Of a stretch of 64,000 nt of DNA, positions 1 to 64,000 are shown one piece after another. The notes under the pieces were generated by a model, which saw only the letters and a list, made by a program, of their open reading frames with translations, ran no database searches and was not told the origin of the DNA. Numbering within the stretch: the stretch's first letter is position 1; every line of letters begins with the position of its first letter. The DNA lies in assembly GCF_007004645.1 (NCBI RefSeq), contig NZ_ML660019.1:1-64000 (forward strand). Direction: 5' to 3'. This DNA is from Aliiroseovarius halocynthiae (GTDB lineage: Bacteria > Pseudomonadota > Alphaproteobacteria > Rhodobacterales > Rhodobacteraceae). A program made the translations under genes and the position numbers.

Positions 1-102
1 ATGAACGACATGAACCTGATCGCAGCCAGCGTTCGTATGTTCCCAGCGATGAAGCGTGGTCTGGGCTACGCATCGACCTGCCAGATCCTACTGGCGTCTT
101 AG
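1..102 (+). CDS. Possible 3' end of a gene cut by the window edge
   Basis: An open frame runs from base 1 to a TAG at 100-102, giving 33 residues. The first codon happens to be ATG, but nothing upstream is visible, so this may be the tail of a longer gene or a chance frame. I do not recognise the sequence. It contains no clear motif. Confidence 0.2.
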   Translation: MNDMNLIAASVRMFPAMKRGLGYASTCQILLAS

Positions 103-161
103 TCAGATGATCTGAGCCAAAGGTCGGTGGAAACAGCGGCTGGGTGAGGAGGGCCCTACAA

Positions 162-446
162 ATGCAAACCGAAATGAGAAACGGCGCGGCTGATAGGCAA
201 ACCCGCATTCGAACAATAGTGGCCTTGGCATGCATTGTTGTTGCGGTGCTGAGCCAGACTTGGTTGTGGGGAGTGCTGTTTGCGGCTTGGGCGGCCCAAG
301 GTACATTGACCGGGAAAGCGTACCTCCTTGAGGATCTTACAAGCAAAAACTTCCCGATGTTGTGCCGTGCCATCAATTTGGTCTGGTTCGCGATAGGCCT
401 TCTTATGATCGTTGAGACATTCGGACCCGAATGGACATTATTTTAA
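162..446 (+). CDS. Small membrane protein of unknown function
   Basis: This is a 94-residue protein. I chose the ATG at 162 over a GTG at 144 because GAGGAGG at 146-152 is a good ribosome binding site nine bases before it. A charged N-terminus is followed by a hydrophobic stretch at about residues 17-45 and a second at about 68-88, so an inner-membrane protein is likely. I do not recognise a family. It lies in a worn accessory region next to a truncated oxidoreductase and a recombinase remnant, so it may be imported DNA. Confidence 0.5.
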   Translation: MQTEMRNGAADRQTRIRTIVALACIVVAVLSQTWLWGVLFAAWAAQGTLTGKAYLLEDLTSKNFPMLCRAINLVWFAIGLLMIVETFGPEWTLF

Positions 447-538
447 GAAAGGCCAACCGAGAAGCAGATATTCTGGCCTGTTGCGCGGGCGACGTTGCTA
501 CGCATCACCAAAATTCCTGACAAGATGGAGGAAAACCC

Positions 539-934
539 ATGACACAAGTCCAAACAGATAAGGCAGAGTGTCTGGCTCTAACGGGCGCTTTGGCAGAGGC
601 CTATAGCGCAAATGATCCACAGGCCGTTGCATCCTTGTTCGCCGAGAACGCGGTTTTCTATAACTCAAATGGTACAAACCATGTTGGTCGGGACAGCATT
701 CTCAATGCGACGCATGAGATCATGTCGATGGGTGGTCTGCACTTCGTTGTCAAAGATGCTGTGGTCGAGGAAGCCGTTGGCAAGGTTGTCACACATTGGC
801 TGCTTATCATCTCTGGACCAACAGGACCCGTTGCCAAATTAGAAGGTACCGATGTTCTGCATTGGGCCGACGGTCTGCTGGTCTACAAATCCGCGTTTTT
901 AAAGACTGGCGCACCCAAACACATGCCTGCCTGA
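539..934 (+). CDS. NTF2-like / SnoaL-like fold protein
   Basis: The 131-residue product has the shape of the NTF2-like superfamily (DUF4440/SnoaL group). A helical start is followed by the typical stretch near residues 25-45 (AVASLFAENAVFYNSNG), then strands rich in Val, His and Trp. Proteins of this family are small cone-shaped dimers that act as enzymes or ligand binders; the sequence does not reveal the substrate. ATGGAGGAAA just before the ATG is a good ribosome binding site. It stands alone, 92 bases after the membrane protein gene. Confidence 0.65.
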   Translation: MTQVQTDKAECLALTGALAEAYSANDPQAVASLFAENAVFYNSNGTNHVGRDSILNATHEIMSMGGLHFVVKDAVVEEAVGKVVTHWLLIISGPTGPVAKLEGTDVLHWADGLLVYKSAFLKTGAPKHMPA

Positions 935-1053
935 CAGACTGGGTTCCCACCTACGCTGAAGGGTTTTGACCTTAGTCGCAGGTGAATTCTTCGCACCGTT
1001 TCTGAACCGGCACCACCTGCCTCGAACACTAAGTAACCGCGATCGGAACTCCG

Positions 1054-1800
1054 ATGATGAACACAAGCTATTCCTTCTGGGAAGACAATTATGGATGCTA
1101 CACCCTAAATGTACCTCTCACAGGAGATCACACAGCTGATGTTGTCATAGTCGGCGGAGGGTTTACCGGTCTTACCGTTGCAAGAGAAATAAAGTACGAC
1201 AATCCCAGTGCGCGTGTCGTTGTTCTCGAGGCGCAGTATGTTGGTTTTGGCGCGTCGGGTCGAAACGGCGGGTTCAATGCCTCTCAGTTTGGTTTTGAGC
1301 CAGGCTTAGTGAAGCTCATGCGGGGGAAAGAGCGCGCGAGCGAGGCCCAACTCTATATGAAGAAAGCCGTCGACTATGTGCGCAACCTCAGCAAGGAGCA
1401 TGAACTAGACAATGATTACGAGCACAAAGGCGGACTGAGGATCGCCTACACCCCGCCACAAGTCGCGCGCCTCAGAAAAACCTTTGAGCTCCTGAACGAA
1501 TTCTCGCCAAACAATAGCGAATGGCTAAATGCACCAGAGGTTCAAGCACGGGTTAATAGTCCAAGGCCTCAGGCGGCATTCTTTGAGCCAGACGTTGGTG
1601 TCCTAGACCCGACCAAACATGTGCGCGCATTGAAAAGACTGGCTGAATTTGCGGGCGCCGAGATATACGAGAACACACCCGTTACCACTTTCAAGCGTCG
1701 CCATGCTGGTGTCGACGTCATTTACCGCGATGGCCGGATCAAAGCTGAGCGAATCGTCATTGCGCTTAACGCTTGGGCCCACCTGTTTGAGGGCCCAAGA
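1054..1800 (+). pseudogene. FAD-dependent oxidoreductase (DAO family), truncated
   Basis: The N-terminal half of a D-amino-acid-oxidase-family protein is present: a dinucleotide motif GGGFTG at residues 34-39 and an FAD-contacting GASGRNGG near 68-75. This type (often called gamma-glutamylputrescine oxidase-like) usually runs to about 430 residues. Here the frame stops at 1839 after 261, and recognisable similarity ends near 1790, in the segment ALNAWAHLF that normally leads into the second FAD-binding strand. The substrate-binding half and C-terminal FAD contacts are missing, so the product should be inactive. The break joins directly to the recombinase-like remnant at 1808. Confidence 0.7.
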
Positions 1801-1807
1801 AAGCTGA

Positions 1808-2089
<282 letters not shown>

Positions 2090-2103
2090 CCAGCGGTGAG
2101 GCG

Positions 2104-2132
2104 TGTATAGCTCCGGCTTTCGGGAAGCTCAA
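2104..2132 (-). promoter_or_regulatory. Promoter of initiator tRNA-Met
   Basis: On the minus strand TTGAGC (2132-2127) is followed after 17 bases by TATACA (2109-2104). The expected start is near 2097, about eight bases before the mature tRNA. Confidence 0.65.
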
Positions 2133-2233
2133 GCGCAATCGGCAAAAAAACTGTTACAAAATGATTGGTGGTGATCTCGTAGGTGACTCGGCCTGTGGAC
2201 TCCGCTAAGTCTTTGGCAATAAATGAGGGTTTT

Positions 2234-2746
2234 ATGGACGGTACTCTGGCCATTTTATTTCTGCTGACCGCGTTGATTGATATGTGGGTCAATCACTGCG
2301 GTCGTGGTTGTGTTAAGCCCGCTGTGGAGATAGCGCGCCATACCCTGTCGGTTGGTAGTCTGATCTTCGACGCAGATTCGATCGGCGGCGAAGCCTATTA
2401 CCGTCACGACCTTCCAGTCAGCTTCGGCCCCTTCCGTCCAGTGGTGGGGATTTCTGTGGACAGCCTTGGCGATGTTTGGATCGGCGCGGGTGCTGTGAAT
2501 GAGTTTAGGATGCCAAGCGGTCCTGGATACGCCGAATTCAGTTTCATGCCAGGCTGGTGGATGCGCTCCGAGAGCGGTCCGCATCTTGGTTATCCTATTG
2601 AGTTCCGCTCGGGGATCGAGGCAGGAATCTATCGCAACACGGGCGAGCGGATCGGATTGTCATTGGATCATCGCTCGAACGGAGAGCTAAGCTATCCGCT
2701 TCCCAATCCCGGTTTGGAAACAGTCCTGATCAGAGTTGGACGCTAA
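2234..2746 (+). CDS. PagL-like lipid A 3-O-deacylase (acyloxyacyl hydrolase)
   Basis: The 170-residue protein has a hydrophobic export-like start and a C-terminal half with alternating beta-barrel pattern. A DHRSN motif is followed by NPGLETV. In PagL the catalytic His and Ser lie two residues apart in such an H-x-S-N motif, with a Glu further along; here His, Ser and the Glu of PGLE are in fitting order, although the His-Glu spacing is slightly longer. The likely role is removal of a 3-linked acyl chain from lipid A in the outer membrane. TGAGGG at 2224-2229 supports the ATG at 2234 over an earlier alternative start. Confidence 0.65.
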   Translation: MDGTLAILFLLTALIDMWVNHCGRGCVKPAVEIARHTLSVGSLIFDADSIGGEAYYRHDLPVSFGPFRPVVGISVDSLGDVWIGAGAVNEFRMPSGPGYAEFSFMPGWWMRSESGPHLGYPIEFRSGIEAGIYRNTGERIGLSLDHRSNGELSYPLPNPGLETVLIRVGR

Positions 2747-2794
2747 TCGGAGTTAACATGCGACCCTTGCGGTTCTTGAAACCAGAAGAATGAC

Positions 2795-3090
2795 TTGAGC
2801 CAGGTGCGGGCGCTCATGGGTGCCCCGGACGTGTCCGGTCAGGCGTCTATGCGGATGACGCATGAGTGGTCAGATGGTTTCGCGGCCGAGGGCGCGTCGA
2901 ACAACGTATACAGCGTCAAAGACGGCAAAATCCTTAAGCCTGGCCTGCTCAACGACTCCTGCAGGGCATCACCCGTGCCGCCATTCTGCGCTTCGCTGAA
3001 GAAGCCCAGATGGAGATCGAGGCGCGCTTTTACTGTCGAAGAAGCCCGGAACGCGGATGCTGCCCTTTACGCTTCGGGATTATTTCAACG
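2795..3090 (+). pseudogene. Relic of a D-amino-acid transaminase (fold-type IV PLP enzyme)
   Basis: The first part reads DGFAAEGASNNVY, the cofactor-binding segment of class IV aminotransferases such as Dat. At about 2957 the family sequence jumps to another frame (ending LQGITRAAILRFAEEAQMEI, bases 2959-3022). Near 3026 it returns to the first frame with FTVEEARNADAAL. Two compensating indels therefore interrupt it. The catalytic-Lys half upstream and the last strands are missing; similarity stops near 3085, where the oppositely oriented gene ends. A nonfunctional fossil. Confidence 0.7.
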
Positions 3091-3481
3091 TAAACCGAAA
3101 ACACTCCGATTCTTTCTGCCATTGGCCAGATGGTCTGGTATAGCGACTATAGCTCTGGAAACGCTCGGGCAATTCGAAATCGGCACATAGATCGAAACTG
3201 TTTTCCGATATCACATTGTATCGGTACGGCTGCCTGTTGGTTTGGTCAACCAGGGGTGCAGCCTTGCAGCGTTCATCGGACTTAAGGGTATCCGGCAGCG
3301 CATCATCATGCGATTTGATGCAAGATACCAGCCGAGATAGATCACGTATGTCCCGATGTCTTGCGTCATCGCGCTTTTCTGCCCGCGCGGTGTTTGGTCC
3401 GCCAGTAAACATCAGGCCGGCAGCAATGGCCGCAACGGCCAGCACACCAATCAGCGTTGGGGCGATGACATCACGCTGCAT
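3080..3481 (-). CDS. Exported or membrane-anchored protein paired with DUF5671 gene
   Basis: The 133-residue product starts with a hydrophobic segment (about residues 5-25, ending near TARAEKRDD) that should anchor or export it. A Cys-containing soluble domain follows. The ATG at 3481 is preferred because GCGAGG precedes it and it overlaps the upstream DUF5671 stop by 11 bases, which implies translational coupling. The arrangement of a DUF5671 membrane protein followed by this kind of small protein recurs in related bacteria as far as I recall. Function is unknown. Confidence 0.65.
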   Translation of the reverse strand: MQRDVIAPTLIGVLAVAAIAAGLMFTGGPNTARAEKRDDARHRDIRDLSRLVSCIKSHDDALPDTLKSDERCKAAPLVDQTNRQPYRYNVISENSFDLCADFELPERFQSYSRYTRPSGQWQKESECFRFTLK

Positions 3482-4109
3482 CGTCAACCTCGCGAATTTC
3501 AGATCTGAAATAGATGAATATTGTTCCCGCAACTACGGCCACTGACAGAGCTTTCAGTGCGAAGCGTAGCGTTAGGTCCCCATTCAAAAGGGCATAGATT
3601 GTTGCGGTCAAGTCCCCAAGAAGGGCGAGTGCAGAGAAGAAAAGGGTTACATAGATAAACCACTTTCGTACGCCCGACCGGCGCTTGCCGGGGTCCAGTT
3701 TTGCGGATTTCGCGGCCGCGCGGTTCATCATAAGGAAGGTCGGTGCAAAGACGATCAAAGCTGCGATCGACCAGCGTGCCCATTCCAAATCATATCGGCT
3801 TGTATAGTCACTCAGCGGGTCATCGACCCAATGATTGATCAGCCGATGGGCCAAGTCCACCAGATGCCATGCCGTCATCGCAAGTGCCGCGAACATGATA
3901 CCATAGAAAAAGGCTTCCTTGGCAGAGACATATGGGCGTGGACGCGGGACCGGCGTTGGGAAATCGATATCTGCCCAAGCGTCCAAAGCTCCAGCTACTT
4001 CGTTCGGTGCCCAGCCCGCTTGGCTGAGTGCGTCGCGGATATCTTCGCGCGATTTTCCAGCTGATATTGCCTTGCGTGTGAACTCGGCAAGTTGGTCTGA
4101 TGGTCGCAT
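3471..4109 (-). CDS. DUF5671 domain membrane protein
   Basis: The 212-residue protein begins with a short helical domain (about residues 1-50, containing DALSQAGW and ALDAWADIDFP). A proline-rich linker PTPVPRPRPY leads to four hydrophobic segments at roughly 67-90, 110-128, 148-168 and 178-200. This matches the DUF5671 architecture; its biochemical role is not known. It is the first gene of a two-gene unit with the overlapping gene at 3080-3481. About 130 bases with no evident gene separate it from the hydrolase gene upstream. Confidence 0.75.
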   Translation of the reverse strand: MRPSDQLAEFTRKAISAGKSREDIRDALSQAGWAPNEVAGALDAWADIDFPTPVPRPRPYVSAKEAFFYGIMFAALAMTAWHLVDLAHRLINHWVDDPLSDYTSRYDLEWARWSIAALIVFAPTFLMMNRAAAKSAKLDPGKRRSGVRKWFIYVTLFFSALALLGDLTATIYALLNGDLTLRFALKALSVAVVAGTIFIYFRSEIREVDDAA

Positions 4110-4238
4110 TTCTTGCCCCTTGGTTGATTGTGTCTAGCGTAGGTTGTCACGACAGGGTTGATTGTGGAAGGTCAGCATATCCGGACCTAAAGTCAGGCCG
4201 GGCATCTCAGCACGTTATGGGGTGCTTCCTCAATGCAG

Positions 4239-4976
4239 CTAGCTGTCGCCTAAAGCTGCCCTCAACGCATTATTCGTGAATTCGACGGCATCGCGGTTGG
4301 CGATGTGGCCGGCACCGGGGATTACCCGGAAATTGGCGGCTTTGATTGTGCGTGATGCGTCTTCGGCGCGTGCATGGGTCGCCTTGTTTTTCTCGCCTAC
4401 CATAATGGTCGCAGGCATAGATATATGCGGCAGATGCGGGCGACCGTCATAGGCGAGCGCCGCGCGCATAACTGCATAGATATTGCTGGTGCTCATACGC
4501 CCGATCGCGCCCTGAACGTATTTGGCGGCGTCATCAGTCTCGGCACCCATAGAACGTCCGGGCAGCTTGGCCAGAAGTTTAACGGGGATAAGTCTTAGCA
4601 GCATCAACATGACGTGCGCAAATGGCCGGGCGATCCGCGAGTCGATTGCGTTGGGGACGGACTCGATCATCACAAGGTGTGAAACGTGGTCCGGATGCCG
4701 AGAGGCAAGCTCTAGGGCGACCATGCCGCCAAGAGACAGCCCAATAACGCAATATCGATTTATGCCAAGATCGGTGAGTTGGCGATGCACCCAATCTGCC
4801 ATGTCTTCGACGCTGCCAACCGCAGGAACGGTGCCGTGACCGGGAAGGTTAAGGGCAATCACACGGTGCGTCTTCTCGAAGACAAGAAGCTGTGGATCCC
4901 AGAGCCGGTTGTCAACGCCTGCGCCGTGCAGGAAGACCAACACAGGTCCCTGTCCGTGATCGATAATATCAGCCAT
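4239..4976 (-). CDS. Alpha/beta-fold hydrolase
   Basis: The 245-residue protein has the oxyanion-region motif HGAG (residues 17-20), a nucleophile elbow GLSLGG with Ser at 81, and a C-terminal catalytic His in GAGHIANRD. This is a complete alpha/beta hydrolase of the 3-oxoadipate enol-lactonase/esterase type, but the sequence does not fix the substrate. I start it at ATG 4976 (MADIID) because family members begin just before the first strand; an earlier start at 5081 would overlap the DUF1244 gene. Confidence 0.8.
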   Translation of the reverse strand: MADIIDHGQGPVLVFLHGAGVDNRLWDPQLLVFEKTHRVIALNLPGHGTVPAVGSVEDMADWVHRQLTDLGINRYCVIGLSLGGMVALELASRHPDHVSHLVMIESVPNAIDSRIARPFAHVMLMLLRLIPVKLLAKLPGRSMGAETDDAAKYVQGAIGRMSTSNIYAVMRAALAYDGRPHLPHISMPATIMVGEKNKATHARAEDASRTIKAANFRVIPGAGHIANRDAVEFTNNALRAALGDS

Positions 4977-5040
4977 GTCGGAACCTGTTGGTGAATGAGA
5001 AAAGAGGAAACCTGCAGCACATGTTGCTGTCGCTGTATGT

Positions 5041-5355
5041 CTATTCTTTGTCTGTAACGTTTTCTTTAAATGCCACCGCAAACTTCGCCTGTTTCTCTGG
5101 GCTGGTGTCGGTCTGATAGTTCGCCTTCCACTCGGCCATGGTCATGCCATAGAACGCCTCGCGGCCTTCGTCTTTCGTCATCTCGATGCCACGTTCATTG
5201 GCCGCTTCCTGATACCAGCGGGCGAGGCAGTTGCGACAAAAGCCAGCCAGATTCATCAGGTCGATATTCTGTGCGTCGGTGCGGTCTTCCATCAGGTGCT
5301 TTTGCAGGCGGCGAAAGGCGGCGGCTTCGATCTCGATACGGGTCTGGTCGTCCAT
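5041..5355 (-). CDS. DUF1244 domain protein
   Basis: This is a 104-residue soluble protein that matches the alphaproteobacterial DUF1244 family over its full length, including the conserved segment LAGFCRNCLARWYQEAA near residues 36-52. The two Cys in CRNC may bind a metal, but that is inference. The start at 5355 is supported by GGAGCC just upstream. It lies downstream of the DUF6868 gene on the same strand, with a 75-base gap. Function is unknown. Confidence 0.85.
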   Translation of the reverse strand: MDDQTRIEIEAAAFRRLQKHLMEDRTDAQNIDLMNLAGFCRNCLARWYQEAANERGIEMTKDEGREAFYGMTMAEWKANYQTDTSPEKQAKFAVAFKENVTDKE

Positions 5356-5430
5356 GATGGGCTCCGATAGGTTTGTGGGTCGCGGTATTGGAACGGTTGC
5401 GCCCGGTAAGGTCAACCGGGCGCGTTTGGC

Positions 5431-5670
5431 TTACATCAGTTTCAGTGCCAGCCACGGGGCCACACAGAGGACCAGCGTCAGGATCTTCAGGTTGGCGAGG
5501 TAGTTGAAATAGGCGCGGTTCAGCGCGTCCTCGTTCAGCGAAAAGAACACTGTGTGAAGCCGAACGGCCACAGGGCGCAGCAGCGACAGGCCAATGGTTG
5601 CCAGCAACAGAAAGGTGATGTTCAAGACTGACATCCAGCCGAAAAACGTCGTCAGTTGTTCAAGTGTCAT
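5431..5670 (-). CDS. DUF6868 family small membrane protein
   Basis: The 79-residue protein has two hydrophobic segments, at about residues 8-29 and 58-75, around a charged middle (FSLNEDALNRAYFNYLANLK). It fits DUF6868, a small inner-membrane family of marine bacteria with no known role. The ATG at 5670 is preceded by a strong AAAGGAGA ribosome binding site; a longer frame has no comparable site. Confidence 0.75.
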   Translation of the reverse strand: MTLEQLTTFFGWMSVLNITFLLLATIGLSLLRPVAVRLHTVFFSLNEDALNRAYFNYLANLKILTLVLCVAPWLALKLM

Positions 5671-5769
5671 GGCAGGTCTCCTTTCATTGAAGCCTGCTAT
5701 ATATATGGGGTCCGAGGGCGGTATGGACAAGAAGATCCATATGCGTCAAAGCCGCCCGGTCGTTGCGTG

Positions 5770-6534
5770 TTACAGGCCGTTTTGGGCCAAAACTTCAGTT
5801 AAGATCGGTGCCAAGCGCTTGGCCCAGGCGCGTTGCTGGTCCTGAGTTTCGATCAGGTCATTTCGGATCTCGATCAGCACGTTGGGACGTTTTTGTACAA
5901 CCGCGTGGCGGTCGATGGAATCTCCGTCCAAATGGCCGCCATATGGTTCATTCTCGCCGACGCATAGATCGGGCTCTTGCTCTAACCGTTTGATCAAGGG
6001 CGTTGCAAGGCGGCTGTCGCGCTCGTGCAAGACTGCAATGTGCCACGGGCGCGGTGCCCGGCCATTCAGCTTGGGCGTATAGGAGTGCATCGCCACGATC
6101 ACGGTATTGTCTTGACGTGCCGCCAGATCCGCCAGCGCATTGTGATAGGGGCGGTGGAAGGCATCCAATCGGCGGGCTTTCTCGGCGGCGTCCGCATGGC
6201 GGTTTGCAGGGATCACTGTACCGTCATAAAGTTTCATCAGAAGCGTCGGGTCGTCTTCGCCCCGGTTGGGGTCGATCACAAGGCGCGAGAAATTAGATAG
6301 GATCGCGGGTGCGTCCAGAAGTTCGGCCAGATGGATGCTGACCCCAGCGGCGCCAATGTCATACGCGATGTGGCGGTTCATATCCTCGGGCGCGATGCCC
6401 AGATCCCCCCCACCGACGCAGGAGGGCACGGTATTTGCGGCATGATCACAGGTGATCAGCCAGCGCGAAGGCCGATCTGGGCCGTGAACGTGAAATGGAA
6501 GGTATGTCATCTTGGCGTTGTTTTTCTGTTTCAT
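5770..6534 (-). CDS. N-formylglutamate amidohydrolase family protein
   Basis: The 254-residue product matches the N-formylglutamate amidohydrolase (HutG-like) family. Typical segments are ITCDHAANTVP near the start, FSRLVIDPNRGEDDPTL in the middle, VIVAMHSYTP, and EPYGGHLDGDSIDRHA near the C-terminus. The reaction would release formate from an N-formyl amino acid. The gene is not beside other histidine-degradation genes, so the true substrate is open. AAAGGGG supports the ATG at 6534. It is divergent from pyk with about 100 bases between. Confidence 0.85.
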   Translation of the reverse strand: MKQKNNAKMTYLPFHVHGPDRPSRWLITCDHAANTVPSCVGGGDLGIAPEDMNRHIAYDIGAAGVSIHLAELLDAPAILSNFSRLVIDPNRGEDDPTLLMKLYDGTVIPANRHADAAEKARRLDAFHRPYHNALADLAARQDNTVIVAMHSYTPKLNGRAPRPWHIAVLHERDSRLATPLIKRLEQEPDLCVGENEPYGGHLDGDSIDRHAVVQKRPNVLIEIRNDLIETQDQQRAWAKRLAPILTEVLAQNGL

Positions 6535-6636
6535 ATCCCCTTTAAGCGAGGTCAAAGCCAAGTGCCAGTTGTCAGCGCTAACATTTTGCGGCATAGGTCC
6601 CCTGACCCCGCGTAAGAAATGAAAGAGAGGTGCGCC

Positions 6637-8076
6637 GTGAGACGCCATCGTAATGTCAAGATCGTTGCAACACTGGGCCCATCTTCAAATGACTACGATA
6701 CAATTCGTGCGCTTTTTGAAGCTGGAGCCGACGTGTTCCGCATGAATATGTCCCACGGCACCCATGATGAACAACGCGCGCGCCACGCAATGGTGCGGCA
6801 GGTGGAAAAAGATCTGGATCGTCCCATCGCGATCTTGGCAGACCTTCAGGGGCCGAAGCTGCGTTGCGGTGTTTTCGCGGCGGGCGCCGCTGACATTGAA
6901 GAAGGTCAGGATTTCCGCTTTGATCTGGATGACACGCCGGGTGAAGGTCATCGTGTTTGTTTGCCCCACCCCGAAATTTTTGCCGCGCTTGAGGTCGGGT
7001 CCACTTTGTTGGTCAACGACGGGAAGTTGCGTTTGAAGGTGCGTGAATGTGGTGCAGACTTTGCCGATTGTATCGTTGAAGTTGGCGGGACGATCTCGGA
7101 TCGCAAAGGGGTAAATGTGCCGGATGTTGTGCTGCCGCTGGCCGCCTTGTCCGACAAAGATCGCGCAGATTTGGAATTTGCCTGTCAGCTGGGCGTTGAC
7201 TGGCTGGCGCTCAGTTTTGTGCAGCGTCCAGAGGACGTGGAAGAAGCGCGCGAGTTGGCGCACGGCCGTGCCGCCGTTTTGTCGAAAATTGAAAAGCCTG
7301 CCGCCGTGAATGCGTTTGACGCCATCTTGGAAGCGTCCGACGGCATCATGGTTGCACGTGGCGATCTGGGGGTCGAACTGCCCGTGCATGCCGTGCCGCC
7401 GATCCAGAAACGTCTGGTGCATTCGTGCCGTCGCGCGGGCAAGCCTGTGATTGTCGCTACCCAGATGCTGGAAAGCATGATCGAAAGCCCGATGCCCACA
7501 CGTGCCGAGGTTTCGGACGTGGCAAACGCGATCTATGACGGCGCTGACGCGGTTATGCTGTCGGCGGAAAGTGCCGCTGGTCAATACCCGGTCGAGGCCG
7601 TGGCCACCATGAATGCGGTCGCCATCGAGGTCGAGAATGACGAGACCTATCGCGAGCAGCTGGAAGCGTCGCGTGTCGCAAGTCGCAGTGGGGTCAATGA
7701 CGCCATTGTTGCCGCCGCGCGTGAAATCGCAGAAACCACGGACATCAAAGCGATCTGCTGCTTCACGCAATCTGGGACCACCGCGCTGTTGACCGCACGC
7801 GAGCGCCCCCGCGTGCCGATCATCGCCTTGACACCTTTGCGAGGCACGGCGCGCCGGCTTTGTCTGTCTTGGGGTACGAACTGTTTCGTAACCGCGTCGG
7901 TCGTCGAACGCTTTAAAGCAGCTGTCGTATCCGCTGCTCGGGCGGCCAGAAGTTCAGGTTTCGCGGAGGAGACGGATCAAATCGTTGTGACCGCAGGTGT
8001 GCCGTTCAACGTGCCCGGCACGACCAACATTCTGCGCGTCGCGCCGTGTGACGAGAGTTTGATCTACGCAACCTGA
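6637..8076 (+). CDS. pyk: Pyruvate kinase
   Basis: The 479-residue enzyme catalyses phosphoenolpyruvate plus ADP to pyruvate plus ATP, the last step of glycolysis. It shows KIVATLGPSS at the N-terminus, the active-site signature around LSKIEKPAAV, MVARGDLGVE and ATQMLESM, and a C-terminal allosteric domain of normal length. GTG at 6637 is chosen because GAAAGAGAGG precedes it and family members begin RRxRxxKIVATLGP. It is divergent from the formylglutamate amidohydrolase gene, so the short gap should hold promoters for both. Confidence 0.97.
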   Translation: MRRHRNVKIVATLGPSSNDYDTIRALFEAGADVFRMNMSHGTHDEQRARHAMVRQVEKDLDRPIAILADLQGPKLRCGVFAAGAADIEEGQDFRFDLDDTPGEGHRVCLPHPEIFAALEVGSTLLVNDGKLRLKVRECGADFADCIVEVGGTISDRKGVNVPDVVLPLAALSDKDRADLEFACQLGVDWLALSFVQRPEDVEEARELAHGRAAVLSKIEKPAAVNAFDAILEASDGIMVARGDLGVELPVHAVPPIQKRLVHSCRRAGKPVIVATQMLESMIESPMPTRAEVSDVANAIYDGADAVMLSAESAAGQYPVEAVATMNAVAIEVENDETYREQLEASRVASRSGVNDAIVAAAREIAETTDIKAICCFTQSGTTALLTARERPRVPIIALTPLRGTARRLCLSWGTNCFVTASVVERFKAAVVSAARAARSSGFAEETDQIVVTAGVPFNVPGTTNILRVAPCDESLIYAT

Positions 8077-8162
8077 TAAACTTGATCTACGCACCTTTCC
8101 CAAATTGGGCTATGATGTTTGAATAAGACATCAGATTGGTTCTTTGGGGAAGGGGCGAGATC

Positions 8163-8399
8163 GTGGTTTATGATAACTTTTTTGTAGTGGGGCTTTTCGT
8201 TATTGTGTTGTCAGTACCCACAATTATGGGTGCGCTTCGGCGTGGAGATGCGCCACGCATACCGGCGATAATGTTTCTAATGGGTGGCGGATTGGTAGCT
8301 TTGGCGGTCAGCGCAAAGCCGGATAGATATAGCTTGGGCACCATTCCGCAGGTGGTGGATGCTTTTGTCAATCGCTGGATGGCGTATTTCCAAGCCTGA
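8163..8399 (+). CDS. Small two-helix membrane protein
   Basis: This is a 78-residue protein starting at GTG 8163 (MVYDNFFVV), with a purine-rich GGGGAAGGGG site eight bases upstream. Hydrophobic segments lie at about residues 5-24 and 35-52. Similar small proteins sit between pyk and rpmI in related genomes as far as I recall. It is not assigned to a named family here and its function is unknown. It follows pyk by 86 bases and may share its transcript. Confidence 0.6.
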   Translation: MVYDNFFVVGLFVIVLSVPTIMGALRRGDAPRIPAIMFLMGGGLVALAVSAKPDRYSLGTIPQVVDAFVNRWMAYFQA

Positions 8400-8529
8400 C
8401 CTTTGATCGATACCGGCAAAAAGCCCTTGCGAGTCGGGCAATCTGCCCCTATACGGCCAACTTCATGTGCGCGCGGGCTAATGTGGCATGCCCGCCGTGC
8501 ATCAACGTAACCTTTGTTTGGAGACGAAA

Positions 8530-8730
8530 ATGCCCAAGATGAAGACGAAATCGAGCGCCAAGAAGCGCTTTAAGGTTTCCGCGACCGGCAAGGTCATCGG
8601 AGCCCAGGCTGGTAAACAGCACGGAATGATTAAACGGACGAAGAAATTCATCCGCAACGCACGCGGTACGTCCGCTCTGTCCGCCCCCGACGCTAAGATC
8701 GTCAAGGGCTACATGCCCTACGACCGCTAA
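8530..8730 (+). CDS. rpmI: 50S ribosomal protein L35
   Basis: The 66-residue, highly basic protein begins [16 protein letters not shown] and carries the [21 protein letters not shown] segment of L35. It is a component of the large ribosomal subunit. It is followed 14 bases later by rplT, the usual rpmI-rplT pair; infC, often first in this operon, is not here. The start is fixed by the near-invariant MPKxKT opening. Confidence 0.98.
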
Positions 8731-8744
8731 GAGGAGATACTGAT

Positions 8745-9110
8745 ATGTCCCGCGTTAAAGGTGGAACCACAACCCACGCCCGTCACAAAAAAGTCGTCAA
8801 GGCCGCCAAAGGCTATTACGGTCGCCGCAAGAATACCTTTAAGGTAGCGCGTCAGGCCGTCGACAAGGCGAACCAATATGCAACTCGCGACCGTAAGAAC
8901 CGCAAGCGTCAGTTCCGTGCGCTGTGGATCCAGCGTATCAACGCTGCTGTCCGTTCGCATGACGAAAACCTGACATACTCGCGCTTCATCAACGGCCTGA
9001 ACCTGGCTGGTGTTGAAGTGGACCGTAAGGTTCTGGCTGATCTGGCCGTACACGAGCCGGAAGCATTCGGTGCCATCGTTGAAAAAGCACAGGCTGCACT
9101 GGCTGCCTAA
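8745..9110 (+). CDS. rplT: 50S ribosomal protein L20
   Basis: The 121-residue protein is full length and begins [17 protein letters not shown] with the L20 signature [15 protein letters not shown]20 binds 23S rRNA early in 50S assembly and often represses its own operon. AAGAGGAGA precedes the ATG. Its last 60 codons, stop codon and terminator recur in a diverged copy at 10848-11082, with a glycosyltransferase gene in between. The intact gene may therefore be a mosaic whose 3' half was exchanged. Confidence 0.98.
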
Positions 9111-9164
9111 GCCAATCACAGCGAAGAAATCAAAAGCCGCGAGGGGGAACCTTCGCGGTTTTTT
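8931..9164 (+). repeat. rplT: Direct repeat copy A (rplT 3' end plus terminator)
   Basis: This 234-base stretch is repeated at 10848-11081. The copies differ at seven coding positions, of which six are silent, and in one terminator base. It marks the left edge of a 1.9-kb repeat unit carrying the GT-C gene. Confidence 0.9.
9132..9164 (+). terminator. rplT terminator
   Basis: AAAAGCCGCGA and TCGCGGTTTTTT can pair around GGGGGAACCT, followed by T residues. One stem position is a G-T wobble, where the second copy at 11049 has a perfect G-C pair. Confidence 0.85.
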
Positions 9165-9282
9165 CATGTGTGGTGTCGCCACCCAAGGTCCGATTTTCTG
9201 TCTTACCCGGTCGGCCGTTTTCAACTTGGCATTGCGAAGGTTCTTTTTTCCAGTAGGTTGCCTTCATTCTGGATGCTTTAAG

Positions 9283-10833
9283 GTGAAATCTACATTGAAA
9301 CGGTTCTCGGTCGACATTCTTGTGCTCTTCGTTGCGATCGGTGTGTTGGCGGCGTTGCTCGTCAAGCATCAGGAATTTTTCCACGATGATGCTTACATCA
9401 CGTTGCGCTATGCACGGAACTTTGCAGAGACCGGGCTAATTCAGTGGAACCGCGGGGAATGGGTGGAAGGTTATACAAGCTTGCTGCATGTGGTGTTGAC
9501 TGGTGGTTTCTTGCGGCTGGGGATCGATGCCATCGAAGCAGCGCAACTAGTGAATGTCATTGCAGTTCTAGTGCTGCTTGTTGCGACGGGAATGTCGGCG
9601 CGGGCTGTATTGCCTGGGCGGGACAACTGGCTCCCACGGGGGTTGACTGTATTGACCGTGGCAGGTTCGACACCCGTTTCCGTATGGGTGCTGGGGGGGC
9701 TCGAGGCGGTGGTTGCCGCTGCCTTGCTTGCTGCTGGATTGACGGCTTTGTTGTGCTATCTTCGTAAACCACGCCCTTGGCTGTTGGTTGCCGCTGCAGT
9801 TGCCTATTCACTGGCAATCCTGACGCGTTTGGATACGTCGGTATTCATCGCGGGATCTGGGCTAGGGTTGCTGATGATCAATTCCTCAGCGTGGCGGGCA
9901 CGTTTTCTGGCTGCTGCGATCGTGGTCGGGGTTCCCGCTGCCGTCTCCTTTGTCCAGATGGGAATACGCTGGCAGGTCTATGGCGAACTATTTCCGCTAA
10001 CGTTCTATGCGAAGGCTGATTTGCCTTTGCTGGACAAGCTTTCAAGCGGCGCTGACTATATTGCCTTGGGGTTGATTATGGTGCCGACGGTGGGGATAGC
10101 GTTTCTCATCACGGGCATAGTGTCGAGAAGCGCACAACTAAGCGTGGCGACGAAGTTGTTGGGCATCGCAGTGTTTCTACAGTTGTTGTACATCTGCTGG
10201 GCGGGCGGAGATCACATGCCATGGGCGCGGATGTTCGTTCCAATTATCGCACCATGTGCTTTGCTGCTTCTTGCATCAGTCTCTGACATTGGGGTTCAGA
10301 CAAGACATATTGTTGTTGGGAGCTCGGCGCTTGCAGCGTTGATCGTTGCGATCATTGGCCCATCCAGTGTGAGGGACCGGGCGGCCCAGTACGGCGAAAT
10401 CGTGGGCCGGCATATAGACCGCACGTGGCCCGCAGGTATCACAGTTGCGCTGAACACTGCAGGGTCTACCCCATTTATCGCAGGTCAGGGCCGTACATTT
10501 ATCGATATGCTCGGTCTGAATGATCCAATCATTGCGAAAAGGAAGAATGTACCCATTCTGACACAGCAACAACACTGGCCTGGACATACAAAGGGGGATG
10601 GCGCCTATGTTCTGTCACGAGCACCGGACCGGATTATTATTGGCCCAGCTCACGGCGTGGATATTTCCGCCGCGTGGTTTCTGTCTGGGGCGGAAATGGC
10701 TTCTATGCCTGAATTCGCAAGGTGTTATCAAAGGATGATAGAGACAATTCCCTATCTGGAAGACGGGGGCAAGCTGGATGGCACGCTCCCAGACACGTTT
10801 GTGTTCACGTATTACAGACGCGTGTGCTCTTAG
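9283..10833 (+). CDS. GT-C type membrane glycosyltransferase (AftB/LphB-like)
   Basis: The 516-residue protein has a first membrane helix at about residues 8-27, then [19 protein letters not shown]. That Asp-Asp motif in the first outer loop is typical of GT-C glycosyltransferases that use lipid-linked sugars. About ten further hydrophobic segments follow, then a soluble C-terminal domain with [12 protein letters not shown] and [10 protein letters not shown], as in AftB/LphB-like proteins. It probably moves a sugar onto an envelope glycan; donor and acceptor are unknown. GTG 9283 is the likeliest start because earlier codons lie in the rplT terminator. The gene sits alone between two rplT 3' ends, so it looks acquired. 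Confidence 0.75.
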
Positions 10834-10847
10834 AGTGGATGCTATTT

Positions 10848-11027
10848 CAGCGTATCAACGCTGCTGTCCGTTCGCATGACGAAAGCCTGACATACTCGCG
10901 TTTCATCAACGGCCTGAACCTGGCTGGCGTTGAAGTGGACCGTAAGGTTCTGGCCGATCTGGCCGTTCACGAGCCCGAAGCATTTGGTGCCATCGTTGAA
11001 AAAGCACAGGCTGCACTGGCTGCCTAA
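10848..11027 (+). pseudogene. rplT: Second, partial copy of the rplT 3' end
   Basis: The frame from 10848 reads [19 protein letters not shown] and on to KAQAALAA and a stop, equal to the last 59-60 residues of L20 with a single change (Asn to Ser). The first half of the gene is absent, so it cannot make a functional L20. Six of seven base differences from the intact copy are silent, so both copies diverged while under protein selection. That suggests the second copy came from, or is the displaced end of, a related genome's rplT. Confidence 0.9.
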
Positions 11028-11048
11028 GCCAATCACAGCGAAGAAATC

Positions 11049-11082
11049 AAAAGCCGCGAGGGGGAACCTTCGCGGCTTTTTT
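11049..11082 (+). terminator. Terminator of the second rplT 3' end
   Basis: AAAAGCCGCGA and TCGCGGCTTTT form a perfect 11-bp stem around GGGGGAACCT, followed by TT. It probably now ends transcription of the glycosyltransferase gene. Confidence 0.85.
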
Positions 11083-11197
11083 GTTTTTGGTGGTGGATGT
11101 CAGCTGTGCGGACTTTGTAGACCTTCAAAGTTTAGCTACACATGCAAGAATACATCCAACACTGTTAGCTTTGTTCTAAGTAAGGAAGGCATGAATT

Positions 11198-11695
11198 ATG
11201 ACTGTCATTCCCACATTGAAAACTGAACGTCTATTATTGCGCGCTCCAACCTTCGAAGACTGGCCTGACTTTTGGGAACTGATGAAATCGGAACGATCTG
11301 TGTATATGGGTGGTCCATTTTCAACGGTGCATGCATGGGGCGATTTCTGTCAGGGGATTGCACAATGGAAAATGTTTGGTTTTGGAAGTCTTTCGATTGA
11401 GGTTATTTCTACAAATCAGTGTGTTGGAAGAGTCGAGATTAACTATGGGCCACGTTGCCCGGAACCAGAGCTGGGTTGGCAGGTTTTCGATTTTGCAGAA
11501 GGTAAGGGGTATGCGTTCGAAGCCGCGATTGAGATGCGGCGTTGGGCATTTGAAGTGCGTGAACTGCAAACTCTTGTGAGCTACATCGACCCAAGAAACC
11601 AGCGTTCGCAGGGGCTAGCAGAAAGGCTAGGGGCTGCGCTTGACGAAACGGCTGAAAAACAGGACCCAGATGATTTGGTGTATCGACACTCATGA
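11198..11695 (+). CDS. GNAT family N-acetyltransferase (RimJ/RimL type)
   Basis: The 165-residue protein starts TLKTERLLLRAPTFEDWPDF, the usual opening of RimJ/RimL-like acetyltransferases. It ends with the acetyl-CoA-binding region and the SYIDPRNQRSQGLAERLGA motif. It should transfer an acetyl group from acetyl-CoA to an amine; the target is unknown. The ATG at 11198 has AAGGAAGG eight bases upstream. Base composition is more AT-rich than the neighbouring core genes, and it lies just beyond the rplT repeat, so it may belong to the same acquired stretch. Confidence 0.85.
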   Translation: MTVIPTLKTERLLLRAPTFEDWPDFWELMKSERSVYMGGPFSTVHAWGDFCQGIAQWKMFGFGSLSIEVISTNQCVGRVEINYGPRCPEPELGWQVFDFAEGKGYAFEAAIEMRRWAFEVRELQTLVSYIDPRNQRSQGLAERLGAALDETAEKQDPDDLVYRHS

Positions 11696-11820
11696 AAGCC
11701 TCAGTAGGGCTCAAAAGTGGACAATCCCGAATTTTCGGTCCCCATGTCGATTTTGCCAATCGTCAAACGTCTGGTACACAGAAAGGCTAAGACCTTTCCC
11801 AACAGACGAAAGGAAGAAAG

Positions 11821-12171
11821 ATGCAATTTATCTGTTTGATTTATAACGCCGAGGACAATGGCCCGCAGCCCGGCACGGACGAATTTGGTCCATATATGCA
11901 GGCCTATGCGGACTACACGCAGGAAGTTCAGGATGCGGGCGTGATGGTTGGCGGCGAGGCGTTGCAGCCCATTGCGACCGCCACCACTGTATCTGTGCGT
12001 GACGGCAAGACCGAGCTGATGGACGGCCCCTTTGCCGAAACGAAAGAGCAGTTGGGTGGCTATTATATTCTCGACTGCAAGGACCTGGACGAGGCGCTGA
12101 AATATGCAGCCAAGATCCCGGATGCCAAATATGGGCGCGTGGAAGTGCGTCCCGTAATGGTCTTCGACTGA
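11821..12171 (+). CDS. YCII/DGPF-domain protein, partner of ECF42 sigma factor
   Basis: The 116-residue protein carries the DGPF motif (MDGPFAETKEQLGGYY) that defines this YciI-related group. These small proteins have a ferredoxin-like alpha/beta fold and are encoded beside ECF42 sigma factors, whose regulons include DGPF genes. Here it ends six bases before the sigma factor start, so the two are co-transcribed. GAAAGGAAGAAAG precedes the ATG. The precise biochemical role of DGPF proteins is not established. Confidence 0.9.
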   Translation: MQFICLIYNAEDNGPQPGTDEFGPYMQAYADYTQEVQDAGVMVGGEALQPIATATTVSVRDGKTELMDGPFAETKEQLGGYYILDCKDLDEALKYAAKIPDAKYGRVEVRPVMVFD

Positions 12172-12177
12172 TCCTAG

Positions 12178-13425
12178 ATGCTGTCCCCGGTCGACGTATC
12201 TGCGCAGATCGCGCGATTGATCCGCGAAGACTGGGGGCGCATCCTGTCTGCGCTTGTGTCCTCGACTGGCAACTATGCGCTGGCCGAGGACAGCTTGCAG
12301 GACGCGGTGGTATCCGCGCTTGAGGTCTGGCCGAAGAAGGGCATTCCCATCAACCCCGATGCGTGGCTGATCACGGTGGCGCGGCGCAAGGCGCTGGATC
12401 GGATCCGGCGCGGCGAAACCGCTGATCGTAAATCTGGTGAACTGGCGCTGTGGCTGGAACAGCACCGCGCAGATCCCGAGGATCGCGACATGGTCATTCC
12501 CGATCACCGTCTGGAACTGATGTTCACCTGCTGCCACCCCGCGCTTGAGGAAAAGTCGCAGGTGGCGCTGACCCTGCGTGCCTTGGGCGGGCTGACCACG
12601 GATGAAATCGCGCGTGCCTTTCTGGACAAACGTGCCGCGATGGCCGCGCGCCTGACACGGGCGAAGAAAAAACTGGCCGGGGCGGGGATTGCCTTCAAAC
12701 TGCCCGAGCCTGAAGACTTGCACACCCGCACCGATGCTGTGCTGCGTGTGATCTATCTGATTTTCACCGAGGGCTGCCACGCGTCCTCGGGCCAGATGAT
12801 GCGCGAGGAACTGGTGCAAGAGGCTATTCGGTTGGGCCGTATCCTGACCGGCCTATTGCCGGATCATGCCGAGACGCGCGGCCTGTTGGCGCTTATGCTT
12901 CTGTCCGACAGTCGTCGCCTGACGCGCCGGGGCGCGGATGGCAGCTTTGTCCCGCTTGATGCCCAGAACCGCGCCCGGTGGGATCAGGCGCGGATCCGCG
13001 AAGGGATCGCCCTGACCAAATCCGCGCTGGGCGCGGGGGCCGCTGGCCCCTATGCGCTGCAAGCAGCCATTAGCGCCGTACATGCCGAGGCACCCAGCTT
13101 CGCAGACACCGATTGGCCGCAGATCGTCGCCCTGTATGACCTTCTGTATCGGGCGCAACCCAACCCGGTTCTGCGCGTCAATCAGGCGGTCGCTCTGTCC
13201 TATGCAGACGGCCCGCAGGCTGGGCTGGATCTGCTGACGCGGATCGAAGGCGAGGGCCGTCTGCAATCCTATCAACCCTTCCATGCCTGCCGCGCCGACC
13301 TTCTGGCGCGTCTCGGGCGGTTGGACGACGCCACCCAAAACTATCGCGCCGCCATCGCCCTGTCCCAAGCGCCCGAGGAAGCCGCGTTTCTGGAAAAACG
13401 CATGGACGCCCTGAACGGCCCGTAA
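12178..13425 (+). CDS. ECF42-type RNA polymerase sigma factor
   Basis: The 415-residue protein has sigma region 2 (about residues 10-80, DSLQDAVVSALEVWPKKGIP), a conserved MFTCCHPAL segment, and region 4 (LTLRALGGLTTDEIARAFL). A long C-terminal extension is helical and TPR-like, ending near residue 410. That extension and the DGPF partner gene define group ECF42; published work shows the extension is needed for activity. No anti-sigma factor gene is nearby, as expected for this group. It should redirect polymerase to a small regulon, usually including the DGPF gene itself. Confidence 0.9.
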   Translation: MLSPVDVSAQIARLIREDWGRILSALVSSTGNYALAEDSLQDAVVSALEVWPKKGIPINPDAWLITVARRKALDRIRRGETADRKSGELALWLEQHRADPEDRDMVIPDHRLELMFTCCHPALEEKSQVALTLRALGGLTTDEIARAFLDKRAAMAARLTRAKKKLAGAGIAFKLPEPEDLHTRTDAVLRVIYLIFTEGCHASSGQMMREELVQEAIRLGRILTGLLPDHAETRGLLALMLLSDSRRLTRRGADGSFVPLDAQNRARWDQARIREGIALTKSALGAGAAGPYALQAAISAVHAEAPSFADTDWPQIVALYDLLYRAQPNPVLRVNQAVALSYADGPQAGLDLLTRIEGEGRLQSYQPFHACRADLLARLGRLDDATQNYRAAIALSQAPEEAAFLEKRMDALNGP

Positions 13426-13495
13426 TCCGCGCAGCAACCTTGCCATTTTGCACTCTATTCGCTAGCTGGAAACGGTGCGAAGCAAAGGGACCGAG

Positions 13496-14569
13496 ATGGA
13501 CGAGCTCAGAACAAAATATCTGGACGCAATCGGTGGTGCGGCTGACGAGGCTGCGCTGGAAGATATCCGTGTGCAGGCGGTCGGGAAGAAGGGTGAAGTG
13601 GCCCTGAAAATGCGCGAGCTGGGCAAGATGACGCCCGAGGAACGGCAGGTGGCCGGGCCGAAGCTGAACGCCCTGAAGGACGAGATTAACTCGGCCATTT
13701 CCGCCAAGAAATCCGCGCTGGCCGATGCGGCGCTTGATGAACGTCTGCGCACCGAATGGCTGGACGTCACTTTGCCGGGGCGCCCGCAGCGCCGTGGCAC
13801 GATCCACCCGATCAGCCAAGTGACCGAGGAAATATCGGCCATCTTCGGCGATATGGGCTTCTCGGTCGCGGAGGGTCCGCAGATCGAAAGTGACTGGTAC
13901 AACTTCGACGCCCTGAACATCCCGCCGCACCACCCTGCGCGGCAGGAGTTCGACACGTTCTATATGCACCGTGATGAAGGTGATAACCGCCCGCCACACG
14001 TGCTGCGCACCCATACTTCGCCGGTGCAAATCCGCGCGATGGAGAAGACCGGCGCGCCGATCCGCGTGATCGCACCGGGTCGCGTCTATCGCTCGGACTA
14101 CGACCAGACCCACACCCCGATGTTCCATCAGGTCGAGGGGCTGGCGATCGACAAAGACATCTCGATGGCGAACCTGAAATGGACGCTGGAAGAATTCTGC
14201 CGCGCGTTCTTTGAAATCGACGAGATCGAACTGCGCTTCCGCGCCTCGCACTTCCCCTTCACCGAGCCGTCGGCAGAAGTCGACATTCGCTGCTCGTGGG
14301 AAGGCGGCACGCTGAAACTGGGCGAGGGCGACGATTGGATGGAAATCCTTGGCTCCGGCATGGTGCATCCGAAAGTGCTGTCGGCGGCGGGTGTGAACCC
14401 CGACGAATGGCAAGGCTTTGCCTTTGGCCTCGGCATCGACCGTCTGGCCATGCTGAAATACGGCATCCCCGACCTGCGCGCGTTCTTCGACAGCGACCTG
14501 CGCTGGCTGCGCCACTATGGGTTCAGCTCACTTGACGTGCCGACCATGCGTGGGGGGTTGAGTAGGTGA
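13496..14569 (+). CDS. pheS: Phenylalanyl-tRNA synthetase alpha subunit
   Basis: The 357-residue protein is the catalytic subunit that charges tRNA-Phe as an alpha2-beta2 enzyme. It has an N-terminal coiled-coil arm (about 1-85), a class II core with [21 protein letters not shown] (motif 2) and a C-terminal [16 protein letters not shown] (motif 3). The ATG at 13496 follows AAAGGGA and matches the family start MDEL. Its stop overlaps the GTG of an inserted SMI1/KNR4 gene by four bases, so pheT does not follow directly. Confidence 0.98.
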
Positions 14570-15228
14570 GCTCAACGGATTGGCTCCACAGATACTTAGA
14601 AAGTTTGGCCGCAATCAACGCGCCGGTGCTCGAGTGCTTGCTGCCACCTGCGAGTGAGAGTGAGATTCAAGTGTTGGCGCAAGAGACAGGATTAAGTATC
14701 CCATCATCTTTGCGTGCATTTTGGCAACGTGTCGGAGGTATCCAGCAAGGGTTAACCTACCACAATGCAGCGTTTGCCGGATATCTGTTTGCACCAGTTT
14801 CTGTACAGGAATCACTCGAGGACTTTCGTTTGGCTGAACAGTTGCGTCGCGAAAACCCAATGGAGGATCAGGAGTTCGCTGATCAGTTTTGGCCAGCTGG
14901 TATGATCAAGTTTGCTGGCGAGGATTCAAACGGTTTCTGGGTAAATTGTAGACCAGAATCGCCGACGTTTGAGAGTGTTTATGTGCGTTTTGTGAATAGC
15001 GATCCGCTGTTGCGTTGGTCGACAAACATTAACGCGCTATTTAAAACGCTTTGTGCGGCCGTGGCCGAAGGAACGATCCGGGTCGCGGGAGAAACCGACG
15101 CCGATTGGGACGCGGGATCGCTGGCTACAGATGAAACCGCCTTAGATGTGTTAGCTAAAAAAATGAATCCGGGATGCGCTGCGCATGACGATGAGTCAGC
15201 AGTTCATGCTATCCCCGACTGGAATTAA
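14566..15228 (+). CDS. SMI1/KNR4 family protein lodged between pheS and pheT
   Basis: The 220-residue protein has the SMI1/KNR4 fold pattern: [19 protein letters not shown], then [15 protein letters not shown], then an acidic/aromatic core ([12 protein letters not shown]). In bacteria this superfamily is common among immunity proteins for contact-dependent and polymorphic toxins. No toxin gene is visible here, so that role is only possible. It starts at GTG 14566, overlapping the pheS stop, and ends nine bases before pheT, so it should be translated with them. Its codon use is more AT-rich than pheS and pheT, which suggests acquisition. Confidence 0.8.
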
Positions 15229-15237
15229 GAGGTTCAA

Positions 15238-17634
15238 ATGAAATTCACCATCTCCTGGCTGAAAGACCACCTCGACACCACGGCCTCCGTGGAAGACATC
15301 GCCGAGGCCTGCACCGATCTGGGGCTCGAGGTTGAAGAGATCTTCAACCCCATGGACCGTCTGGGCGCCTTCACCATCGCCAAGGTCAAATCGGCCGAGA
15401 AACACCCCGACGCTGACCGTCTTCGCGTGTGCACGGTCGAGACGAACGAGGGCGAAAAGCAGATCGTTTGCGGTGCGCCGAATGCCCGCGAGGGGATCAC
15501 TGTGGTGCTGGCCAAACCCGGCGACTATGTGCCCGGCATCGACGTGACCCTGTCTGTCGGTAAAATCCGCGGCGTGGAAAGCCACGGCATGATGGCCTCT
15601 GAGCGCGAGCTGGAGCTGTCGGACGAGCATGACGGCATTATCGAGCTGCCTTCGGGCGAAGTGGGCGACAAGTTCGTCGATTGGCTCGCCGCCAATGACC
15701 CCGAGAAAGTCGACCCGGTGATCGAGATCGCCATCACGCCGAACCGCCCGGATGCGCTGGGCGTGCGCGGCATTGCGCGCGACTTGGCCGCCCGTGGTCT
15801 GGGCACGCTGAAGCCCTTGAAAGAACACAAGGTTGAGGGCAACGGCCCCAGCCCGATCAACGTGACCATTGACGAGGATACGCTGGACGCGAACCCCTTG
15901 TTCATGGGGCGTTTGATCAAGGGCGTGAAGAACGGACCCAGCCCCGCGTGGTTGCAGGCGCGTTTGAAGGCCGTGGGCCTGCGCCCGATCTCGGCCTTGG
16001 TCGATGTCACCAACTTCTTCACCTACGACATGAACCGTCCGCTGCACGTGTTTGACGCCGACAAGGTCAAAGGCGACCTGCGCGTACATCGTGCGAAGGG
16101 TGGCGAGACCTTGGTTGGTCTGGACGAGAAAGAATACACGTTCGACGCTGGCATGATCATCATTTCGGATGATGAAGGCGTAGAAAGCATTGCAGGCATC
16201 ATGGGCGGTCTGCCCACCGGCTGCACCGACGAGACCACCAACGTCTTCCTTGAAGCCGCTGTCTGGGATGCGATCCGTGTCGCGAAAACGGGCCGTGTGT
16301 TGAAGGTCAACTCGGACGCGCGCTATCGCAACGAACGAGGCATTGACCCGGAATACAACGCGCCCGCGATCGAGGCTGCGACCCAGATGATCCTTGATCT
16401 CTGCGGGGGCGAGGCATCAGACGTTGTGGTCGCTGGCGACGTGCCGGATGTTTCGCGTGCCTATAAGCTGGACACCGACCGTGTTCAGTCGCTGGTCGGT
16501 ATGGACATCCCTGCGGACGAGCAGCGCAAAACGCTGACCGCGCTGGGCTTCACCATCGACGGTGATATGGCCCATGTGCCGTCTTGGCGTCCTGACGTGC
16601 TGGGGTCGGCAGATCTGGTCGAGGAAGTGGCCCGCGTCGCATCCCTGACCAAGCTGGTTGGCAAGCCGCTGCCGCGCACCCATGTGGGCGTGCCAAAGGC
16701 GATCCTGTCGCCAATGCAAAAGCGTGAAGGCATTGCACGGCGCACCGTGGCGGCTCTGGGCTACAACGAATGTGTAACCTACAGCTTCATTGATCAGGCG
16801 AGTGCGAAACGCTTCGGCACTGGTGGTGACAACGTGGCCTTGGCGAACCCGATTTCGTCCGAGATGAGCCACATGCGCCCCTCGCTTCTGCCCGGTCTTC
16901 TGCAAGCCGCCGCCCGCAATCAGGCACGCGGGTTCATGGATCTGGCACTGTTCGAGGTTGGCCCAGCGTTCAGCGGCGGTGAGCCGGATGAGTACGAGCA
17001 GATGGTCACCGGCATTCTGGTCGGCCACACCGGCCCGCGTGATCGCTTCGGTGCACGTCGCCCCGTGGACACCTATGACGCTAAGGCGGATGTCGAAGCT
17101 GTGCTCGCGGCCATCGGCGCACCTGCCAAGCTGACCTTCGTGCGTGACATGAACGCGTGGTGGCATCCGGGACGCTCGGCTAAGCTGGGACTGGGTCCGA
17201 AGAACATCCTTGGCGCATTTGGCGAGCTGCACCCGAAAACGATTGCCGAGATGGACGTGAAAGGCCCCGTTGTGGCCTTCGCCGTGCATTTGGCGAAAGT
17301 GCCGTTCCCGAAAGCCAAAGGCACGGGCCGTACGGCGCTGGGCGCATCTGACCTGCAGCCGGTTGAACGCGACTTTGCCTTCGTGGTGGACGCCAATGTG
17401 GAAGCGATCAATCTGGTGAACGCTGCGGCCGGTGCCGACAAGGCGCTGATCACCGATGTGAACGTCTTTGACGAATTCATCGGTGGCTCGCTGGGCGAGG
17501 GTAAGAAGTCCCTTGCTATCACCGTGCGCCTGCAACCGCGCGATGCGACCCTGACCGATAAGGATATCGAGGCTGTCAGCCAGAAGATCGTTCAGAAGGT
17601 CGAGAAAGCGACAGGCGGCAGCCTGCGCGGATAA
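15238..17634 (+). CDS. pheT: Phenylalanyl-tRNA synthetase beta subunit
   Basis: The 798-residue protein is full length. It has the N-terminal EMAP/OB-fold tRNA-binding domain (about 40-150), the B3/B4 editing domain, B5, a catalytically inactive synthetase-like core, and a C-terminal FDX-ACB anticodon-binding domain (about 705-797, starting SDLQPVERDFAF). It pairs with PheS to form the tetrameric enzyme and edits mischarged Tyr-tRNA-Phe. AAGAGG just before the ATG is a normal ribosome binding site. The intervening SMI1/KNR4 gene is the only irregularity. Confidence 0.98.
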   Translation: MKFTISWLKDHLDTTASVEDIAEACTDLGLEVEEIFNPMDRLGAFTIAKVKSAEKHPDADRLRVCTVETNEGEKQIVCGAPNAREGITVVLAKPGDYVPGIDVTLSVGKIRGVESHGMMASERELELSDEHDGIIELPSGEVGDKFVDWLAANDPEKVDPVIEIAITPNRPDALGVRGIARDLAARGLGTLKPLKEHKVEGNGPSPINVTIDEDTLDANPLFMGRLIKGVKNGPSPAWLQARLKAVGLRPISALVDVTNFFTYDMNRPLHVFDADKVKGDLRVHRAKGGETLVGLDEKEYTFDAGMIIISDDEGVESIAGIMGGLPTGCTDETTNVFLEAAVWDAIRVAKTGRVLKVNSDARYRNERGIDPEYNAPAIEAATQMILDLCGGEASDVVVAGDVPDVSRAYKLDTDRVQSLVGMDIPADEQRKTLTALGFTIDGDMAHVPSWRPDVLGSADLVEEVARVASLTKLVGKPLPRTHVGVPKAILSPMQKREGIARRTVAALGYNECVTYSFIDQASAKRFGTGGDNVALANPISSEMSHMRPSLLPGLLQAAARNQARGFMDLALFEVGPAFSGGEPDEYEQMVTGILVGHTGPRDRFGARRPVDTYDAKADVEAVLAAIGAPAKLTFVRDMNAWWHPGRSAKLGLGPKNILGAFGELHPKTIAEMDVKGPVVAFAVHLAKVPFPKAKGTGRTALGASDLQPVERDFAFVVDANVEAINLVNAAAGADKALITDVNVFDEFIGGSLGEGKKSLAITVRLQPRDATLTDKDIEAVSQKIVQKVEKATGGSLRG

Positions 17635-17664
17635 ACTCTTCGCCGGGGCGCTTTGCGGTCCGGC

Positions 17665-17694
17665 ACACGCCCGCCCGCCCCATGGCGGGCGTGT
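17665..17694 (+). terminator. Hairpin after pheT
   Basis: ACACGCCCGCC pairs perfectly with GGCGGGCGTGT, an 11-bp stem with an 8-nt loop, 30 bases after the pheT stop. No T-run follows, so termination may be partial. Confidence 0.5.
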
Positions 17695-17748
17695 TCCACG
17701 CCCACCCGTGCGGTCGCGTGCCTAACGTTTGGGGCGAAAGGAACTCCT

Positions 17749-18198
17749 ATGACCCTGAACGTTTATCTTTCTGGCGAAATCCACACCGATTGGCGCAAGC
17801 AGATCATCGACGGCGCGAAAGGGTTGGATGTGGCTTTCAGCGCCCCTGTGACGGATCACGATGCCTCGGACGACTGCGGCGTTGCTATTCTGGGCGACGA
17901 GCCCAACAAGTACTGGCACGACCACAAAGGCGCGATGATCAACGCCATCCGCACCCGCAAGGGGATCGAGGAGGCCGACATTGTCGTCGTGCGCTTTGGC
18001 GAGAAATACCGCCAGTGGAATGCCGCCTTCGACGCGGGCTTTGCTGCCGCGAAGGGCAAGTCGCTGATCATTCTACAGCTGCCCGAGCATGATCATGCGC
18101 TGAAAGAAGTGGATGCCGCAGCACTGGCCGTGGCACGCGAGCCAGCACAGGTGGTCGAGATCCTTAAATACGTACTGACCGGCGCCCTGCCGGACTGA
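17749..18198 (+). CDS. ytoQ: YtoQ family protein
   Basis: The 149-residue protein matches the YtoQ family along its length: [16 protein letters not shown] at the start, a central [21 protein letters not shown], and [18 protein letters not shown]. YtoQ has a nucleoside 2-deoxyribosyltransferase-like fold, but no reaction is established to my knowledge. GAAAGGA precedes the ATG at 17749. It lies between pheT and mscL, apparently as its own unit. Confidence 0.88.
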
Positions 18199-18326
18199 CC
18201 AGCACGTCAATATGCGGTGACGGCAGCCAAATTTTTCCCCAACAATACTCGCGGTTTCCGTGTATATTGGGCCCAATGCGAACAGGGTCATGCATGGTGC
18301 ACGATCACGAAACATACGGGGACAGT

Positions 18327-18755
18327 ATGCTTAAAGAATTCAAAGATTTCATCGCCAAGGGCAATGTCATGGACATGGCCGTTGGTATCATCATTGGTGC
18401 CGCGTTCACCGCGATTGTCAGCTCGCTGGTGGCCGACCTGATTAACCCGATCATCGGGTTGTTCATGGGTGGTATCGACTTCACTAACATGTACGCTGTG
18501 CTTTCCGGCGATGTTGCTGCCGGCGCTTCGTTGGAAGCTGCACGTGAAGGCGGCGCTGCGGTCTTCGCCTATGGCTCGTTCATCATGGCCATCATCAACT
18601 TCCTGATCATCGCTTGGGTGGTGTTCATGCTGGTGCGCTATGTCAACAAAGCCAAAGACGCTGCCGCCAAGGAAGAAGAAGCCGCAGAAGAAGCACCGGC
18701 CGGCCCGAGCGAGTTGGACCTGCTGACCGAGATTCGGGACGCCCTGAAGAAGTAA
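18327..18755 (+). CDS. mscL: Large-conductance mechanosensitive channel
   Basis: The 142-residue protein opens on membrane stretch to release solutes under hypo-osmotic shock. It shows the N-terminal amphipathic helix ([20 protein letters not shown]), the pore helix with [21 protein letters not shown], a periplasmic loop, and a second helix ([21 protein letters not shown]). A charged C-terminal coil rich in Glu and Ala ends [17 protein letters not shown] lies just before the ATG at 18327. A strong terminator follows. Confidence 0.96.
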
Positions 18756-18777
18756 ATTCGTCCCTCAAGGACCGCGC

Positions 18778-18810
18778 AAGGGCGCTGCGATTTGCGGCGC
18801 CCTTTTTGTT
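18778..18810 (+). terminator. mscL terminator
   Basis: AAGGGCGC pairs with GCGCCCTT across an 11-nt loop and is followed by TTTGTTT. Confidence 0.85.
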
Positions 18811-18852
18811 TGGATTTTCTTGCCCCGTTTCCGGATTTTCCGCGTTTTTCGT

Positions 18853-18881
18853 TTGACACTGGGCACGTGCCGGAATATTCG
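18853..18881 (+). promoter_or_regulatory. Promoter of elongator tRNA-Met
   Basis: TTGACA at 18853-18858 and TATTCG at 18876-18881 are 17 bases apart. The expected start lies about ten bases before the tRNA. Confidence 0.65.
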
Positions 18882-18898
18882 AACCTCCGATATGAGAT

Positions 18899-18975
18899 GG
18901 CGTGGTAGCTCAGCTGGTTAGAGCACAGCACTCATAATGCTGGGGTCGGCGGTTCAAGTCCGCCCCACGCTACCA
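18899..18975 (+). tRNA. Elongator tRNA-Met (CAT)
   Basis: A 77-nt cloverleaf with anticodon CAT and encoded CCA. The anticodon arm and variable loop (GAGCACAGCACTCATAATGC) match elongator tRNA-Met rather than the lysidine-modified tRNA-Ile. The acceptor begins with a G-U pair, which is slightly unusual. Confidence 0.92.
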
Positions 18976-18990
18976 TCTCAATCTTGAAGA

Positions 18991-19019
18991 AAGCCCTGCC
19001 TGCTGGCGGGGCTTCTTTC
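18991..19019. terminator. Terminator shared by tRNA-Met and the DUF1801 gene
   Basis: AAGCCCTGCC pairs with GGCGGGGCTT around TGCT, followed by CTTTCG. On the minus strand it is followed by TCTTC, so it can end both convergent units. Confidence 0.75.
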
Positions 19020-19027
19020 GTTCTGGC

Positions 19028-19438
19028 CTAGGTTAGGTGATAGGTCAGCGCGCGCCGGATCAACAATGCAACGGCGTCATGCGGGATATCTGCAGGATCT
19101 TCGAATATGACTGCGCGATTTCCATCGAATTTCAGCGACTTGGGAAACAACGCGCGGACATCTGACATCACGCTTGTTTGGCAATGCGTATAAATCGCAA
19201 TGCCGCCCGATTTGGGGATGCCCAGACGCACGGTCGTGCCGGATTTGGAGTGGCTGGTCAGATATGCGGGCTGTCCCCACTTCAATGTCTCTTCCAGCGG
19301 GCCGATGGCGGCATCTTCACGCGCAACCTCGAATATCATGCGCCGAAGGGCAAGCAGTCCGCGCCGTGCGGATGGTTCGAATGCGTCAAATGCGGCCTGA
19401 ACTTCAGGATCGGTGATTTTTTTGGGCGGCTTTTCCAT
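19028..19438 (-). CDS. DUF1801 (YdhG/YjbR-like) domain protein
   Basis: The 136-residue protein fits DUF1801: a helical start (VQAAFDAFEPSARRGLLALRR), then ETLKWGQPAYLT, a strand region with GTTVRLG, and the closing LPKS-like FPKSLKFDGNRAVIF. Members are small soluble proteins with an iron-chaperone-like or YjbR-like fold; the role is not established. Start ATG 19438 (MEKPPKK) is preferred because the longer frame runs into the upstream terminator. It is convergent with the tRNA-Met gene. Confidence 0.85.
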   Translation of the reverse strand: MEKPPKKITDPEVQAAFDAFEPSARRGLLALRRMIFEVAREDAAIGPLEETLKWGQPAYLTSHSKSGTTVRLGIPKSGGIAIYTHCQTSVMSDVRALFPKSLKFDGNRAVIFEDPADIPHDAVALLIRRALTYHLT

Positions 19439-19472
19439 GTCCCGACCGTGACGTCTTGACCTGCGCCCTGTC

Positions 19473-19504
19473 AAAGAAAAAGCCCCACCAGAAGGCGGGG
19501 CTTT
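19473..19504 (-). terminator. ald terminator
   Basis: On the minus strand AAAGCCCC and GGGGCTTT pair across a 10-nt loop and are followed by TTCTTTG. It lies 20 bases past the ald stop. Confidence 0.8.
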
Positions 19505-19525
19505 CAAAAGACCTGAAAGGGAGGA

Positions 19526-20644
19526 TCAGGCCTTCAGCGCCAATGCTGGCGACAGAACGTCAAGGCCAAGGGCTTCGCCGACCGCGTAATAGGTCAGCTT
19601 GCCTGCGTGTACGTTCAGGCCGTTCAACAAATGCGGATCATCCTCGCAGGCCTGCTTCCAACCTTTGTCGGCCAGTGACAGCATGAAGGGCAGGGTGGCA
19701 TTCCCCAGTGCGATGGTCGACGTGCGCGCAACCGCGCCCGGCATGTTGGCCACGCAGTAATGCATCACGTTGTCGACTTCATAGATCGGGTCGGCATGGG
19801 TGGTGGCTTTCGAGGTCTCGAAGCAGCCACCTTGGTCGATGGCGACGTCCACAAGCACGGCGCCCGGCTTCATGGTCGGCAGCTGTGCGCGGCTGATCAG
19901 TTTGGGGGCAGCTGCACCCGGGATCAGAACGGCGCCAATCACCATGTCGGCCTGCTGGACCAGCTCGGCAGTTGCTGCGGCGGTCGAGTACTGGTTCTTG
20001 AAGGTGCCACCATAGACGTCATCCAAATAGCGAAGACGCGGCAGCGAACGATCCAGAACGGTCACATCTGCGCCCATGCCAGCAGCGACCTTGGCGGCGT
20101 GGGTGCCGACGACACCGCCGCCGATCACAACGACCTTGGCCGGGCCTACACCGGGCACACCGCCCATCAAGACGCCCCGACCGCCATTGGCCTTCTGCAG
20201 GGTCCATGATCCGACCTGAGGGGCCAAACGCCCTGCAACTTCCGACATAGGGGCCAGCAGAGGCAAGCCACCATTGCTGTCGGTGACGGTTTCATACGCA
20301 ATTGCAGTGCAGCCCGACGCCAGCAGGTCATGGGTCTGATCGGGGTCCGGGGCAAGGTGCAGATACGTGAACAGAAGCTGCCCTTCACGCAGCATCTTGC
20401 GCTCTCCGGCTTGCGGCTCTTTCACTTTTACGATCATGTCGGCTTTGGCGAAGATCTCTTCCGCCGTGTCCAGAACAGTCGCGCCAACGGCACGGTAATC
20501 GTCATCCGAGAACCCAGCACCCATCCCGGCACTGGTTTCAACGATGACAGAATGGCCACGTCCGATGGCCTCGCCTGCGGCGGCGGGCGTCAATCCGACG
20601 CGGAATTCTTGTGGCTTGATCTCTTTTGGGCATCCGATCAGCAT
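19526..20644 (-). CDS. ald: Alanine dehydrogenase
   Basis: The 372-residue enzyme interconverts L-alanine and pyruvate with NAD and ammonia. The catalytic residues of the family are in place: Lys75 in VKVKEPQ and His96 in TYLHLAPD. A Rossmann motif lies in [20 protein letters not shown] (about residues 170-190). Length is normal for Ald. It is divergent from an Lrp/AsnC-type gene across a 160-base gap, the usual ald-regulator arrangement, which implies alanine-responsive control. Confidence 0.97.
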
Positions 20645-20767
20645 GGGGGTGTCCTCCTTCTCCCTGGTGCTGAGACATTAGGCTCTCATCTTTCGATCTT
20701 GGGGGGGCTGGGATGCAATTGCTTTGAAAAGATGTGGCGCAGCGGGTATGGTTCTTCGAAGGAATCC

Positions 20768-20794
20768 GCGCAAATGGCGCAAATAGCGCAAGGA
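20768..20794 (+). repeat. Three tandem 9-bp repeats upstream of lrp
   Basis: GCGCAAATG, GCGCAAATA and GCGCAAGGA follow one another without gaps. The third unit holds the likely ribosome binding site (AAGGA). They could be an operator or a slippage-prone tract. Confidence 0.7.
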
Positions 20795-20800
20795 ATGTGA
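20774..20800 (+). CDS. Possible 8-residue leader peptide before lrp
   Basis: ATG at 20774 follows AAGGAA at nine bases spacing and encodes MAQIAQGM, ending at TGA 20798-20800, six bases before the TTG start of the regulator. It lies inside three 9-bp tandem repeats (20768-20794). It could couple translation to the regulator gene or simply be chance. Confidence 0.3.
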   Translation: MAQIAQGM

Positions 20801-20806
20801 TCATAA

Positions 20807-21265
20807 TTGGAACTTGATAGTGTAGATCGCCGCATATTACGGGCATTGCAACGCACTGGCCGTATTTCAAACGCTGAGCTGTCCGAGAAGGTGAATCTGT
20901 CCCCATCCGCGTGCCATCGCCGAGTGCAAAGGCTTGAGGCTGAGGGCTTCATCAAGAACTATGTGGCCCTTCTGGATGCGCGAAAGTTGAACTGCCCGAC
21001 CACTGTGTTTGTCGAAATCACGCTGTCCGGTCAGGCAGACGAAGTTCTGGAAGCCTTCGAGCGCGAGGTCGCGCGTGTGCCGGACGTGCTGGAATGTCAC
21101 CTGATGGCGGGCACGGCAGACTATCTTCTGAAAGTCGTTGCACAAGACACTGAAGACTTTGCCCGGATTCACCGCCAGTACCTTGCACGCCTTCCAGGCG
21201 TTCAGGGAATGCAATCCAGCTTTGCCCTGCGCACGGTGTTTAAGACTACGGCACTGCCCGTCTGA
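20807..21265 (+). CDS. Lrp/AsnC family regulator of alanine dehydrogenase
   Basis: The 152-residue protein has an N-terminal helix-turn-helix (LDSVDRRILRALQRTGRISNAELSEKVNLSPSACHRRVQRLE) and a C-terminal RAM/AsnC domain (about 70-150) with AGTADYLLKV. It begins at TTG 20807, since no in-frame ATG lies between the stop at 20798 and the conserved MELD opening. Its position, divergent from ald, suggests it controls ald in response to alanine, like AldR-type regulators. Confidence 0.9.
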   Translation: MELDSVDRRILRALQRTGRISNAELSEKVNLSPSACHRRVQRLEAEGFIKNYVALLDARKLNCPTTVFVEITLSGQADEVLEAFEREVARVPDVLECHLMAGTADYLLKVVAQDTEDFARIHRQYLARLPGVQGMQSSFALRTVFKTTALPV

Positions 21266-21312
21266 ACTGCTCCCGCGCCCTTATGACCTGATGGTCAACA
21301 GGCTTGGGGGTG

Positions 21313-21472
21313 GCCGCGCATTCTGCGCGGCGGATTTCAAGCCTTCGGCGAGGATATTTGAAACAAGAAAAGCGATCAGATCCTGATATCGCGTCTTTTT
21401 CTTGTTCAAATATCCCGGGGTGAGCCCCGGCAGGGGCGAGGGGCAGCGCCCCTCAGGCTCACGAAGTGAGCC
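21313..21472. repeat. Cluster of inverted repeats between convergent genes
   Basis: Four hairpins lie in 160 bases: CCGCGCA/TGCGCGG (21314-21330), a 19-bp arm pair starting GGATATTTGAA (21352-21415), GAGGGGC/GCCCCTC (21438-21454) and GGCTCAC/GTGAGCC (21456-21472). The long central pair has T and A runs on both sides, so it can end transcription of both convergent genes. Such mosaics recur between genes in roseobacters as I recall. Confidence 0.75.
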
Positions 21473-21479
21473 ACCGTTG

Positions 21480-22739
21480 CTATGCTGCGCGTGCTGCCAA
21501 GGGTTGCTCTTTCACAGGCAAATGCACGATGGCCGAGAACGCACCGACGCCAACACCGATCCACCAGACCAGTGTATAGTCGCCAAACGCGTCATACATC
21601 CGACCACCTAACCAAACGCCAAGGAAGCTGCCCAACTGGTGCGAGAAGAAGACGATTCCGTACAGCGTTCCCATATAGCGCAGGCCATAGATATGCGCGA
21701 CAAGGCCTGATGTCAGCGGGACTGTTGCCAGCCAGAGCGACCCCATCGCGATTGAGAAGATGATGACCGAGGTCGGCGTGATCGGCATTAGGATGAACAA
21801 GGTCGCCACGATTGTACGCCCGGTATAGATCGCCGCCAGAAGGTACTTTTTCGAATAGGTCTTACCCAGATACCCTGCCAGCAACGTCCCGCCGATATTG
21901 GCGAGACCAATCAGGGAAATCGAGATCGCACCCAGAGCGGATGTGGTTGAAACGCCCACCGCAGCCAACGTTCCCGACGGATCAATCGCCCCGCACATCT
22001 CGGTCACGAAGGCTGGGAAATGTGCGGTGATGAACGCCAGCTGATAGCCACAGGAAAAGAAGCCCAGAAAGATCAAAGTATAACTGGGGTCCTTCAGCGC
22101 CTTGATCAGGATCTGCCCCATGCTTTCTTCCAGTTCGGATTTGCTGACGAGGCTTTCGGTTTTCATCAACGGGAGCAATGCCAGCGTTGCCAGAATGGCG
22201 GCGGCGAAAGCGATGAAGACGCTTTGCCATGTCATGAAGGTCAGCAGGTATTCGGCCAGCGGCGCACCAAACACCTGACCGGCGGATCCGGCAGCAGTGG
22301 CGATTGCCAAGGCCATCGAACGATTCTCGTCACTGGCGGCACGGCCGACAACGGCCAGAATAACGCCAAACCCGGTGCCCGCGATGCCGAAGCCCACCAG
22401 AACCTCAAGCATTTGATGTGCTTCTGGTGTTACGGCGGTCGAGCTGGCGACCAATCCAACAGCATAGATAATTGCACCCATGATGATGGCTTTGCGGTCT
22501 CCGATCTTCTCGGCAATGGCGCCAAAAATGGGTTGCCCGATGCCCCACGCAAGGTTTTGGATCGCAATCGCCAGCGAAAATTCGGCCCGTGGCCAGTTGA
22601 ATTCGGTCGCGATAGGGATCTGAAAGACGCCAAAACTGGCCCGGATCGCAAAGCTGATCAGGATGATGAAGCAGCCTGCCACAAGGACCGGCGTAATAAG
22701 GGGTGCGCGCGTGTGTTCCATTGGATCAATGTCTGGCAA
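21480..22739 (-). CDS. MFS transporter (oxalate/formate antiporter-like subfamily)
   Basis: The 419-residue protein has about twelve hydrophobic segments in two halves of six, with a central cytoplasmic loop near residues 185-215 (MKTESLVSKSELEESMGQ). The first half contains SFGVFQIPIATEFNWPRAEFSLAIAIQNLAWG, and the loop between helices 2 and 3 reads GAIAEKIGDRKAI, both typical of the major facilitator superfamily. It probably carries an organic anion; the sequence does not name it. It is divergent from zapE and convergent with the Lrp gene. Confidence 0.85.
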   Translation of the reverse strand: MPDIDPMEHTRAPLITPVLVAGCFIILISFAIRASFGVFQIPIATEFNWPRAEFSLAIAIQNLAWGIGQPIFGAIAEKIGDRKAIIMGAIIYAVGLVASSTAVTPEAHQMLEVLVGFGIAGTGFGVILAVVGRAASDENRSMALAIATAAGSAGQVFGAPLAEYLLTFMTWQSVFIAFAAAILATLALLPLMKTESLVSKSELEESMGQILIKALKDPSYTLIFLGFFSCGYQLAFITAHFPAFVTEMCGAIDPSGTLAAVGVSTTSALGAISISLIGLANIGGTLLAGYLGKTYSKKYLLAAIYTGRTIVATLFILMPITPTSVIIFSIAMGSLWLATVPLTSGLVAHIYGLRYMGTLYGIVFFSHQLGSFLGVWLGGRMYDAFGDYTLVWWIGVGVGAFSAIVHLPVKEQPLAARAA

Positions 22740-22819
22740 TTGCCGCAGTGCGTCAATTCGTGCTTTGTGATGCGCGACGTAACCTTTTCTTATGTGTCGC
22801 GGGGCTTTATCTGTCAGGC

Positions 22820-23905
22820 ATGGGAAATCTGATCCAAACCTATGACGCTCTTGCCCAATCCGGCGAGATCACCCGCGACCCCGCGCAAGAGGCCTGCCTG
22901 CCTGCGTTGGAAGATATCCGTGCGCATCTGGATACGGCGCCCAAGCGCAAGCGCGGTATTCTGGGGGGGCTGTTTCATTCCAAGCCCGAAGAGGTGCCGC
23001 AGGGGCTGTACCTGTGGGGGGGCGTTGGGCGCGGCAAATCCATGTTGATGGACCTGTTTGTCGACAGTCTGGAAAATACCCCCGCCCGCCGCGTGCATTT
23101 CCACGCCTTCATGCAAGAGGTGCACGAGGGCATGGCCGAGGCGCGCAGGACGGGTGTGGATGACCCTCTGGCTCCGGTTGCGGCGAAGATTGCTGCGGAT
23201 ATCAAGCTGTTCGCCTTCGATGAAATGCAGATCACTGACATCACCGACGCGATGATCGTTGGGCGTCTGTTCGAGAAGCTGTTCGATGCGGGCGTCGTGG
23301 TGGTTACCACGTCGAACCGTCACCCAGATGATCTGTATAAAGACGGGCTGAATCGGCAGCTTTTCCTGCCGTTTATTTCGCTTCTGAAAGGTCAGATGGT
23401 GGTGCACGAGCTGGTTAGCCCGAATGACTATCGTCAGGACCGTCTGTCGGGCGAGCAGGTCTATTTCAGCCCCGCGAATGCGGACGCGCGGCAGGCGATT
23501 GATGCGCTTTGGAAAGATTTGACGGGTGGAAGCAGCGAGCCTTTGGTGCTGAGCGTAAAAGGGCGCGAAGTTGTTTTGCCCGCCTATCGAAATGGGGCCG
23601 CACGTGCGCGGTTTCATGACCTTTGCGGCGCGATGCTGGGGCCCGGTGACTATCTGACCGTCGCCAACGCTGTGAAGTTGCTGGTGCTCGAGGATATCCC
23701 GCGTCTTAGCCGGCAAAATTTCAACGAAGCCAAGCGCTTTGTCACGCTTATCGACGCGCTGTACGAGGCAAAGGTTCGGTTGATCGCATCTGCGGCAGCC
23801 ATCCCCGAGATGCTGTATGTCGAAGGTGAAGGATCGTTTGAGTTCGAGCGCACAGCCAGCCGCTTGCGCGAGATGCAGGATAAGGACTGGGGGGAAGAGG
23901 TCTGA
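22820..23905 (+). CDS. zapE: Cell division protein ZapE (AFG1-like ATPase)
   Basis: The 361-residue P-loop ATPase has Walker A GGVGRGKS at residues 67-74, Walker B FAFDEMQ near 135, and ITDAMIVGRLFEKLFDAGVVVVTTSN typical of the AFG1/ZapE family. In Escherichia coli ZapE acts at the Z-ring, and it is related to mitochondrial AFG1. ATG 22820 (MGNLIQTYDAL) matches family starts. A 414-base structured gap follows it. Confidence 0.93.
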   Translation: MGNLIQTYDALAQSGEITRDPAQEACLPALEDIRAHLDTAPKRKRGILGGLFHSKPEEVPQGLYLWGGVGRGKSMLMDLFVDSLENTPARRVHFHAFMQEVHEGMAEARRTGVDDPLAPVAAKIAADIKLFAFDEMQITDITDAMIVGRLFEKLFDAGVVVVTTSNRHPDDLYKDGLNRQLFLPFISLLKGQMVVHELVSPNDYRQDRLSGEQVYFSPANADARQAIDALWKDLTGGSSEPLVLSVKGREVVLPAYRNGAARARFHDLCGAMLGPGDYLTVANAVKLLVLEDIPRLSRQNFNEAKRFVTLIDALYEAKVRLIASAAAIPEMLYVEGEGSFEFERTASRLREMQDKDWGEEV

Positions 23906-24031
23906 CGCGGCGTGGACGAGGGGCCGCGCACCTGCGACCCCTCAGGTTTGCACCTGCCTGCCTAACTCGGATGAAGGGTGCTTGCGCACCCCGTCGTCGG
24001 CCAAGGGTCTGGCATAGGGTCGTCGTCGTGA

Positions 24032-24043
24032 TTTGTGATCACG
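24032..24043. repeat. 12-bp direct repeat, left copy
   Basis: TTTGTGATCACG contains the palindrome GTGATCAC. The identical 12-mer recurs at 24290-24301. Confidence 0.8.
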
Positions 24044-24289
24044 TATACGCTTTTATCCCCAGCGCATTTCGAATCACTTAGCCACCCCGGCATAAAGTAC
24101 TGCTCGATAAGCCGTCCGCTTAGTGCGGACTTTGCCTATAGAATACCCTATTTATAGGCGCTAACCCCTTAATAGGTCAACATTTTACATCGAATCGCTG
24201 CCGATTCGCGAATCGGATAAAAAAGTGATTCTTTTCCGTGGCTTGAATTGTGTTCTTGAAGCGATCGGACGTGGTTACGCAAATTTAAT

Positions 24290-24301
24290 TTTGTGATCAC
24301 G
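24290..24301. repeat. 12-bp direct repeat, right copy
   Basis: Identical to 24032-24043. The pair brackets 246 bases of hairpin-rich, AT-rich DNA just past the 3' end of folC. Confidence 0.8.
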
Positions 24302-24319
24302 ACCGAATATTGCGCCGTT

Positions 24320-25594
24320 TCACCCGTTTTCGCGTAGGATGGCGCCCGCAAGATACAGCGATCCGCAAATCAGGATGCGCGACTGTGGGTCCTGCTGGGT
24401 GACTGCGTGGATGGCGTCCTTGACCGACGCGGCCACCGAGGACGTCATGCCGACCTTCGAAGCTTCGTCCGCTGTGGTGTCAGCTGGCAGTGTATTGGGC
24501 TCGTCCGGGATCGACACGGCGGTCAGGCTGTCGGCCACGCCCGCAAGCGGACGCAGATAGCCTGCAATATCCTTGGTGTTCAGCATTCCGCAGATCAGGT
24601 GGGTCGGACGTTTGGGCAGGTCGGCCAACACAGTCGCCAGCATTTCACCCGCTGCCGGGTTGTGACCGCCATCAAGCCACAGCTCGGCATCTCCGGCGGC
24701 ATCAATCAGCGGACCTGTGCGCAGGCGTTGCATCCGTGCGGGCCACGTGACGTCGCGCATGGCGGCTTCGCAGGCGGCTTCGTCAAAGCCCAGTGCGCGC
24801 AGGGCAGCAATCGCAGCACCTGCATTTTCGATCTGGTGCGGGCCGATCAGGGCGGGCAGGGGCAGATCCAGCAAGCCGTTTTCGTCTTGGAAGATCAGGC
24901 GTCCGCGCTCTTCCCAGAAATGCCAGTGCTGGCCATGCACGAATAAGGGGCAGCCCAGCTTGGCCGCGCGTGCCTCGATCACATCAAGCGCTTCGTCTTT
25001 CTGTGGGCCAACCACGCAGGGCACGCCGCGCTTCAGAATGCCGGCTTTTTCGCCCGCGATTTCAGGCAGGGTTTCGCCCAGAAACTGCGTGTGGTCGATC
25101 GAGATCGGCGTGATCACGGTCAACGCGGGTTTATCGACCACGTTGGTGGCGTCCAGCCGTCCGCCCAGCCCGGTTTCCAGCAGGGTGTAATCCGCGGGCG
25201 TTTCGGCAAAAGCCATCAGGCCTGCAACGGTCGTGATCTCGAAATAGGTAATGTTCTCTCCGCCATTGGCGGCATAGCAGCGGTCCAGAACTTCGGTCAG
25301 GGCTTCTTCGCTTATCAGATCGCCCGCCAAGCGGATGCGTTCGTGAAAACGTGCCAGATGTGGCGAGGTATAGGCATGCACCGCCTTGCCCGCGCCCTCA
25401 AGCCCCGCGCGGATCATCGCTTGGGTCGAGCCTTTGCCGTTCGTGCCTGCCAAGTGAATCGCCCCAGGCAGTTTGTCCTGAGGATTGTCCACGGCCTTTA
25501 AAAGCCGCCAAACACGATCAAGCGTCAGGTCGATGATTTTCGGGTGCAGCGACATCATCCGGTCAAGGATGACGTCCGAACCTTGGGCGCTCAC
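24320..25594 (-). CDS. folC: Bifunctional folylpolyglutamate / dihydrofolate synthase
   Basis: The 424-residue ATP-grasp-like ligase adds glutamate to dihydropteroate and to folates. It has the P-loop GTNGKGS at residues 50-56, the [14 protein letters not shown] segment, the [12 protein letters not shown] motif and a DGGHNP motif near 309. It starts at GTG 25594, whose GTGA overlaps the accD stop, so the two genes are translationally coupled, a common accD-folC pairing. Length is normal. Confidence 0.96.
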
Positions 25595-26550
25595 GCTTTG
25601 TCAGCCTTGTCTGCGTCAGCGGGCGCGCTTTCTGCCGTTTCAGGCTCTGCTGGCGCTTCGGCTTCAGGCTCGGGTTTGGGTAGGTCACCTTTCACGGCAG
25701 GCGGCTGGTTTGTCAGCATGCGAATAATGGTGACCAGCTCGTCCTTCATGTCCTCGCGTTTGGTCACGCGGTCTAGCATCCCGTGATCCAGCAGGTATTC
25801 GGCACGCTGGAAGCCTTCGGGCAGTTTTTCGCGGATGGTCTGTTCAATAACGCGGGGGCCAGCGAAACAGATCAGGGCATTGGGTTCGGCGATATGCACA
25901 TCACCCAGCATCGCATAGGATGCAGTCACGCCGCCCGTGGTTGGGTGTGTCAGCACAACGATATAAGGCAGGTTTGCTTCTTTCAGCATCTGCACGGCAA
26001 CAGTCGTGCGCGGCATTTGCATCAGAGACAAGATGCCTTCCTGCATGCGCGCGCCACCTGCGGCGGAAAACAGAACCAGCGGGCGCTTCAAAGCAACCGC
26101 ACGTTCTGCTGCAGCGATAATCGCATTGCCCACATACATACCCATGGAGCCACCCATGAAGCTAAAATCCTGTGCGGCGGCAACGATTGGTGTGCGGCCC
26201 ATCTCGCCTTCGGCCACCAGCATCGCCTCGCGTTCGCCTGTGCCTTTGCGGGCGGACTTCATGCGCTCGGGGTATTTTTTCTGGTCCTTGAAGACCAGCG
26301 GATCGTCGATTGGGGCGGGGACGTCCACCTCGGTAAAGACGCCGCCGTCAAATAGGTGTGTAAAACGGTCACGCGGCGTGATCGCCATGTGATGTCCACA
26401 ATTGGTGCAGACGTTCTGGTTCTCGGAGAATTCGCGGTGGAACAGCATGGTTCCGCATTCACCACATTTGGTCCAAAGATTTTCCGGCACCTCGCGGCGC
26501 GAGAAAAGCGAGTTGATGCGGGGGCGGACGTAGTTCGAGATCCAGTTCAT
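25591..26550 (-). CDS. accD: Acetyl-CoA carboxylase, carboxyltransferase beta subunit
   Basis: The 319-residue protein forms the carboxyltransferase with AccA and makes malonyl-CoA for fatty acid synthesis. A zinc ribbon is formed by Cys29, Cys32, Cys48 and Cys51. The crotonase-fold core has [17 protein letters not shown] and the oxyanion-hole region [11 protein letters not shown]. The C-terminal tail (about 287-319) is Pro/Ala/Glu-rich and disordered, as often in this group. It is followed by folC with a 4-base overlap. Confidence 0.97.
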
Positions 26551-26581
26551 CGCCAGACTTCCTTGTTGCGTTTGGCCTTAG

Positions 26582-27508
26582 TTAGTCTGCCTCGACGGCA
26601 TTTGCAATTGGGCGGTTACGTTGGGACACGCGCCACCAGATCGCAAAGGCCAGCAGAACCATCGTGGTTTGCAGCACCATCGACGCTGTTGTGGCCGATC
26701 CCATCAGATCCACCTCGGCGACGAAAAGGGAAAATCCATCCATATTTCCCGCATTGCCCACTAGCACCATCGACATGTTGTTGCCAAAGTGAAGTCCTGC
26801 CGCCGCGCCGATATTGCCAGTGCGCACGGTCACAACGCTAAGAACGATGCCGACGACGCTGGTGTGGAGCACATAGAAATATGCGTTGTTTCCCCATGTC
26901 GCCGGGTCTGCGTGAAGAAGGCCAAAGGCGACCGAGGGCAGGATGGCCCAGATCCAGATGGACCGAAACCGGGCGCGCAATTGTTGCAGTATATAGCCGC
27001 GGAAAACCAACTCCTCGGCAAAAATCTGGATGAAGATCAGGATCAGCGCTGGGATAAGCACCACAAGCCATTCCGAAGGCGGCAGATTGCGTTCAAGCTG
27101 GGTTTGGTCTTGCGGAACAACGAACAGCGGTTCGAGCATTTGCAAGATCATGGCCGCAAATGACACAGCCAAGGCGATCAGAATGCCAATGCGAAACTGG
27201 CGCCAGAACACCCGCTTCTGTGGCCCAAATAGGGTCGCGAAGCTGCGTTTGTGCAGAAACCGCACGACCAGCCAAAGCCCAAGGTGATAGCCTAGAAAGG
27301 TCAAAAAGAAGATGCCCAGATGTACTGGAGTGACTGCATTAAGAATTATCGCGGGATGCTGACCGGTCAGCCAAGCACCCGCCGTGAAGATGCCGAATGT
27401 TGCGCCCAGAAACACTATGTGGATCAGGACGAAGCCCAGAATTGATCGCCAAATCTGGCAGCTGGGCTGCGCGGGCGACCAAAAGGACTGTTGAGGGAAC
27501 GATGGCAC
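26582..27508 (-). CDS. CPBP family intramembrane metalloprotease
   Basis: The 308-residue membrane protein carries the CPBP (CAAX protease and bacteriocin-processing) motifs: EELVFRGY, then a His in FGLLHAD, then HFGNN near the C-terminus. These Glu and His residues bind the zinc in the membrane. About seven to eight hydrophobic segments are visible. GTG 27508 is chosen over an earlier TTG because AGGAG lies seven bases before it. The substrate is unknown. Confidence 0.85.
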   Translation of the reverse strand: MPSFPQQSFWSPAQPSCQIWRSILGFVLIHIVFLGATFGIFTAGAWLTGQHPAIILNAVTPVHLGIFFLTFLGYHLGLWLVVRFLHKRSFATLFGPQKRVFWRQFRIGILIALAVSFAAMILQMLEPLFVVPQDQTQLERNLPPSEWLVVLIPALILIFIQIFAEELVFRGYILQQLRARFRSIWIWAILPSVAFGLLHADPATWGNNAYFYVLHTSVVGIVLSVVTVRTGNIGAAAGLHFGNNMSMVLVGNAGNMDGFSLFVAEVDLMGSATTASMVLQTTMVLLAFAIWWRVSQRNRPIANAVEAD

Positions 27509-27680
27509 GATGGAGCTCCTGACCGAATAAACTGGCAATCAACGACACTGTGTCGCGGATTACGCGGAAGAACAATCTTGTTTTCCGTGACTTGCCTTGA
27601 TGCATGCTGACTTGCTATCCGGTGGCCAACGACAAAAAAGATCGGGCAACGTTCCCGGTAATGTAGGGTTGGGAGAACTG

Positions 27681-28442
27681 GTGCTGAGTGTAGGCAAGCC
27701 GGCGTTATTTAGAAAAGCTGCACGCCAGATGTCAGTGGCTGCGCTGACTTTTTCATTGGCAGCGTGCTTCGGCGGAGCAAAGACCGAAGACGTGCGCAAC
27801 AGCCCGTTGTTTTCCAAGCAAGCGCCGACTGCGTCGGGCAAGTTGGTGCAATCGCGCACGGTCATGTCTGGCGCTGTGACTGTTGCCGCACCCAAAGGTT
27901 ATTGCGTCGATGTCAGTTCATTGCGTGATCAGGCATCGGGTGCGTTTGTCCCGTTTGGAGCTTGCGCAGCATTGACCCGAAACGCGGCCGATCCCAGCCC
28001 CAAGGCCCCGGCATTTCTTGTGGCCAGCGTGTCGCCTTTGCCAATTGCAGCAGAAGCCGCTGCCGAGGATCCCGAAGCAGTGATGGCCCAAGCGCGCGCC
28101 TTTCTGGAAAGCAACGCAGGGCGTGCGGCGCTAAGTCGTTCAGGCGATGCCAGTACCGTCGAGGTTTTGGATCTGAAAACATCGTCGGGCGTCGTAAAGG
28201 TCTTGACGCGCGACGGATCCGACAACCGGCCAGAATCCTTGTCTGACACCACGTGGCGCGCGTTTCTGCCCATTGATGACAAACTGGTCGTGGCAAGTGT
28301 GACCGGTTTTACCAAGACGAAGGTCGACCGGCGCAATGGGTTGGGGCAGTTGAATAAATTCGTTGCTGCAATCAAGGCCTCTAACCCGGGCAGTTCCAAA
28401 GGCGGCGGGGTTTTGGCCGCGATCTTTGGCAAATTGCGCTAG
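27681..28442 (+). CDS. Lipoprotein of unknown function
   Basis: The 253-residue protein has a signal peptide ending in the lipobox-like FSLAACFGG, so the Cys near residue 28 should be lipidated. GTG 27681 follows GGAG and gives an N-region with Lys and Arg before the hydrophobic core. The mature part contains a Cys-bearing segment (GYCVDVSSLRDQ) and no domain I recognise. The C-terminus, GGGVLAAIFGKLR, is Gly-rich and hydrophobic. It precedes the DUF6478 gene on the same strand. Confidence 0.7.
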   Translation: MLSVGKPALFRKAARQMSVAALTFSLAACFGGAKTEDVRNSPLFSKQAPTASGKLVQSRTVMSGAVTVAAPKGYCVDVSSLRDQASGAFVPFGACAALTRNAADPSPKAPAFLVASVSPLPIAAEAAAEDPEAVMAQARAFLESNAGRAALSRSGDASTVEVLDLKTSSGVVKVLTRDGSDNRPESLSDTTWRAFLPIDDKLVVASVTGFTKTKVDRRNGLGQLNKFVAAIKASNPGSSKGGGVLAAIFGKLR

Positions 28443-28512
28443 CAGCTATTATCTGGTTTAGTTGCAGCCAACCTGACACCTGATCACCACCAGTACGGGC
28501 AGAAATACAGAC

Positions 28513-29286
28513 ATGAAAAGCTGGATTACCTCGCTTTCAGATCGATTGACGGATCGCAGGGCGTTGCGTCGTTGGTCACGTGTTGCGCGCGATGCGAATG
28601 CGATCGACAGATTGACATTGCGCACCATGCGGGTCCGCGCGCGCGAGCTGCGCCAACAGTTGGATCAGGTGTTGTTCACAGCAGACAGCAGGCTTGCGCT
28701 GCCCCTTTTGGGGTCGAACACACTTCAGAAACCGCTGCACGCAGATTGGGCCTATCGCCCGCGGGCATGGCGTGGTTCGGCTGCTCCGTCTGGGATGGCT
28801 GGCGTTCGAAATGGAAGTTCATTTGGCGACGAAGTGAAGTTGTTTCACGACTGCCCCCTGTCCGAAATCACAATGCGCCAGGTGCGTAACACCCGCGAGG
28901 CTGATCTTGCCCCTTTCGGAGTAGCGCTTGAGGTCTATGGTTTTCAGGGGTCTTTTCTGTCCATGGTGGTGGACATGCCACCCGAGGCCGCCGTTGACCT
29001 AAGTCGTAATCACATCGTGCGTGTCGCTGTCACGTCCGAGGTCGAGCGGCCCATAGACGCGTTTGCGCGCCTGAATATTCAGTACGGTCCGAATAATGAT
29101 CAACTGAATCAGCACCAAATGCTTGAGAACGGAGAGACCAAGTTCGAGTTCGATCTGGCCTATTCCAACATGAACGAAAAACGCGTTCAGAAAATGTGGG
29201 TGGATTTGGTGTTCAGTAATCCTGAAATGAATCGGGTGACGCTTCGTGACCTGACTTTGTGCCGCTATCCCCGCGCAGAAATCTAA
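28513..29286 (+). CDS. DUF6478 family protein
   Basis: The 257-residue protein has a basic, helical N-terminus (DRRALRRWSRVARDANAIDRLTLRTMRVRARELRQQLD) and a beta-rich C-terminal domain with PLHADWAYRPRAW and LFHDCPLSEITMRQVRNT. This matches DUF6478, seen in roseobacters; function is unknown. It is followed after 24 bases by a small conserved protein and then the DUF523 gene, which probably form one unit. Confidence 0.75.
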   Translation: MKSWITSLSDRLTDRRALRRWSRVARDANAIDRLTLRTMRVRARELRQQLDQVLFTADSRLALPLLGSNTLQKPLHADWAYRPRAWRGSAAPSGMAGVRNGSSFGDEVKLFHDCPLSEITMRQVRNTREADLAPFGVALEVYGFQGSFLSMVVDMPPEAAVDLSRNHIVRVAVTSEVERPIDAFARLNIQYGPNNDQLNQHQMLENGETKFEFDLAYSNMNEKRVQKMWVDLVFSNPEMNRVTLRDLTLCRYPRAEI

Positions 29287-29310
29287 GGCGCACGCCGGTT
29301 AGGAGCCATC

Positions 29311-29691
29311 ATGACGGATATGTCACTTCAGAAAGCCCGCATACACGCCGGTGTTTGGGAGGGTACGCTGACCACCTCGGGCACCACGGCGCCCGAACTT
29401 GAGGTCACATATCAAGATCAGGCCCTGTCCGAGGTCGATGTGGCCGAGATTGCGGACCAGCCCGGTCAGTTCAGCGTGCGCATTCAAATCCCATCGGGTC
29501 TTTTATGTGATGGGGTTCAAACCTTCCTGATTTGTGACAAGTCGTCTGGCGATACGCTGGACAGTTTCGTGATCGTCGCCGGTCAGCCGCTCGCCTCGGA
29601 CATTCGCGCCGAGATGGATCTTCTGCGCGCCGAGCTTGATCTTCTGAAAAGATCTTTTCGGCGTCACCTGCGGGATGGCGGGGGCAAATGA
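29311..29691 (+). CDS. Conserved hypothetical protein with C-terminal coiled coil
   Basis: The 126-residue protein has a beta-rich first part (about 1-90) and a C-terminal heptad-like stretch, AEMDLLRAELDLLKRSFRRHL, likely a coiled coil that could drive oligomerisation. I do not recognise a named family. Its stop overlaps the next gene's ATG by four bases. It sits in a three-gene unit with DUF6478 and DUF523 genes, which may indicate a shared role. Confidence 0.6.
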   Translation: MTDMSLQKARIHAGVWEGTLTTSGTTAPELEVTYQDQALSEVDVAEIADQPGQFSVRIQIPSGLLCDGVQTFLICDKSSGDTLDSFVIVAGQPLASDIRAEMDLLRAELDLLKRSFRRHLRDGGGK

Positions 29692-30171
29692 CCTCGATCC
29701 TCGTTAGTGCATGTTTGCTTGGGCAGAAGGTGCGCTATGACGGGGCCGCGAAGACATTGCCAGATGATCGGCTTGCTGATTGGGACCGGAAAGGCTGGTT
29801 GCATCCGATTTGCCCTGAGCTTCTGGGCGGTTTGCCAGTTCCGCGCCTGCCTGCTGAAATCGAACCGGGCCATGATGGTGCGTCGGTTCTGTCAGGGCAG
29901 GGGCGCATACTGGATCTGCATGGCGGTGATGTCACGGGCGCTTTTCTGATGGGGGCCAAGATCGCAGTGGCCAAAGCACAAAAGCACCGGTGCACATATG
30001 CCCTTCTGACCGAAGCGAGCCCCTCTTGCGGTACTGACGTTATATACAGCGGACATCACGATGGGGTTCGGCGGGTCGGAATGGGTGTTGTGACGGCGGC
30101 GTTGATACAGGCCGGTGTGCAGGTGTTTTCGTCTGATCGGATCGACGAATTGGCGGTTGTGATCGGCGCAT

Positions 30172-30173
<2 letters not shown>
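29688..30173 (+). CDS. DUF523 domain protein
   Basis: The 161-residue protein fits DUF523: it begins ILVSACLLGQKVRYDG, has HPICPELLGGLPVPR, then a KIAVAKAQKHRCTYALLTEASPSCGTDVIY segment. The Cys residues in ACLLG, CPE and SCG are family hallmarks and may bind a metal cluster. The function is not established. The ATG overlaps the upstream stop, and the gene's own stop codon is the start of a 12-bp inverted repeat spanning the gap to fadH. Confidence 0.85.
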
Positions 30174-32380
<2,207 letters not shown>

Positions 32381-32836
32381 TGCGGGTTGACTGATTGGAG
32401 GGGGCGGGCTGCACAGCACGGTAATCGCGATGCTTCAGGGCCCGCTCCTTTGTCAACCTATTGTATGTATGCGGTTTTCGAATTCGCCTGCGCATACTCG
32501 CGATGGCCTGATCGTCGCCACATAATTGGCACAAACGTTAATCCTTTCTGGAAAGAGCGTTGTTTTTCAATAAATAACGCAAGGGTTGTGCTTCCCTAAC
32601 GTAAGGTAGACAAGCCTTCCAGACGGCCGTGTTTTTCTTGGCTTAGCCCGCGTGCATCGTCTGCAAGTGTTAGCGCTCTCGCAGGAATTGTTAGCGTTTG
32701 AGGTGTCAATACAACCTCTTGTTTCCAATTTGAGGACATAAATTGATTTACCCAGTTAATGTCGGCTGGGCTTCACAGTCTTGCCCTAATTGGCCGCGAT
32801 ACAAAAGTTGCTGGGGAAATTCACAGAGAGTAACTT
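32381..32836. other. Intergenic region between fadH and the LysR gene
   Basis: These 456 bases show no convincing gene. Just after fadH lies a long imperfect hairpin (32385-32458). Further on are GCGTT/AACGC arms (32558-32581) and two copies of TGTTAGCG around 32668-32696, which could be operator sites for the downstream regulator. Base composition is more AT-rich than the flanking genes. Confidence 0.5.
32385..32458 (+). promoter_or_regulatory. Long imperfect hairpin after fadH
   Basis: GGTTGAC pairs with GTCAACC (32385-32391 / 32452-32458). Further in, GGAG and CGGGC pair with CTCC and GCCCG, with a GGGG bulge. No T-run follows, so it is an RNA structure rather than a clear terminator. Confidence 0.55.
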
Positions 32837-33742
32837 ATGGATCGATTGACCGAAATGGAGGCTTTCGCGACTGTGGTGGACCAAGGGGGGTTCACCGATG
32901 CGGCCAAGAAAATGGGGATTTCGAAATCTGCGGTGTCAAAGCATGTTTCAAGTCTCGAGGCGCGGTTGGGTGCGCGCCTATTAAACAGAACAACACGGCG
33001 TGTCAGCCCGACCGAAATTGGTCTGGCCTATTACGACCGCGCCCGACGGGTATTGAATGATGCGGGCGAAGCGGATGCGTTGGTGACGTCGATGCAATCG
33101 GCGCCAGCGGGGATGCTCAGGATCTCGGTGGCGACAGACTTTGGCGTGAACCACTTAAGCCCGGTTCTGGGTGAGTTCCTAAGGGATTTTCCTGACGTCA
33201 ATGTGACCATGGAATTGGCCAACCGCTATGTCGAGTTGATCTCGGAAGGTTTTGATATGGCGATCCGCGTGGGCGAGCTGGAAGACAGTTCGCTGCGGGC
33301 GCGCAAGATTGCAGAAACCACGCGCCGCATGGTGGGTAGCCCCGCGTATTTTCAGCGTTACGGGCGCCCGACGCGAATTGACGATCTGAACAATCACAAG
33401 CTGTTGCATTATTCCAGCCAGAGTTCTGGCAACGTCTGGAAGATTCCCGCCCCGTCTGGCGAGATGCGGCAGGTGCGTTCGGCAGGGTGGCTTAGCGTAA
33501 ATGACGGTCAGTCGCTGCTGAATGCCGCGATCTCTGGCTTAGGTATCGCATATTTGCCAAGCTTCCTCTACGCCGACGCGATGGAGAAGGGATTGGTCGA
33601 GGACGCCATTCCAGACCTGCCCGCCGATGTGCAGGGGATCTATGCGGTCTATCCACCGGGTCGATTCACGCAGCCCAAAGTGCGGGCATTTATTGATTTT
33701 CTGGTACAGGCCTTTGCGCATAAAGGTCCCGACACCTGGTAG
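32837..33742 (+). CDS. LysR family transcriptional regulator
   Basis: The 301-residue protein has an N-terminal winged helix (DRLTEMEAFATVVDQGGFTDAAKKMGISKSAVSKHVSSLEARLG) and a C-terminal effector-binding domain starting near residue 90 with GMLRISVATDFG. It resembles the CrgA/AaeR-like branch. LysR proteins often control a divergent gene, but here no divergent gene is present and the upstream gap is 456 bases, so the target is unknown. A strong terminator follows. Confidence 0.9.
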   Translation: MDRLTEMEAFATVVDQGGFTDAAKKMGISKSAVSKHVSSLEARLGARLLNRTTRRVSPTEIGLAYYDRARRVLNDAGEADALVTSMQSAPAGMLRISVATDFGVNHLSPVLGEFLRDFPDVNVTMELANRYVELISEGFDMAIRVGELEDSSLRARKIAETTRRMVGSPAYFQRYGRPTRIDDLNNHKLLHYSSQSSGNVWKIPAPSGEMRQVRSAGWLSVNDGQSLLNAAISGLGIAYLPSFLYADAMEKGLVEDAIPDLPADVQGIYAVYPPGRFTQPKVRAFIDFLVQAFAHKGPDTW

Positions 33743-33770
33743 GAACAAAGTTGTGAGCGTGACGAGTTTC

Positions 33771-33795
33771 GCGGCGGGCTGGTCCCGCCGCTTTT
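33771..33795 (+). terminator. Terminator after the LysR gene
   Basis: GCGGCGGG pairs with CCCGCCGC around CTGGT and is followed by TTTT. Confidence 0.85.
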
Positions 33796-33818
33796 GCTGT
33801 ATCTGTAGCTCGCAGTGT

Positions 33819-34742
33819 CTATTCGGTGTTAAGTAATACTGCTTCGACACGCCGGTTCAGGTTGCGACCTTCAGGGGTGGCATTGCCCGCCAGCGGTGCC
33901 AGATACCCAACTCCATTCGCGGTCAGTTGGTTGGCATCTACGCCATAGCGATTGATTAGTCGGTTCATGACAGATGTGGCGCGCTGGCGAGACAGGGTTG
34001 CGTTCCCCTCGAGACTGCCTTCGGCGTCGGTATGTCCAACCAAAACGATCCTCTGATCTGGGGCATTGGCCAGGAATGCGGCAAGCTCGGCCAGAGCAGG
34101 GACTTCGCCGTCAGCAAGGTCTGATGATCCAGTGGCGAAGGTCAGGCCAGACAGAACCGCGCGCCCTACGGATGTCAGCTGAACACCCATAGGGTCAGTG
34201 GGGTGCCCCGCCGAAACTGGAGTGGTTTGCGTGACCGACAGAACTGGCGCGTCGTCTTGCAATGGCGTGACAAAAGTCAGTTCGAAGAATGTGTCATGGG
34301 TGCTTTGGCTGATCAGAATCTGAGCGAAACTACTGCCTTTTCGAATGCTAAGAAAGTGGTAGTCGCCCAGATCGATGTACATGTCGGGCGCTTGGAAGTG
34401 CCCAATCTGAAAACGGAAATCGAAACCGCCACAGGACACGGCCTGACATTGATAGAGGATCTGGTAGCCGTCCTGCACCAATTGTTCGCGCAGCGAGGTC
34501 AGGATCTGATAGCTGTGATCGGATTGCCCAGGTACGCGCCAAGCCTGCCGGTTCACATGCCCAACAGCCATGATCGCGGGCACAGTGCCGCCGTCAAAAC
34601 GACTGGTGGCGATTTCAACTTGCTCATTCTCGGAAGTTTCGGACTGAAGTTCAGATCCGGCAGGCAGGCTCAGCGCCTGTGCCCCAACAGGCAGCAAGGC
34701 GATCAGTGAAGCAAGGGCCAGAAAGTGTCGGGACAGAATCAT
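33819..34742 (-). CDS. OmpA family protein
   Basis: The 307-residue protein has a signal peptide (hydrophobic core about 5-22, cleavage near AQALS), a middle domain of about 170 residues and a C-terminal OmpA domain (about 195-305). The OmpA domain carries LVGHTDAEGSLEGNATLSRQRA, where the Asp and Arg bind diaminopimelate in peptidoglycan. It likely anchors the outer membrane to the wall. Its ATG overlaps the stop of the upstream peroxidase-like gene by four bases, so they are co-translated. Confidence 0.88.
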   Translation of the reverse strand: MILSRHFLALASLIALLPVGAQALSLPAGSELQSETSENEQVEIATSRFDGGTVPAIMAVGHVNRQAWRVPGQSDHSYQILTSLREQLVQDGYQILYQCQAVSCGGFDFRFQIGHFQAPDMYIDLGDYHFLSIRKGSSFAQILISQSTHDTFFELTFVTPLQDDAPVLSVTQTTPVSAGHPTDPMGVQLTSVGRAVLSGLTFATGSSDLADGEVPALAELAAFLANAPDQRIVLVGHTDAEGSLEGNATLSRQRATSVMNRLINRYGVDANQLTANGVGYLAPLAGNATPEGRNLNRRVEAVLLNTE

Positions 34743-35314
34743 CGGCTTTGAGCGTGGTATTCGTCGTTCGGCTTCATGCCAACGGCAGATGCCATGCGGT
34801 TGGACATCGAGAAAAAGCCAACAGTTGCCGCAATATCCCAGATATCCCGATCCGAGAACCCGACGTCGCGCAGCGCTTGGCGGTCAGCTTCCGAGGTTTC
34901 CGAGGACGCTTTGGTGATCTTCTCAGAGAATGTCAGCATCGCCGTCTGACGCGCGTCCAGATCGGCCATACGCCAGTTCATCACCATCGCCTCGCCCAGC
35001 AATGGATTGCCCGACAACTGACGCACAGCCGCGCCATGGGCGACTTGGCAATACCAACACCGATTGATCGAGCTGACGACGACCGCGATCATTTCGCGTT
35101 CCAGCTTGGACAGGCCACTGTCGTCCAGCATGATCTCGTTATACATGTCCATGAAGGGGCGCAGTTTGGCCATATCAAAGGCATAGGCCTTCAGCACATT
35201 CGGGACCAAGCCCAACTTCTCGTCACAGATGTCGAAATATTTCTGAATGTCTTCGGGAAGCGGTTCGACCATCGGCAGGTCAAGTTCGGTGACCTCGTTC
35301 GTTTTACGCACCAT
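34739..35314 (-). CDS. Peroxidase-related (AhpD/CMD-like) enzyme
   Basis: The 191-residue protein has the carboxymuconolactone decarboxylase/AhpD fold with the CxxC motif CWYCQVAHG near residue 84. The Glu and His around it fit the AhpD-type alkylhydroperoxidase active site. The family, known as uncharacterised peroxidase-related enzymes, probably reduces peroxides with thiols. It lies between a GNAT gene (12-base gap) and the OmpA gene (4-base overlap) in an operon on the minus strand. Confidence 0.85.
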   Translation of the reverse strand: MVRKTNEVTELDLPMVEPLPEDIQKYFDICDEKLGLVPNVLKAYAFDMAKLRPFMDMYNEIMLDDSGLSKLEREMIAVVVSSINRCWYCQVAHGAAVRQLSGNPLLGEAMVMNWRMADLDARQTAMLTFSEKITKASSETSEADRQALRDVGFSDRDIWDIAATVGFFSMSNRMASAVGMKPNDEYHAQSR

Positions 35315-35326
35315 GCTGTGTCCTTC

Positions 35327-36058
35327 TTAGCGTTTCACGCGGTAATGGTAGTGTCCGACCAGATGCATGCCAAGATTGGCGTAAAGCGGGTTGGCGGCGT
35401 GGTTGCCTTGGGTGACGATCAAAGACAAATACTCGGCGCCCTGTTCTTCTGCCCATTTGGCGGCTTGCTTCAGCAGGTTTTGTCCGGTGCCCATGCGGCG
35501 CAGCTTGGGATCCACATGCAGGGCATGCGCCATGGCGATGCCGTTATGTATGCCGACAAAGCCCACGCCAGCAGGCGTATCATCGGTGCGTGCCAGAAGG
35601 GCGGTTTTGGGGCAGTCCGCACGCTCCATCACCGCGCGGCGGTGTTCGCTGATGCCACCTTCGTCCCAAAGCTCGGTCATGATTGAAAGCATTGGCCAAA
35701 TTGCGAAGGCCGAAACGGGTGGAAGTGGTTCGTCGGTTAGTTCTGAAACCGGAATGACCCAGATATTCACCGGGTCGATGATGTCATAACCATGTTGTTC
35801 CAACATATCGTCCAGATGCTCGTCGCCTGCACGGATCTGGAATAACGGATCCATCCCAATATCGCGCATCGCTTTCTCGGCGGTGGGCAGGTCAGCTTCG
35901 GTCGTCGGCCAGTTTTCCGTGGCAGCCGACACGCGTTTGCCGCCGCCTGCGCCGTTGCGTACGACCCATGCGCCCACGTGATTGGTTTCGGCCGGTGGCC
36001 AGGTGGCTTCGCAGACCTCGATCAATTGCTCGGCGGTGGGAAGATGGGGCGTTGTCAT
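35327..36058 (-). CDS. GNAT family N-acetyltransferase
   Basis: The 243-residue protein has a C-terminal GNAT domain: LHVDPKLRRMGTGQNLLKQA is the acetyl-CoA pyrophosphate loop, followed by LIVTQGNHAANPLYANLGM. The N-terminal 100 residues are less conserved. The acyl acceptor is unknown. It overlaps the upstream CinA-like gene by four bases and precedes the peroxidase-like gene, so it belongs to the same operon. Confidence 0.87.
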   Translation of the reverse strand: MTTPHLPTAEQLIEVCEATWPPAETNHVGAWVVRNGAGGGKRVSAATENWPTTEADLPTAEKAMRDIGMDPLFQIRAGDEHLDDMLEQHGYDIIDPVNIWVIPVSELTDEPLPPVSAFAIWPMLSIMTELWDEGGISEHRRAVMERADCPKTALLARTDDTPAGVGFVGIHNGIAMAHALHVDPKLRRMGTGQNLLKQAAKWAEEQGAEYLSLIVTQGNHAANPLYANLGMHLVGHYHYRVKR

Positions 36059-36783
36059 GAGGCCTCCTTGAACAGGTCTTGAAGCGCACGGGTGGCGTTG
36101 TCCAGTTGGGTCACATCCGTGCCGCGAATAACGATGTTGGCGCCGTATGCACCGTTTTCGACAAACGGATAGGACCCAAAGCTGAGTGTAGCATAACGTT
36201 GGGCCAGCTGTCCCAATGGACCGGCAATGTCGCCTTCTCCGCGATTGATCCGCACCGTGCGCGACACCAAGGGTGCACCTCCGATCAGGCTGGGCAGGAC
36301 GCTTTCGACCATGGCGGTGAAGACGGACGGAACCCCGGCCATCACATGTACATTTTCCAGCGTGAAACCGGGCGCGACTGAGACAGGATTGTCGATCAGC
36401 GTCGCGCGATCCGGGATGCGCGCCATGCGTTGGCGGGCTGCGTTGAATTCACGCCCCGAGGCCGCATAATGCGCAGCCAGCAGATCAGCGGCGTCTTTCC
36501 GAATGTCGATGTGATCATCAAAGGCCCGCGCGATGCAATCGGCGGTGATGTCATCATGGGTCGGACCGATCCCGCCCGAGGTAAAGACGTGGTCATATCC
36601 AGCAGAAAGGGCCTTCACGGCAGCCACGATGGCGTCGGCGTCATCCGACACCACACGCACCTCTTTCAAATCAATCCCGTGTTCGGTCAGGCGGCCTGCA
36701 AGGTGATGCATATTCGCATCCCGCGTCCGACCCGATAGAATCTCGTCTCCGATCACCAGCATTGCGGCAGAGGGGTTGGGCAT
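36055..36783 (-). CDS. CinA-like / MoaB-type molybdopterin-binding domain protein
   Basis: The 242-residue protein matches the N-terminal domain of CinA, a MoaB/Mog-type fold: AAMLVIGDEILSGRTRDANMHHL, then VFTSGGIGPTHDDIT near 70-84. The deamidase domain of full-length CinA is absent, as in many short alphaproteobacterial homologues. Despite the historical name there is no evidence for a competence role here. It heads the operon with GNAT, peroxidase-like and OmpA genes and is divergent from sfsA. Confidence 0.9.
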   Translation of the reverse strand: MPNPSAAMLVIGDEILSGRTRDANMHHLAGRLTEHGIDLKEVRVVSDDADAIVAAVKALSAGYDHVFTSGGIGPTHDDITADCIARAFDDHIDIRKDAADLLAAHYAASGREFNAARQRMARIPDRATLIDNPVSVAPGFTLENVHVMAGVPSVFTAMVESVLPSLIGGAPLVSRTVRINRGEGDIAGPLGQLAQRYATLSFGSYPFVENGAYGANIVIRGTDVTQLDNATRALQDLFKEAS

Positions 36784-36821
36784 CGCTTGTTCCTTTCCTG
36801 TTTCCGGTATAGGCCTGAGAT

Positions 36822-37520
36822 ATGGAATTTCCCAGCCCTCTTGTACCCGCCACGCTTGTGCGTCGTTATAAACGCTTTCTTGCCGATTGCCTGCTGACAG
36901 ATGGTCGCGAAATCACCGCGCATTGTGCCAACCCCGGATCCATGATGGGGCTGGCAGAACCGGGGTCGAAAATCTGGCTGGAACCCAATGATGATCCCAA
37001 GAAGAAGCTGAAATTCGGCTGGCGGTTGGTCGAGCATGCGGATGGAAACTTTACGGGCGTGGACACTTCGGTTCCGAACCGGGCGCTGAAGGCCGCGCTT
37101 GAAGCACGTGCAGTGCCCGGTCTGGGCGACTATCACACCGTCCGCGCCGAGGTGAAATACGGCGAGAAAAGCCGCATTGATTTCCTGTTGGAAGGTGATG
37201 GCCTGACCTATGTCGAGGTGAAGTCCGTCACCCTGTCGCGCCAACCCGGACTGGCCGAGTTTCCTGACAGCGTGACCACCCGCGGCACCAAGCATCTGGG
37301 CGAGTTGGCGAAGATGGTGGGCGAAGGCCATCGTGCCGTGATGCTGTATCTGGTGCAGCGCACCGATTGCGACCGGTTCGATCTGGCGCGGGACATTGAT
37401 CCCGCGTATGGGCAGGCCTTTGATGTCGCCCGCGCCGCCGGGGTCGAGGTGATCGTTCTGGGCACCCATATCACCCCATCGGGTGTTGATGTCGCCGGCC
37501 CTCTGGTGTCTTTGGCTTGA
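36822..37520 (+). CDS. sfsA: SfsA family DNA-binding protein / nuclease-like
   Basis: The 232-residue protein matches SfsA along its length: LVPATLVRRYKRFLADCLL, AHCANPGSMMGL, and a PD-(D/E)XK-like core with SRIDFLLEG and YVEVKSVTL. SfsA was named from sugar fermentation in E. coli; the core resembles nucleases, and the exact role is unclear. The gene precedes map with a 35-base gap and may share its transcript. Confidence 0.95.
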   Translation: MEFPSPLVPATLVRRYKRFLADCLLTDGREITAHCANPGSMMGLAEPGSKIWLEPNDDPKKKLKFGWRLVEHADGNFTGVDTSVPNRALKAALEARAVPGLGDYHTVRAEVKYGEKSRIDFLLEGDGLTYVEVKSVTLSRQPGLAEFPDSVTTRGTKHLGELAKMVGEGHRAVMLYLVQRTDCDRFDLARDIDPAYGQAFDVARAAGVEVIVLGTHITPSGVDVAGPLVSLA

Positions 37521-37555
37521 ACACCCTATCTAAGGGCGAACGGAAGGAAACCAGC

Positions 37556-38404
37556 ATGGACGACAAGATGCGCGTAACCAAGGAAGGCATTCGCCTGTAC
37601 GACCCGGCGGATTTCGCCGGAATGCATGCAGCAGGCAAGCTGGCGGCTGAAATTTTGGACCGGGTGGCCCCGATGATCGCCCCCGGTGTGACCACCGCCG
37701 AACTCGACGCCGCGATCGAAGCGATGGTGGACGAGGCGGGCGCCGTGTCGGCCACGATTGGTTACAAAGGCTATAAACACGCATCCTGTATTTCGCTGAA
37801 CCACGTGGTTTGCCACGGCATCCCCGGCTCGAAAACGCCGAAGATGAAGAATGACAAGACCGGCCGCAAACATGACGAACTGGTCGAGGGTGATATCCTG
37901 AACATCGACGTCACTGTGATTGTTGATGGTTGGTATGGCGACACCAGCCGCATGTTTAAGGTCGGAAAAATCAAGACATTTGCCGAGCGTCTGATCCAAG
38001 TCACGCATGACGCGCTGATGGAGGGCATCGCCGCCGTCAAGCCGGGCAACACGTTCGGCGACATCGGCCACGCGATCCAGAAATATGCCGAGGCGCAGCG
38101 CATGTCTGTTGTCCGCGATTTCTGCGGCCACGGTCTGGGCCGTGTCTTTCACTCACCGCCTAATGTGCTGCACTATGGCCGCCCCGGAACCGGTGCTGTG
38201 CTGGAAGAAGGTATGTTTTTCACCATCGAACCGATGATCAATCTGGGCCGCCCGGAAACCAAGATCCTGTCCGATGATTGGACCGCGATCACCCGCGATA
38301 AGTCGCTGTCGGCGCAGTTCGAACACTCAGTCGGTGTGACAGCGGATGGGTGCGAGATTTTCACCCTATCGCCTGCTGGGAAGTACCACCCGACCTGGGG
38401 CTAA
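37556..38404 (+). CDS. map: Methionine aminopeptidase, type I
   Basis: The 282-residue enzyme removes the initiator Met from new proteins. Metal ligands are seen in order: Asp in LNIDVTV, Asp in GDTSRMF, His in CGHGLG, Glu in FTIEPM, and Glu in FEHSV. The substrate-pocket His lies in CISLNHVVCHGIP. GGAAGGAAA supports ATG 37556; an upstream TTG overlapping the sfsA stop is less likely. A 10-bp terminator stem follows the gene. Confidence 0.96.
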   Translation: MDDKMRVTKEGIRLYDPADFAGMHAAGKLAAEILDRVAPMIAPGVTTAELDAAIEAMVDEAGAVSATIGYKGYKHASCISLNHVVCHGIPGSKTPKMKNDKTGRKHDELVEGDILNIDVTVIVDGWYGDTSRMFKVGKIKTFAERLIQVTHDALMEGIAAVKPGNTFGDIGHAIQKYAEAQRMSVVRDFCGHGLGRVFHSPPNVLHYGRPGTGAVLEEGMFFTIEPMINLGRPETKILSDDWTAITRDKSLSAQFEHSVGVTADGCEIFTLSPAGKYHPTWG

Positions 38405-38427
38405 CGGGAACTGGTTGAACCTATGCG

Positions 38428-38461
38428 TTTCGGCCTGACCTGATTTCGGGGCAGGCCGAAA
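38428..38461. terminator. Hairpin between convergent map and 38466 genes
   Basis: TTTCGGCCTG pairs perfectly with CAGGCCGAAA across 14 bases. Both sides are AT-rich at the stem base, so it can serve both convergent genes. Confidence 0.7.
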
Positions 38462-38465
38462 TGCT

Positions 38466-39707
38466 TTAGTGCCCGAACTGAATGGTTTCTCCGGCCGTGA
38501 TCTCGGCCTCGTAAACCTCGGCCAGTGCGTAAATCAATGTCCGGGCGTCGTTGTCCCACCATGTGGGATAGGCCACGCGAAGCTCGGTCCGCACTAGCTT
38601 TTCAAACAGTTCGCGCAGCTCGTGGTGGACATGGCGCTGATGGTCTGGCTCGTCGCCCCAGATATCGCCTTCCTCCATCGACAGGAAATACAGCATGCCG
38701 CAAAGCAGATTGACGGCCACGTCGCGGTCTTGGCTCATGTCGATCAGGTCGCCGATCCCGTCAACCAAGCGTGCGATATCGAAGCCGCGATATCTGTCGT
38801 CTTCATCTGACATGGCTGCGGTCAGTGCATAGACGGCATAACCGGCGGCCTTTGTTTTCGCCTTCGACCGCTCGAATACATCCTCGGACATATCGACGTA
38901 CAATTCCGCGTCCCCAGTGGTTTGCGGCAGCAGCGCCAAGGCCAGCATGCGATAGGCTTCAAGGCTTTCCGGCGCGACGCTTTGCCATTTGGCATAGGCT
39001 GTCATCGTTTCCGCCGTTGATGCCACGCCCGCGCGTGTCAGGAATTCGGCACGACGGAACTGAGCGGTATCGTGTGTGCTTTCAGGCAGTTCCAGCAACA
39101 GGCTCTGGGCAAGCTTGCAGATGTCACCCTGTGCAATCTCGGGATCATAATCGGTGCTTTTCGCGAACGCACCGCCCCACTTCCCCCACCCCAGAAAGAC
39201 CAGAAGATCCACCACAAGAAAGCAAATCTGCGGGTTCTGCCCGTCGTTGGTCGCGGCGATGAGCGGGGCGAGGATATTATCCGGGACGGCATGTTCTGCC
39301 GCTGGATGTTCGCGGCTCAGGATCAGATAGGGCTCTGACACATGTTCCCACACATCGCTGGCGATGTTGTTCATATATGTCACGCCGATCGTGTGCGGTT
39401 GTTGCAGCTCTGGCTGCGCAAGGAATGCTTCCAGCCCATCCCAGTCTTTCGCATCGACAAGGGCTATGGCGTTGGCGGACAGCTTTTCCAATTTTACTGA
39501 GATCGGATCGTCTTCTACGAAATCTATACGCAGCTGCGCGCACAATGTGTCTTCGTCCAAAAGATGGACGCCACTTTCCTCTTCGATGAACGAGTTAACG
39601 ATCTTGAAAAATCGAAAAATGAAGTACGGAAGGAACAGAATGTTAACCAAGATCCGAATGGGCGCAGGCGCATTTGCCGTCAAACGCGTGTGAAGAGCTT
39701 TCAACAT
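38466..39707 (-). CDS. Unknown protein with one N-terminal membrane helix
   Basis: The 413-residue protein has one hydrophobic segment at about 18-38 (ILVNILFLPYFIFRFFKIV). A long soluble part follows, acidic and helical throughout, with repeat-like Leu/Ala pairs (for example SANAIALVDAKDWDGLEAFL and AESLEAYRMLALALLPQ-type stretches). It could form a TPR-like helical array, but I cannot assign a family. It is convergent with map and lies beside a 360-base gap. The base composition resembles core genes. Confidence 0.6.
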   Translation of the reverse strand: MLKALHTRLTANAPAPIRILVNILFLPYFIFRFFKIVNSFIEEESGVHLLDEDTLCAQLRIDFVEDDPISVKLEKLSANAIALVDAKDWDGLEAFLAQPELQQPHTIGVTYMNNIASDVWEHVSEPYLILSREHPAAEHAVPDNILAPLIAATNDGQNPQICFLVVDLLVFLGWGKWGGAFAKSTDYDPEIAQGDICKLAQSLLLELPESTHDTAQFRRAEFLTRAGVASTAETMTAYAKWQSVAPESLEAYRMLALALLPQTTGDAELYVDMSEDVFERSKAKTKAAGYAVYALTAAMSDEDDRYRGFDIARLVDGIGDLIDMSQDRDVAVNLLCGMLYFLSMEEGDIWGDEPDHQRHVHHELRELFEKLVRTELRVAYPTWWDNDARTLIYALAEVYEAEITAGETIQFGH

Positions 39708-40069
39708 GATTTCAGACCATCATTGTGTTCGGTTGCTGGCATCTAGTATACGTGGATTACGATAGTCAATTTAGAAGGTTGCCCGTCTAAAATTGGGGGG
39801 CCGAAGGTTGATCCGCTGCAACAGAAAACCACCCTGTGGCGCAAGATTACCTAGGGGAAGTTTTTGCGATTCTTCCCCATTCTCAGGAAAATATTCCGTG
39901 AAATCAACATGGCGTGAGGGAGGGTGTTCCATAGGTCAATATTGTTGCCGTTTTCTCGTTGCGCAGGGCCGATGTGCCACCTAGATATGCCTTGTCGGGC
40001 CGCAAGAGGTGGTTCGACTACCGCGACATACATGCGCGGCTGACTGCAAGAAATAACGGAGGGTGTCTT
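39708..40069. other. Intergenic region upstream of the TRAP binding protein
   Basis: No convincing gene is visible in these 362 bases. A hairpin GGGGAAG/CTTCCCC lies at 39854-39878. A strong ribosome binding site (ACGGAGGG) sits before ATG 40070. The region should hold divergent promoters for 38466-39707 and the binding protein gene. Confidence 0.5.
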
Positions 40070-41128
40070 ATGAAACACTTCCGCACTTTCACCCCGAAAT
40101 CCATCATCACATCGCTGACCGCCGCTGCGGTTTTAGCGATCTCGGCCAGCACCGCCGCCGCGCAAGAAGTCACGCTGCGCTTCCAGCATTTCGTGTCGCC
40201 CCTGTCGGCGAACCCGACCCATTTCATGGCCCCTTGGGCCGAGAAGATCGAGAAGGACTCGAACGGGCGTATCAAGGTCGAGCTGTATCCCGCCATGCAG
40301 CTGGGCGGCAAAGCAACCAGCCAGTACGACTTGATCCGCGACGGCGCGATTGACGGCGGCTGGGTTATTCCGGGCTATCAACCCGGTCGCTTCCCGGAAG
40401 CCGAAGCCATGGAACTGCCCTTCATGGTGACAAAATCGGCCGAGGAAGCGTCGAAAGCCGCATGGGTTTATACGCAGAAATATCTGATGGATGATTTCGC
40501 CGATGTCAAAGTCATCGCCGCCCACATGCATGGTCGCGGGATCGTGCATAAGAAAGGTGGGCCAATTGCGTTGGTTGACGATTTACAAGGCCTGAAACTG
40601 CGCGGACCCTCGCGCACTGCAACCCGTCTTCTGGACAAACTGGGTGCGACTCCGGTGGGTATGCCGGTTCCGGCCTTCCCCGAGGCCCTGTCGAAAGGCG
40701 TTGTCGATGGCGGCGTCATCACGTGGGAGATGTCGCCGTCCCTGAAGCTGAACGAGTTGACCGACAGCCACACGGACGTTGCGGGCGAGAAATCGCTGTA
40801 TAACCTCTATTTCATCTGGGCGATGAACAAGGATGTGTACGAAGGCCTGCCAGATGACCTGAAGGCTGTGATCGACGCGAATTCGGGCTTCTATGCTTCG
40901 GCTTGGGCAGGTCGCGCGCATGATACCGGCGACATTACCGGGCGCGAGAAAATGGCCGCGGATGGTAACGCGATCTCTGAGCTGTCCGAGGAAGAGACCG
41001 CCAAGATCCGCGCATTGGGGGACGAGGTCATTGCCGAATGGATCGCCGATATGACCGCCAAAGGTCTGGACGGCGAGGCAATGGTGAAAGACGCCCGTGC
41101 GGCTGTGGACGTGACCCGCGCCAAGTAA
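40070..41128 (+). CDS. TRAP transporter solute-binding protein, DctP family
   Basis: The 352-residue protein has a signal peptide (about 1-31, ending SASTAAAQE) and a DctP domain: FVSPLSANPTHFMAPWAEKIE, then DDLQGLKLRGPSRTATRLLDKLG with the conserved Arg that grips a carboxylate. It should bind an organic acid in the periplasm and deliver it to a DctQ/DctM membrane pair. No such pair is adjacent, so it is either an orphan or serves a distant transporter. ATG 40070 follows a strong site. Confidence 0.9.
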   Translation: MKHFRTFTPKSIITSLTAAAVLAISASTAAAQEVTLRFQHFVSPLSANPTHFMAPWAEKIEKDSNGRIKVELYPAMQLGGKATSQYDLIRDGAIDGGWVIPGYQPGRFPEAEAMELPFMVTKSAEEASKAAWVYTQKYLMDDFADVKVIAAHMHGRGIVHKKGGPIALVDDLQGLKLRGPSRTATRLLDKLGATPVGMPVPAFPEALSKGVVDGGVITWEMSPSLKLNELTDSHTDVAGEKSLYNLYFIWAMNKDVYEGLPDDLKAVIDANSGFYASAWAGRAHDTGDITGREKMAADGNAISELSEEETAKIRALGDEVIAEWIADMTAKGLDGEAMVKDARAAVDVTRAK

Positions 41129-41147
41129 GTTTACTGTGGCTGAACAG

Positions 41148-41173
41148 AAAGCCGCCCCATCGGGGCGGCTTTT
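41148..41173 (+). terminator. Terminator after the TRAP binding protein gene
   Basis: AAAGCCGCCCC pairs with GGGGCGGCTTT around ATC and is followed by T. Confidence 0.88.
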
Positions 41174-41224
41174 CCATTGGTGAATACGCGTTGACCTGTA
41201 TGCCAAAACGGGCGACGAACGGGC

Positions 41225-41740
41225 ATGACCTTACGCGACGCAATCCCCTCAGACGCGCCCAGCATCGCCGCGATTTCGATCGAAGTTTGGATCGGAACCT
41301 ATCTGAAGCGCGGAGTTCGCCCGTTCTTTGCCGATTACGCATTGTCCGAGTTCACAGTTGCGAAGACCGAGGCACTGATACGTGATCCCAACCAGTTCAT
41401 GCTTGTTTCTGAAAATGAGGATGGAATTGATGGCTTCATACGCGTTTCATTTGGCAGCGCAGACCCTGTCGGCGGGTCCGCGGCCACAGAGATTTCGACA
41501 TTGTACATCCAGCCCAGACATCACGGAAAAGGCATAGGGAAGCACTTGTTGGAAGCTGCGTTTCAGAAGTGCCGGGCACAAGGTGTCGATGCGGTGTGGC
41601 TGGCCACGAACGCTGAAAATGATCCGGCAATCGCCTTCTATCTGTCACAGGGTTTCAAGCAGGTTGGCGAGACATATTTTAGTATTGATGATCAGCGCTA
41701 TCTGAACAACGTGTATGTCTATCGTCTCGTTGTGGATTGA
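41225..41740 (+). CDS. GNAT family N-acetyltransferase
   Basis: The 171-residue protein is a compact GNAT enzyme: MTLRDAIPSDAPSIAAISIEVW at the start, a strand with EISTLYIQPRHHGKGIGKHLLEAA for acetyl-CoA binding, and VDAVWLATNAENDPAIAFYLSQGFKQVG as the closing motif. The substrate is unknown. It is convergent with the small gene at 41747, leaving only six bases between them. Confidence 0.85.
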   Translation: MTLRDAIPSDAPSIAAISIEVWIGTYLKRGVRPFFADYALSEFTVAKTEALIRDPNQFMLVSENEDGIDGFIRVSFGSADPVGGSAATEISTLYIQPRHHGKGIGKHLLEAAFQKCRAQGVDAVWLATNAENDPAIAFYLSQGFKQVGETYFSIDDQRYLNNVYVYRLVVD

Positions 41741-41746
41741 TCGCGC

Positions 41747-41977
41747 TTATGGAGAAAGTCTAATGGCGCTTTCTGGAACCTCTACTGTGCTTCCGTTAGA
41801 AAACTCGACAAGATAGACGGTGGAGCCAAGTGGCGCGCAAAATTTCAGGGATCCCTCTTCTGAGGCGATACTGCTGATACCACAGATAGACTCTTGTTTT
41901 AGAAGTGCAGGCTTGTTGTGAGGATCGCCGGCAATTGTTACGACATCACCATATGTGAACCGAGCTTTACCGTTCAT
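41747..41977 (-). CDS. Small unknown protein after rsmD
   Basis: The 76-residue product (starting MNGKARFTYGDVV) is beta-rich and ends VYLVEFSNGSTVEVPESAIRL, resembling SH3-like or KOW-like barrels, but I cannot name a family. The ATG at 41977 overlaps the end of rsmD by 11 bases; a GTG at 41992 is an alternative. Codon use is AT-rich relative to rsmD, so it may be a late addition to the operon. Confidence 0.5.
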   Translation of the reverse strand: MNGKARFTYGDVVTIAGDPHNKPALLKQESICGISSIASEEGSLKFCAPLGSTVYLVEFSNGSTVEVPESAIRLSP

Positions 41978-42533
41978 GCGTTGAATACTCACAAATCGTG
42001 ATCACCGTGTCGCCATAGCGGCGGCTGTCCAGTTGGGTGACACCGGCGGGCGGGATCACGGGGATGTTGTCTTCCCACACGATCAGCGCGCCCTTGGCGA
42101 TCCAGCCGGATTGCAGCGCCGAGGCCAAGGCTTTCTCGCCCAGTCCTTTGCCGTAAGGCGGGTCCAGAAAGATCAGGTCATGCGGGGTGCCGTCAGGCAG
42201 GCGGGTGGCGTCGCGTTTCAGGATTGTGGCTTCGTCCGCGCAGCGGCATTTCTGCACGTTTTCGCGGATCAGCGACAGCGCTTTGCGCCCGTCATCGACC
42301 AAGGTCACATGCTTTGCCCCACGCGACAGAGCCTCAAGCCCCAGTGCGCCGGTACCGGCAAACAGGTCCAGCACGCGGGCATCTTCGATAGGGTCGCCAA
42401 ACCGGCCTCCGGTCAGCATGGAAAACAGGCTTTCGCGCACGCGGTCGGTGGTGGGGCGCAGATGTGCGCCCGCATCCCCTTTGCCGACACTGGCCAGCGC
42501 CAGTCCGCGAAAACGACCTGCGATGATCCTCAT
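41967..42533 (-). CDS. rsmD: 16S rRNA (guanine(966)-N(2))-methyltransferase RsmD
   Basis: The 188-residue methyltransferase modifies G966 of 16S rRNA. It begins MRIIAGRFRGLALA, has TDRVRESLFSML, the SAM-binding VLDLFAGTGALGLEALSRGA and the catalytic DLIFLDPPYGKG (DPPY motif). Length and order are typical. Its ATG overlaps the stop of the upstream ferredoxin reductase gene by four bases. Confidence 0.95.
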   Translation of the reverse strand: MRIIAGRFRGLALASVGKGDAGAHLRPTTDRVRESLFSMLTGGRFGDPIEDARVLDLFAGTGALGLEALSRGAKHVTLVDDGRKALSLIRENVQKCRCADEATILKRDATRLPDGTPHDLIFLDPPYGKGLGEKALASALQSGWIAKGALIVWEDNIPVIPPAGVTQLDSRRYGDTVITICEYSTHER

Positions 42534-43738
42534 GCCAGAAGAGCTTTCAACTCGACGCTTGTGTCCGCCACGGCGGCTTTGTCCGGCGACTTCCCGCCTT
42601 CAACCAAGCGTTTTCCGACCATATAGGCCCGCGGGTCGTTCATCGCGTCCACGGCCAGCAGCGTGTCGCCCTGATAATACCAGAAGCTGGTGCTGCCCTC
42701 TTTGTCGCCGGGGCGTGTGACGATGTTGTCATAGCCTGTATTCAGGCCTGCGATTTGCAGTTTCACATCGTACTGATCTGACCAGAACCACGGTTTTGCG
42801 ATGTAATCGACGCCTTCGCCCAGTATATTGCGGGCGACGATTTCGGCCTGATCAATGGCGTTGGGCGCGCTTTCCAGTCGGATGCGGGTGCCGCGATAGG
42901 GGAAGGATGCGCAATCGCCTGCGGCCCAAATCGACGGGTCCGATGTGCGGCCCTGCGCGTCGGTCTTGATGCCGTTATCCAGATCCAGCCCAGCACCTTC
43001 CGCGAGCGCGCTGTCCGGTGCAATGCCCACACCGACGATGGCGAAATCGATATCCAGTTCGGTGCCATCCGACAGGGTGGCCCCCGTCACACGACCCGCA
43101 CCGGTCAAACGCTCCAGCCCGACGCCCTCGCGGATATCGACGCCGTGCGCGTCATGCAAAGTGCGGAAATAATCCGAAGTCTCGGGCGCGGCGACCCGTT
43201 GCAGGATACGGTCGGCCATTTCAACCAGCGTAACCTTCAGGCCTTTCTTGGCGGCAACGGCTGCTGCTTCAAGCCCGATATAGCCGCCACCGATGATCAA
43301 GACGCTGCGGCCTTCAGAGAACTCAGGCGCCATGCCGTCGACATCGGCCAAAGTACGCACCACATGCACCCCGTCCAGATCGCCGCCGATCGCGGCGGGC
43401 AGGTAACGCGGGGCGGATCCGGTGGTGATTGCCAGCTGGTCATAAGCAATGCGCCGGTCCCCGATCACAACCTCTTTCGCTTGCGCATCAATCGCATCGA
43501 CACGTGTATTCAGGCGCAAGGTAATGTTCTGATCCGCATAGAAGTTTTCGGGTCGCAGATAGAGACGCTCAAGCTCCATATCGCCCAGCAGATACGCCTT
43601 GGACAGGGGCGGGCGTTGATAGGGTGGTGCGCTTTCAGCCCCAATCAATGTGACGTCGCCGTCAAACCCGGCGTTGCGTAGTTTAGCGACCAAAGATGCC
43701 CCGGCCTGACCGGCCCCGATCACGACAATATGGCTCAT
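42530..43738 (-). CDS. FAD-dependent ferredoxin reductase (rhodocoxin/putidaredoxin reductase-like)
   Basis: The 402-residue flavoprotein has an FAD motif at the N-terminus (IVVIGAGQAGASLVAKLR), PPYQRPPLSKAYL, an NAD motif SVLIIGGGYIGLEAAAVAAK (about 145-165), and the second FAD motif SIWAAGDCASFPY. This matches reductases that pass electrons from NAD(P)H to a 2Fe-2S ferredoxin, often for a P450 or dioxygenase. No such partner is adjacent. GGAGAAC supports ATG 43738. Confidence 0.88.
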   Translation of the reverse strand: MSHIVVIGAGQAGASLVAKLRNAGFDGDVTLIGAESAPPYQRPPLSKAYLLGDMELERLYLRPENFYADQNITLRLNTRVDAIDAQAKEVVIGDRRIAYDQLAITTGSAPRYLPAAIGGDLDGVHVVRTLADVDGMAPEFSEGRSVLIIGGGYIGLEAAAVAAKKGLKVTLVEMADRILQRVAAPETSDYFRTLHDAHGVDIREGVGLERLTGAGRVTGATLSDGTELDIDFAIVGVGIAPDSALAEGAGLDLDNGIKTDAQGRTSDPSIWAAGDCASFPYRGTRIRLESAPNAIDQAEIVARNILGEGVDYIAKPWFWSDQYDVKLQIAGLNTGYDNIVTRPGDKEGSTSFWYYQGDTLLAVDAMNDPRAYMVGKRLVEGGKSPDKAAVADTSVELKALLA

Positions 43739-43888
43739 GATGTTCTCCGCGTTTCTGTCAGGCGACGATAGGCTGAAATTAGTTGCTTTGGCAACGATTA
43801 GCCCCGGCACCACACAAGAATGTTGGATGACATCGTTACGAAAGCGCGCGACGCTTGTCACGACGAATCACACAAAAGGACTGCGCGA

Positions 43889-44383
43889 ATGACACTGAAT
43901 GTCGGAGATAAACTGCCTGATGCAAACCTGTTGCGGATGGGCGCGGATGGGCCTGAAGCTGTCAGTTTGGCGTCGCTGTTGGATGGGCGCAACGTGGTGC
44001 TGTTTGCATTGCCGGGGGCGTATACCGGCACCTGCACCACTGCCCATGTACCCAGCTATATCCGCACCAAAGCCGCACTGAATGACGCAGGTGTGGATGA
44101 TGTGATCTGCGTTTCTGTCAATGATCCCTTTGTGATGGGGGCGTGGTCTGACAGCACTGGTGCAGGCGATGCAGGGGTTTTGTTCCTTGCTGATTCTCAG
44201 GCCGAGTTCACCAAAGCCGTGGGCATGGATTTCACCGCGCCGCCCGTCGGTCTGGTCGACCGTTCGCAGCGCTATAGCGCCTATGTTGTGGATGGCGAGG
44301 TAAAGATCCTGCACGCCGAAGAGAATCCGGGTGTATGTGAAACCTCGGCCGGCGAAGCCATGTTGGACGCCATCAAGGGCTAA
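43889..44383 (+). CDS. Peroxiredoxin (Prx5 type)
   Basis: The 164-residue thiol peroxidase has the active-site motif PGAYTGTCTTAHVP with the peroxidatic Cys at 49. The rest (VICVSVNDPFVMGAWSD, LADSQAEFTKAVGMDF) is typical of the Prx5/AhpE-like branch. It should reduce hydrogen peroxide or alkyl hydroperoxides with a thiol reductant. A further Cys near 152 could act in resolution, which is inference. It is divergent from the ferredoxin reductase gene. Confidence 0.9.
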   Translation: MTLNVGDKLPDANLLRMGADGPEAVSLASLLDGRNVVLFALPGAYTGTCTTAHVPSYIRTKAALNDAGVDDVICVSVNDPFVMGAWSDSTGAGDAGVLFLADSQAEFTKAVGMDFTAPPVGLVDRSQRYSAYVVDGEVKILHAEENPGVCETSAGEAMLDAIKG

Positions 44384-44387
44384 CGTC

Positions 44388-45575
44388 CTAGTCGTGTTCC
44401 GACACGTCCACGGATTTGAACGGGCCATAGGATGTCAGGATGTCGATATCCTGCGCCACGGCCCGGCGTTCTGATTGAAGAAACTGGTCAACGGCCTCGC
44501 GAAAGCTGGGGTCGTTGATCCAATGCAGCGAATGAGTGGTGACGGGCAGATAGCCGCGCGCCAGTTTATGTTCGCCCTGTGCGCCCGCTTCGACGCGCGT
44601 CATTCCGTTTTGAATGGCAAAGTCGATGGCTTGGTAATAGCACAGCTCGAAATGTAGAAAGGGGTGGTCTTCGACGCAGCCCCAATAGCGGCCAAACAGC
44701 GTGTCGCGCCCGATCACGTTCAGCGCGCCTGCGATGGGGTGGCCGCCCCGTTCCGCCAGAACCAGAAGCAGATCGTCTGCCATTGTGTCATGGAGCTGAT
44801 CAAAGAAGGCACGGGTCAGATAGGGGCTGCCCCATTTGCGCGCGCCCGTGTCCTGATAGAATTGCCAGAAGGCGTCCCAATGCTGAGGTTGGATCTGGTC
44901 GCCCGTTAGGGTCAGGATATCGCCGCCAAAATCTTGCGCAATGCGGCGTTCCTTGCGGATTTGCTTGCGCTTGCGGGAACTCAGCGCGCCCAGAAAACCG
45001 TCGAAATCTGCATAGCCATCGTTCTGCCAATGATATTGCAGCCCTTCACGCGTCATCAGCCCCATGGCTTTTCCCGCCTCGGCCTCGTCATCCGCACAAA
45101 AGGTCACATGGGCCGAGCTGACCTGATTGTCCGCCGCGATCTGGACCATGCCCTGCACCAGCGCGGCCTGTCCGATCTGCGTATACTCGGGTCGTGTCAG
45201 AAAACGTCGTCCGGTGACGGGCGAAAATGGCACAGAGGATTGCAGTTTCGGATAATACCGTCCCCCCGCCCGTTCATAGGCCTCGGCCCAGCCGTGATCG
45301 AATACATATTCTCCCTGACTGTGGGTCTTCACGTAAAGTGGCATCGCGGCAATCATTTGTCCCTCCGCGTGGACCGTCAGGTGCTGAGGGTGCCAGCCCG
45401 TGCCTTCACCGACGGATCCCGACATTTCCAGCGCAGACAAAAACGCATGTGTCGTGAAGGGATCGATTGCTCGACCGCCATCCGCGCGTTCAGGGCACGC
45501 GCAGCGATCCCAGTCCTCGGCATGGATGGTGTCGAGGCTTTGGTGGGTTCGAATGTCGACCTGAGTTTCGCTCAC
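44388..45575 (-). CDS. FemAB-like acyltransferase (DUF482 / GNAT superfamily)
   Basis: The 395-residue protein matches the DUF482/FemAB_like family, a double GNAT fold: DRCACPERADGGRAIDPFTTHAFLSALE, then YVKTHSQGEYVFDHGWAEAYERAGGRYYPKLQSSVPFSP, and a closing EAGAQGEHKLARGYLP. Members are thought to be peptidoglycan- or cell-envelope-related acyltransferases, but no activity is established. It is convergent with the peroxiredoxin gene (four bases apart) and 31 bases downstream of the phosphodiesterase gene. Confidence 0.85.
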   Translation of the reverse strand: MSETQVDIRTHQSLDTIHAEDWDRCACPERADGGRAIDPFTTHAFLSALEMSGSVGEGTGWHPQHLTVHAEGQMIAAMPLYVKTHSQGEYVFDHGWAEAYERAGGRYYPKLQSSVPFSPVTGRRFLTRPEYTQIGQAALVQGMVQIAADNQVSSAHVTFCADDEAEAGKAMGLMTREGLQYHWQNDGYADFDGFLGALSSRKRKQIRKERRIAQDFGGDILTLTGDQIQPQHWDAFWQFYQDTGARKWGSPYLTRAFFDQLHDTMADDLLLVLAERGGHPIAGALNVIGRDTLFGRYWGCVEDHPFLHFELCYYQAIDFAIQNGMTRVEAGAQGEHKLARGYLPVTTHSLHWINDPSFREAVDQFLQSERRAVAQDIDILTSYGPFKSVDVSEHD

Positions 45576-45606
45576 GGTCCTATTGGGGGGCAGAGGGACG
45601 GTTGGG

Positions 45607-46374
45607 TCAAGCCAGATAGCCTTCGAACGTCACGTTGTCGGCAATCTTGCGGGCCTCGGCTTCAATCTCGGAGGACCGTACCGTCCAACACAGAACCGGC
45701 ACGTCGCGTTCTTTCAACCGGGTCACCGCTGGGTTGCCCAGATCACGTACGTCATGGCTGATGAAGCTTGCCCCCACACGGTCAAAATCCGGGATATCCC
45801 GCAGATACTGGCGCGTGGCGGCGGGCAAAAGCGGGTTGTGTTCTTGCAGGTACGCCTCTGTTGTCAGGCCAAGGGGCAGGGTCGTGTTGTGCTTGCCAAA
45901 TTCCGCGACCGAATGGGGATTGAAGGACATGACGGCGATGTCGCCAGTATAGCCTTCAAGTGCTGCCGCGGCGGCTTTCTCCATCACCCCATCATGTGGG
46001 CCCATGGCGCCGTGCTGGTCTTTCAGCTCGACCAGCAGCGGCACGCGGCCTGCGACGATGTCTAATACCTCGGCGAAGCTTGGAATGCCTTCTTCCCCGC
46101 CGGACAGTCCGATCCCCTCCAGCTCGACCGCGTTGCGTCCACGCACTGGACCGGTGTCGCTGGTCAGGCGGGACAACTCGTAATCATGAAAAACCATAGC
46201 CTGCCCGTCTTTCGACATTTGCAGGTCGATCTCGATCCCATATCCGGCCTCGACCGCGGCGCGCATGGCCGCGCGCGAGTTTTCCGGACGCCCGGCCGAA
46301 ATATCATGCAGGGCGCGGTGGGCGATGGGCCGATCAAAGAAGCTTTGCGGCAGGGAAACAGGTGTCCGTGTCAT
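45607..46374 (-). CDS. Glycerophosphodiester phosphodiesterase family protein
   Basis: The 255-residue protein has the GDPD TIM-barrel motifs: IAHRALHDISAGRPENSRAA with the catalytic His, GIEIDLQMSKDGQAMVFHD with Glu/Asp metal ligands and a second His, and LLVELKD. It should hydrolyse glycerophosphodiesters to glycerol-3-phosphate and an alcohol. No signal peptide is evident, so it is likely cytoplasmic. Its ATG overlaps the upstream RidA stop by four bases. Confidence 0.9.
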   Translation of the reverse strand: MTRTPVSLPQSFFDRPIAHRALHDISAGRPENSRAAMRAAVEAGYGIEIDLQMSKDGQAMVFHDYELSRLTSDTGPVRGRNAVELEGIGLSGGEEGIPSFAEVLDIVAGRVPLLVELKDQHGAMGPHDGVMEKAAAAALEGYTGDIAVMSFNPHSVAEFGKHNTTLPLGLTTEAYLQEHNPLLPAATRQYLRDIPDFDRVGASFISHDVRDLGNPAVTRLKERDVPVLCWTVRSSEIEAEARKIADNVTFEGYLA

Positions 46375-46832
46375 TTGATCTGGAAGATGCCTTCGATTTC
46401 AACCGCCACGCCAAAGGGCAGGCTGGCAGCAGAGACCGCTGAACGTGCGTGGCGGCCGGCATCCCCCAAGGCTTCGACCATGAAGTCAGACGCGCCGTTG
46501 ATCACGATTGACTGCTCGCCGAAATCTGCAGTCGAATTCACGAATCCAACCAGTTTCACAACGCGCTGAAGGCGATCCAGATCGCCACCACAGGCAGCTT
46601 TTACCTGAGCCAAAAGCGCAATGGCGCAGCTGCGTGCGGCGGCGGCCCCTTCATCAGCGCTCATGTCGTCACCCAGCTTGCCGGTCAGAAACGCTCCATC
46701 CTGTGTCGAGATTTGACCCGAAACATGTACAAGGTCGCCGACCTGAACATAGGGAACATAGTTTGCAGCAGGGGCAGGCGCGTTGGGCAGGGTGACGCCC
46801 AATTCAGCAAGGCGGGTTTCAAATGCGCTCAT
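46371..46832 (-). CDS. RidA family (YjgF/Rid) protein
   Basis: The 153-residue protein belongs to the Rid superfamily: YVQVGDLVHVSGQIST, then LDRLQRVVKLVGFVNSTADF, and a C-terminal ARSAVSAASLPFGVAVEIEGI. The Arg before SAVSAASLP is the residue that positions the enamine/imine substrate in RidA; here it is present. Such proteins hydrolyse reactive enamines, but this longer subgroup is less studied. It is followed by the phosphodiesterase gene in the same transcript. Confidence 0.88.
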   Translation of the reverse strand: MSAFETRLAELGVTLPNAPAPAANYVPYVQVGDLVHVSGQISTQDGAFLTGKLGDDMSADEGAAAARSCAIALLAQVKAACGGDLDRLQRVVKLVGFVNSTADFGEQSIVINGASDFMVEALGDAGRHARSAVSAASLPFGVAVEIEGIFQIK

Positions 46833-46950
46833 CTTGCGATCCTTTCGTTAGACGGGCCTGACACGCAGGCGTTTCCCGGACGCTAGCCCGCGTCTGGGAT
46901 CAGGGGAAGAGCGAAACCGACACCCGTGTAATTTTCCCCGTCGTGTTGGA

Positions 46951-48273
46951 TCACGTTTCGCGGAACGCTTTCTTGAAATAATCCCACAGAGGTTCGAGCA
47001 AATAGTGCATTGGGCTGCGGTCTGCGGTGCGGATAAAGGCGGAAACAGGCATGCCGGGAATCAGAACAGCCCCTTCCGGCAGCCGTTTGATCTGGCCGTC
47101 ATCCAGTTGAACTTCGGCTTGGTAGTAAGGTTGGCCCGTAACGTCGTCGACAAAGGAATCCGCCGAGACACGCGTCACGCGGCCCAGAAGATCGGGGGTT
47201 TCGCGGCTGTTGAAAGCCGGAAATTGCAGATAGACGGGCTGTCCAACAAAGATCTGGTCGATATTAAGCGGGTCGACCCGTGTCATAATCACAAGATTGC
47301 GGTCCTGAGGAACAACGAACAGCACCGGCTGGGCAGGTTGAACGACAGCACGTTCAGAAAAAACCTGAAGCCCATGGATGACGCCGGTCACTGGTGCCCG
47401 GATCTCTAGCCGCCCCAACTGTTCCAGCGTGCTGCGCCGTTGTTCGGCCAGATCGCGCGTCTTGGCACGGGCATCCCGCAGCTCCGAGATCGCAGTCTCG
47501 CGCAGATCGGTTTTCAAGGAAATGCTTTGCAATTCGGATTCGGTGATCCGCAGTTCGGCCTCAGCATGGCTTGCTGAAAGCTCGCCCAGCCGACCCAGAA
47601 TACCTGCCTCTTCCCGCTTCAACCCCAAAACACGTGATGCTTGCGAAAGGCCTTTATCCAGCAGGGATTGCTGGTTTTCCAGCTCTTCCCGGATCAGGTT
47701 CAATTGTTCGCTGAGCGCAACGGACTGGGCATCCAGCCCGTCCAATTGGCGTGATATCTGTGTCTTGCGCTTGTCGAGCTGTTCCAGCTGTGTCGACAGC
47801 CCATCCATCCGCGAGTTGAAAAGACGGATTTGGCCCTGCATCAGGCTGTCTATCTCGGGGTTTCTTTTGGCGGCTTCCAACAGTTCTTCCTCGAAGGAGA
47901 GCACATCTTCCGCGTCGCGCTCGGCCTCGTAGCGCGCCTGACGTGCCAGAAGTTCAAAGTACTGCCCTTCAGTGATTGTCAGCTGCGAGGCAAGGCGGCC
48001 CGCGTCCAGGCGGATCAGCACGTCGCCAGCCTGTACCGTATCGCCTTCATCAATCAGGATCTCGGTAACAATGCCGCCGTCAAGATGCTGGACCACTTTG
48101 CGGTTTTGTTCGATTTGCACTTGGCCGTCTGCAACGATGGCGCCAGACAATTTGCTGGCGACGGACCATGTGCCAAAACCTCCGACAAGGAACAGCAGTG
48201 TGACGAATCCCAAAATCAGTGGGCGGCGCGCCGAGAAGCTTGGCAATTCATGCATATGTGTGCCCTGCATCAT
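46951..48273 (-). CDS. HlyD family type I secretion periplasmic adaptor
   Basis: The 440-residue protein has one N-terminal membrane helix (about 17-36), a short lipoyl-like segment ([27 protein letters not shown]), a long coiled coil (about 120-280) and a C-terminal barrel ([36 protein letters not shown]). This is the membrane-fusion subunit linking the ABC exporter to an outer-membrane TolC channel. ATG 48273 overlaps the ABC gene stop. No RTX substrate or TolC gene is adjacent. Confidence 0.92.
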
Positions 48274-49994
48274 TGCGTTCCCCCGTTGGTCTGCGTTGAC
48301 TGAATTTGCTGTGCGTTCTGGACATGCGCTTTTAGCACATCGTCACGCGGGCCAAAGCCGCGCGCCGTGCCGCCATCAATGATCAACAACAACTCGCATT
48401 CTTGAATGGCTGCCGGGCGGTGGGCCATGATCATGATAGCCCCACCGCGTGCTTTCACCGCGCGGATTGCGCGGTTCAAAGCTTGCGTGCCCTCGTTGTC
48501 GAGGTTCGAATTCGGTTCGTCCAGCACCAGTAGAACCGGTTCGCCATAGAGCGCGCGCGCCAGCCCGACTCGTTGCATCTGCCCGCCGGAAAGGGTCGCG
48601 CCTCCGGGGGAGATCGGCGTGTCATAGCCATCCGGCAGCGATAAGATTAGTTCGTGTGCACCCGCCATTTGCGCGGCCGCGACGACGGCTTCTGAATCAG
48701 GTTGCAGATCAAGACCCGCAATGTTTTCGGCTATCGTGCCTTCGAATAACTGGACCCGTTGCGGTAGATAGCCGACATAGCGTCCCAATGCTTCTGGTGA
48801 ATAGTTGTCCAGTGATGCGCCGCCTAGGCGAACCACGCCGCCATCTGGCGTGACGACACCAGTCAGAACCCGTGCAAGTGTCGATTTTCCCGCACCTGAT
48901 GGTCCGATCACTCCCAAGGCCTCGCCCGGTTTCATGTCGAAGTTCACCTGTCGCAGGACCGCACGATGTGCGCCTCGCGGAATCACGGTCAGGTTTTCGA
49001 CCCGCAGATTGGCTTCGGGACGAGGCAGGGCGGTGCGTTCCTGTTCTGGGGGCGTATCGGCCAAAAGCTCGGCCAGAGCCTGCCAACCAGAGCGCGCGCG
49101 CTGCACGACTTGCCATTGGTTTACAGCTGTATCCACGGGCGCTAATGCGCGGCCGAGAAGGATTGAACCAGCAATCATAGCCCCTGGTGAAATCTCGCCC
49201 TTCAAAGCCAGATAGGCACCAAGTCCCAGCATCGCGGATTGCAGAAACTGCCGGAACGTCTTCGACATCGCCGAAAACTGTCCCAACCGGTCCGAGGCGC
49301 GCAGGTTTTCAAACAATGACTGTTCACGCGACTGATACCAGCGTTTATACGCGCCGCTGGACATGCCAAGTGCACGCACCATCTCGGATTCCACGCGCAT
49401 TTGTTCTGCCATCTGCTCGGCTCGGTGCGATGCAATGGTGGCTTGGGTCAGCGGGCCTTTGGAGAACATTTGGTTCAATACTGTGATGGCAATCAAACAG
49501 CCGCCACCCGAGACTGCCAAGATACCCAGCCATGGGTGAAAAACGCTGATTGCGAATAGAAAGAACGGAGTCCAAGGGATGTCAAACGCTGCGGTGATGA
49601 CAGGGCTGGAAAGAAGTTTTTGGACGGCTTCCAGATCTTTTAGGCCAGCGGTGCTGCCTCTGTTATCCGCTTGGCGCATCACGGCGGAGAAGACCCGCTG
49701 GTCAAGAGATGCCTGAAACTGAGCCCCAGCACGGGCGAGAATGCGCGTGCGGGAATAGTCAAGCACGCCCATGATCAAAAATAGAAATGCCATCAGCAGC
49801 GTTAAAGCAATCAAGGTCGCTTCGGACCGGCTACCCAGAACCCGGTCATAGAGCTGGAGCATATAGATCGGTGCGGTCAGCATTAGAAGGTTTACAAAGA
49901 CTGAGAACAGGCCGACGCTCCACATCAAACTGCGCAGTTTTCGGCGTTGTGTGCGAAGCTCTTCCAGCCCCTGAATTAGTTGGATTTGTTTCAT
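48270..49994 (-). CDS. Type I secretion system permease/ATPase (PrtD-like)
   Basis: The 574-residue ABC exporter has six membrane segments in its first half (about 22-300) and an ATPase with Walker [10 protein letters not shown], signature [15 protein letters not shown] and Walker [14 protein letters not shown]. No peptidase C39 domain is present, so it belongs to the PrtD/AprD class that exports proteins with C-terminal signals. The start at 49994 ([13 protein letters not shown]) fits family length; a longer frame from 50069 would begin with TTG and no clear site. It pairs with the HlyD gene. Confidence 0.9.
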
Positions 49995-50185
49995 CAACTC
50001 TGCTCGTTCTTTGGGCGCAGGTGTACTAAGCTCCACAGGATCATGGAATGGGCAAGTTTCTGCTTGCAACTGTCTCTAAATAGTCACATTCAATTGCTGC
50101 AGAAGCCTTAACATCTGTGCATCGTGTCTGCATCTACTATGTGTGGCTTGAATAGGCAAAAACACCAAAATTAGCGATTGTTCAC

Positions 50186-50929
50186 GTGACGAAAACAAAT
50201 TTCAAAGCAACGGTCGTGCTGGCCGGTCTGGCACTGATGGGTCTTAGCGCCTGTGCATCTGCGCCTGCGCCGTCAGGATATTCCGACCCGCACGAAGATC
50301 AGAACCGCTGGACACACCGTGCGAATGTTAAACTGGATCGTGCGCTGGTGTCGCCCGCGTCGAACACCTATGGCACCATTTTGCCTCAACCGGTGCGCGA
50401 TTCGGTGTCGTCTTTCTCGGACAATGCTTCCTTGCCGGGGGTTGTCGCGAACAACCTGCTTCAGGGCAACATCGAGGATGCGGTGCATAACACCGTCCGG
50501 TTTGCCTTCAATTCTACGTTGGGTTTGCTTGGCATTTTCGACGTTGCCACGGGTGTTGGTCTGGAAGAGCGTGACAGCGACTTCGGCGAGACCCTGCATG
50601 TCTGGGGTGCGCCGGAAGGGGACTATGTGGTTCTGCCTTTCTTCGGCCCATCGACCGAGCGTGATGGGTTCGGGATCTTGGTGGACTTCGTTTTGAACCC
50701 ACTAAGCTTGGCTTTGCCGACGGAAGTAAAACACCTTCCAAAAGCCGCTTGGGTGCTGTCTAAGTTCGGTGATCGCTATCAGTTCAGCGACACGATTGAC
50801 GAGTTCTATGAGAGCGAAGATGGCTATGACCTGATGAAACTCTACTATCTGGACTCGCGCCGTTACGAGCTGGGTATTGAAGTCGAAGATGATGAGCTTG
50901 AGGATCTTTATGATGCGTATGATGGGTAA
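50186..50929 (+). CDS. mlaA: MlaA family lipoprotein (VacJ)
   Basis: The 247-residue protein has a lipobox LMGLSACA after a hydrophobic signal, so it is an outer-membrane lipoprotein. The MlaA domain follows (about 40-230): FSDNASLPGVVANNLLQGNIEDA, then FGETLHVWGAPEGDYVVLPFFGPSTERDGFG, all conserved in the family. MlaA removes phospholipids from the outer leaflet as part of the Mla system. It starts at GTG 50186, overlaps mlaC, and is divergent from the T1SS ATPase gene. The MlaFED transporter is not in this window. Confidence 0.94.
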   Translation: MTKTNFKATVVLAGLALMGLSACASAPAPSGYSDPHEDQNRWTHRANVKLDRALVSPASNTYGTILPQPVRDSVSSFSDNASLPGVVANNLLQGNIEDAVHNTVRFAFNSTLGLLGIFDVATGVGLEERDSDFGETLHVWGAPEGDYVVLPFFGPSTERDGFGILVDFVLNPLSLALPTEVKHLPKAAWVLSKFGDRYQFSDTIDEFYESEDGYDLMKLYYLDSRRYELGIEVEDDELEDLYDAYDG

Positions 50930-51527
50930 CGAAATCTCGATGACACGCCGTGCCTTTGTGGGCGGTTTGGCGGGGCTGGGTGTTTTGGCTGCAATGCCAG
51001 GGCGCGCGCTGGCTGCAATCTCTGCCGGGCAGGCCGAAAGCCTGATCAACAAAGTTGTCGCCGACATTAATTCGATCATCAATTCGGGCGGATCTGAATC
51101 CGCGATGATCAAGAAATTCGAAGGCGTTTTCGCGAAATACGCCGACGTAAACTTTATCGCCCTGTCGGCTTTGGGGCCGGATGGCCGCTCGGCCAGCTCG
51201 GGGCAGAAAAGTGCCTTCGTGAAAGCGTTCCGTGGCTATATCGCCCGACGCTATGGCAGCCGCTTCCGCGAATTCCAAGGTGGACGTATCGATGTTGTCA
51301 GCACAAAGCAGGTGAAAAGCCGCTTTGAGGTTTTGACGAAAACGACGCTGAAGGGTCACTCGCCGTTTGATGTTGTGTTCATCGTGTCGTCCAAGAACGG
51401 CAAGTTCATTGATATGCAGGTTGAAGGCATCTCGATCGTGAAGTCCGAGCGCAAGGAAATTGGCGCTATGCTGGACCGTCGCAAAGGTGACCTGAACCGC
51501 CTGATCGCGGATCTGCAAAAAGGCTGA
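50910..51527 (+). CDS. mlaC: MlaC/Ttg2D family phospholipid-binding protein
   Basis: The product (205 residues from ATG 50910; ATGs at 50922 and 50940 are also possible) carries the MlaC domain (about 45-200) with GYIARRYGSRF and IDVVSTKQVKSRFEVLTKTTL. It is the periplasmic shuttle that carries phospholipid between MlaA and the inner-membrane MlaFEDB. The signal MTRRAFVGGLAGLGVLAA has a Tat-like TRRAF motif, which would be unusual for MlaC. AGG six bases before 50910 and the overlap with mlaA favour coupled translation. Confidence 0.9.
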   Translation: MMRMMGNEISMTRRAFVGGLAGLGVLAAMPGRALAAISAGQAESLINKVVADINSIINSGGSESAMIKKFEGVFAKYADVNFIALSALGPDGRSASSGQKSAFVKAFRGYIARRYGSRFREFQGGRIDVVSTKQVKSRFEVLTKTTLKGHSPFDVVFIVSSKNGKFIDMQVEGISIVKSERKEIGAMLDRRKGDLNRLIADLQKG

Positions 51528-51548
51528 GAAACGCCCACCTAGAATTAG

Positions 51549-51579
51549 AAAAGCCCCGGTCCTTGTGCCGGGGCTTTTT
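51549..51579 (+). terminator. Terminator after mlaC
   Basis: AAAAGCCCCGG pairs with CCGGGGCTTTT across 8 bases, followed by T. Confidence 0.88.
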
Positions 51580-51609
51580 CGTTGTGTGATCTAGATGCCT
51601 TTGACCTAG

Positions 51610-53835
51610 TCAGTTGCCCTGCCCAAAGATCGAGCGCAGCACGCCGATAAACGCATCTTCGACCGCGTTCCCCACGGATTGGCCGCCACCTTGGTTCTGC
51701 GGCACGCCGAAATCTTGCGGGCCGCCCGAGTTCATGGTGCGCCCGTCGAACTGCGGAACGAAGTTCGGACGGATCATCGGCAGGGGTGTCGGCACCAGTT
51801 GTGATTGGATGTTTACCATCGCCTCGCGCCACATTTCGGCCGGCAGGCCGCCGCCGGTCACACCTTTCAGCGGCGTGTTGTCGTCATAGCCCATCCAGAT
51901 GCCCATGACGTAATCCGCCGTGAAGGCAATGAACCACGCGTCTCGGGCCGAGGTCGTCGTTCCGGTCTTGCCCGCAATCTCTAGCCCCTCAATCCGGGCA
52001 CGTGTGCCGGTGCCCGCTTCGACAACGCGGCTCATCATATATGTCAGCTGTGCAGCTGCCTCGCGCGAGATCACGCGCTCGCCAATACCACCGGTCTGGG
52101 TCATCAACGGATCCCGGTCACCAACAAGGCGCAGCTCGGTCAGGCCATAGGGCGTCACCGACGACCCGCCGTTCAGAATACCCGCATAGGCGCCTGTGGT
52201 TTCCAAAAGCGTGCCGTCGGACGCCCCAAGTGCCAGCGCCGGGCCTGCGGCCAGATCACTTTCGATGCCAAACATCGACGCGACCGAGCGGACAGCTTCA
52301 CGCCCAACTTCCTCGGACACTTTTACGGCAGGGATGTTCAGCGATTTGGCCAACGCTTCGGTGAAGCTGACCGGACCATAGAATTTCTTTGAGTAGTTCT
52401 TGGGGCACCACTCACCTGATCCGGGGATGTTCAGGCAATACGGTTCGTCCACCACATAGTCATCCCACTGATACCCCATATCCAGCGCGGCGGCGTATAC
52501 AAAGGGTTTGAAGGCCGACCCGGTCTGACGTTTGGCTTGCGTCGCGCGGTTGAATGCGCCCGTCACGCGGGTTTCGCGTCCACCGACCAGCCCGCGCACA
52601 GCGCCATCTGCACTCATCACGACGATCGCGGCTTGCGCCTTCGATCCGGCCGAGACTTTTTCAGCAAAGATCTTGGCCATCGCATTTTCCGCCGCTTTCT
52701 GAATACGCGGGTCCAGCGTGGTTTTGATGATCACGTCTTCCGTGGTTTTGCGGGTCAGGAAGGCGGGCAGATCGCCCATGATCCAGTCTGCAAAATACCC
52801 ACCTGCCTGCGCCTTCGCGGCTTTCGATAGCACGGCGGGGTTCTGCTGATAGTAAGCCGTGTCTTTGTTCGACAGGTAATCCTGTTCGTTCATCAGGCGC
52901 AGCACAGTCGCTGCCCGATCCTGCGAGCGCTTCAGGTTGTTGGTCGGCGCAAAGCGCGACGGCGCGGTCAGCATGCCCGACAGCATCGCGGCCTGCGCTG
53001 GGTTCAGCTCGGACGCGGGGATCGCGAAGTAGCGTTGCGAGGCCGCATCAAATCCGAACGATCCCGCACCCAAATAGGCGCGGTTCATATAGATGGTCAG
53101 GATCTCGTCCTTGGTGAACTTGGTTTCCAATGCCATCGCATAGACGGCTTCTTTCATCTTGCGCCACAAAGACCCCTGACGACAGTCCGCCTCGTATGCG
53201 GCTTCTGTCTTCCAGACGTCGGCATCATACGGAACACCAAGGCACAGCAGCTTGGCCACCTGCTGTGTCAGGGTTGAACCACCGTGACCAGACAGCGGTC
53301 CACGCCCCTCGCTCATGTTGATCTTCACAGCGCTGGCAATGCCGCGCGGGCTGAGGCCGAAGTGGCGATAGAAGCGTTTGTCCTCGGTCGCGACAACTGC
53401 GTTCTTCAGGTGGGGGCTGACCGTTTCCGTGGTGATCGTGCGTCCGCGCTGGTCCCCGCGCCAAGCATAAACTTCGCCATAGCGATCCAAAATGGTGACC
53501 GACCCCTTGGCGCGGCCATCCAGCATCGCGTTCAGCTCGGGCATTGTGGAGGCAAAGTAAAATACCGCTCCGCCGATAATCAGAGCTGTTACCACAGCGC
53601 CTTTCCACATCAGGCGCCAGAACATCCGCAAAACCCAGCTGATGAACACGAAAGGCCACATCAAAATCGAACGCGGTTTCTTCGGCCCGCCCCCACCGCC
53701 CGTGCGGCGTCGCTTGGGCGCGGCTTTGCGCTTGGTGGTCGTGCTGCTTCGCGCAGGCTTCTTGGGCGCTGCCTTTTTTGTCGGGTAACGCTTGTCTGCC
53801 ACCAGTGCGGGGCGCTTTCGGCCAGATTGGCTCAT
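51610..53835 (-). CDS. Penicillin-binding protein 1A family (class A)
   Basis: The 741-residue protein starts with a basic, disordered cytoplasmic tail rich in Lys/Arg/Pro (about 1-55) and one membrane helix (about 70-105). A GT51 glycosyltransferase domain (VVATEDKRFYRHFGLSPRGI) and a transpeptidase domain follow. In the latter the nucleophile Ser lies in TGSAFKPF, SLN in AKSLNIP, and KTGTT near 645. It polymerises and cross-links peptidoglycan. ATG 53835 (MSQSGRK) is chosen because the long upstream frame lacks a site. The C-terminus is Gln/Gly/Pro-rich. Confidence 0.94.
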   Translation of the reverse strand: MSQSGRKRPALVADKRYPTKKAAPKKPARSSTTTKRKAAPKRRRTGGGGGPKKPRSILMWPFVFISWVLRMFWRLMWKGAVVTALIIGGAVFYFASTMPELNAMLDGRAKGSVTILDRYGEVYAWRGDQRGRTITTETVSPHLKNAVVATEDKRFYRHFGLSPRGIASAVKINMSEGRGPLSGHGGSTLTQQVAKLLCLGVPYDADVWKTEAAYEADCRQGSLWRKMKEAVYAMALETKFTKDEILTIYMNRAYLGAGSFGFDAASQRYFAIPASELNPAQAAMLSGMLTAPSRFAPTNNLKRSQDRAATVLRLMNEQDYLSNKDTAYYQQNPAVLSKAAKAQAGGYFADWIMGDLPAFLTRKTTEDVIIKTTLDPRIQKAAENAMAKIFAEKVSAGSKAQAAIVVMSADGAVRGLVGGRETRVTGAFNRATQAKRQTGSAFKPFVYAAALDMGYQWDDYVVDEPYCLNIPGSGEWCPKNYSKKFYGPVSFTEALAKSLNIPAVKVSEEVGREAVRSVASMFGIESDLAAGPALALGASDGTLLETTGAYAGILNGGSSVTPYGLTELRLVGDRDPLMTQTGGIGERVISREAAAQLTYMMSRVVEAGTGTRARIEGLEIAGKTGTTTSARDAWFIAFTADYVMGIWMGYDDNTPLKGVTGGGLPAEMWREAMVNIQSQLVPTPLPMIRPNFVPQFDGRTMNSGGPQDFGVPQNQGGGQSVGNAVEDAFIGVLRSIFGQGN

Positions 53836-54220
53836 GATACTCGTCCGGGTCTGCTCGGTGCTTGTCTTTGTGACATACAGCGTTTCGGTTTTATTTTGGG
53901 ACAGAGTAAAGCCGAAACGCCCGGAACACACCAGCATTGCGGGCGGGTTTAAACAATACCTGTCTTAATCTTCTTCTCAAACGCTTTAGCGATTCGTTCG
54001 AAACAAGTGTAGCCCGAACCCCGCCACCGCGCGACTTTTCGCGCTGCTTGAAATTTAATCACCGCCCTAGGCAACTGCGTCAAATTCCGGGCGTGTCCGG
54101 TTTTCAAGTCAGCTTCCCTGCCCAATTTCTACCCGCTCGCGTGCATTTTCTGCATCGCGGCGGCTGTCTTGCTGCAAGCGCATGGTGAACACGCCGTGCC
54201 GAAAAGGGAAAGGAAAGAAC
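53836..54220. other. Intergenic region between the PBP1A and glnK genes
   Basis: No gene seen in 385 bases. An inverted repeat GCGTTTCGG/CCGAAACGC (53880-53920, loop 23) sits in the leader of the PBP gene. Nearer glnK is a sigma-54-like element at 54158-54173, preceded by TGCA-N5-TGCA (54142-54154), which loosely resembles an NtrC half-site pair. Confidence 0.5.
54158..54173 (+). promoter_or_regulatory. Sigma-54-like promoter element before glnK
   Basis: CGGCGGCTGTCTTGCT has GG and GC at the -24/-12 spacing, and TTGC, of the sigma-54 consensus. It lies 48 bases before GTG 54221. Some Rhodobacteraceae activate nitrogen genes with NtrC without sigma-54, so the match is only suggestive. Confidence 0.35.
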
Positions 54221-54559
54221 GTGAAACTGATCATTGCAGCGATCAAACCGTTCAAGCTGGAAGACGTACGCGAGGCCCTGACGACTGTGGGTGTCACCGG
54301 CATGATGGTTTCTGAAATCAAGGGGTTCGGGGCCCAGTCGGGTCACACCGAGATCTATCGCGGCGCTGAATACGCCGTGAACTTTCTGCCGAAAATCAAG
54401 CTTGAGATCGTCGTGAATGATGATCTGGCCGCCGAGGTTGTCGAGACCATCTCGAAGGCCGCGCACACCGGCAAAATCGGTGACGGCAAGATCTTCACTC
54501 TCGACGTGTCGGACGCCATGCGCGTGCGCACCGGCGAAACTGGCACTGACGCCGTATAA
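54221..54559 (+). CDS. glnK: Nitrogen regulatory protein P-II (GlnK)
   Basis: The 112-residue signalling protein begins MKLIIAAIKPFKLEDVREAL, has the T-loop GHTEIYRGAEY with the uridylylated Tyr51, and ends in the usual B/C-loop region (KIGDGKIFTL, VRTGETG). It senses glutamine and 2-oxoglutarate and blocks the ammonium channel AmtB. It is followed directly by amtB, which identifies it as GlnK rather than GlnB. GTG 54221 follows AAAGGAAAG, a strong site. Confidence 0.95.
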   Translation: MKLIIAAIKPFKLEDVREALTTVGVTGMMVSEIKGFGAQSGHTEIYRGAEYAVNFLPKIKLEIVVNDDLAAEVVETISKAAHTGKIGDGKIFTLDVSDAMRVRTGETGTDAV

Positions 54560-54573
54560 GCGTGAAAGGACAG

Positions 54574-55884
54574 ATGATGACACGCAAACTTCTGATTTCG
54601 ACGGCCCTTTTGGCCGCACTGCCGGGACTGGCCTTCGCGGAAGGCGAAGCTGCTGCGCATACCGGTTTCATCCTGACCTCGGTCCTGTTCCTTCTGGGGG
54701 GTGTTCTGGTGTTCTGGATGGCGGCTGGTTTCGCCATGCTGGAAGCCGGGCTGGTGCGGTCCAAAAACGTGACCATGCAGCTGACCAAAAACATCGCGCT
54801 CTTTTCCATCGCGGCGATCATGTATTGGCTGGCCGGTTACGGCATCATGTATCCCGGCGACTGGCTGATCGAAGGCTGGCTGGGTCCGTTCTTCGCCGTG
54901 ACCTCGCTTGATCCGGTTGGCGTTGCTGCTGATGCGGTGGACGTCGGCTATGCCTCGGGTGCATCGGACTTTTTCTTCCAGCTGATGTTCTGCGCCACCA
55001 CGGCCTCGATCGTGTCGGGCACGCTGGCTGAACGCATCAAACTGTGGCCCTTCCTGGCCTTCGTGGTTGTCCTGACCGGCTTCATCTATCCGATCGAAGC
55101 AAGCTGGCAGTGGGGCGGCGGCTGGCTGTCGGAGGCTGGCTTCTCGGACTTTGCCGGGTCGACCTTGGTACACGCTGCGGGTGGCTTCGCTGCACTGGCG
55201 GGTGTCCTGATCCTTGGTCCGCGTATCGGCAAGTATAAGGACGGCCGTACCGTTCCCATGCCGGGTTCGAACCTGCCGCTGGCAACCTTGGGTACGTTTA
55301 TCCTGTGGCTGGGTTGGTTCGGCTTCAATGGCGGCTCGCAGCTGGCCATGGGCACCATCTCGGACGTCTCGGACGTGGCACGTATCTTCGCCAACACCAA
55401 TATGGCTGCTGCCGCAGGTGCTGTCGTTGCGATGATCATGACGCAGGTGATGTTCAAAAAGGTCGACCTGACGATGACCTTGAACGGCGCGCTGGCTGGT
55501 CTGGTATCGATCACTGCCGAGCCTCTGGCACCCTCGCTGTTCCAAGCGCTGATCATCGGCGGCATCGGCGGCGCAATCGTAGTCTTCGTAGTTCCGCTGC
55601 TGGACAAGCTGAAGATCGACGACGTGGTTGGCGCCATCCCGGTTCACCTGGTAGCAGGCTTCTGGGGTACGTTCATCGTCGCATGGACCAACACCGACGC
55701 CAGCTTTGGCACCCAGATCATGGGCTTCCTGGCAATCGGCATCTTCGTCTTCGTCGTAAGCTTCATCTTCTTCGCGATCATCAAGGCCACCATGGGTCTG
55801 CGTGTCAGCGAAGAGGAAGAGGTGAACGGTCTGGACACCGCCGAGCTGGGCATGGAAGCCTACCCGGAATTCACCAACGGGTAA
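54574..55884 (+). CDS. amtB: Ammonium transporter
   Basis: The 436-residue channel has a signal-like N-terminus (about 1-21) and eleven membrane segments. The twin His residues are in DFAGSTLVHAAGGFAALAG and PVHLVAGFWGTF; the conserved Asp precedes the first. It takes up ammonium under limitation and is gated by GlnK, whose gene lies 14 bases upstream. ATG 54574 has GAAAGGA before it. Two hairpins follow. Confidence 0.95.
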   Translation: MMTRKLLISTALLAALPGLAFAEGEAAAHTGFILTSVLFLLGGVLVFWMAAGFAMLEAGLVRSKNVTMQLTKNIALFSIAAIMYWLAGYGIMYPGDWLIEGWLGPFFAVTSLDPVGVAADAVDVGYASGASDFFFQLMFCATTASIVSGTLAERIKLWPFLAFVVVLTGFIYPIEASWQWGGGWLSEAGFSDFAGSTLVHAAGGFAALAGVLILGPRIGKYKDGRTVPMPGSNLPLATLGTFILWLGWFGFNGGSQLAMGTISDVSDVARIFANTNMAAAAGAVVAMIMTQVMFKKVDLTMTLNGALAGLVSITAEPLAPSLFQALIIGGIGGAIVVFVVPLLDKLKIDDVVGAIPVHLVAGFWGTFIVAWTNTDASFGTQIMGFLAIGIFVFVVSFIFFAIIKATMGLRVSEEEEVNGLDTAELGMEAYPEFTNG

Positions 55885-55893
55885 GACATAAAA

Positions 55894-55914
55894 GCCGGGG
55901 GACTAACCCCCGGC
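55894..55914 (+). terminator. First hairpin after amtB
   Basis: GCCGGGGG pairs with CCCCCGGC around ACTAA. No T-run follows, so it may act with the second hairpin. Confidence 0.5.
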
Positions 55915-55952
55915 ACACGCTGGCCGCGCAAATGCCAAGGCCAACAGGGTGG

Positions 55953-55979
55953 AAAAGGGGGCTGGAAGGCTCCCTTTTC
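55953..55979 (+). terminator. Second hairpin after amtB
   Basis: AAAAGGG and CCCTTTT pair around a partly paired GGCTGGAAGGCT loop and are followed by CTTGT. A plausible terminator of the glnK-amtB operon. Confidence 0.6.
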
Positions 55980-56047
55980 TTGTCCTGACTAATTCGGGTT
56001 AGTATTGCCGGTCATCTTTAAGCCAATCGAATATAAAGGTAACTTAA

Positions 56048-56356
56048 TCATCTTAACCTGACGACACCTACACCAAAATGCTTCCGAAAAATCTCTTCAA
56101 CTCCTCTGAAAACTCGACCCTTGTCAAAGTTGTATTTAGCGATTGTTGGACGAATGTTTGCCGGGTTGACCGCTTCATGGCCTTCAAAATCATCCAGCAT
56201 TTGATCTGTTGCGTACATGACGTTCGCGAATGTAGTCGCGTCGATTTCTTCGAATGCTTGTGCTATGCCACGCGTCCTGACGAAACCGCCCACTCCTAAG
56301 GTCACGATTGTGTCATCTATTGCCGCCTCAAGTTTTGCGACGAGTATGTCATCCAT
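56048..56356 (-). CDS. Unknown 102-residue protein
   Basis: The product begins MDDILVAKLEAAIDDTIVTLG, is soluble and helical, and ends GVEEIFRKHFGVGVVRLR. I recognise no family. A purine-rich stretch with GAGGCG lies just upstream. Its codons are more AT-rich than the core genes around it. It stands alone between the amtB terminators and the aminotransferase gene, so it may be a recent arrival. Confidence 0.5.
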   Translation of the reverse strand: MDDILVAKLEAAIDDTIVTLGVGGFVRTRGIAQAFEEIDATTFANVMYATDQMLDDFEGHEAVNPANIRPTIAKYNFDKGRVFRGVEEIFRKHFGVGVVRLR

Positions 56357-56522
56357 TTATTTTCGCCTCGAAACAGGCGTAACTTATTGTGATAGTGTGA
56401 GGAATCTACATCAAGGCCGCCAAGGCCGCAAGCCTAGGAAGGCACACAGGGTCTCACGTCACCGAAATGTTGTTCAGAGCTGTGCAACTAGACTGGATTC
56501 CAGAGAAGCTATTCCATGAAGT

Positions 56523-56544
56523 GGTTGGGGCCTAAACCCCAACC
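56523..56544 (-). terminator. Hairpin over the stop codon of the aminotransferase gene
   Basis: GGTTGGGG pairs with CCCCAACC around a 6-nt loop that contains the TAG stop of the gene at 56532. No T-run follows. Confidence 0.45.
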
Positions 56545-57716
56545 TTCGCAATCGCTTCTGCCAAGATCGGCACGGTCTCTTCGTTCAAACCCGCGATGTT
56601 CATGCGCGAGTCTCCGACCATGTAGATGCCGTGATCAACGCGCAGGGCTTCGACCTGTTCGGGCGTGGCGCCGAGGCGCGAGAACATGCCGCGGTGGTCG
56701 GCGATGAAGCCGAAGCGGTCGGACCCGGTGCGGGCGCGCAACTCGCCAGCCAATTTTTCGCGCAGGCCCAGCATGCCGGTGCGAACCTCTTCCAGCTCGG
56801 CCATCCAGTCGGCCTTAAGCCCCTCATCCTCAAGGATCATCGTCACCAGACGGGCGCCGTGATCGGGCGGGAAGCTGAAGTTCTGACGGTTCAGGTGGGT
56901 CAGGTTCTGCTGGGTGATCCCGGCCTGCTCGGCGTTGTCCGAGATGCAGGTCAGCAGACCGGTACGCTCACGATAGATGCCGAAGTTTTTCGAGCAGCTG
57001 GCCGCGATCATTGCTTCCGGCACAGCTTGCGCGATCAGGCGCACGCCAGCGGCATCCTCTTCCAGACCGTCGCCAAAGCCCTGATAGGCAATGTCGATCA
57101 GGGGCGTTGCGCCTTTTTCGACGATCAACGCGGTGACCTCTTTCCACTGAGGCAGGGTCAGGTTCGCGCCGGTCGGGTTGTGGCAGCAGCCGTGCAGCAG
57201 CACTGCGTCGCCCGCCTTGATGCCCTTCAGGTCTTCCATCATCCCGTCGAAGTCAACCGCACGGCTTTCATTGTCGAAGTACCGGTACTCGGCCATGTTC
57301 ATGCCAAGGTGCTTGATGATCGACGGGTGGTTCGGCCAAGTCGGCGCGGACAGCCAGATCGTGGCATCGGGCGAGGCCATCTTGATCAGTTCCACCGCTT
57401 GGTGGATCGCGCCAGTGCCGCCGGGTTGGGCCGCCAACGACAGGCGTTCGGACGGGACAACGTCACCCAGAACCAGCTTCGTCAGCGCGTTGCCATAGGC
57501 GGGATCGCCGGCCAGACCGGTATAGGCTTTGGTGCTTTCGACGTCCCACAGAACCTTTTCGGCCGCTTTCACGGCGCGCATCACGGGGGTGACGCCCTGC
57601 GCGTTCTTGTACACGCCAACGCCGAGGTCAATTTTGCCTTCGCGCGGGTCTTCGCGGTACTGCTGCATCAGCGCCATGATCTTGTCTTTGGGCTGGGCTT
57701 TCAGGTTGGTGAACAT
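56532..57716 (-). CDS. tyrB: Aromatic amino acid / aspartate aminotransferase (class I)
   Basis: The 394-residue PLP enzyme is of the aspartate/tyrosine aminotransferase subfamily Ia. It has the substrate segment YKNAQGVTPVMRAVKAAEK, NPTGANLTLPQW, the PLP Lys in SCSKNFGIYRERTG, and a C-terminal GMFSRLG. It transfers amino groups between aromatic or acidic amino acids and 2-oxo acids. The substrate preference (tyrB versus aspC) cannot be fixed from sequence alone. The sulfurtransferase gene ends four bases upstream, so they are likely co-transcribed. Confidence 0.92.
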   Translation of the reverse strand: MFTNLKAQPKDKIMALMQQYREDPREGKIDLGVGVYKNAQGVTPVMRAVKAAEKVLWDVESTKAYTGLAGDPAYGNALTKLVLGDVVPSERLSLAAQPGGTGAIHQAVELIKMASPDATIWLSAPTWPNHPSIIKHLGMNMAEYRYFDNESRAVDFDGMMEDLKGIKAGDAVLLHGCCHNPTGANLTLPQWKEVTALIVEKGATPLIDIAYQGFGDGLEEDAAGVRLIAQAVPEAMIAASCSKNFGIYRERTGLLTCISDNAEQAGITQQNLTHLNRQNFSFPPDHGARLVTMILEDEGLKADWMAELEEVRTGMLGLREKLAGELRARTGSDRFGFIADHRGMFSRLGATPEQVEALRVDHGIYMVGDSRMNIAGLNEETVPILAEAIAKVGV

Positions 57717-57719
57717 CGT

Positions 57720-58574
57720 CTACTCTCCGGTTTCGACTTTCAGGTCGGAATACATGCCCCATTCGGACCAGCTGCCGTCATAGACCGCGTGGCGGTCATG
57801 GCCCATACGCTCCAGCGCCAAGGCGAGGATGGCGGCTGTCACGCCCGAGCCGCAGCTGAGGATGGCGGGTTTGTCCATGTTGACATTCGCTGCCCCAAAA
57901 ATGGCGCGCATGTCTTCGGGGGGTTTCATCGTGCCGTCCGCGTTCAGAAGCGTCGCAAAAGGCACGTTTTTCGAGTTCGGGATATGACCGGCACGCAGGC
58001 CCTCGCGGGGTTCCGGCACCTCACCGCGGAAACGTTCAGCGCCGCGGGCGTCGATGATTTCGTAATCGCCAAGCTTCGAGGCCGCAGCCACCTGCGTTAC
58101 GTCCTTGATCATATGCGCCTGACGGCTGACGGTCATGTGACGGTCACGAATGACCGGGGGGAGATCCTCGACGGGATGACCCTCGGCTTGCCATTTGGGC
58201 AGGCCGCCATCCAGCACGGCAATGTCCTTGTGCCCCATCAGGCGGAACATCCACCAGACACGGGCGGCGGAAAACAGGCCCATGCCGTCGTAGACCACGA
58301 TCTGGTGGCCGTCGCCCACGCCCATAGCGCGCACGCGGGACATGAATTTTTCTACGGGGGGCATCATATGCGGCAGGTCCGAGCGCAGGTCGGCAATTTC
58401 GTCAATGTCGAAATGACGTGCGCCGGGAATATGCGCGGCGTCATATTCCGCCTTCGCATCCCGTCCCATGTCCGGCATGTACCAACTGGCATCAAGGATG
58501 CGCAGATCCGGGTCTTTCAGATGTTTCGCCAGCCAATCGGTCGATACCAGCGTTTTTGGGTCGCTATGCGGCAT
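57720..58574 (-). CDS. sseA: 3-mercaptopyruvate / thiosulfate sulfurtransferase
   Basis: The 284-residue protein has two rhodanese domains: an inactive first (about 1-130, ASWYMPDMGRDAKAEYDAAHIPGARHFDIDEI) and an active second with the catalytic Cys in ILSCGSGVTAAI. The CGSGVT loop is typical of mercaptopyruvate sulfurtransferases rather than thiosulfate ones. It moves sulfur from 3-mercaptopyruvate to a thiol or cyanide. Its neighbour, an aminotransferase, could make mercaptopyruvate from cysteine, which suggests a joint pathway; that is inference. Confidence 0.93.
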   Translation of the reverse strand: MPHSDPKTLVSTDWLAKHLKDPDLRILDASWYMPDMGRDAKAEYDAAHIPGARHFDIDEIADLRSDLPHMMPPVEKFMSRVRAMGVGDGHQIVVYDGMGLFSAARVWWMFRLMGHKDIAVLDGGLPKWQAEGHPVEDLPPVIRDRHMTVSRQAHMIKDVTQVAAASKLGDYEIIDARGAERFRGEVPEPREGLRAGHIPNSKNVPFATLLNADGTMKPPEDMRAIFGAANVNMDKPAILSCGSGVTAAILALALERMGHDRHAVYDGSWSEWGMYSDLKVETGE

Positions 58575-58654
58575 GGCTTGCCCTCCGGTCAGTGTCTATG
58601 ACTGCCTAGTCCCGGATGGCCAGATAGGCAAGGGATTGCGACCATCAGCGCATG

Positions 58655-58680
58655 AAAAAAGGGGAGGCCGAAGCCTCCCC
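58655..58680 (-). terminator. Terminator of the Gly-rich protein gene
   Basis: On the minus strand GGGGAGGC pairs with GCCTCCCC around TTCG and is followed by six T. Confidence 0.9.
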
Positions 58681-58706
58681 ACCACTCGCTAAAATAACTT
58701 TGGTGC

Positions 58707-58997
58707 TTATTTCGCCAGCATGTTGCGCACAACGCCTACCACAGCAAGCAACACGCCTCCGCCAACACCACCCGAGGCCACTTGGCCCAAGATGGATGCG
58801 ATGTCCAAGCCACCGGCACCGGCCGCGTCAGCAACGCCACCAGCCCCCAGCATCGACAGGATCGAGCCGCCAAGCCCACCGCCGACAATGCCTGCGATCG
58901 AGTTGATCAAAGTGCCTTGGTTTAGGTTTTTCAGAAGACCGCCAGCGACGTTACCGCCAACTGCGCCCGAAACTAGATTGATAAGAAGAGATTCCAT
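58707..58997 (-). CDS. Small Gly/Ala-rich protein, likely membrane-associated
   Basis: The 96-residue product (start MESLLINLVSGAVGGNVAGG) has many GxxxG-like glycine repeats and hydrophobic stretches across its whole length. This suggests glycine-zipper helices packed in or on a membrane. I do not know its function. ATG 58997 has GGGACGC before it. It is a lone gene with a strong terminator between the sulfurtransferase and UPF0178 genes. Confidence 0.65.
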   Translation of the reverse strand: MESLLINLVSGAVGGNVAGGLLKNLNQGTLINSIAGIVGGGLGGSILSMLGAGGVADAAGAGGLDIASILGQVASGGVGGGVLLAVVGVVRNMLAK

Positions 58998-59114
58998 TTC
59001 GCGTCCCTTTTCCACTACGGGGCAACGCCCCTGTCCTGTCTTGCGCCGACTGAACCATGGGCGTGATCTGTACTTAAGGGGAAAGAACGCGAAGAACAGA
59101 CGCTTACGTCTAGG

Positions 59115-59567
59115 TCAATCTGACGGTTTGGACCGGCGAAGCGCGGTGTCCAGTGCTTGGCGGAAACGGGCACGGTCGGCTTTGGAGAACGCCTTGCCCC
59201 CGCCTTGGCGAAACGGGTCAGCGGCGCGTAGATCGGTCATCAGATCCCGCATCGCAAGCTGTTCGCGGACATTGGCTTGGGTGAAGCGCTCGCCGTTATG
59301 GCGCAGCACCTCGGCCCCCGCTTCAACGCATTTCGCCGCAAGTGGGATATCCCCGGTCACCACGACGTCGCCGGGGCCAGCACGATCCGCGATCCACATA
59401 TCGGCCACGTCCGGCCCGTCGGGGACATAGATCATTTCAACCAGCGGGTTTTGCGACGGACGCAACCCACCGTTCGAGACCAGAAACATCTGGGTCTTAT
59501 AGCGGGTCGTGACGGCCTCAGCCTCGGCCTTTACCGGGCAGGCGTCTGCGTCGATGTATAGCGCCAT
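59115..59567 (-). CDS. UPF0178 (YaiI/YqxD) family protein
   Basis: The 150-residue protein fits UPF0178 along its length: [19 protein letters not shown], then [38 protein letters not shown], and [21 protein letters not shown] at the C-terminus. The Asp-rich motifs resemble a PIN-like nuclease, but no activity is established. It begins four bases after the fghA stop, so the two are co-transcribed. Confidence 0.9.
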
Positions 59568-59571
59568 CAGA

Positions 59572-60402
59572 TTACGCCCACAAAGCCTCGGCATGGAAGC
59601 TGACGTGGTCTTCCATGAAGGACGAGACGAAGAAATAACTGTGGTCATAGCCTGGCTGCATGCGGAACGTGGCCTCTTGCCGGCGGGTCGCGATGGCGGC
59701 GGCCAGCGTTTCGGGTCTCAGCAGGTCAATGAACTGGTCCTTGGTGCCTGTGTCGATCAGCATTGGACCGTCAAACCCTACATTCTTCATCAGCAGGCTG
59801 GCATCATGCGCGACCCATTTGGTCGTGTCGTCACCCAGATATGCGCCCAGCTGCTTCTTACCCCAATCCGATCCCGTCGGGTTGCAAATCGGCGAGAAGG
59901 CCGAGGCGGACCGGAAGCGGTCAGGCAGAGACATCGCGATAGTCAGCGCGCCATGTCCGCCCATGGAATGGCCAGTAATGCCCTGGCGTTCGGCGTCCAG
60001 TGGGAATTTGCTGAAGACGAGCTCGGGCAGGTCTTCGGTGATATAGTCCCACATCTGGAAATGCGGTGCCCACGGGTCTTGCGTCGCGTTCACATAGAAA
60101 CCCGCCCCTTGTCCCAGATCATAGGCGTCGTCATCCGCTACCCCCGGCCCGCGCGGGCTGGTATCCGGGAATATCAGCGCGATACCTTGTTCGGCTGCCC
60201 ATGCTTGTGCGCCCGCTTTGGTCATCGCGTTTTCATGGGTGCAGGTCAGCCCTGACAGGAACCACAATACCGGAACCGGGCCGTCATCAGCTTCGGCAGG
60301 TTGAAACAGACCAAAAGTCATGTCTGTACCGGTTACATCAGAGGTATGTTTGTACACCCCCTGCGTACCGCCAAAACAGGCGTTTTCCGAAATCATGTCC
60401 AT
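59572..60402 (-). CDS. fghA: S-formylglutathione hydrolase
   Basis: The 276-residue esterase-D-family enzyme splits S-formylglutathione to formate and glutathione, completing formaldehyde detoxification. The nucleophile Ser lies in [13 protein letters not shown], and the catalytic His in YDHSYFF near residue 259. Other family segments are [21 protein letters not shown] and [12 protein letters not shown]. The glutathione-dependent formaldehyde dehydrogenase is not adjacent. It precedes the UPF0178 gene by four bases. Confidence 0.93.
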
Positions 60403-60438
60403 GGCGCGTTCCTTTCGACAGATGGTATCCCGACCTAA

Positions 60439-61551
60439 TTAAAGCCGGGGTGCTATGGCAATAGGGAATGCACGCAGAGCAAGCGCGATCATGCCCCCCG
60501 CCCACAGAATGCCACCAGCATGATACAGAAATGTCGGATCCGCCATCCAATCCGCAGAGACGCGCAGGCCGGCGCCGATATGCAAAGCGGAAAGAAGAAG
60601 GGTATCGGCGCGAGTCGCCTCGATCGGAAGACCGGAATGGCCCAAAAGCGCGCGCAGCATGACGATGGCGGTCATGCTGCCGATCGCCCCGGCCCCCAGC
60701 GCGTGAAAGGCCTGCCCGACGCTGGCCTTGTCACCAAGGCTGGCGATCGCCAGAAGTGCAAGCCCCACCGCAAGCCACGCATAGGCAGCGTGTTGCGCAA
60801 ATAACAGCGGCTCTTTCCAAACAGATAGTCCACACCACCGGGTCAGACGCAGGGCCTGGGCCAAAGCGGCTAGGCCAGCAGTGATCCCGGTCAGGGTACT
60901 GGTATCGGTGATGACCCAGCTTACAACCGCCAAGATGGTCAGGCCGATGGTTGCCTTATCGACCACGCCAAACCCGGCCGGTATTCGGCTTACCCCGCGT
61001 TTTTTCAACCAGTTTCGGCTGAAGGCAGGCGTAACGCGGCCCCCGATCAACGTCATCAGCAGAAGCGAGATGGCAAAACCCAGTGTCACGCCCAGTTGTG
61101 CGTCCCACCACAGGAATACCATCTGCGCCACCCAAAGGATCGAAATCATAACAGCGACCACGACATTGCGCGTATTGCCGGCTGCCAAGATCTCGCGCAG
61201 GGCCAGCGCAGCAATCACCGGCAGGAAGCAGGCAGTCAGAAGTTGTGCGCCCAACGCGTCAGATGCCGCGAACATTGCGCCGCGCCCAGAAAACCAAAGC
61301 GTGAAAAGAGCCAGCAGCGCAGCCGAAGACAGGGCAGGGCGGCCCGTCCAATTGGGAAGCGCGGTAAACAAAAATCCGGCAATCGCGGCGGGCAAGTATC
61401 CCCACAGCATTTCGTGCTGGTGCCACAAATAGGGATCAGCGGTTGCCGTATCGATCCCCATTCGTGCCAGAAGCCAAAGGGGAATGGACAGCCCTGCGAA
61501 CAGGGCGGCGGCAGGGAAAAACAGGCGATAGGCGCCGGTCAAAAGGATCAT
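60439..61551 (-). CDS. nnrS: NnrS family membrane protein
   Basis: The 370-residue protein has about twelve hydrophobic segments and the NnrS hallmarks: YRLFFPAAALFAGLSIPLW at the start, WHQHEMLWGYLPAAIAGFL with conserved His residues, and LLMTLIGGRVTPAFSRNWL. NnrS is a haem- and copper-containing membrane protein linked to nitric-oxide stress in related bacteria. ATG 61551 overlaps the stop of the upstream AEC transporter gene. No denitrification genes are in the window. Confidence 0.92.
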   Translation of the reverse strand: MILLTGAYRLFFPAAALFAGLSIPLWLLARMGIDTATADPYLWHQHEMLWGYLPAAIAGFLFTALPNWTGRPALSSAALLALFTLWFSGRGAMFAASDALGAQLLTACFLPVIAALALREILAAGNTRNVVVAVMISILWVAQMVFLWWDAQLGVTLGFAISLLLMTLIGGRVTPAFSRNWLKKRGVSRIPAGFGVVDKATIGLTILAVVSWVITDTSTLTGITAGLAALAQALRLTRWCGLSVWKEPLLFAQHAAYAWLAVGLALLAIASLGDKASVGQAFHALGAGAIGSMTAIVMLRALLGHSGLPIEATRADTLLLSALHIGAGLRVSADWMADPTFLYHAGGILWAGGMIALALRAFPIAIAPRL

Positions 61552-62474
61552 GATGTCACCCAAGCGATAATGGCGGACACGGTCAAAACAGAGGCAAGCG
61601 TCGACAAGAGGATCGCTGACGATACGCGCTGCGGTGCAACGCCATAATGCTGTGCCAGAATATAGACATTGCCCGCGACCGGCAGACCCGCCGCGGCCAC
61701 CATGACGCCTGCCATGAAGGGGTCAACGTCGAAAACCAGGAAGGCCAGAACGCCCACAGCCAGCGGATGCAGGATGAGTTTGGCAAAGCTAAGCCAGCCC
61801 GCGACGGTCAAACGCTCTGCCGATTTCGCGGCAAGCGATGCCCCGATGGCGAAAAGTGCCCCCGGGGTCGACGCCCCTGCCAGAAGGTCCAGAAAACGCT
61901 GCACCGGTTCGGCCAAGCCCCACCCGGTGGACGACCACGTAAACCCCAGCGCCATCGAAACGATCATCGGGTTAGAGATCAGCCCCTTGCCAACTGTTCC
62001 CAACACCGCGGGGCTGACACGTCCGTCGCGAGTGCCGGTGATGATGATCACGATCAAACTGCTGAACAGGAACAGATCGACCGCAAGCACCAGCATGACA
62101 GCGGGGATTGCGGTCTCTCCCAACAGAAGCGCCAGCATCGGGACGCCCAGAAATCCGGTGTTTCCGATCACCGCGCATTGCGCTTCGACGGCGGCCTCCT
62201 GTGCACCGCGTTTGCGGAGAAGGGCGACGATGGTTGCAAGGATATAGATCCCCAATCCGCCAAGTGCATAGGCCCAGATGAAAGGCCAGCTGATCACCTC
62301 GGACAGCGACAGATTGGCCGAGAACCGAAACAACATGGCCGACAGGGCGAAATAGAACACGAAGCGGGTCAAATAGGCCGTGGCTTCGGGCGGGAAAAAG
62401 CCGCGCGCAGCGGCGCCAAAGCCCAGCCCGATCAAGGCGAAAAATGGAAGGGTCTGCAAAAGCACGTCGATCAT
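61548..62474 (-). CDS. AEC family transporter
   Basis: The 308-residue protein has ten hydrophobic segments in two groups of five, with GNTGFLGVPMLALLLGETAIPAVML (about 102-126) and FAIGASLAAKSAERL in the second half. This fits the auxin-efflux-carrier family, which exports or imports organic anions. The substrate is unknown. Its stop overlaps nnrS, so both lie in one operon. Confidence 0.87.
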   Translation of the reverse strand: MIDVLLQTLPFFALIGLGFGAAARGFFPPEATAYLTRFVFYFALSAMLFRFSANLSLSEVISWPFIWAYALGGLGIYILATIVALLRKRGAQEAAVEAQCAVIGNTGFLGVPMLALLLGETAIPAVMLVLAVDLFLFSSLIVIIITGTRDGRVSPAVLGTVGKGLISNPMIVSMALGFTWSSTGWGLAEPVQRFLDLLAGASTPGALFAIGASLAAKSAERLTVAGWLSFAKLILHPLAVGVLAFLVFDVDPFMAGVMVAAAGLPVAGNVYILAQHYGVAPQRVSSAILLSTLASVLTVSAIIAWVTS

Positions 62475-62518
62475 GCGCCAAGCCCTAGCATGGGGGATTT
62501 CAGTTGACCATGCGGCGC

Positions 62519-62833
62519 TTAGGCAGGCCGGGGATCCTCAAGTAACTCGACCTCGATAAAGGCGCATTCGAAGTCATTTCCGCTGATGACGTCATGTTCC
62601 ACACCGGCCTTGCGCTCATAAGGGATGCCGTTGCGAAGTGTCGCCTCGGCCCGCGTTCCGTCGGGAAGATCGATATGAAGCACGCCGTCAAACCTTGGGA
62701 TGACAAGATAGTCGTGGGTATGCCGGTGCCAGCCGGTGTTGTCGCCCATCTTGGCAAACCGCCATTCCGTGACGCGCATCCGGTCGTTTTCCAAGAGCAC
62801 CGTTCCCACGGCGGTTCCATTAGCGTCACACAT
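62519..62833 (-). CDS. Cupin domain protein
   Basis: The 104-residue protein is a single cupin barrel: NTGWHRHTHDYLVIPRFDG supplies the metal-binding His residues, and ERKAGVEHDVISG a later His. It could be a small metal-dependent enzyme or a sugar or ligand binder; no substrate is clear. It lies between the AEC gene and mbfA on the minus strand, separated by gaps of 44 and about 80 bases. Confidence 0.85.
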   Translation of the reverse strand: MCDANGTAVGTVLLENDRMRVTEWRFAKMGDNTGWHRHTHDYLVIPRFDGVLHIDLPDGTRAEATLRNGIPYERKAGVEHDVISGNDFECAFIEVELLEDPRPA

Positions 62834-62912
62834 GATCGCCTCCTCGCTGGGGCATCCTGCGATTGGTATGGGGTTTCAGCTATCGCCAGTCGCGATGAAA
62901 CATCGGACCAGC

Positions 62913-63890
62913 CTAGCCGCCGCCAATAATAGCACCTGCCGCAAAAACCAGTGCCCCGCCCACGACGACTTGCAATGTCGCCCGCATGAACGGGGTCTGC
63001 ATAAAGCGGTTCTGGATCCAGACGATGGCCCACAGTTCGACGAAAACGACGATGATTGCGATGGTCGTGGCGGTCCAGAAATCGGTGATCAGATAGGGCA
63101 TGGCATGCCCCAATCCGCCCAGTGTCGTCATGATGCCCGAGGCAAAGCCACGCTTCACGGGGCTGCCGCGCCCCGACAGTTCGCCGTCATCGGATGCGGC
63201 TTCGGTGAACCCCATCGAAATCCCCGCACCAACACTGGCGGCCAGACCCACCAGAAATGTCGTGTGCGTGTCTTGCGTGGCAAAGGCCGTCGCGAAAATC
63301 GGCGCGAGGGTTGAGACCGAGCCGTCCATGAGCCCCGCCAGCCCCGGCTGTACCCATGTCAGGATAAACTGCCGGTGGGCGGCCTCGTCTTCGGTTTCGC
63401 GCGCGTTGTCGTCCAGATGCTGCGCTTCCAAGTCGCCTGCGACATGGGCGTGGTCGGCCTCGGCTGCTGCCAAGTCACCCAACAGCTTTCGGGTGTTGGC
63501 GTCCGCAGTGCGGTCGGCTGCTTTACGATAGAATTGCTCGGCCTGGCGTTCCATCTCGCGCGCTTCGGCACGGATGGTTTCCAGCCCCAGATTTTCGACC
63601 AGCCAAATGGGGCGGCGGGCATAGAACCCGGCCACATGTTCGCGCCGGATCAACGGGATCACATCGCCAAACCGCGCTTTGTGAGCTTCGATCAGTATCC
63701 GGCGGTGCTCGTCTTCTTCTTCGGCCATGCCATCAAACACTTTCGCAGATGATGGAAATTCCTCGCGCAGATGTTCCGCATACTGCCGATAAATCCGCGC
63801 ATCGTCTTCCTCGTTCGAGATGGCCAGTGCGAGGATTTCCTGTTCAGACAGATCCGAGAAGCGGCGGCGATGGAGGGTAGCGGACAGCAT
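62913..63890 (-). CDS. mbfA: Membrane-bound ferritin-like iron exporter MbfA
   Basis: The 325-residue protein joins a ferritin-like domain (about 15-165, with NEEDDARIYRQY, AEEEDEHRRI and ADHAHVAG supplying di-iron Glu and His) to a VIT1/CCC1-type membrane domain (about 178-325, GLAGLMDGSVSTLAPIFATAF and later segments). This is the MbfA plan known from rhizobia, where it exports iron and is repressed by Irr when iron is low. A perfect iron control element lies 15 bases before the ATG, which fits that control. Confidence 0.95.
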   Translation of the reverse strand: MLSATLHRRRFSDLSEQEILALAISNEEDDARIYRQYAEHLREEFPSSAKVFDGMAEEEDEHRRILIEAHKARFGDVIPLIRREHVAGFYARRPIWLVENLGLETIRAEAREMERQAEQFYRKAADRTADANTRKLLGDLAAAEADHAHVAGDLEAQHLDDNARETEDEAAHRQFILTWVQPGLAGLMDGSVSTLAPIFATAFATQDTHTTFLVGLAASVGAGISMGFTEAASDDGELSGRGSPVKRGFASGIMTTLGGLGHAMPYLITDFWTATTIAIIVVFVELWAIVWIQNRFMQTPFMRATLQVVVGGALVFAAGAIIGGG

Positions 63891-63904
63891 GGAAAGCCTC
63901 TGAG

Positions 63905-63919
63905 TTAGAATGATTCTAA
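63905..63919. promoter_or_regulatory. Iron control element (Irr box) before mbfA
   Basis: TTAGAATGATTCTAA is a perfect 15-bp inverted repeat centred at 63912 and matches the Irr/ICE pattern TTAGAA-N3-TTCTAA. It lies 15 bases before the mbfA ATG, where a bound repressor would block transcription or initiation. Confidence 0.85.
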
Positions 63920-63989
63920 TTTAGGGGTTTGAAGCGGGAAGGCAAGATCGTTTTGTCATGCGAAACAACCTTTGATAGAGGGGGTGAGC

Positions 63990-64000
63990 GTGATTCACCA
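63990..64000 (+). CDS. Possible start of a gene running off the window
   Basis: GAGGGGGTGAGC at 63979-63989 precedes a GTG at 63990, which would start a plus-strand gene divergent from mbfA. Only four codons are visible, so this is tentative. Confidence 0.25.

Follow-up and report, generated by a model that had tools for sequence, protein, structure and literature searches.

In Aliiroseovarius halocynthiae the 3' end of rplT, the gene for ribosomal protein bL20, is present twice, together with its stop codon and terminator, and the second copy is stranded between two unrelated cassettes, a putative glycosyltransferase (GT) gene on its left and a GNAT acetyltransferase gene on its right. The duplication is not a product of chance. 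The probable explanation, at roughly 0.65, is a recombination that fused rplT-GT with rplT-GNAT-YCII-ECF, two versions of the slot from a single gene pool, and whose ends were homologous on one side and non-homologous on the other. The window is the whole stretch of DNA analysed, 64,000 nucleotides of contig NZ_ML660019.1 (assembly GCF_007004645.1), and all coordinates refer to it.

Anatomy of the repeat and its cassettes

The features of the locus are as follows.

8745..9110, + strand: rplT, intact, 121 aa, ribosomal protein bL20 (Pfam PF00453, E 2e-45)
8931..9164, + strand: copy 1, rplT codons 63-121, stop and terminator (repeat search and direct read; hairpin -22.7 kcal/mol)
9283..10833, + strand: cassette 1, 516-aa protein, putative GT-C glycosyltransferase (GTG start; homologues behind rplT in relatives)
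10834..10847, + strand: junction from GT stop to rplT fragment, a joint without extended homology
10839..11027, + strand: 62-codon ORF, chance or real, with its ATG in frame with copy 2 (translation)
10848..11081, + strand: copy 2, rplT codons 63-121, stop and terminator, without the first 62 codons (hairpin -25.1 kcal/mol)
11198..11695, + strand: cassette 2, GNAT acetyltransferase (Pfam PF13302, E 2.9e-22)
11821..12171, + strand: YCII-domain protein (Pfam PF03795); 11 of the 20 other genus loci have it in the slot
12178..13425, + strand: ECF sigma factor with DUF6596, paired with YCII (Pfam PF04542, PF08281, PF20239)
13475..14569, + strand: pheS, the gene that separates slot 1 (on its left) from slot 2 (on its right) (ORF; named from sequence and gene order)
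14566..15228, + strand: slot 2 cassette, SUKH (SMI1/KNR4) protein between pheS and pheT (Pfam PF09346, E 4.9e-9)
15238..17634, + strand: pheT, right flank of slot 2 (ORF and relatives; named from sequence and gene order)

By direct reading and repeat search, 10848-11081 repeats 8931-9164 at a spacing of 1917, with 226 of 234 bases identical; similarity drops away past 9164 and 11081, and a whole-genome search with the 3' part of rplT returned copy 2 as its sole other match (E 2.5e-108). An earlier note on this DNA had recognised the recurrence, and its description was accurate except that the 'last 60 codons' are 59 sense codons (63-121) and the stop. Exact comparison agrees with its seven coding differences, six of them silent: N75S at 8968, and silent changes at 8984, 9011, 9038, 9050, 9059 and 9068, all within codons 75-108. 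The single non-coding difference, which brings the total to eight, is terminator base 9159. Both predicted hairpins have the same 14-pair stem, the second being the better, as had been claimed (-25.1 vs -22.7 kcal/mol); a simple terminator scan, the site count of which is no higher than in shuffled sequence, picks up copy 2 alone. The GT tail, 5' of copy 2, has no repeat in common and no alignment with the sequence 5' of rplT codon 63, and the bases 3' of the GT stop bear a short, faint resemblance to the GT-cupin joint of three relatives (G003, G010 and G017).

One gene does fill the space between the copies: a single reading frame, open from 9010, with a GTG start at 9283 and its end at 10833. 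Its assignment as a GT-C glycosyltransferase, which the earlier note had made, is only weakly supported. The protein has no Pfam match even at E 10 and no match to PDB sequences at E 1; in NCBIfam it matches the putative glycosyltransferase NF047440 at E 1.2, a homologue about 44% identical (L068) reaches E 1.3e-4 with the terminal arabinofuranosyltransferase model NF041481, a score far below cut-off, and structure prediction from a shallow alignment gave a mean pLDDT of 38.

Variable slots on both sides of pheS

The rplT-pheS and pheS-pheT intervals are cassette slots, the contents and length of which vary between species, and the alternative cargo genes that the earlier note had envisaged between rplT and pheS are indeed found there. 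In the 19 of 21 genus loci showing both flanks, the rplT-pheS gap ranges from 97 to 4391 bp and the pheS-pheT gap from 277 to 1170 bp. Slot contents in the genus comprise GT, cupin, GNAT, YCII with ECF, phosphatidylserine decarboxylase, CDP-alcohol transferase, RpiB, ASCH, SUKH and unnamed ORFs. At 55 loci of other genera in the family, chosen near the top of the list of best DNA matches with a few skipped (for example near contig ends) and not at random, the corresponding gaps are 107-4332 bp (42 loci reaching pheS) and 40-2694 bp (39 reaching pheT). pheS itself is 89.5-98.9% identical in 18 of 20 relatives' loci. As the earlier note had remarked, no integrase is seen: Pfam searches of the GT, GNAT, YCII and ECF products, the first of them matchless, returned neither transposase nor integrase.

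A GT homologue of 61-67% identity lies directly behind rplT in five of the 20 other genus genomes, none of these five having a second rplT end, and the DNA match to relatives with GT is continuous across rplT, the spacer and most of GT. Seven other genera among 394 genomes hold homologues at E 1e-40, with rplT or pheS within 12-14 kb around them in none of the seven; a plasmid relative in Salipiger is 38% identical. In a core-protein tree of 19 rows (G011 and G017 omitted, genes missing), A. halocynthiae groups with G004 and G012, both without GT (SH-aLRT 98), and the GT tree, which conflicts with it, sets the A. halocynthiae GT apart from the other five (98, under a program warning of long outgroup branches). 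Because the core-tree neighbours have no GT and the GT itself stands apart, we take it that this gene travels.

The contents to the right of copy 2 differ in their distribution. With a threshold of E 1e-4, the GNAT has no match in the stretches from the 20 other genus genomes (about 7-14 kb each), and none occurs in the rplT-pheS slot of the 55 family stretches, where four GNAT matches, counting the best per stretch, each lie beyond pheT. Its family is so large (302 of 394 genomes at E 1e-25, A. halocynthiae included; best outside relative 58%) that its source is not traceable. Identity dips to 71-79% over the ECF gene, which lies between YCII and pheS, and sliding identity along the locus gave no crossover point. 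In the second slot, one relative (G015, 90%) of the 18 that show both flanks has the same SUKH gene.

Two copies of the rplT 3' end are found in A. halocynthiae alone among 21 genus genomes, 19 of which are at least 90% complete. No stranded rplT end was seen in the 55 stretches from other genera (13 of them short of pheS) and no stranded pheT end in 39; hence the process that leaves such scars, or its visible trace, is rare. At least seven of 394 genomes, with at most two candidates scored per genome, have two rplT matches, A. halocynthiae included. Four of the six others were rejected as duplications, the second match being a mere 27-39 bases, and the second rplT stretches of G399 and G262 are contig-end overlaps (97.5% over 686 bases, and pieces of 92-99%) that are probably strain variants. 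Direct repeats in L114, L127 and L134 were likewise discarded, none being a stranded end of rplT, pheS or pheT; the L127 pair consists of 30 bases common to pheS and pheT coding sequence. A search of the titles and abstract openings of open-licence papers found no description of a scar at rplT.

Mirror-image scars do occur at pheT within the genus. In G007, G013 and G014, 71-89 bases of the pheT 5' end lie between two ORFs, and in each case the stop of the left ORF overlaps the ATG of the scar. All three have the same scar-ASCH joint and three different left ORFs, which are mechanical ORFs with a Pfam match in none of three. The scar test gave four matches in 114 slot-by-gene tests, against none in 114 reversed-sequence controls. 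The G014 scar is 100% identical over 71 bases to G015 and 94.4% to its own pheT, that of G007 is 93.0% identical over 71 bases to A. halocynthiae and 85.4% over 89 bases to its own pheT, and that of G013 is diverged from all (best 76.1%). Speculatively, such scars may be re-usable docking sites: a stranded core-gene end would provide new homology, the slot would grow into an array, and the outer cassette could be swapped between flank and scar.

Origin of the arrangement

The two copies group together in trees, with support of 98/95 on 240 columns and 90/77 on coding positions alone, the outcome that had been set beforehand as speaking against recent exchange. They also have in common states absent in the seven nearest relatives, at coding position 9098 and at untranslated bases. 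Since the copies group together, both come from one lineage, and an exchange partner would therefore have been of the same species or one very near, not another sampled species. The fragment's branch is 0.011 long, against 0.032-0.036 for the intact gene; three coding changes are assigned to copy 1, two, both silent, to copy 2, and two are unassignable. Six silent changes in seven have a P of 0.012 under no constraint on either copy, and this, with the shorter branch of the fragment, lends support to the earlier note's contention that both copies diverged as selected coding sequence. Neutral decay of copy 2 has a P of 0.013, 0.10 or 0.24, depending on the treatment of the two unassigned changes. 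The pair of 3' ends has the look of functional alleles that were joined, rather than of an old decayed duplicate; few changes underlie the evidence against decay of an in-place duplicate, and the polarity test is weak. All coding differences fall in codons 75-108, as might also be expected if gene conversion or allelic exchange had later affected one copy.

The fusion that we favour would have proceeded as follows. Slot variants A (rplT-terminator-GT) and B (rplT-terminator-GNAT-YCII-ECF-pheS) would coexist in the pool of this or a very close species, and linear DNA from one strain would enter another. If A entered, the homologous end would lie within rplT or upstream of it; if B entered, it would lie in YCII-ECF-pheS or beyond. 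The other end would be joined without real homology, the GT tail to rplT codon 63. One whole rplT would be kept, the cassette being added rather than swapped, and the 3' end and terminator of the other allele would be left as a scar between the cassettes, where they may now end GT transcription. Both the recombination route and the conspecific partner are what we infer. The DNA might have been carried by the gene-transfer-agent cluster or taken up by natural competence. An RcGTA-like cluster (GTA_TIM E 3.2e-152; its portal, major head, adaptor, tape measure and tail genes share a strand) is present in the genome, which proves no role at this locus, and so is a ComEC-type gene, the presence of which means little, the ComEC family also matching in 10 of 14 control genomes. 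The parental rplT-GNAT arrangement was found in none of the 20 genus relatives or 55 family stretches. In outline, then, the earlier note's proposal that related-strain DNA recombined into rplT stands as inter-strain exchange; its casting of GT as the newcomer is not proven, rplT-GT being common to five relatives.

That direction is a sub-case of the fusion: GT and its rplT 3' end would have arrived from a conspecific donor, copy 2 being the native end displaced downstream. We entertain it tentatively. It agrees with the absence of GT from G004 and G012 and with the position of the A. halocynthiae GT outside the other five, but rplT-GT is shared with five relatives and rplT-GNAT was seen nowhere else, a distribution that points to GNAT and copy 2 as the arriving side, and the faint likeness of the bases after GT to the GT-cupin joint is what a cut at this point in a resident rplT-GT-cupin slot might leave. 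Because five relatives have rplT-GT, GT may be the resident and the rplT 3' end with GNAT the newcomer.

An internal event, in which a tandem duplication from codon 63 to the GT end was followed by loss of the second GT, with copy 1 later altered by allelic exchange or mutation, is rather unlikely but keeps some weight. Such a duplication explains the grouping of the copies and their lineage-specific untranslated bases, a tandem unit running from codon 63 to past GT yields exactly the observed joint, and the rplT-GT adjacency it starts from is common to relatives. However, an unconstrained fragment has evolved no faster than an essential gene, in branch length or in assigned changes (two, both silent, against three), and an extra step is needed, the clean removal of GT and arrival of a GNAT that is in no examined relative's slot.

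It is improbable that the fragment was kept for a function, either as a free L20 C-terminal domain binding the rpmI-rplT message or ribosome assembly sites, or as a terminator for GT. In E. coli the C-terminal half of L20 is enough for repression. An in-frame ATG at 10839, five bases past the GT stop, would open an ORF of three extra residues and L20 residues 63-121, and the terminator hairpin is intact; yet by eye there is no clear ribosome-binding site, a start in frame is no rarity close to a random joint, and the fragment is present in only one of 21 genus genomes. The C-terminal domain of L20 has been described as globular and separate (PMC6962249) and L20 as an autogenous repressor (PMC10931766), but an Rfam search of 7800-13600 gave no L20 leader and nothing over curated threshold, with a sub-threshold STnc40 (E 0.76) over the end of copy 2.

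Assembly error is unlikely, and a mixed-strain artefact would be a considerable surprise: the genome is a draft of 29 contigs and two other family genomes have rplT stretches at contig ends that are probably strain variants, but here a single 1.8-Mb contig encloses both copies, contamination is 0.04, the copies differ at eight sites, and the GT tail holds no repeat of the sequence before rplT codon 63.

Integrase islands that duplicate a target's 3' end leave the target whole and the old end at the far side of the insert, and rplT is likewise whole with 3' ends at both ends of the insert, but the insert is one gene, the copies differ at eight sites instead of forming an identical attachment core, and at pheT the mirror scars consist of 5' ends. 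An island restoring its target, a poor analogy in the earlier note, is therefore rejected, for the absence of an integrase in the insert and the unequal ends.

Known systems and significance

Each piece of this locus is known in kind, from minimal mobile elements and from homology-facilitated illegitimate recombination. Meningococcal pheS/pheT is the founding example of the former. In Neisseria, minimal mobile elements are conserved gene pairs with varying whole-gene cassettes, and meningococcal pheS/pheT content varies between strains (PMC3082526). Here too two conserved genes flank different whole-gene cassettes (19 of the 21 loci in the genus and, by lengths only, 42 of the 55 in the family), between species rather than strains, and none of the GT, GNAT, YCII and ECF products searched in Pfam is a transposase or integrase. 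Unlike the Neisseria elements, however, the main slot is the neighbouring rplT-pheS interval, in a marine alphaproteobacterium, and the cassettes are stacked, not just exchanged, with a core-gene end stranded between them.

In the T6SS effector-immunity arrays of Vibrio cholerae, homology-facilitated illegitimate recombination is described as placing a new module behind a conserved anchor and pushing old parts downstream, once an effector 3' end (PMC5361080). The A. halocynthiae locus similarly has a module added behind a conserved anchor and an older 3' end displaced downstream, but the displaced part in V. cholerae is the variable effector's own end, with a retained immunity gene that has a selected role, whereas in A. 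halocynthiae the displaced end comes from an essential ribosomal gene, itself not cargo. The same source describes such recombination in Acinetobacter, Pseudomonas stutzeri and Streptococcus as combining one homologous anchor with one non-homologous joint (PMC5361080); the joint at 10834-10848, without extended homology, is like it in anatomy only.

Slots of this kind usually display the end product only, a single cassette of one sort or the other, whereas this locus has kept the joint along with the ends of both alleles. The locus illustrates cassette addition, as against replacement, at an essential translation gene and without mobile-element enzymes, and a core-gene end stranded between cassettes is a signature that can be searched for. 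If the docking reading is true, the rplT scar would be a fresh first step of array growth at a ribosomal gene, and re-use of the pheT scars, if real, would help to explain how integrase-free hotspots grow into arrays.

The second rplT end and its rarity

The 3' end of rplT is present twice in the window genome, as the earlier note had claimed: a whole-genome DNA search returns precisely copy 1 (8931-9164), the end of intact rplT with its terminator, and copy 2 (10848-11081), with no third. The 60 codons given there for the repeat are 59 sense codons plus the stop, a correction that leaves the repeat itself standing. A single gene of 516 codons (GT) does lie between the copies, its glycosyltransferase label being backed by weak matches only. 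The two copies share 226 of 234 bases; one of the eight differences is non-coding, and of the seven coding ones six are silent.

Features of the rplT-pheS interval
8745-9110, intact rplT, followed by its own terminator
9283-10833, 516-codon gene (GT), between the rplT terminator and copy 2
10848-11081, copy 2: rplT codons 63-121, stop and terminator
11198-11695, GNAT gene, 3' of copy 2
11821-13425, YCII gene and ECF sigma gene (with DUF6596), then pheS

Among 21 Aliiroseovarius genomes, 19 of them at least 90% complete, only the window genome has two matches to the rplT end. The end was matched in 365 of 394 family genomes (one per genus, the window's own genus excepted), and the match listing gives seven with two matches, the window genome included; the other six hold no clear second rplT end within a contig. 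Second stretches at contig ends in G399 (L091/L092; 97.5% identical to the first) and G262 (L093/L094; 92-99%) are probably strain variants within the assemblies, real duplication being less favoured. Elsewhere in the window, a FAD-dependent oxidoreductase ORF (1054-1839) stops at position 209 of its 353-position profile and lies close to a tRNA-Met gene (2013-2089, minus strand), an insertion at which possibly shortened it.

Variable slots on either side of pheS

The order pyk, rpmI, rplT, pheS, pheT is invariant across the genus loci as far as the stretches reach (pheS of G011 lies outside the 14 kb fetched, and G017 is a 7.4-kb contig). In 19 genus loci the rplT-pheS gap (slot 1) measures 97-4391 bp and the pheS-pheT gap (slot 2) 277-1170 bp. 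The alternative cargo that the earlier note suggested looking for in slot 1 was found when these loci were compared; both contents and gap lengths differ. The name cupin comes from G003 and was extended to G010, G017 and G004 via DNA similarity; RpiB was named in G008.

Contents of slot 1 in genus relatives
G003, G010, G017: GT, cupin, YCII-ECF
G009: GT, YCII-ECF
G018: GT alone
G004: cupin, YCII-ECF
G012: phosphatidylserine decarboxylase and CDP-alcohol transferase, then YCII-ECF
G008: RpiB, a relative of which is in G002
G006, G007, G015, G016, G020: no ORF of 60 codons

Comparable gaps occur in other genera, where 55 loci were taken (one genome per genus, chosen from the best DNA matches): 107-4332 bp for slot 1 in the 42 reaching pheS, and 40-2694 bp for slot 2 in the 39 reaching pheT. 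Both slots fit the description of the Neisseria minimal mobile element, and the pheS/pheT locus of Neisseria is likewise reported as variable between strains (PMC3082526).

YCII and ECF (DUF6596) behave as a pair, both there or both missing in slot 1 of the genus loci. The window ECF is 74.5-82% identical to that of the six nearest relatives possessing it, and pheS of the same six, where in reach, is 97.5-98.9% identical to the window's. Slot 2 of the window holds a SUKH (SMI1/KNR4) gene (14566-15228), found at 90% identity in just one relative, G015, among the 18 in which both flanks are present, and slot 2 of G004 and G012 holds an ASCH-type gene. In G011 (L034) rplT is followed by several larger ORFs in a row, with pheS absent from the roughly 10 kb fetched downstream.

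Origin of the two ends and proposed route of exchange

GT is present in five of 20 genus relatives, always directly behind rplT, and in all five the DNA match is continuous from rplT across the spacer into GT. Homologues in seven further genera (37-46% identity) are located elsewhere, with neither rplT nor pheS nearby in any of the seven fetched stretches. In a tree of rplT 3' ends the two copies join with support of 98/95 when the untranslated part is included and 90/77 on coding sequence only, and they share bases absent from the seven nearest relatives; the partner was therefore probably of the same lineage, and the distinguishable partner proposed earlier was not upheld.

The copies differ in the manner of coding alleles: six silent changes among seven would have a probability of 0.012 if neither copy were constrained, and the branch of copy 2 (0.011) is about a third of that of intact rplT (0.032-0.036). 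Polarised with relatives, three changes fall on copy 1 and two, both silent, on copy 2, leaving two unassigned; neutral decay of copy 2 has P 0.013 with the latter placed on copy 1, 0.10 with them omitted and 0.24 with them on copy 2. Silent-change pattern, branch lengths and polarity together lend moderate support, short of proof, to two alleles having been brought together. Exchange between related strains, as guessed in the earlier note, survives in outline.

Either side may have been the arrival. That GNAT and copy 2 were the newcomers, GT being resident, agrees with an rplT-GT arrangement common to five relatives and an rplT-GNAT arrangement in none of those examined. The sequence after the GT stop ends in GCTATTTC, resembling the GT-cupin joint GCTATTCC of G003, G010 and G017, and these eight similar bases give a faint hint that a resident GT-cupin slot may have been cut just past GT. 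The converse, GT arriving in front of a native end that is now copy 2, was the earlier proposal, and as a claim it is not upheld. In its favour, the core-protein tree puts G004 and G012, which lack GT, in one group with the window genome, and the GT tree places the window GT outside the other five, albeit with a program warning of long outgroup branches.

The proposed exchange, with one homologous and one non-homologous end, would carry the signature of homology-facilitated illegitimate recombination. In Vibrio cholerae this process was put forward to explain how immunity genes became stacked, an effector's 3' end having moved back in one step, and the frequency of such events is given as orders of magnitude below that of plain homologous recombination (PMC5361080). 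Plausible couriers of linear DNA between close relatives would be a ComEC-type gene, a family that also matches 10 of 14 control genomes, or the gene-transfer-agent cluster of the window genome (GTA_TIM, E 3.2e-152), such agents being described as packaging mostly random host fragments (PMC9765227).

L090, G000:C1:1575000-1594999: gene-transfer-agent cluster whose genes for portal, major head, adaptor, short tape measure and a 1308-aa tail protein share one strand

Mirror scars at pheT and possible function

Both slots of the 19 complete genus loci were searched for pieces of rplT, pheS and pheT from the same genome. Four of 114 tests gave a match, against none in 114 controls with reversed sequence; one match is the rplT end in the window, and the other three cover the initial 71-89 bases of pheT in G007, G013 and G014 (L030, L036, L037). 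Each pheT scar lies between two ORFs, 538 bases 5' of true pheT. All three are fused to the same ASCH-type gene at its start (identified in G004 and carried over by sequence), so a single old event probably made the joint. The ORFs to the left all differ, none has a Pfam match, and the stop of each overlaps the ATG of the scar, as if they had been acquired from a pheS-cassette-pheT donor. The G014 scar is identical to the pheT start of G015 across 71 bases and 94.4% identical to its own; the G007 scar has its best match in pheT of the window genome (93.0%), and the G013 scar has diverged from all, with 76.1% at best. These short stretches suggest the hypothesis that scars may be re-used as homology for later swaps. 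In other genera, no pheT scar was found in 39 loci with pheS and pheT both in reach, and no second rplT end in 55.

On predicted hairpin energy (-25.1 kcal/mol for copy 2 against -22.7 for copy 1), copy 2 would supply GT with a strong terminator. It also forms a 62-codon ORF, whose ATG lies 5 bases past the GT stop and which spans L20 residues 63-121. The C-terminal part of L20 is able to repress on its own in E. coli. L20 is described as the repressor of its own operon (PMC10931766) and its C-terminal domain as separate and globular (PMC6962249); expression of the fragment as a free domain is very improbable, and no L20 leader was found in the searched region around the window rplT.

The scar is real, uncommon and instructive, and the slot itself is of an ordinary kind. 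What is new here is the combination and the place; the processes involved are already known.
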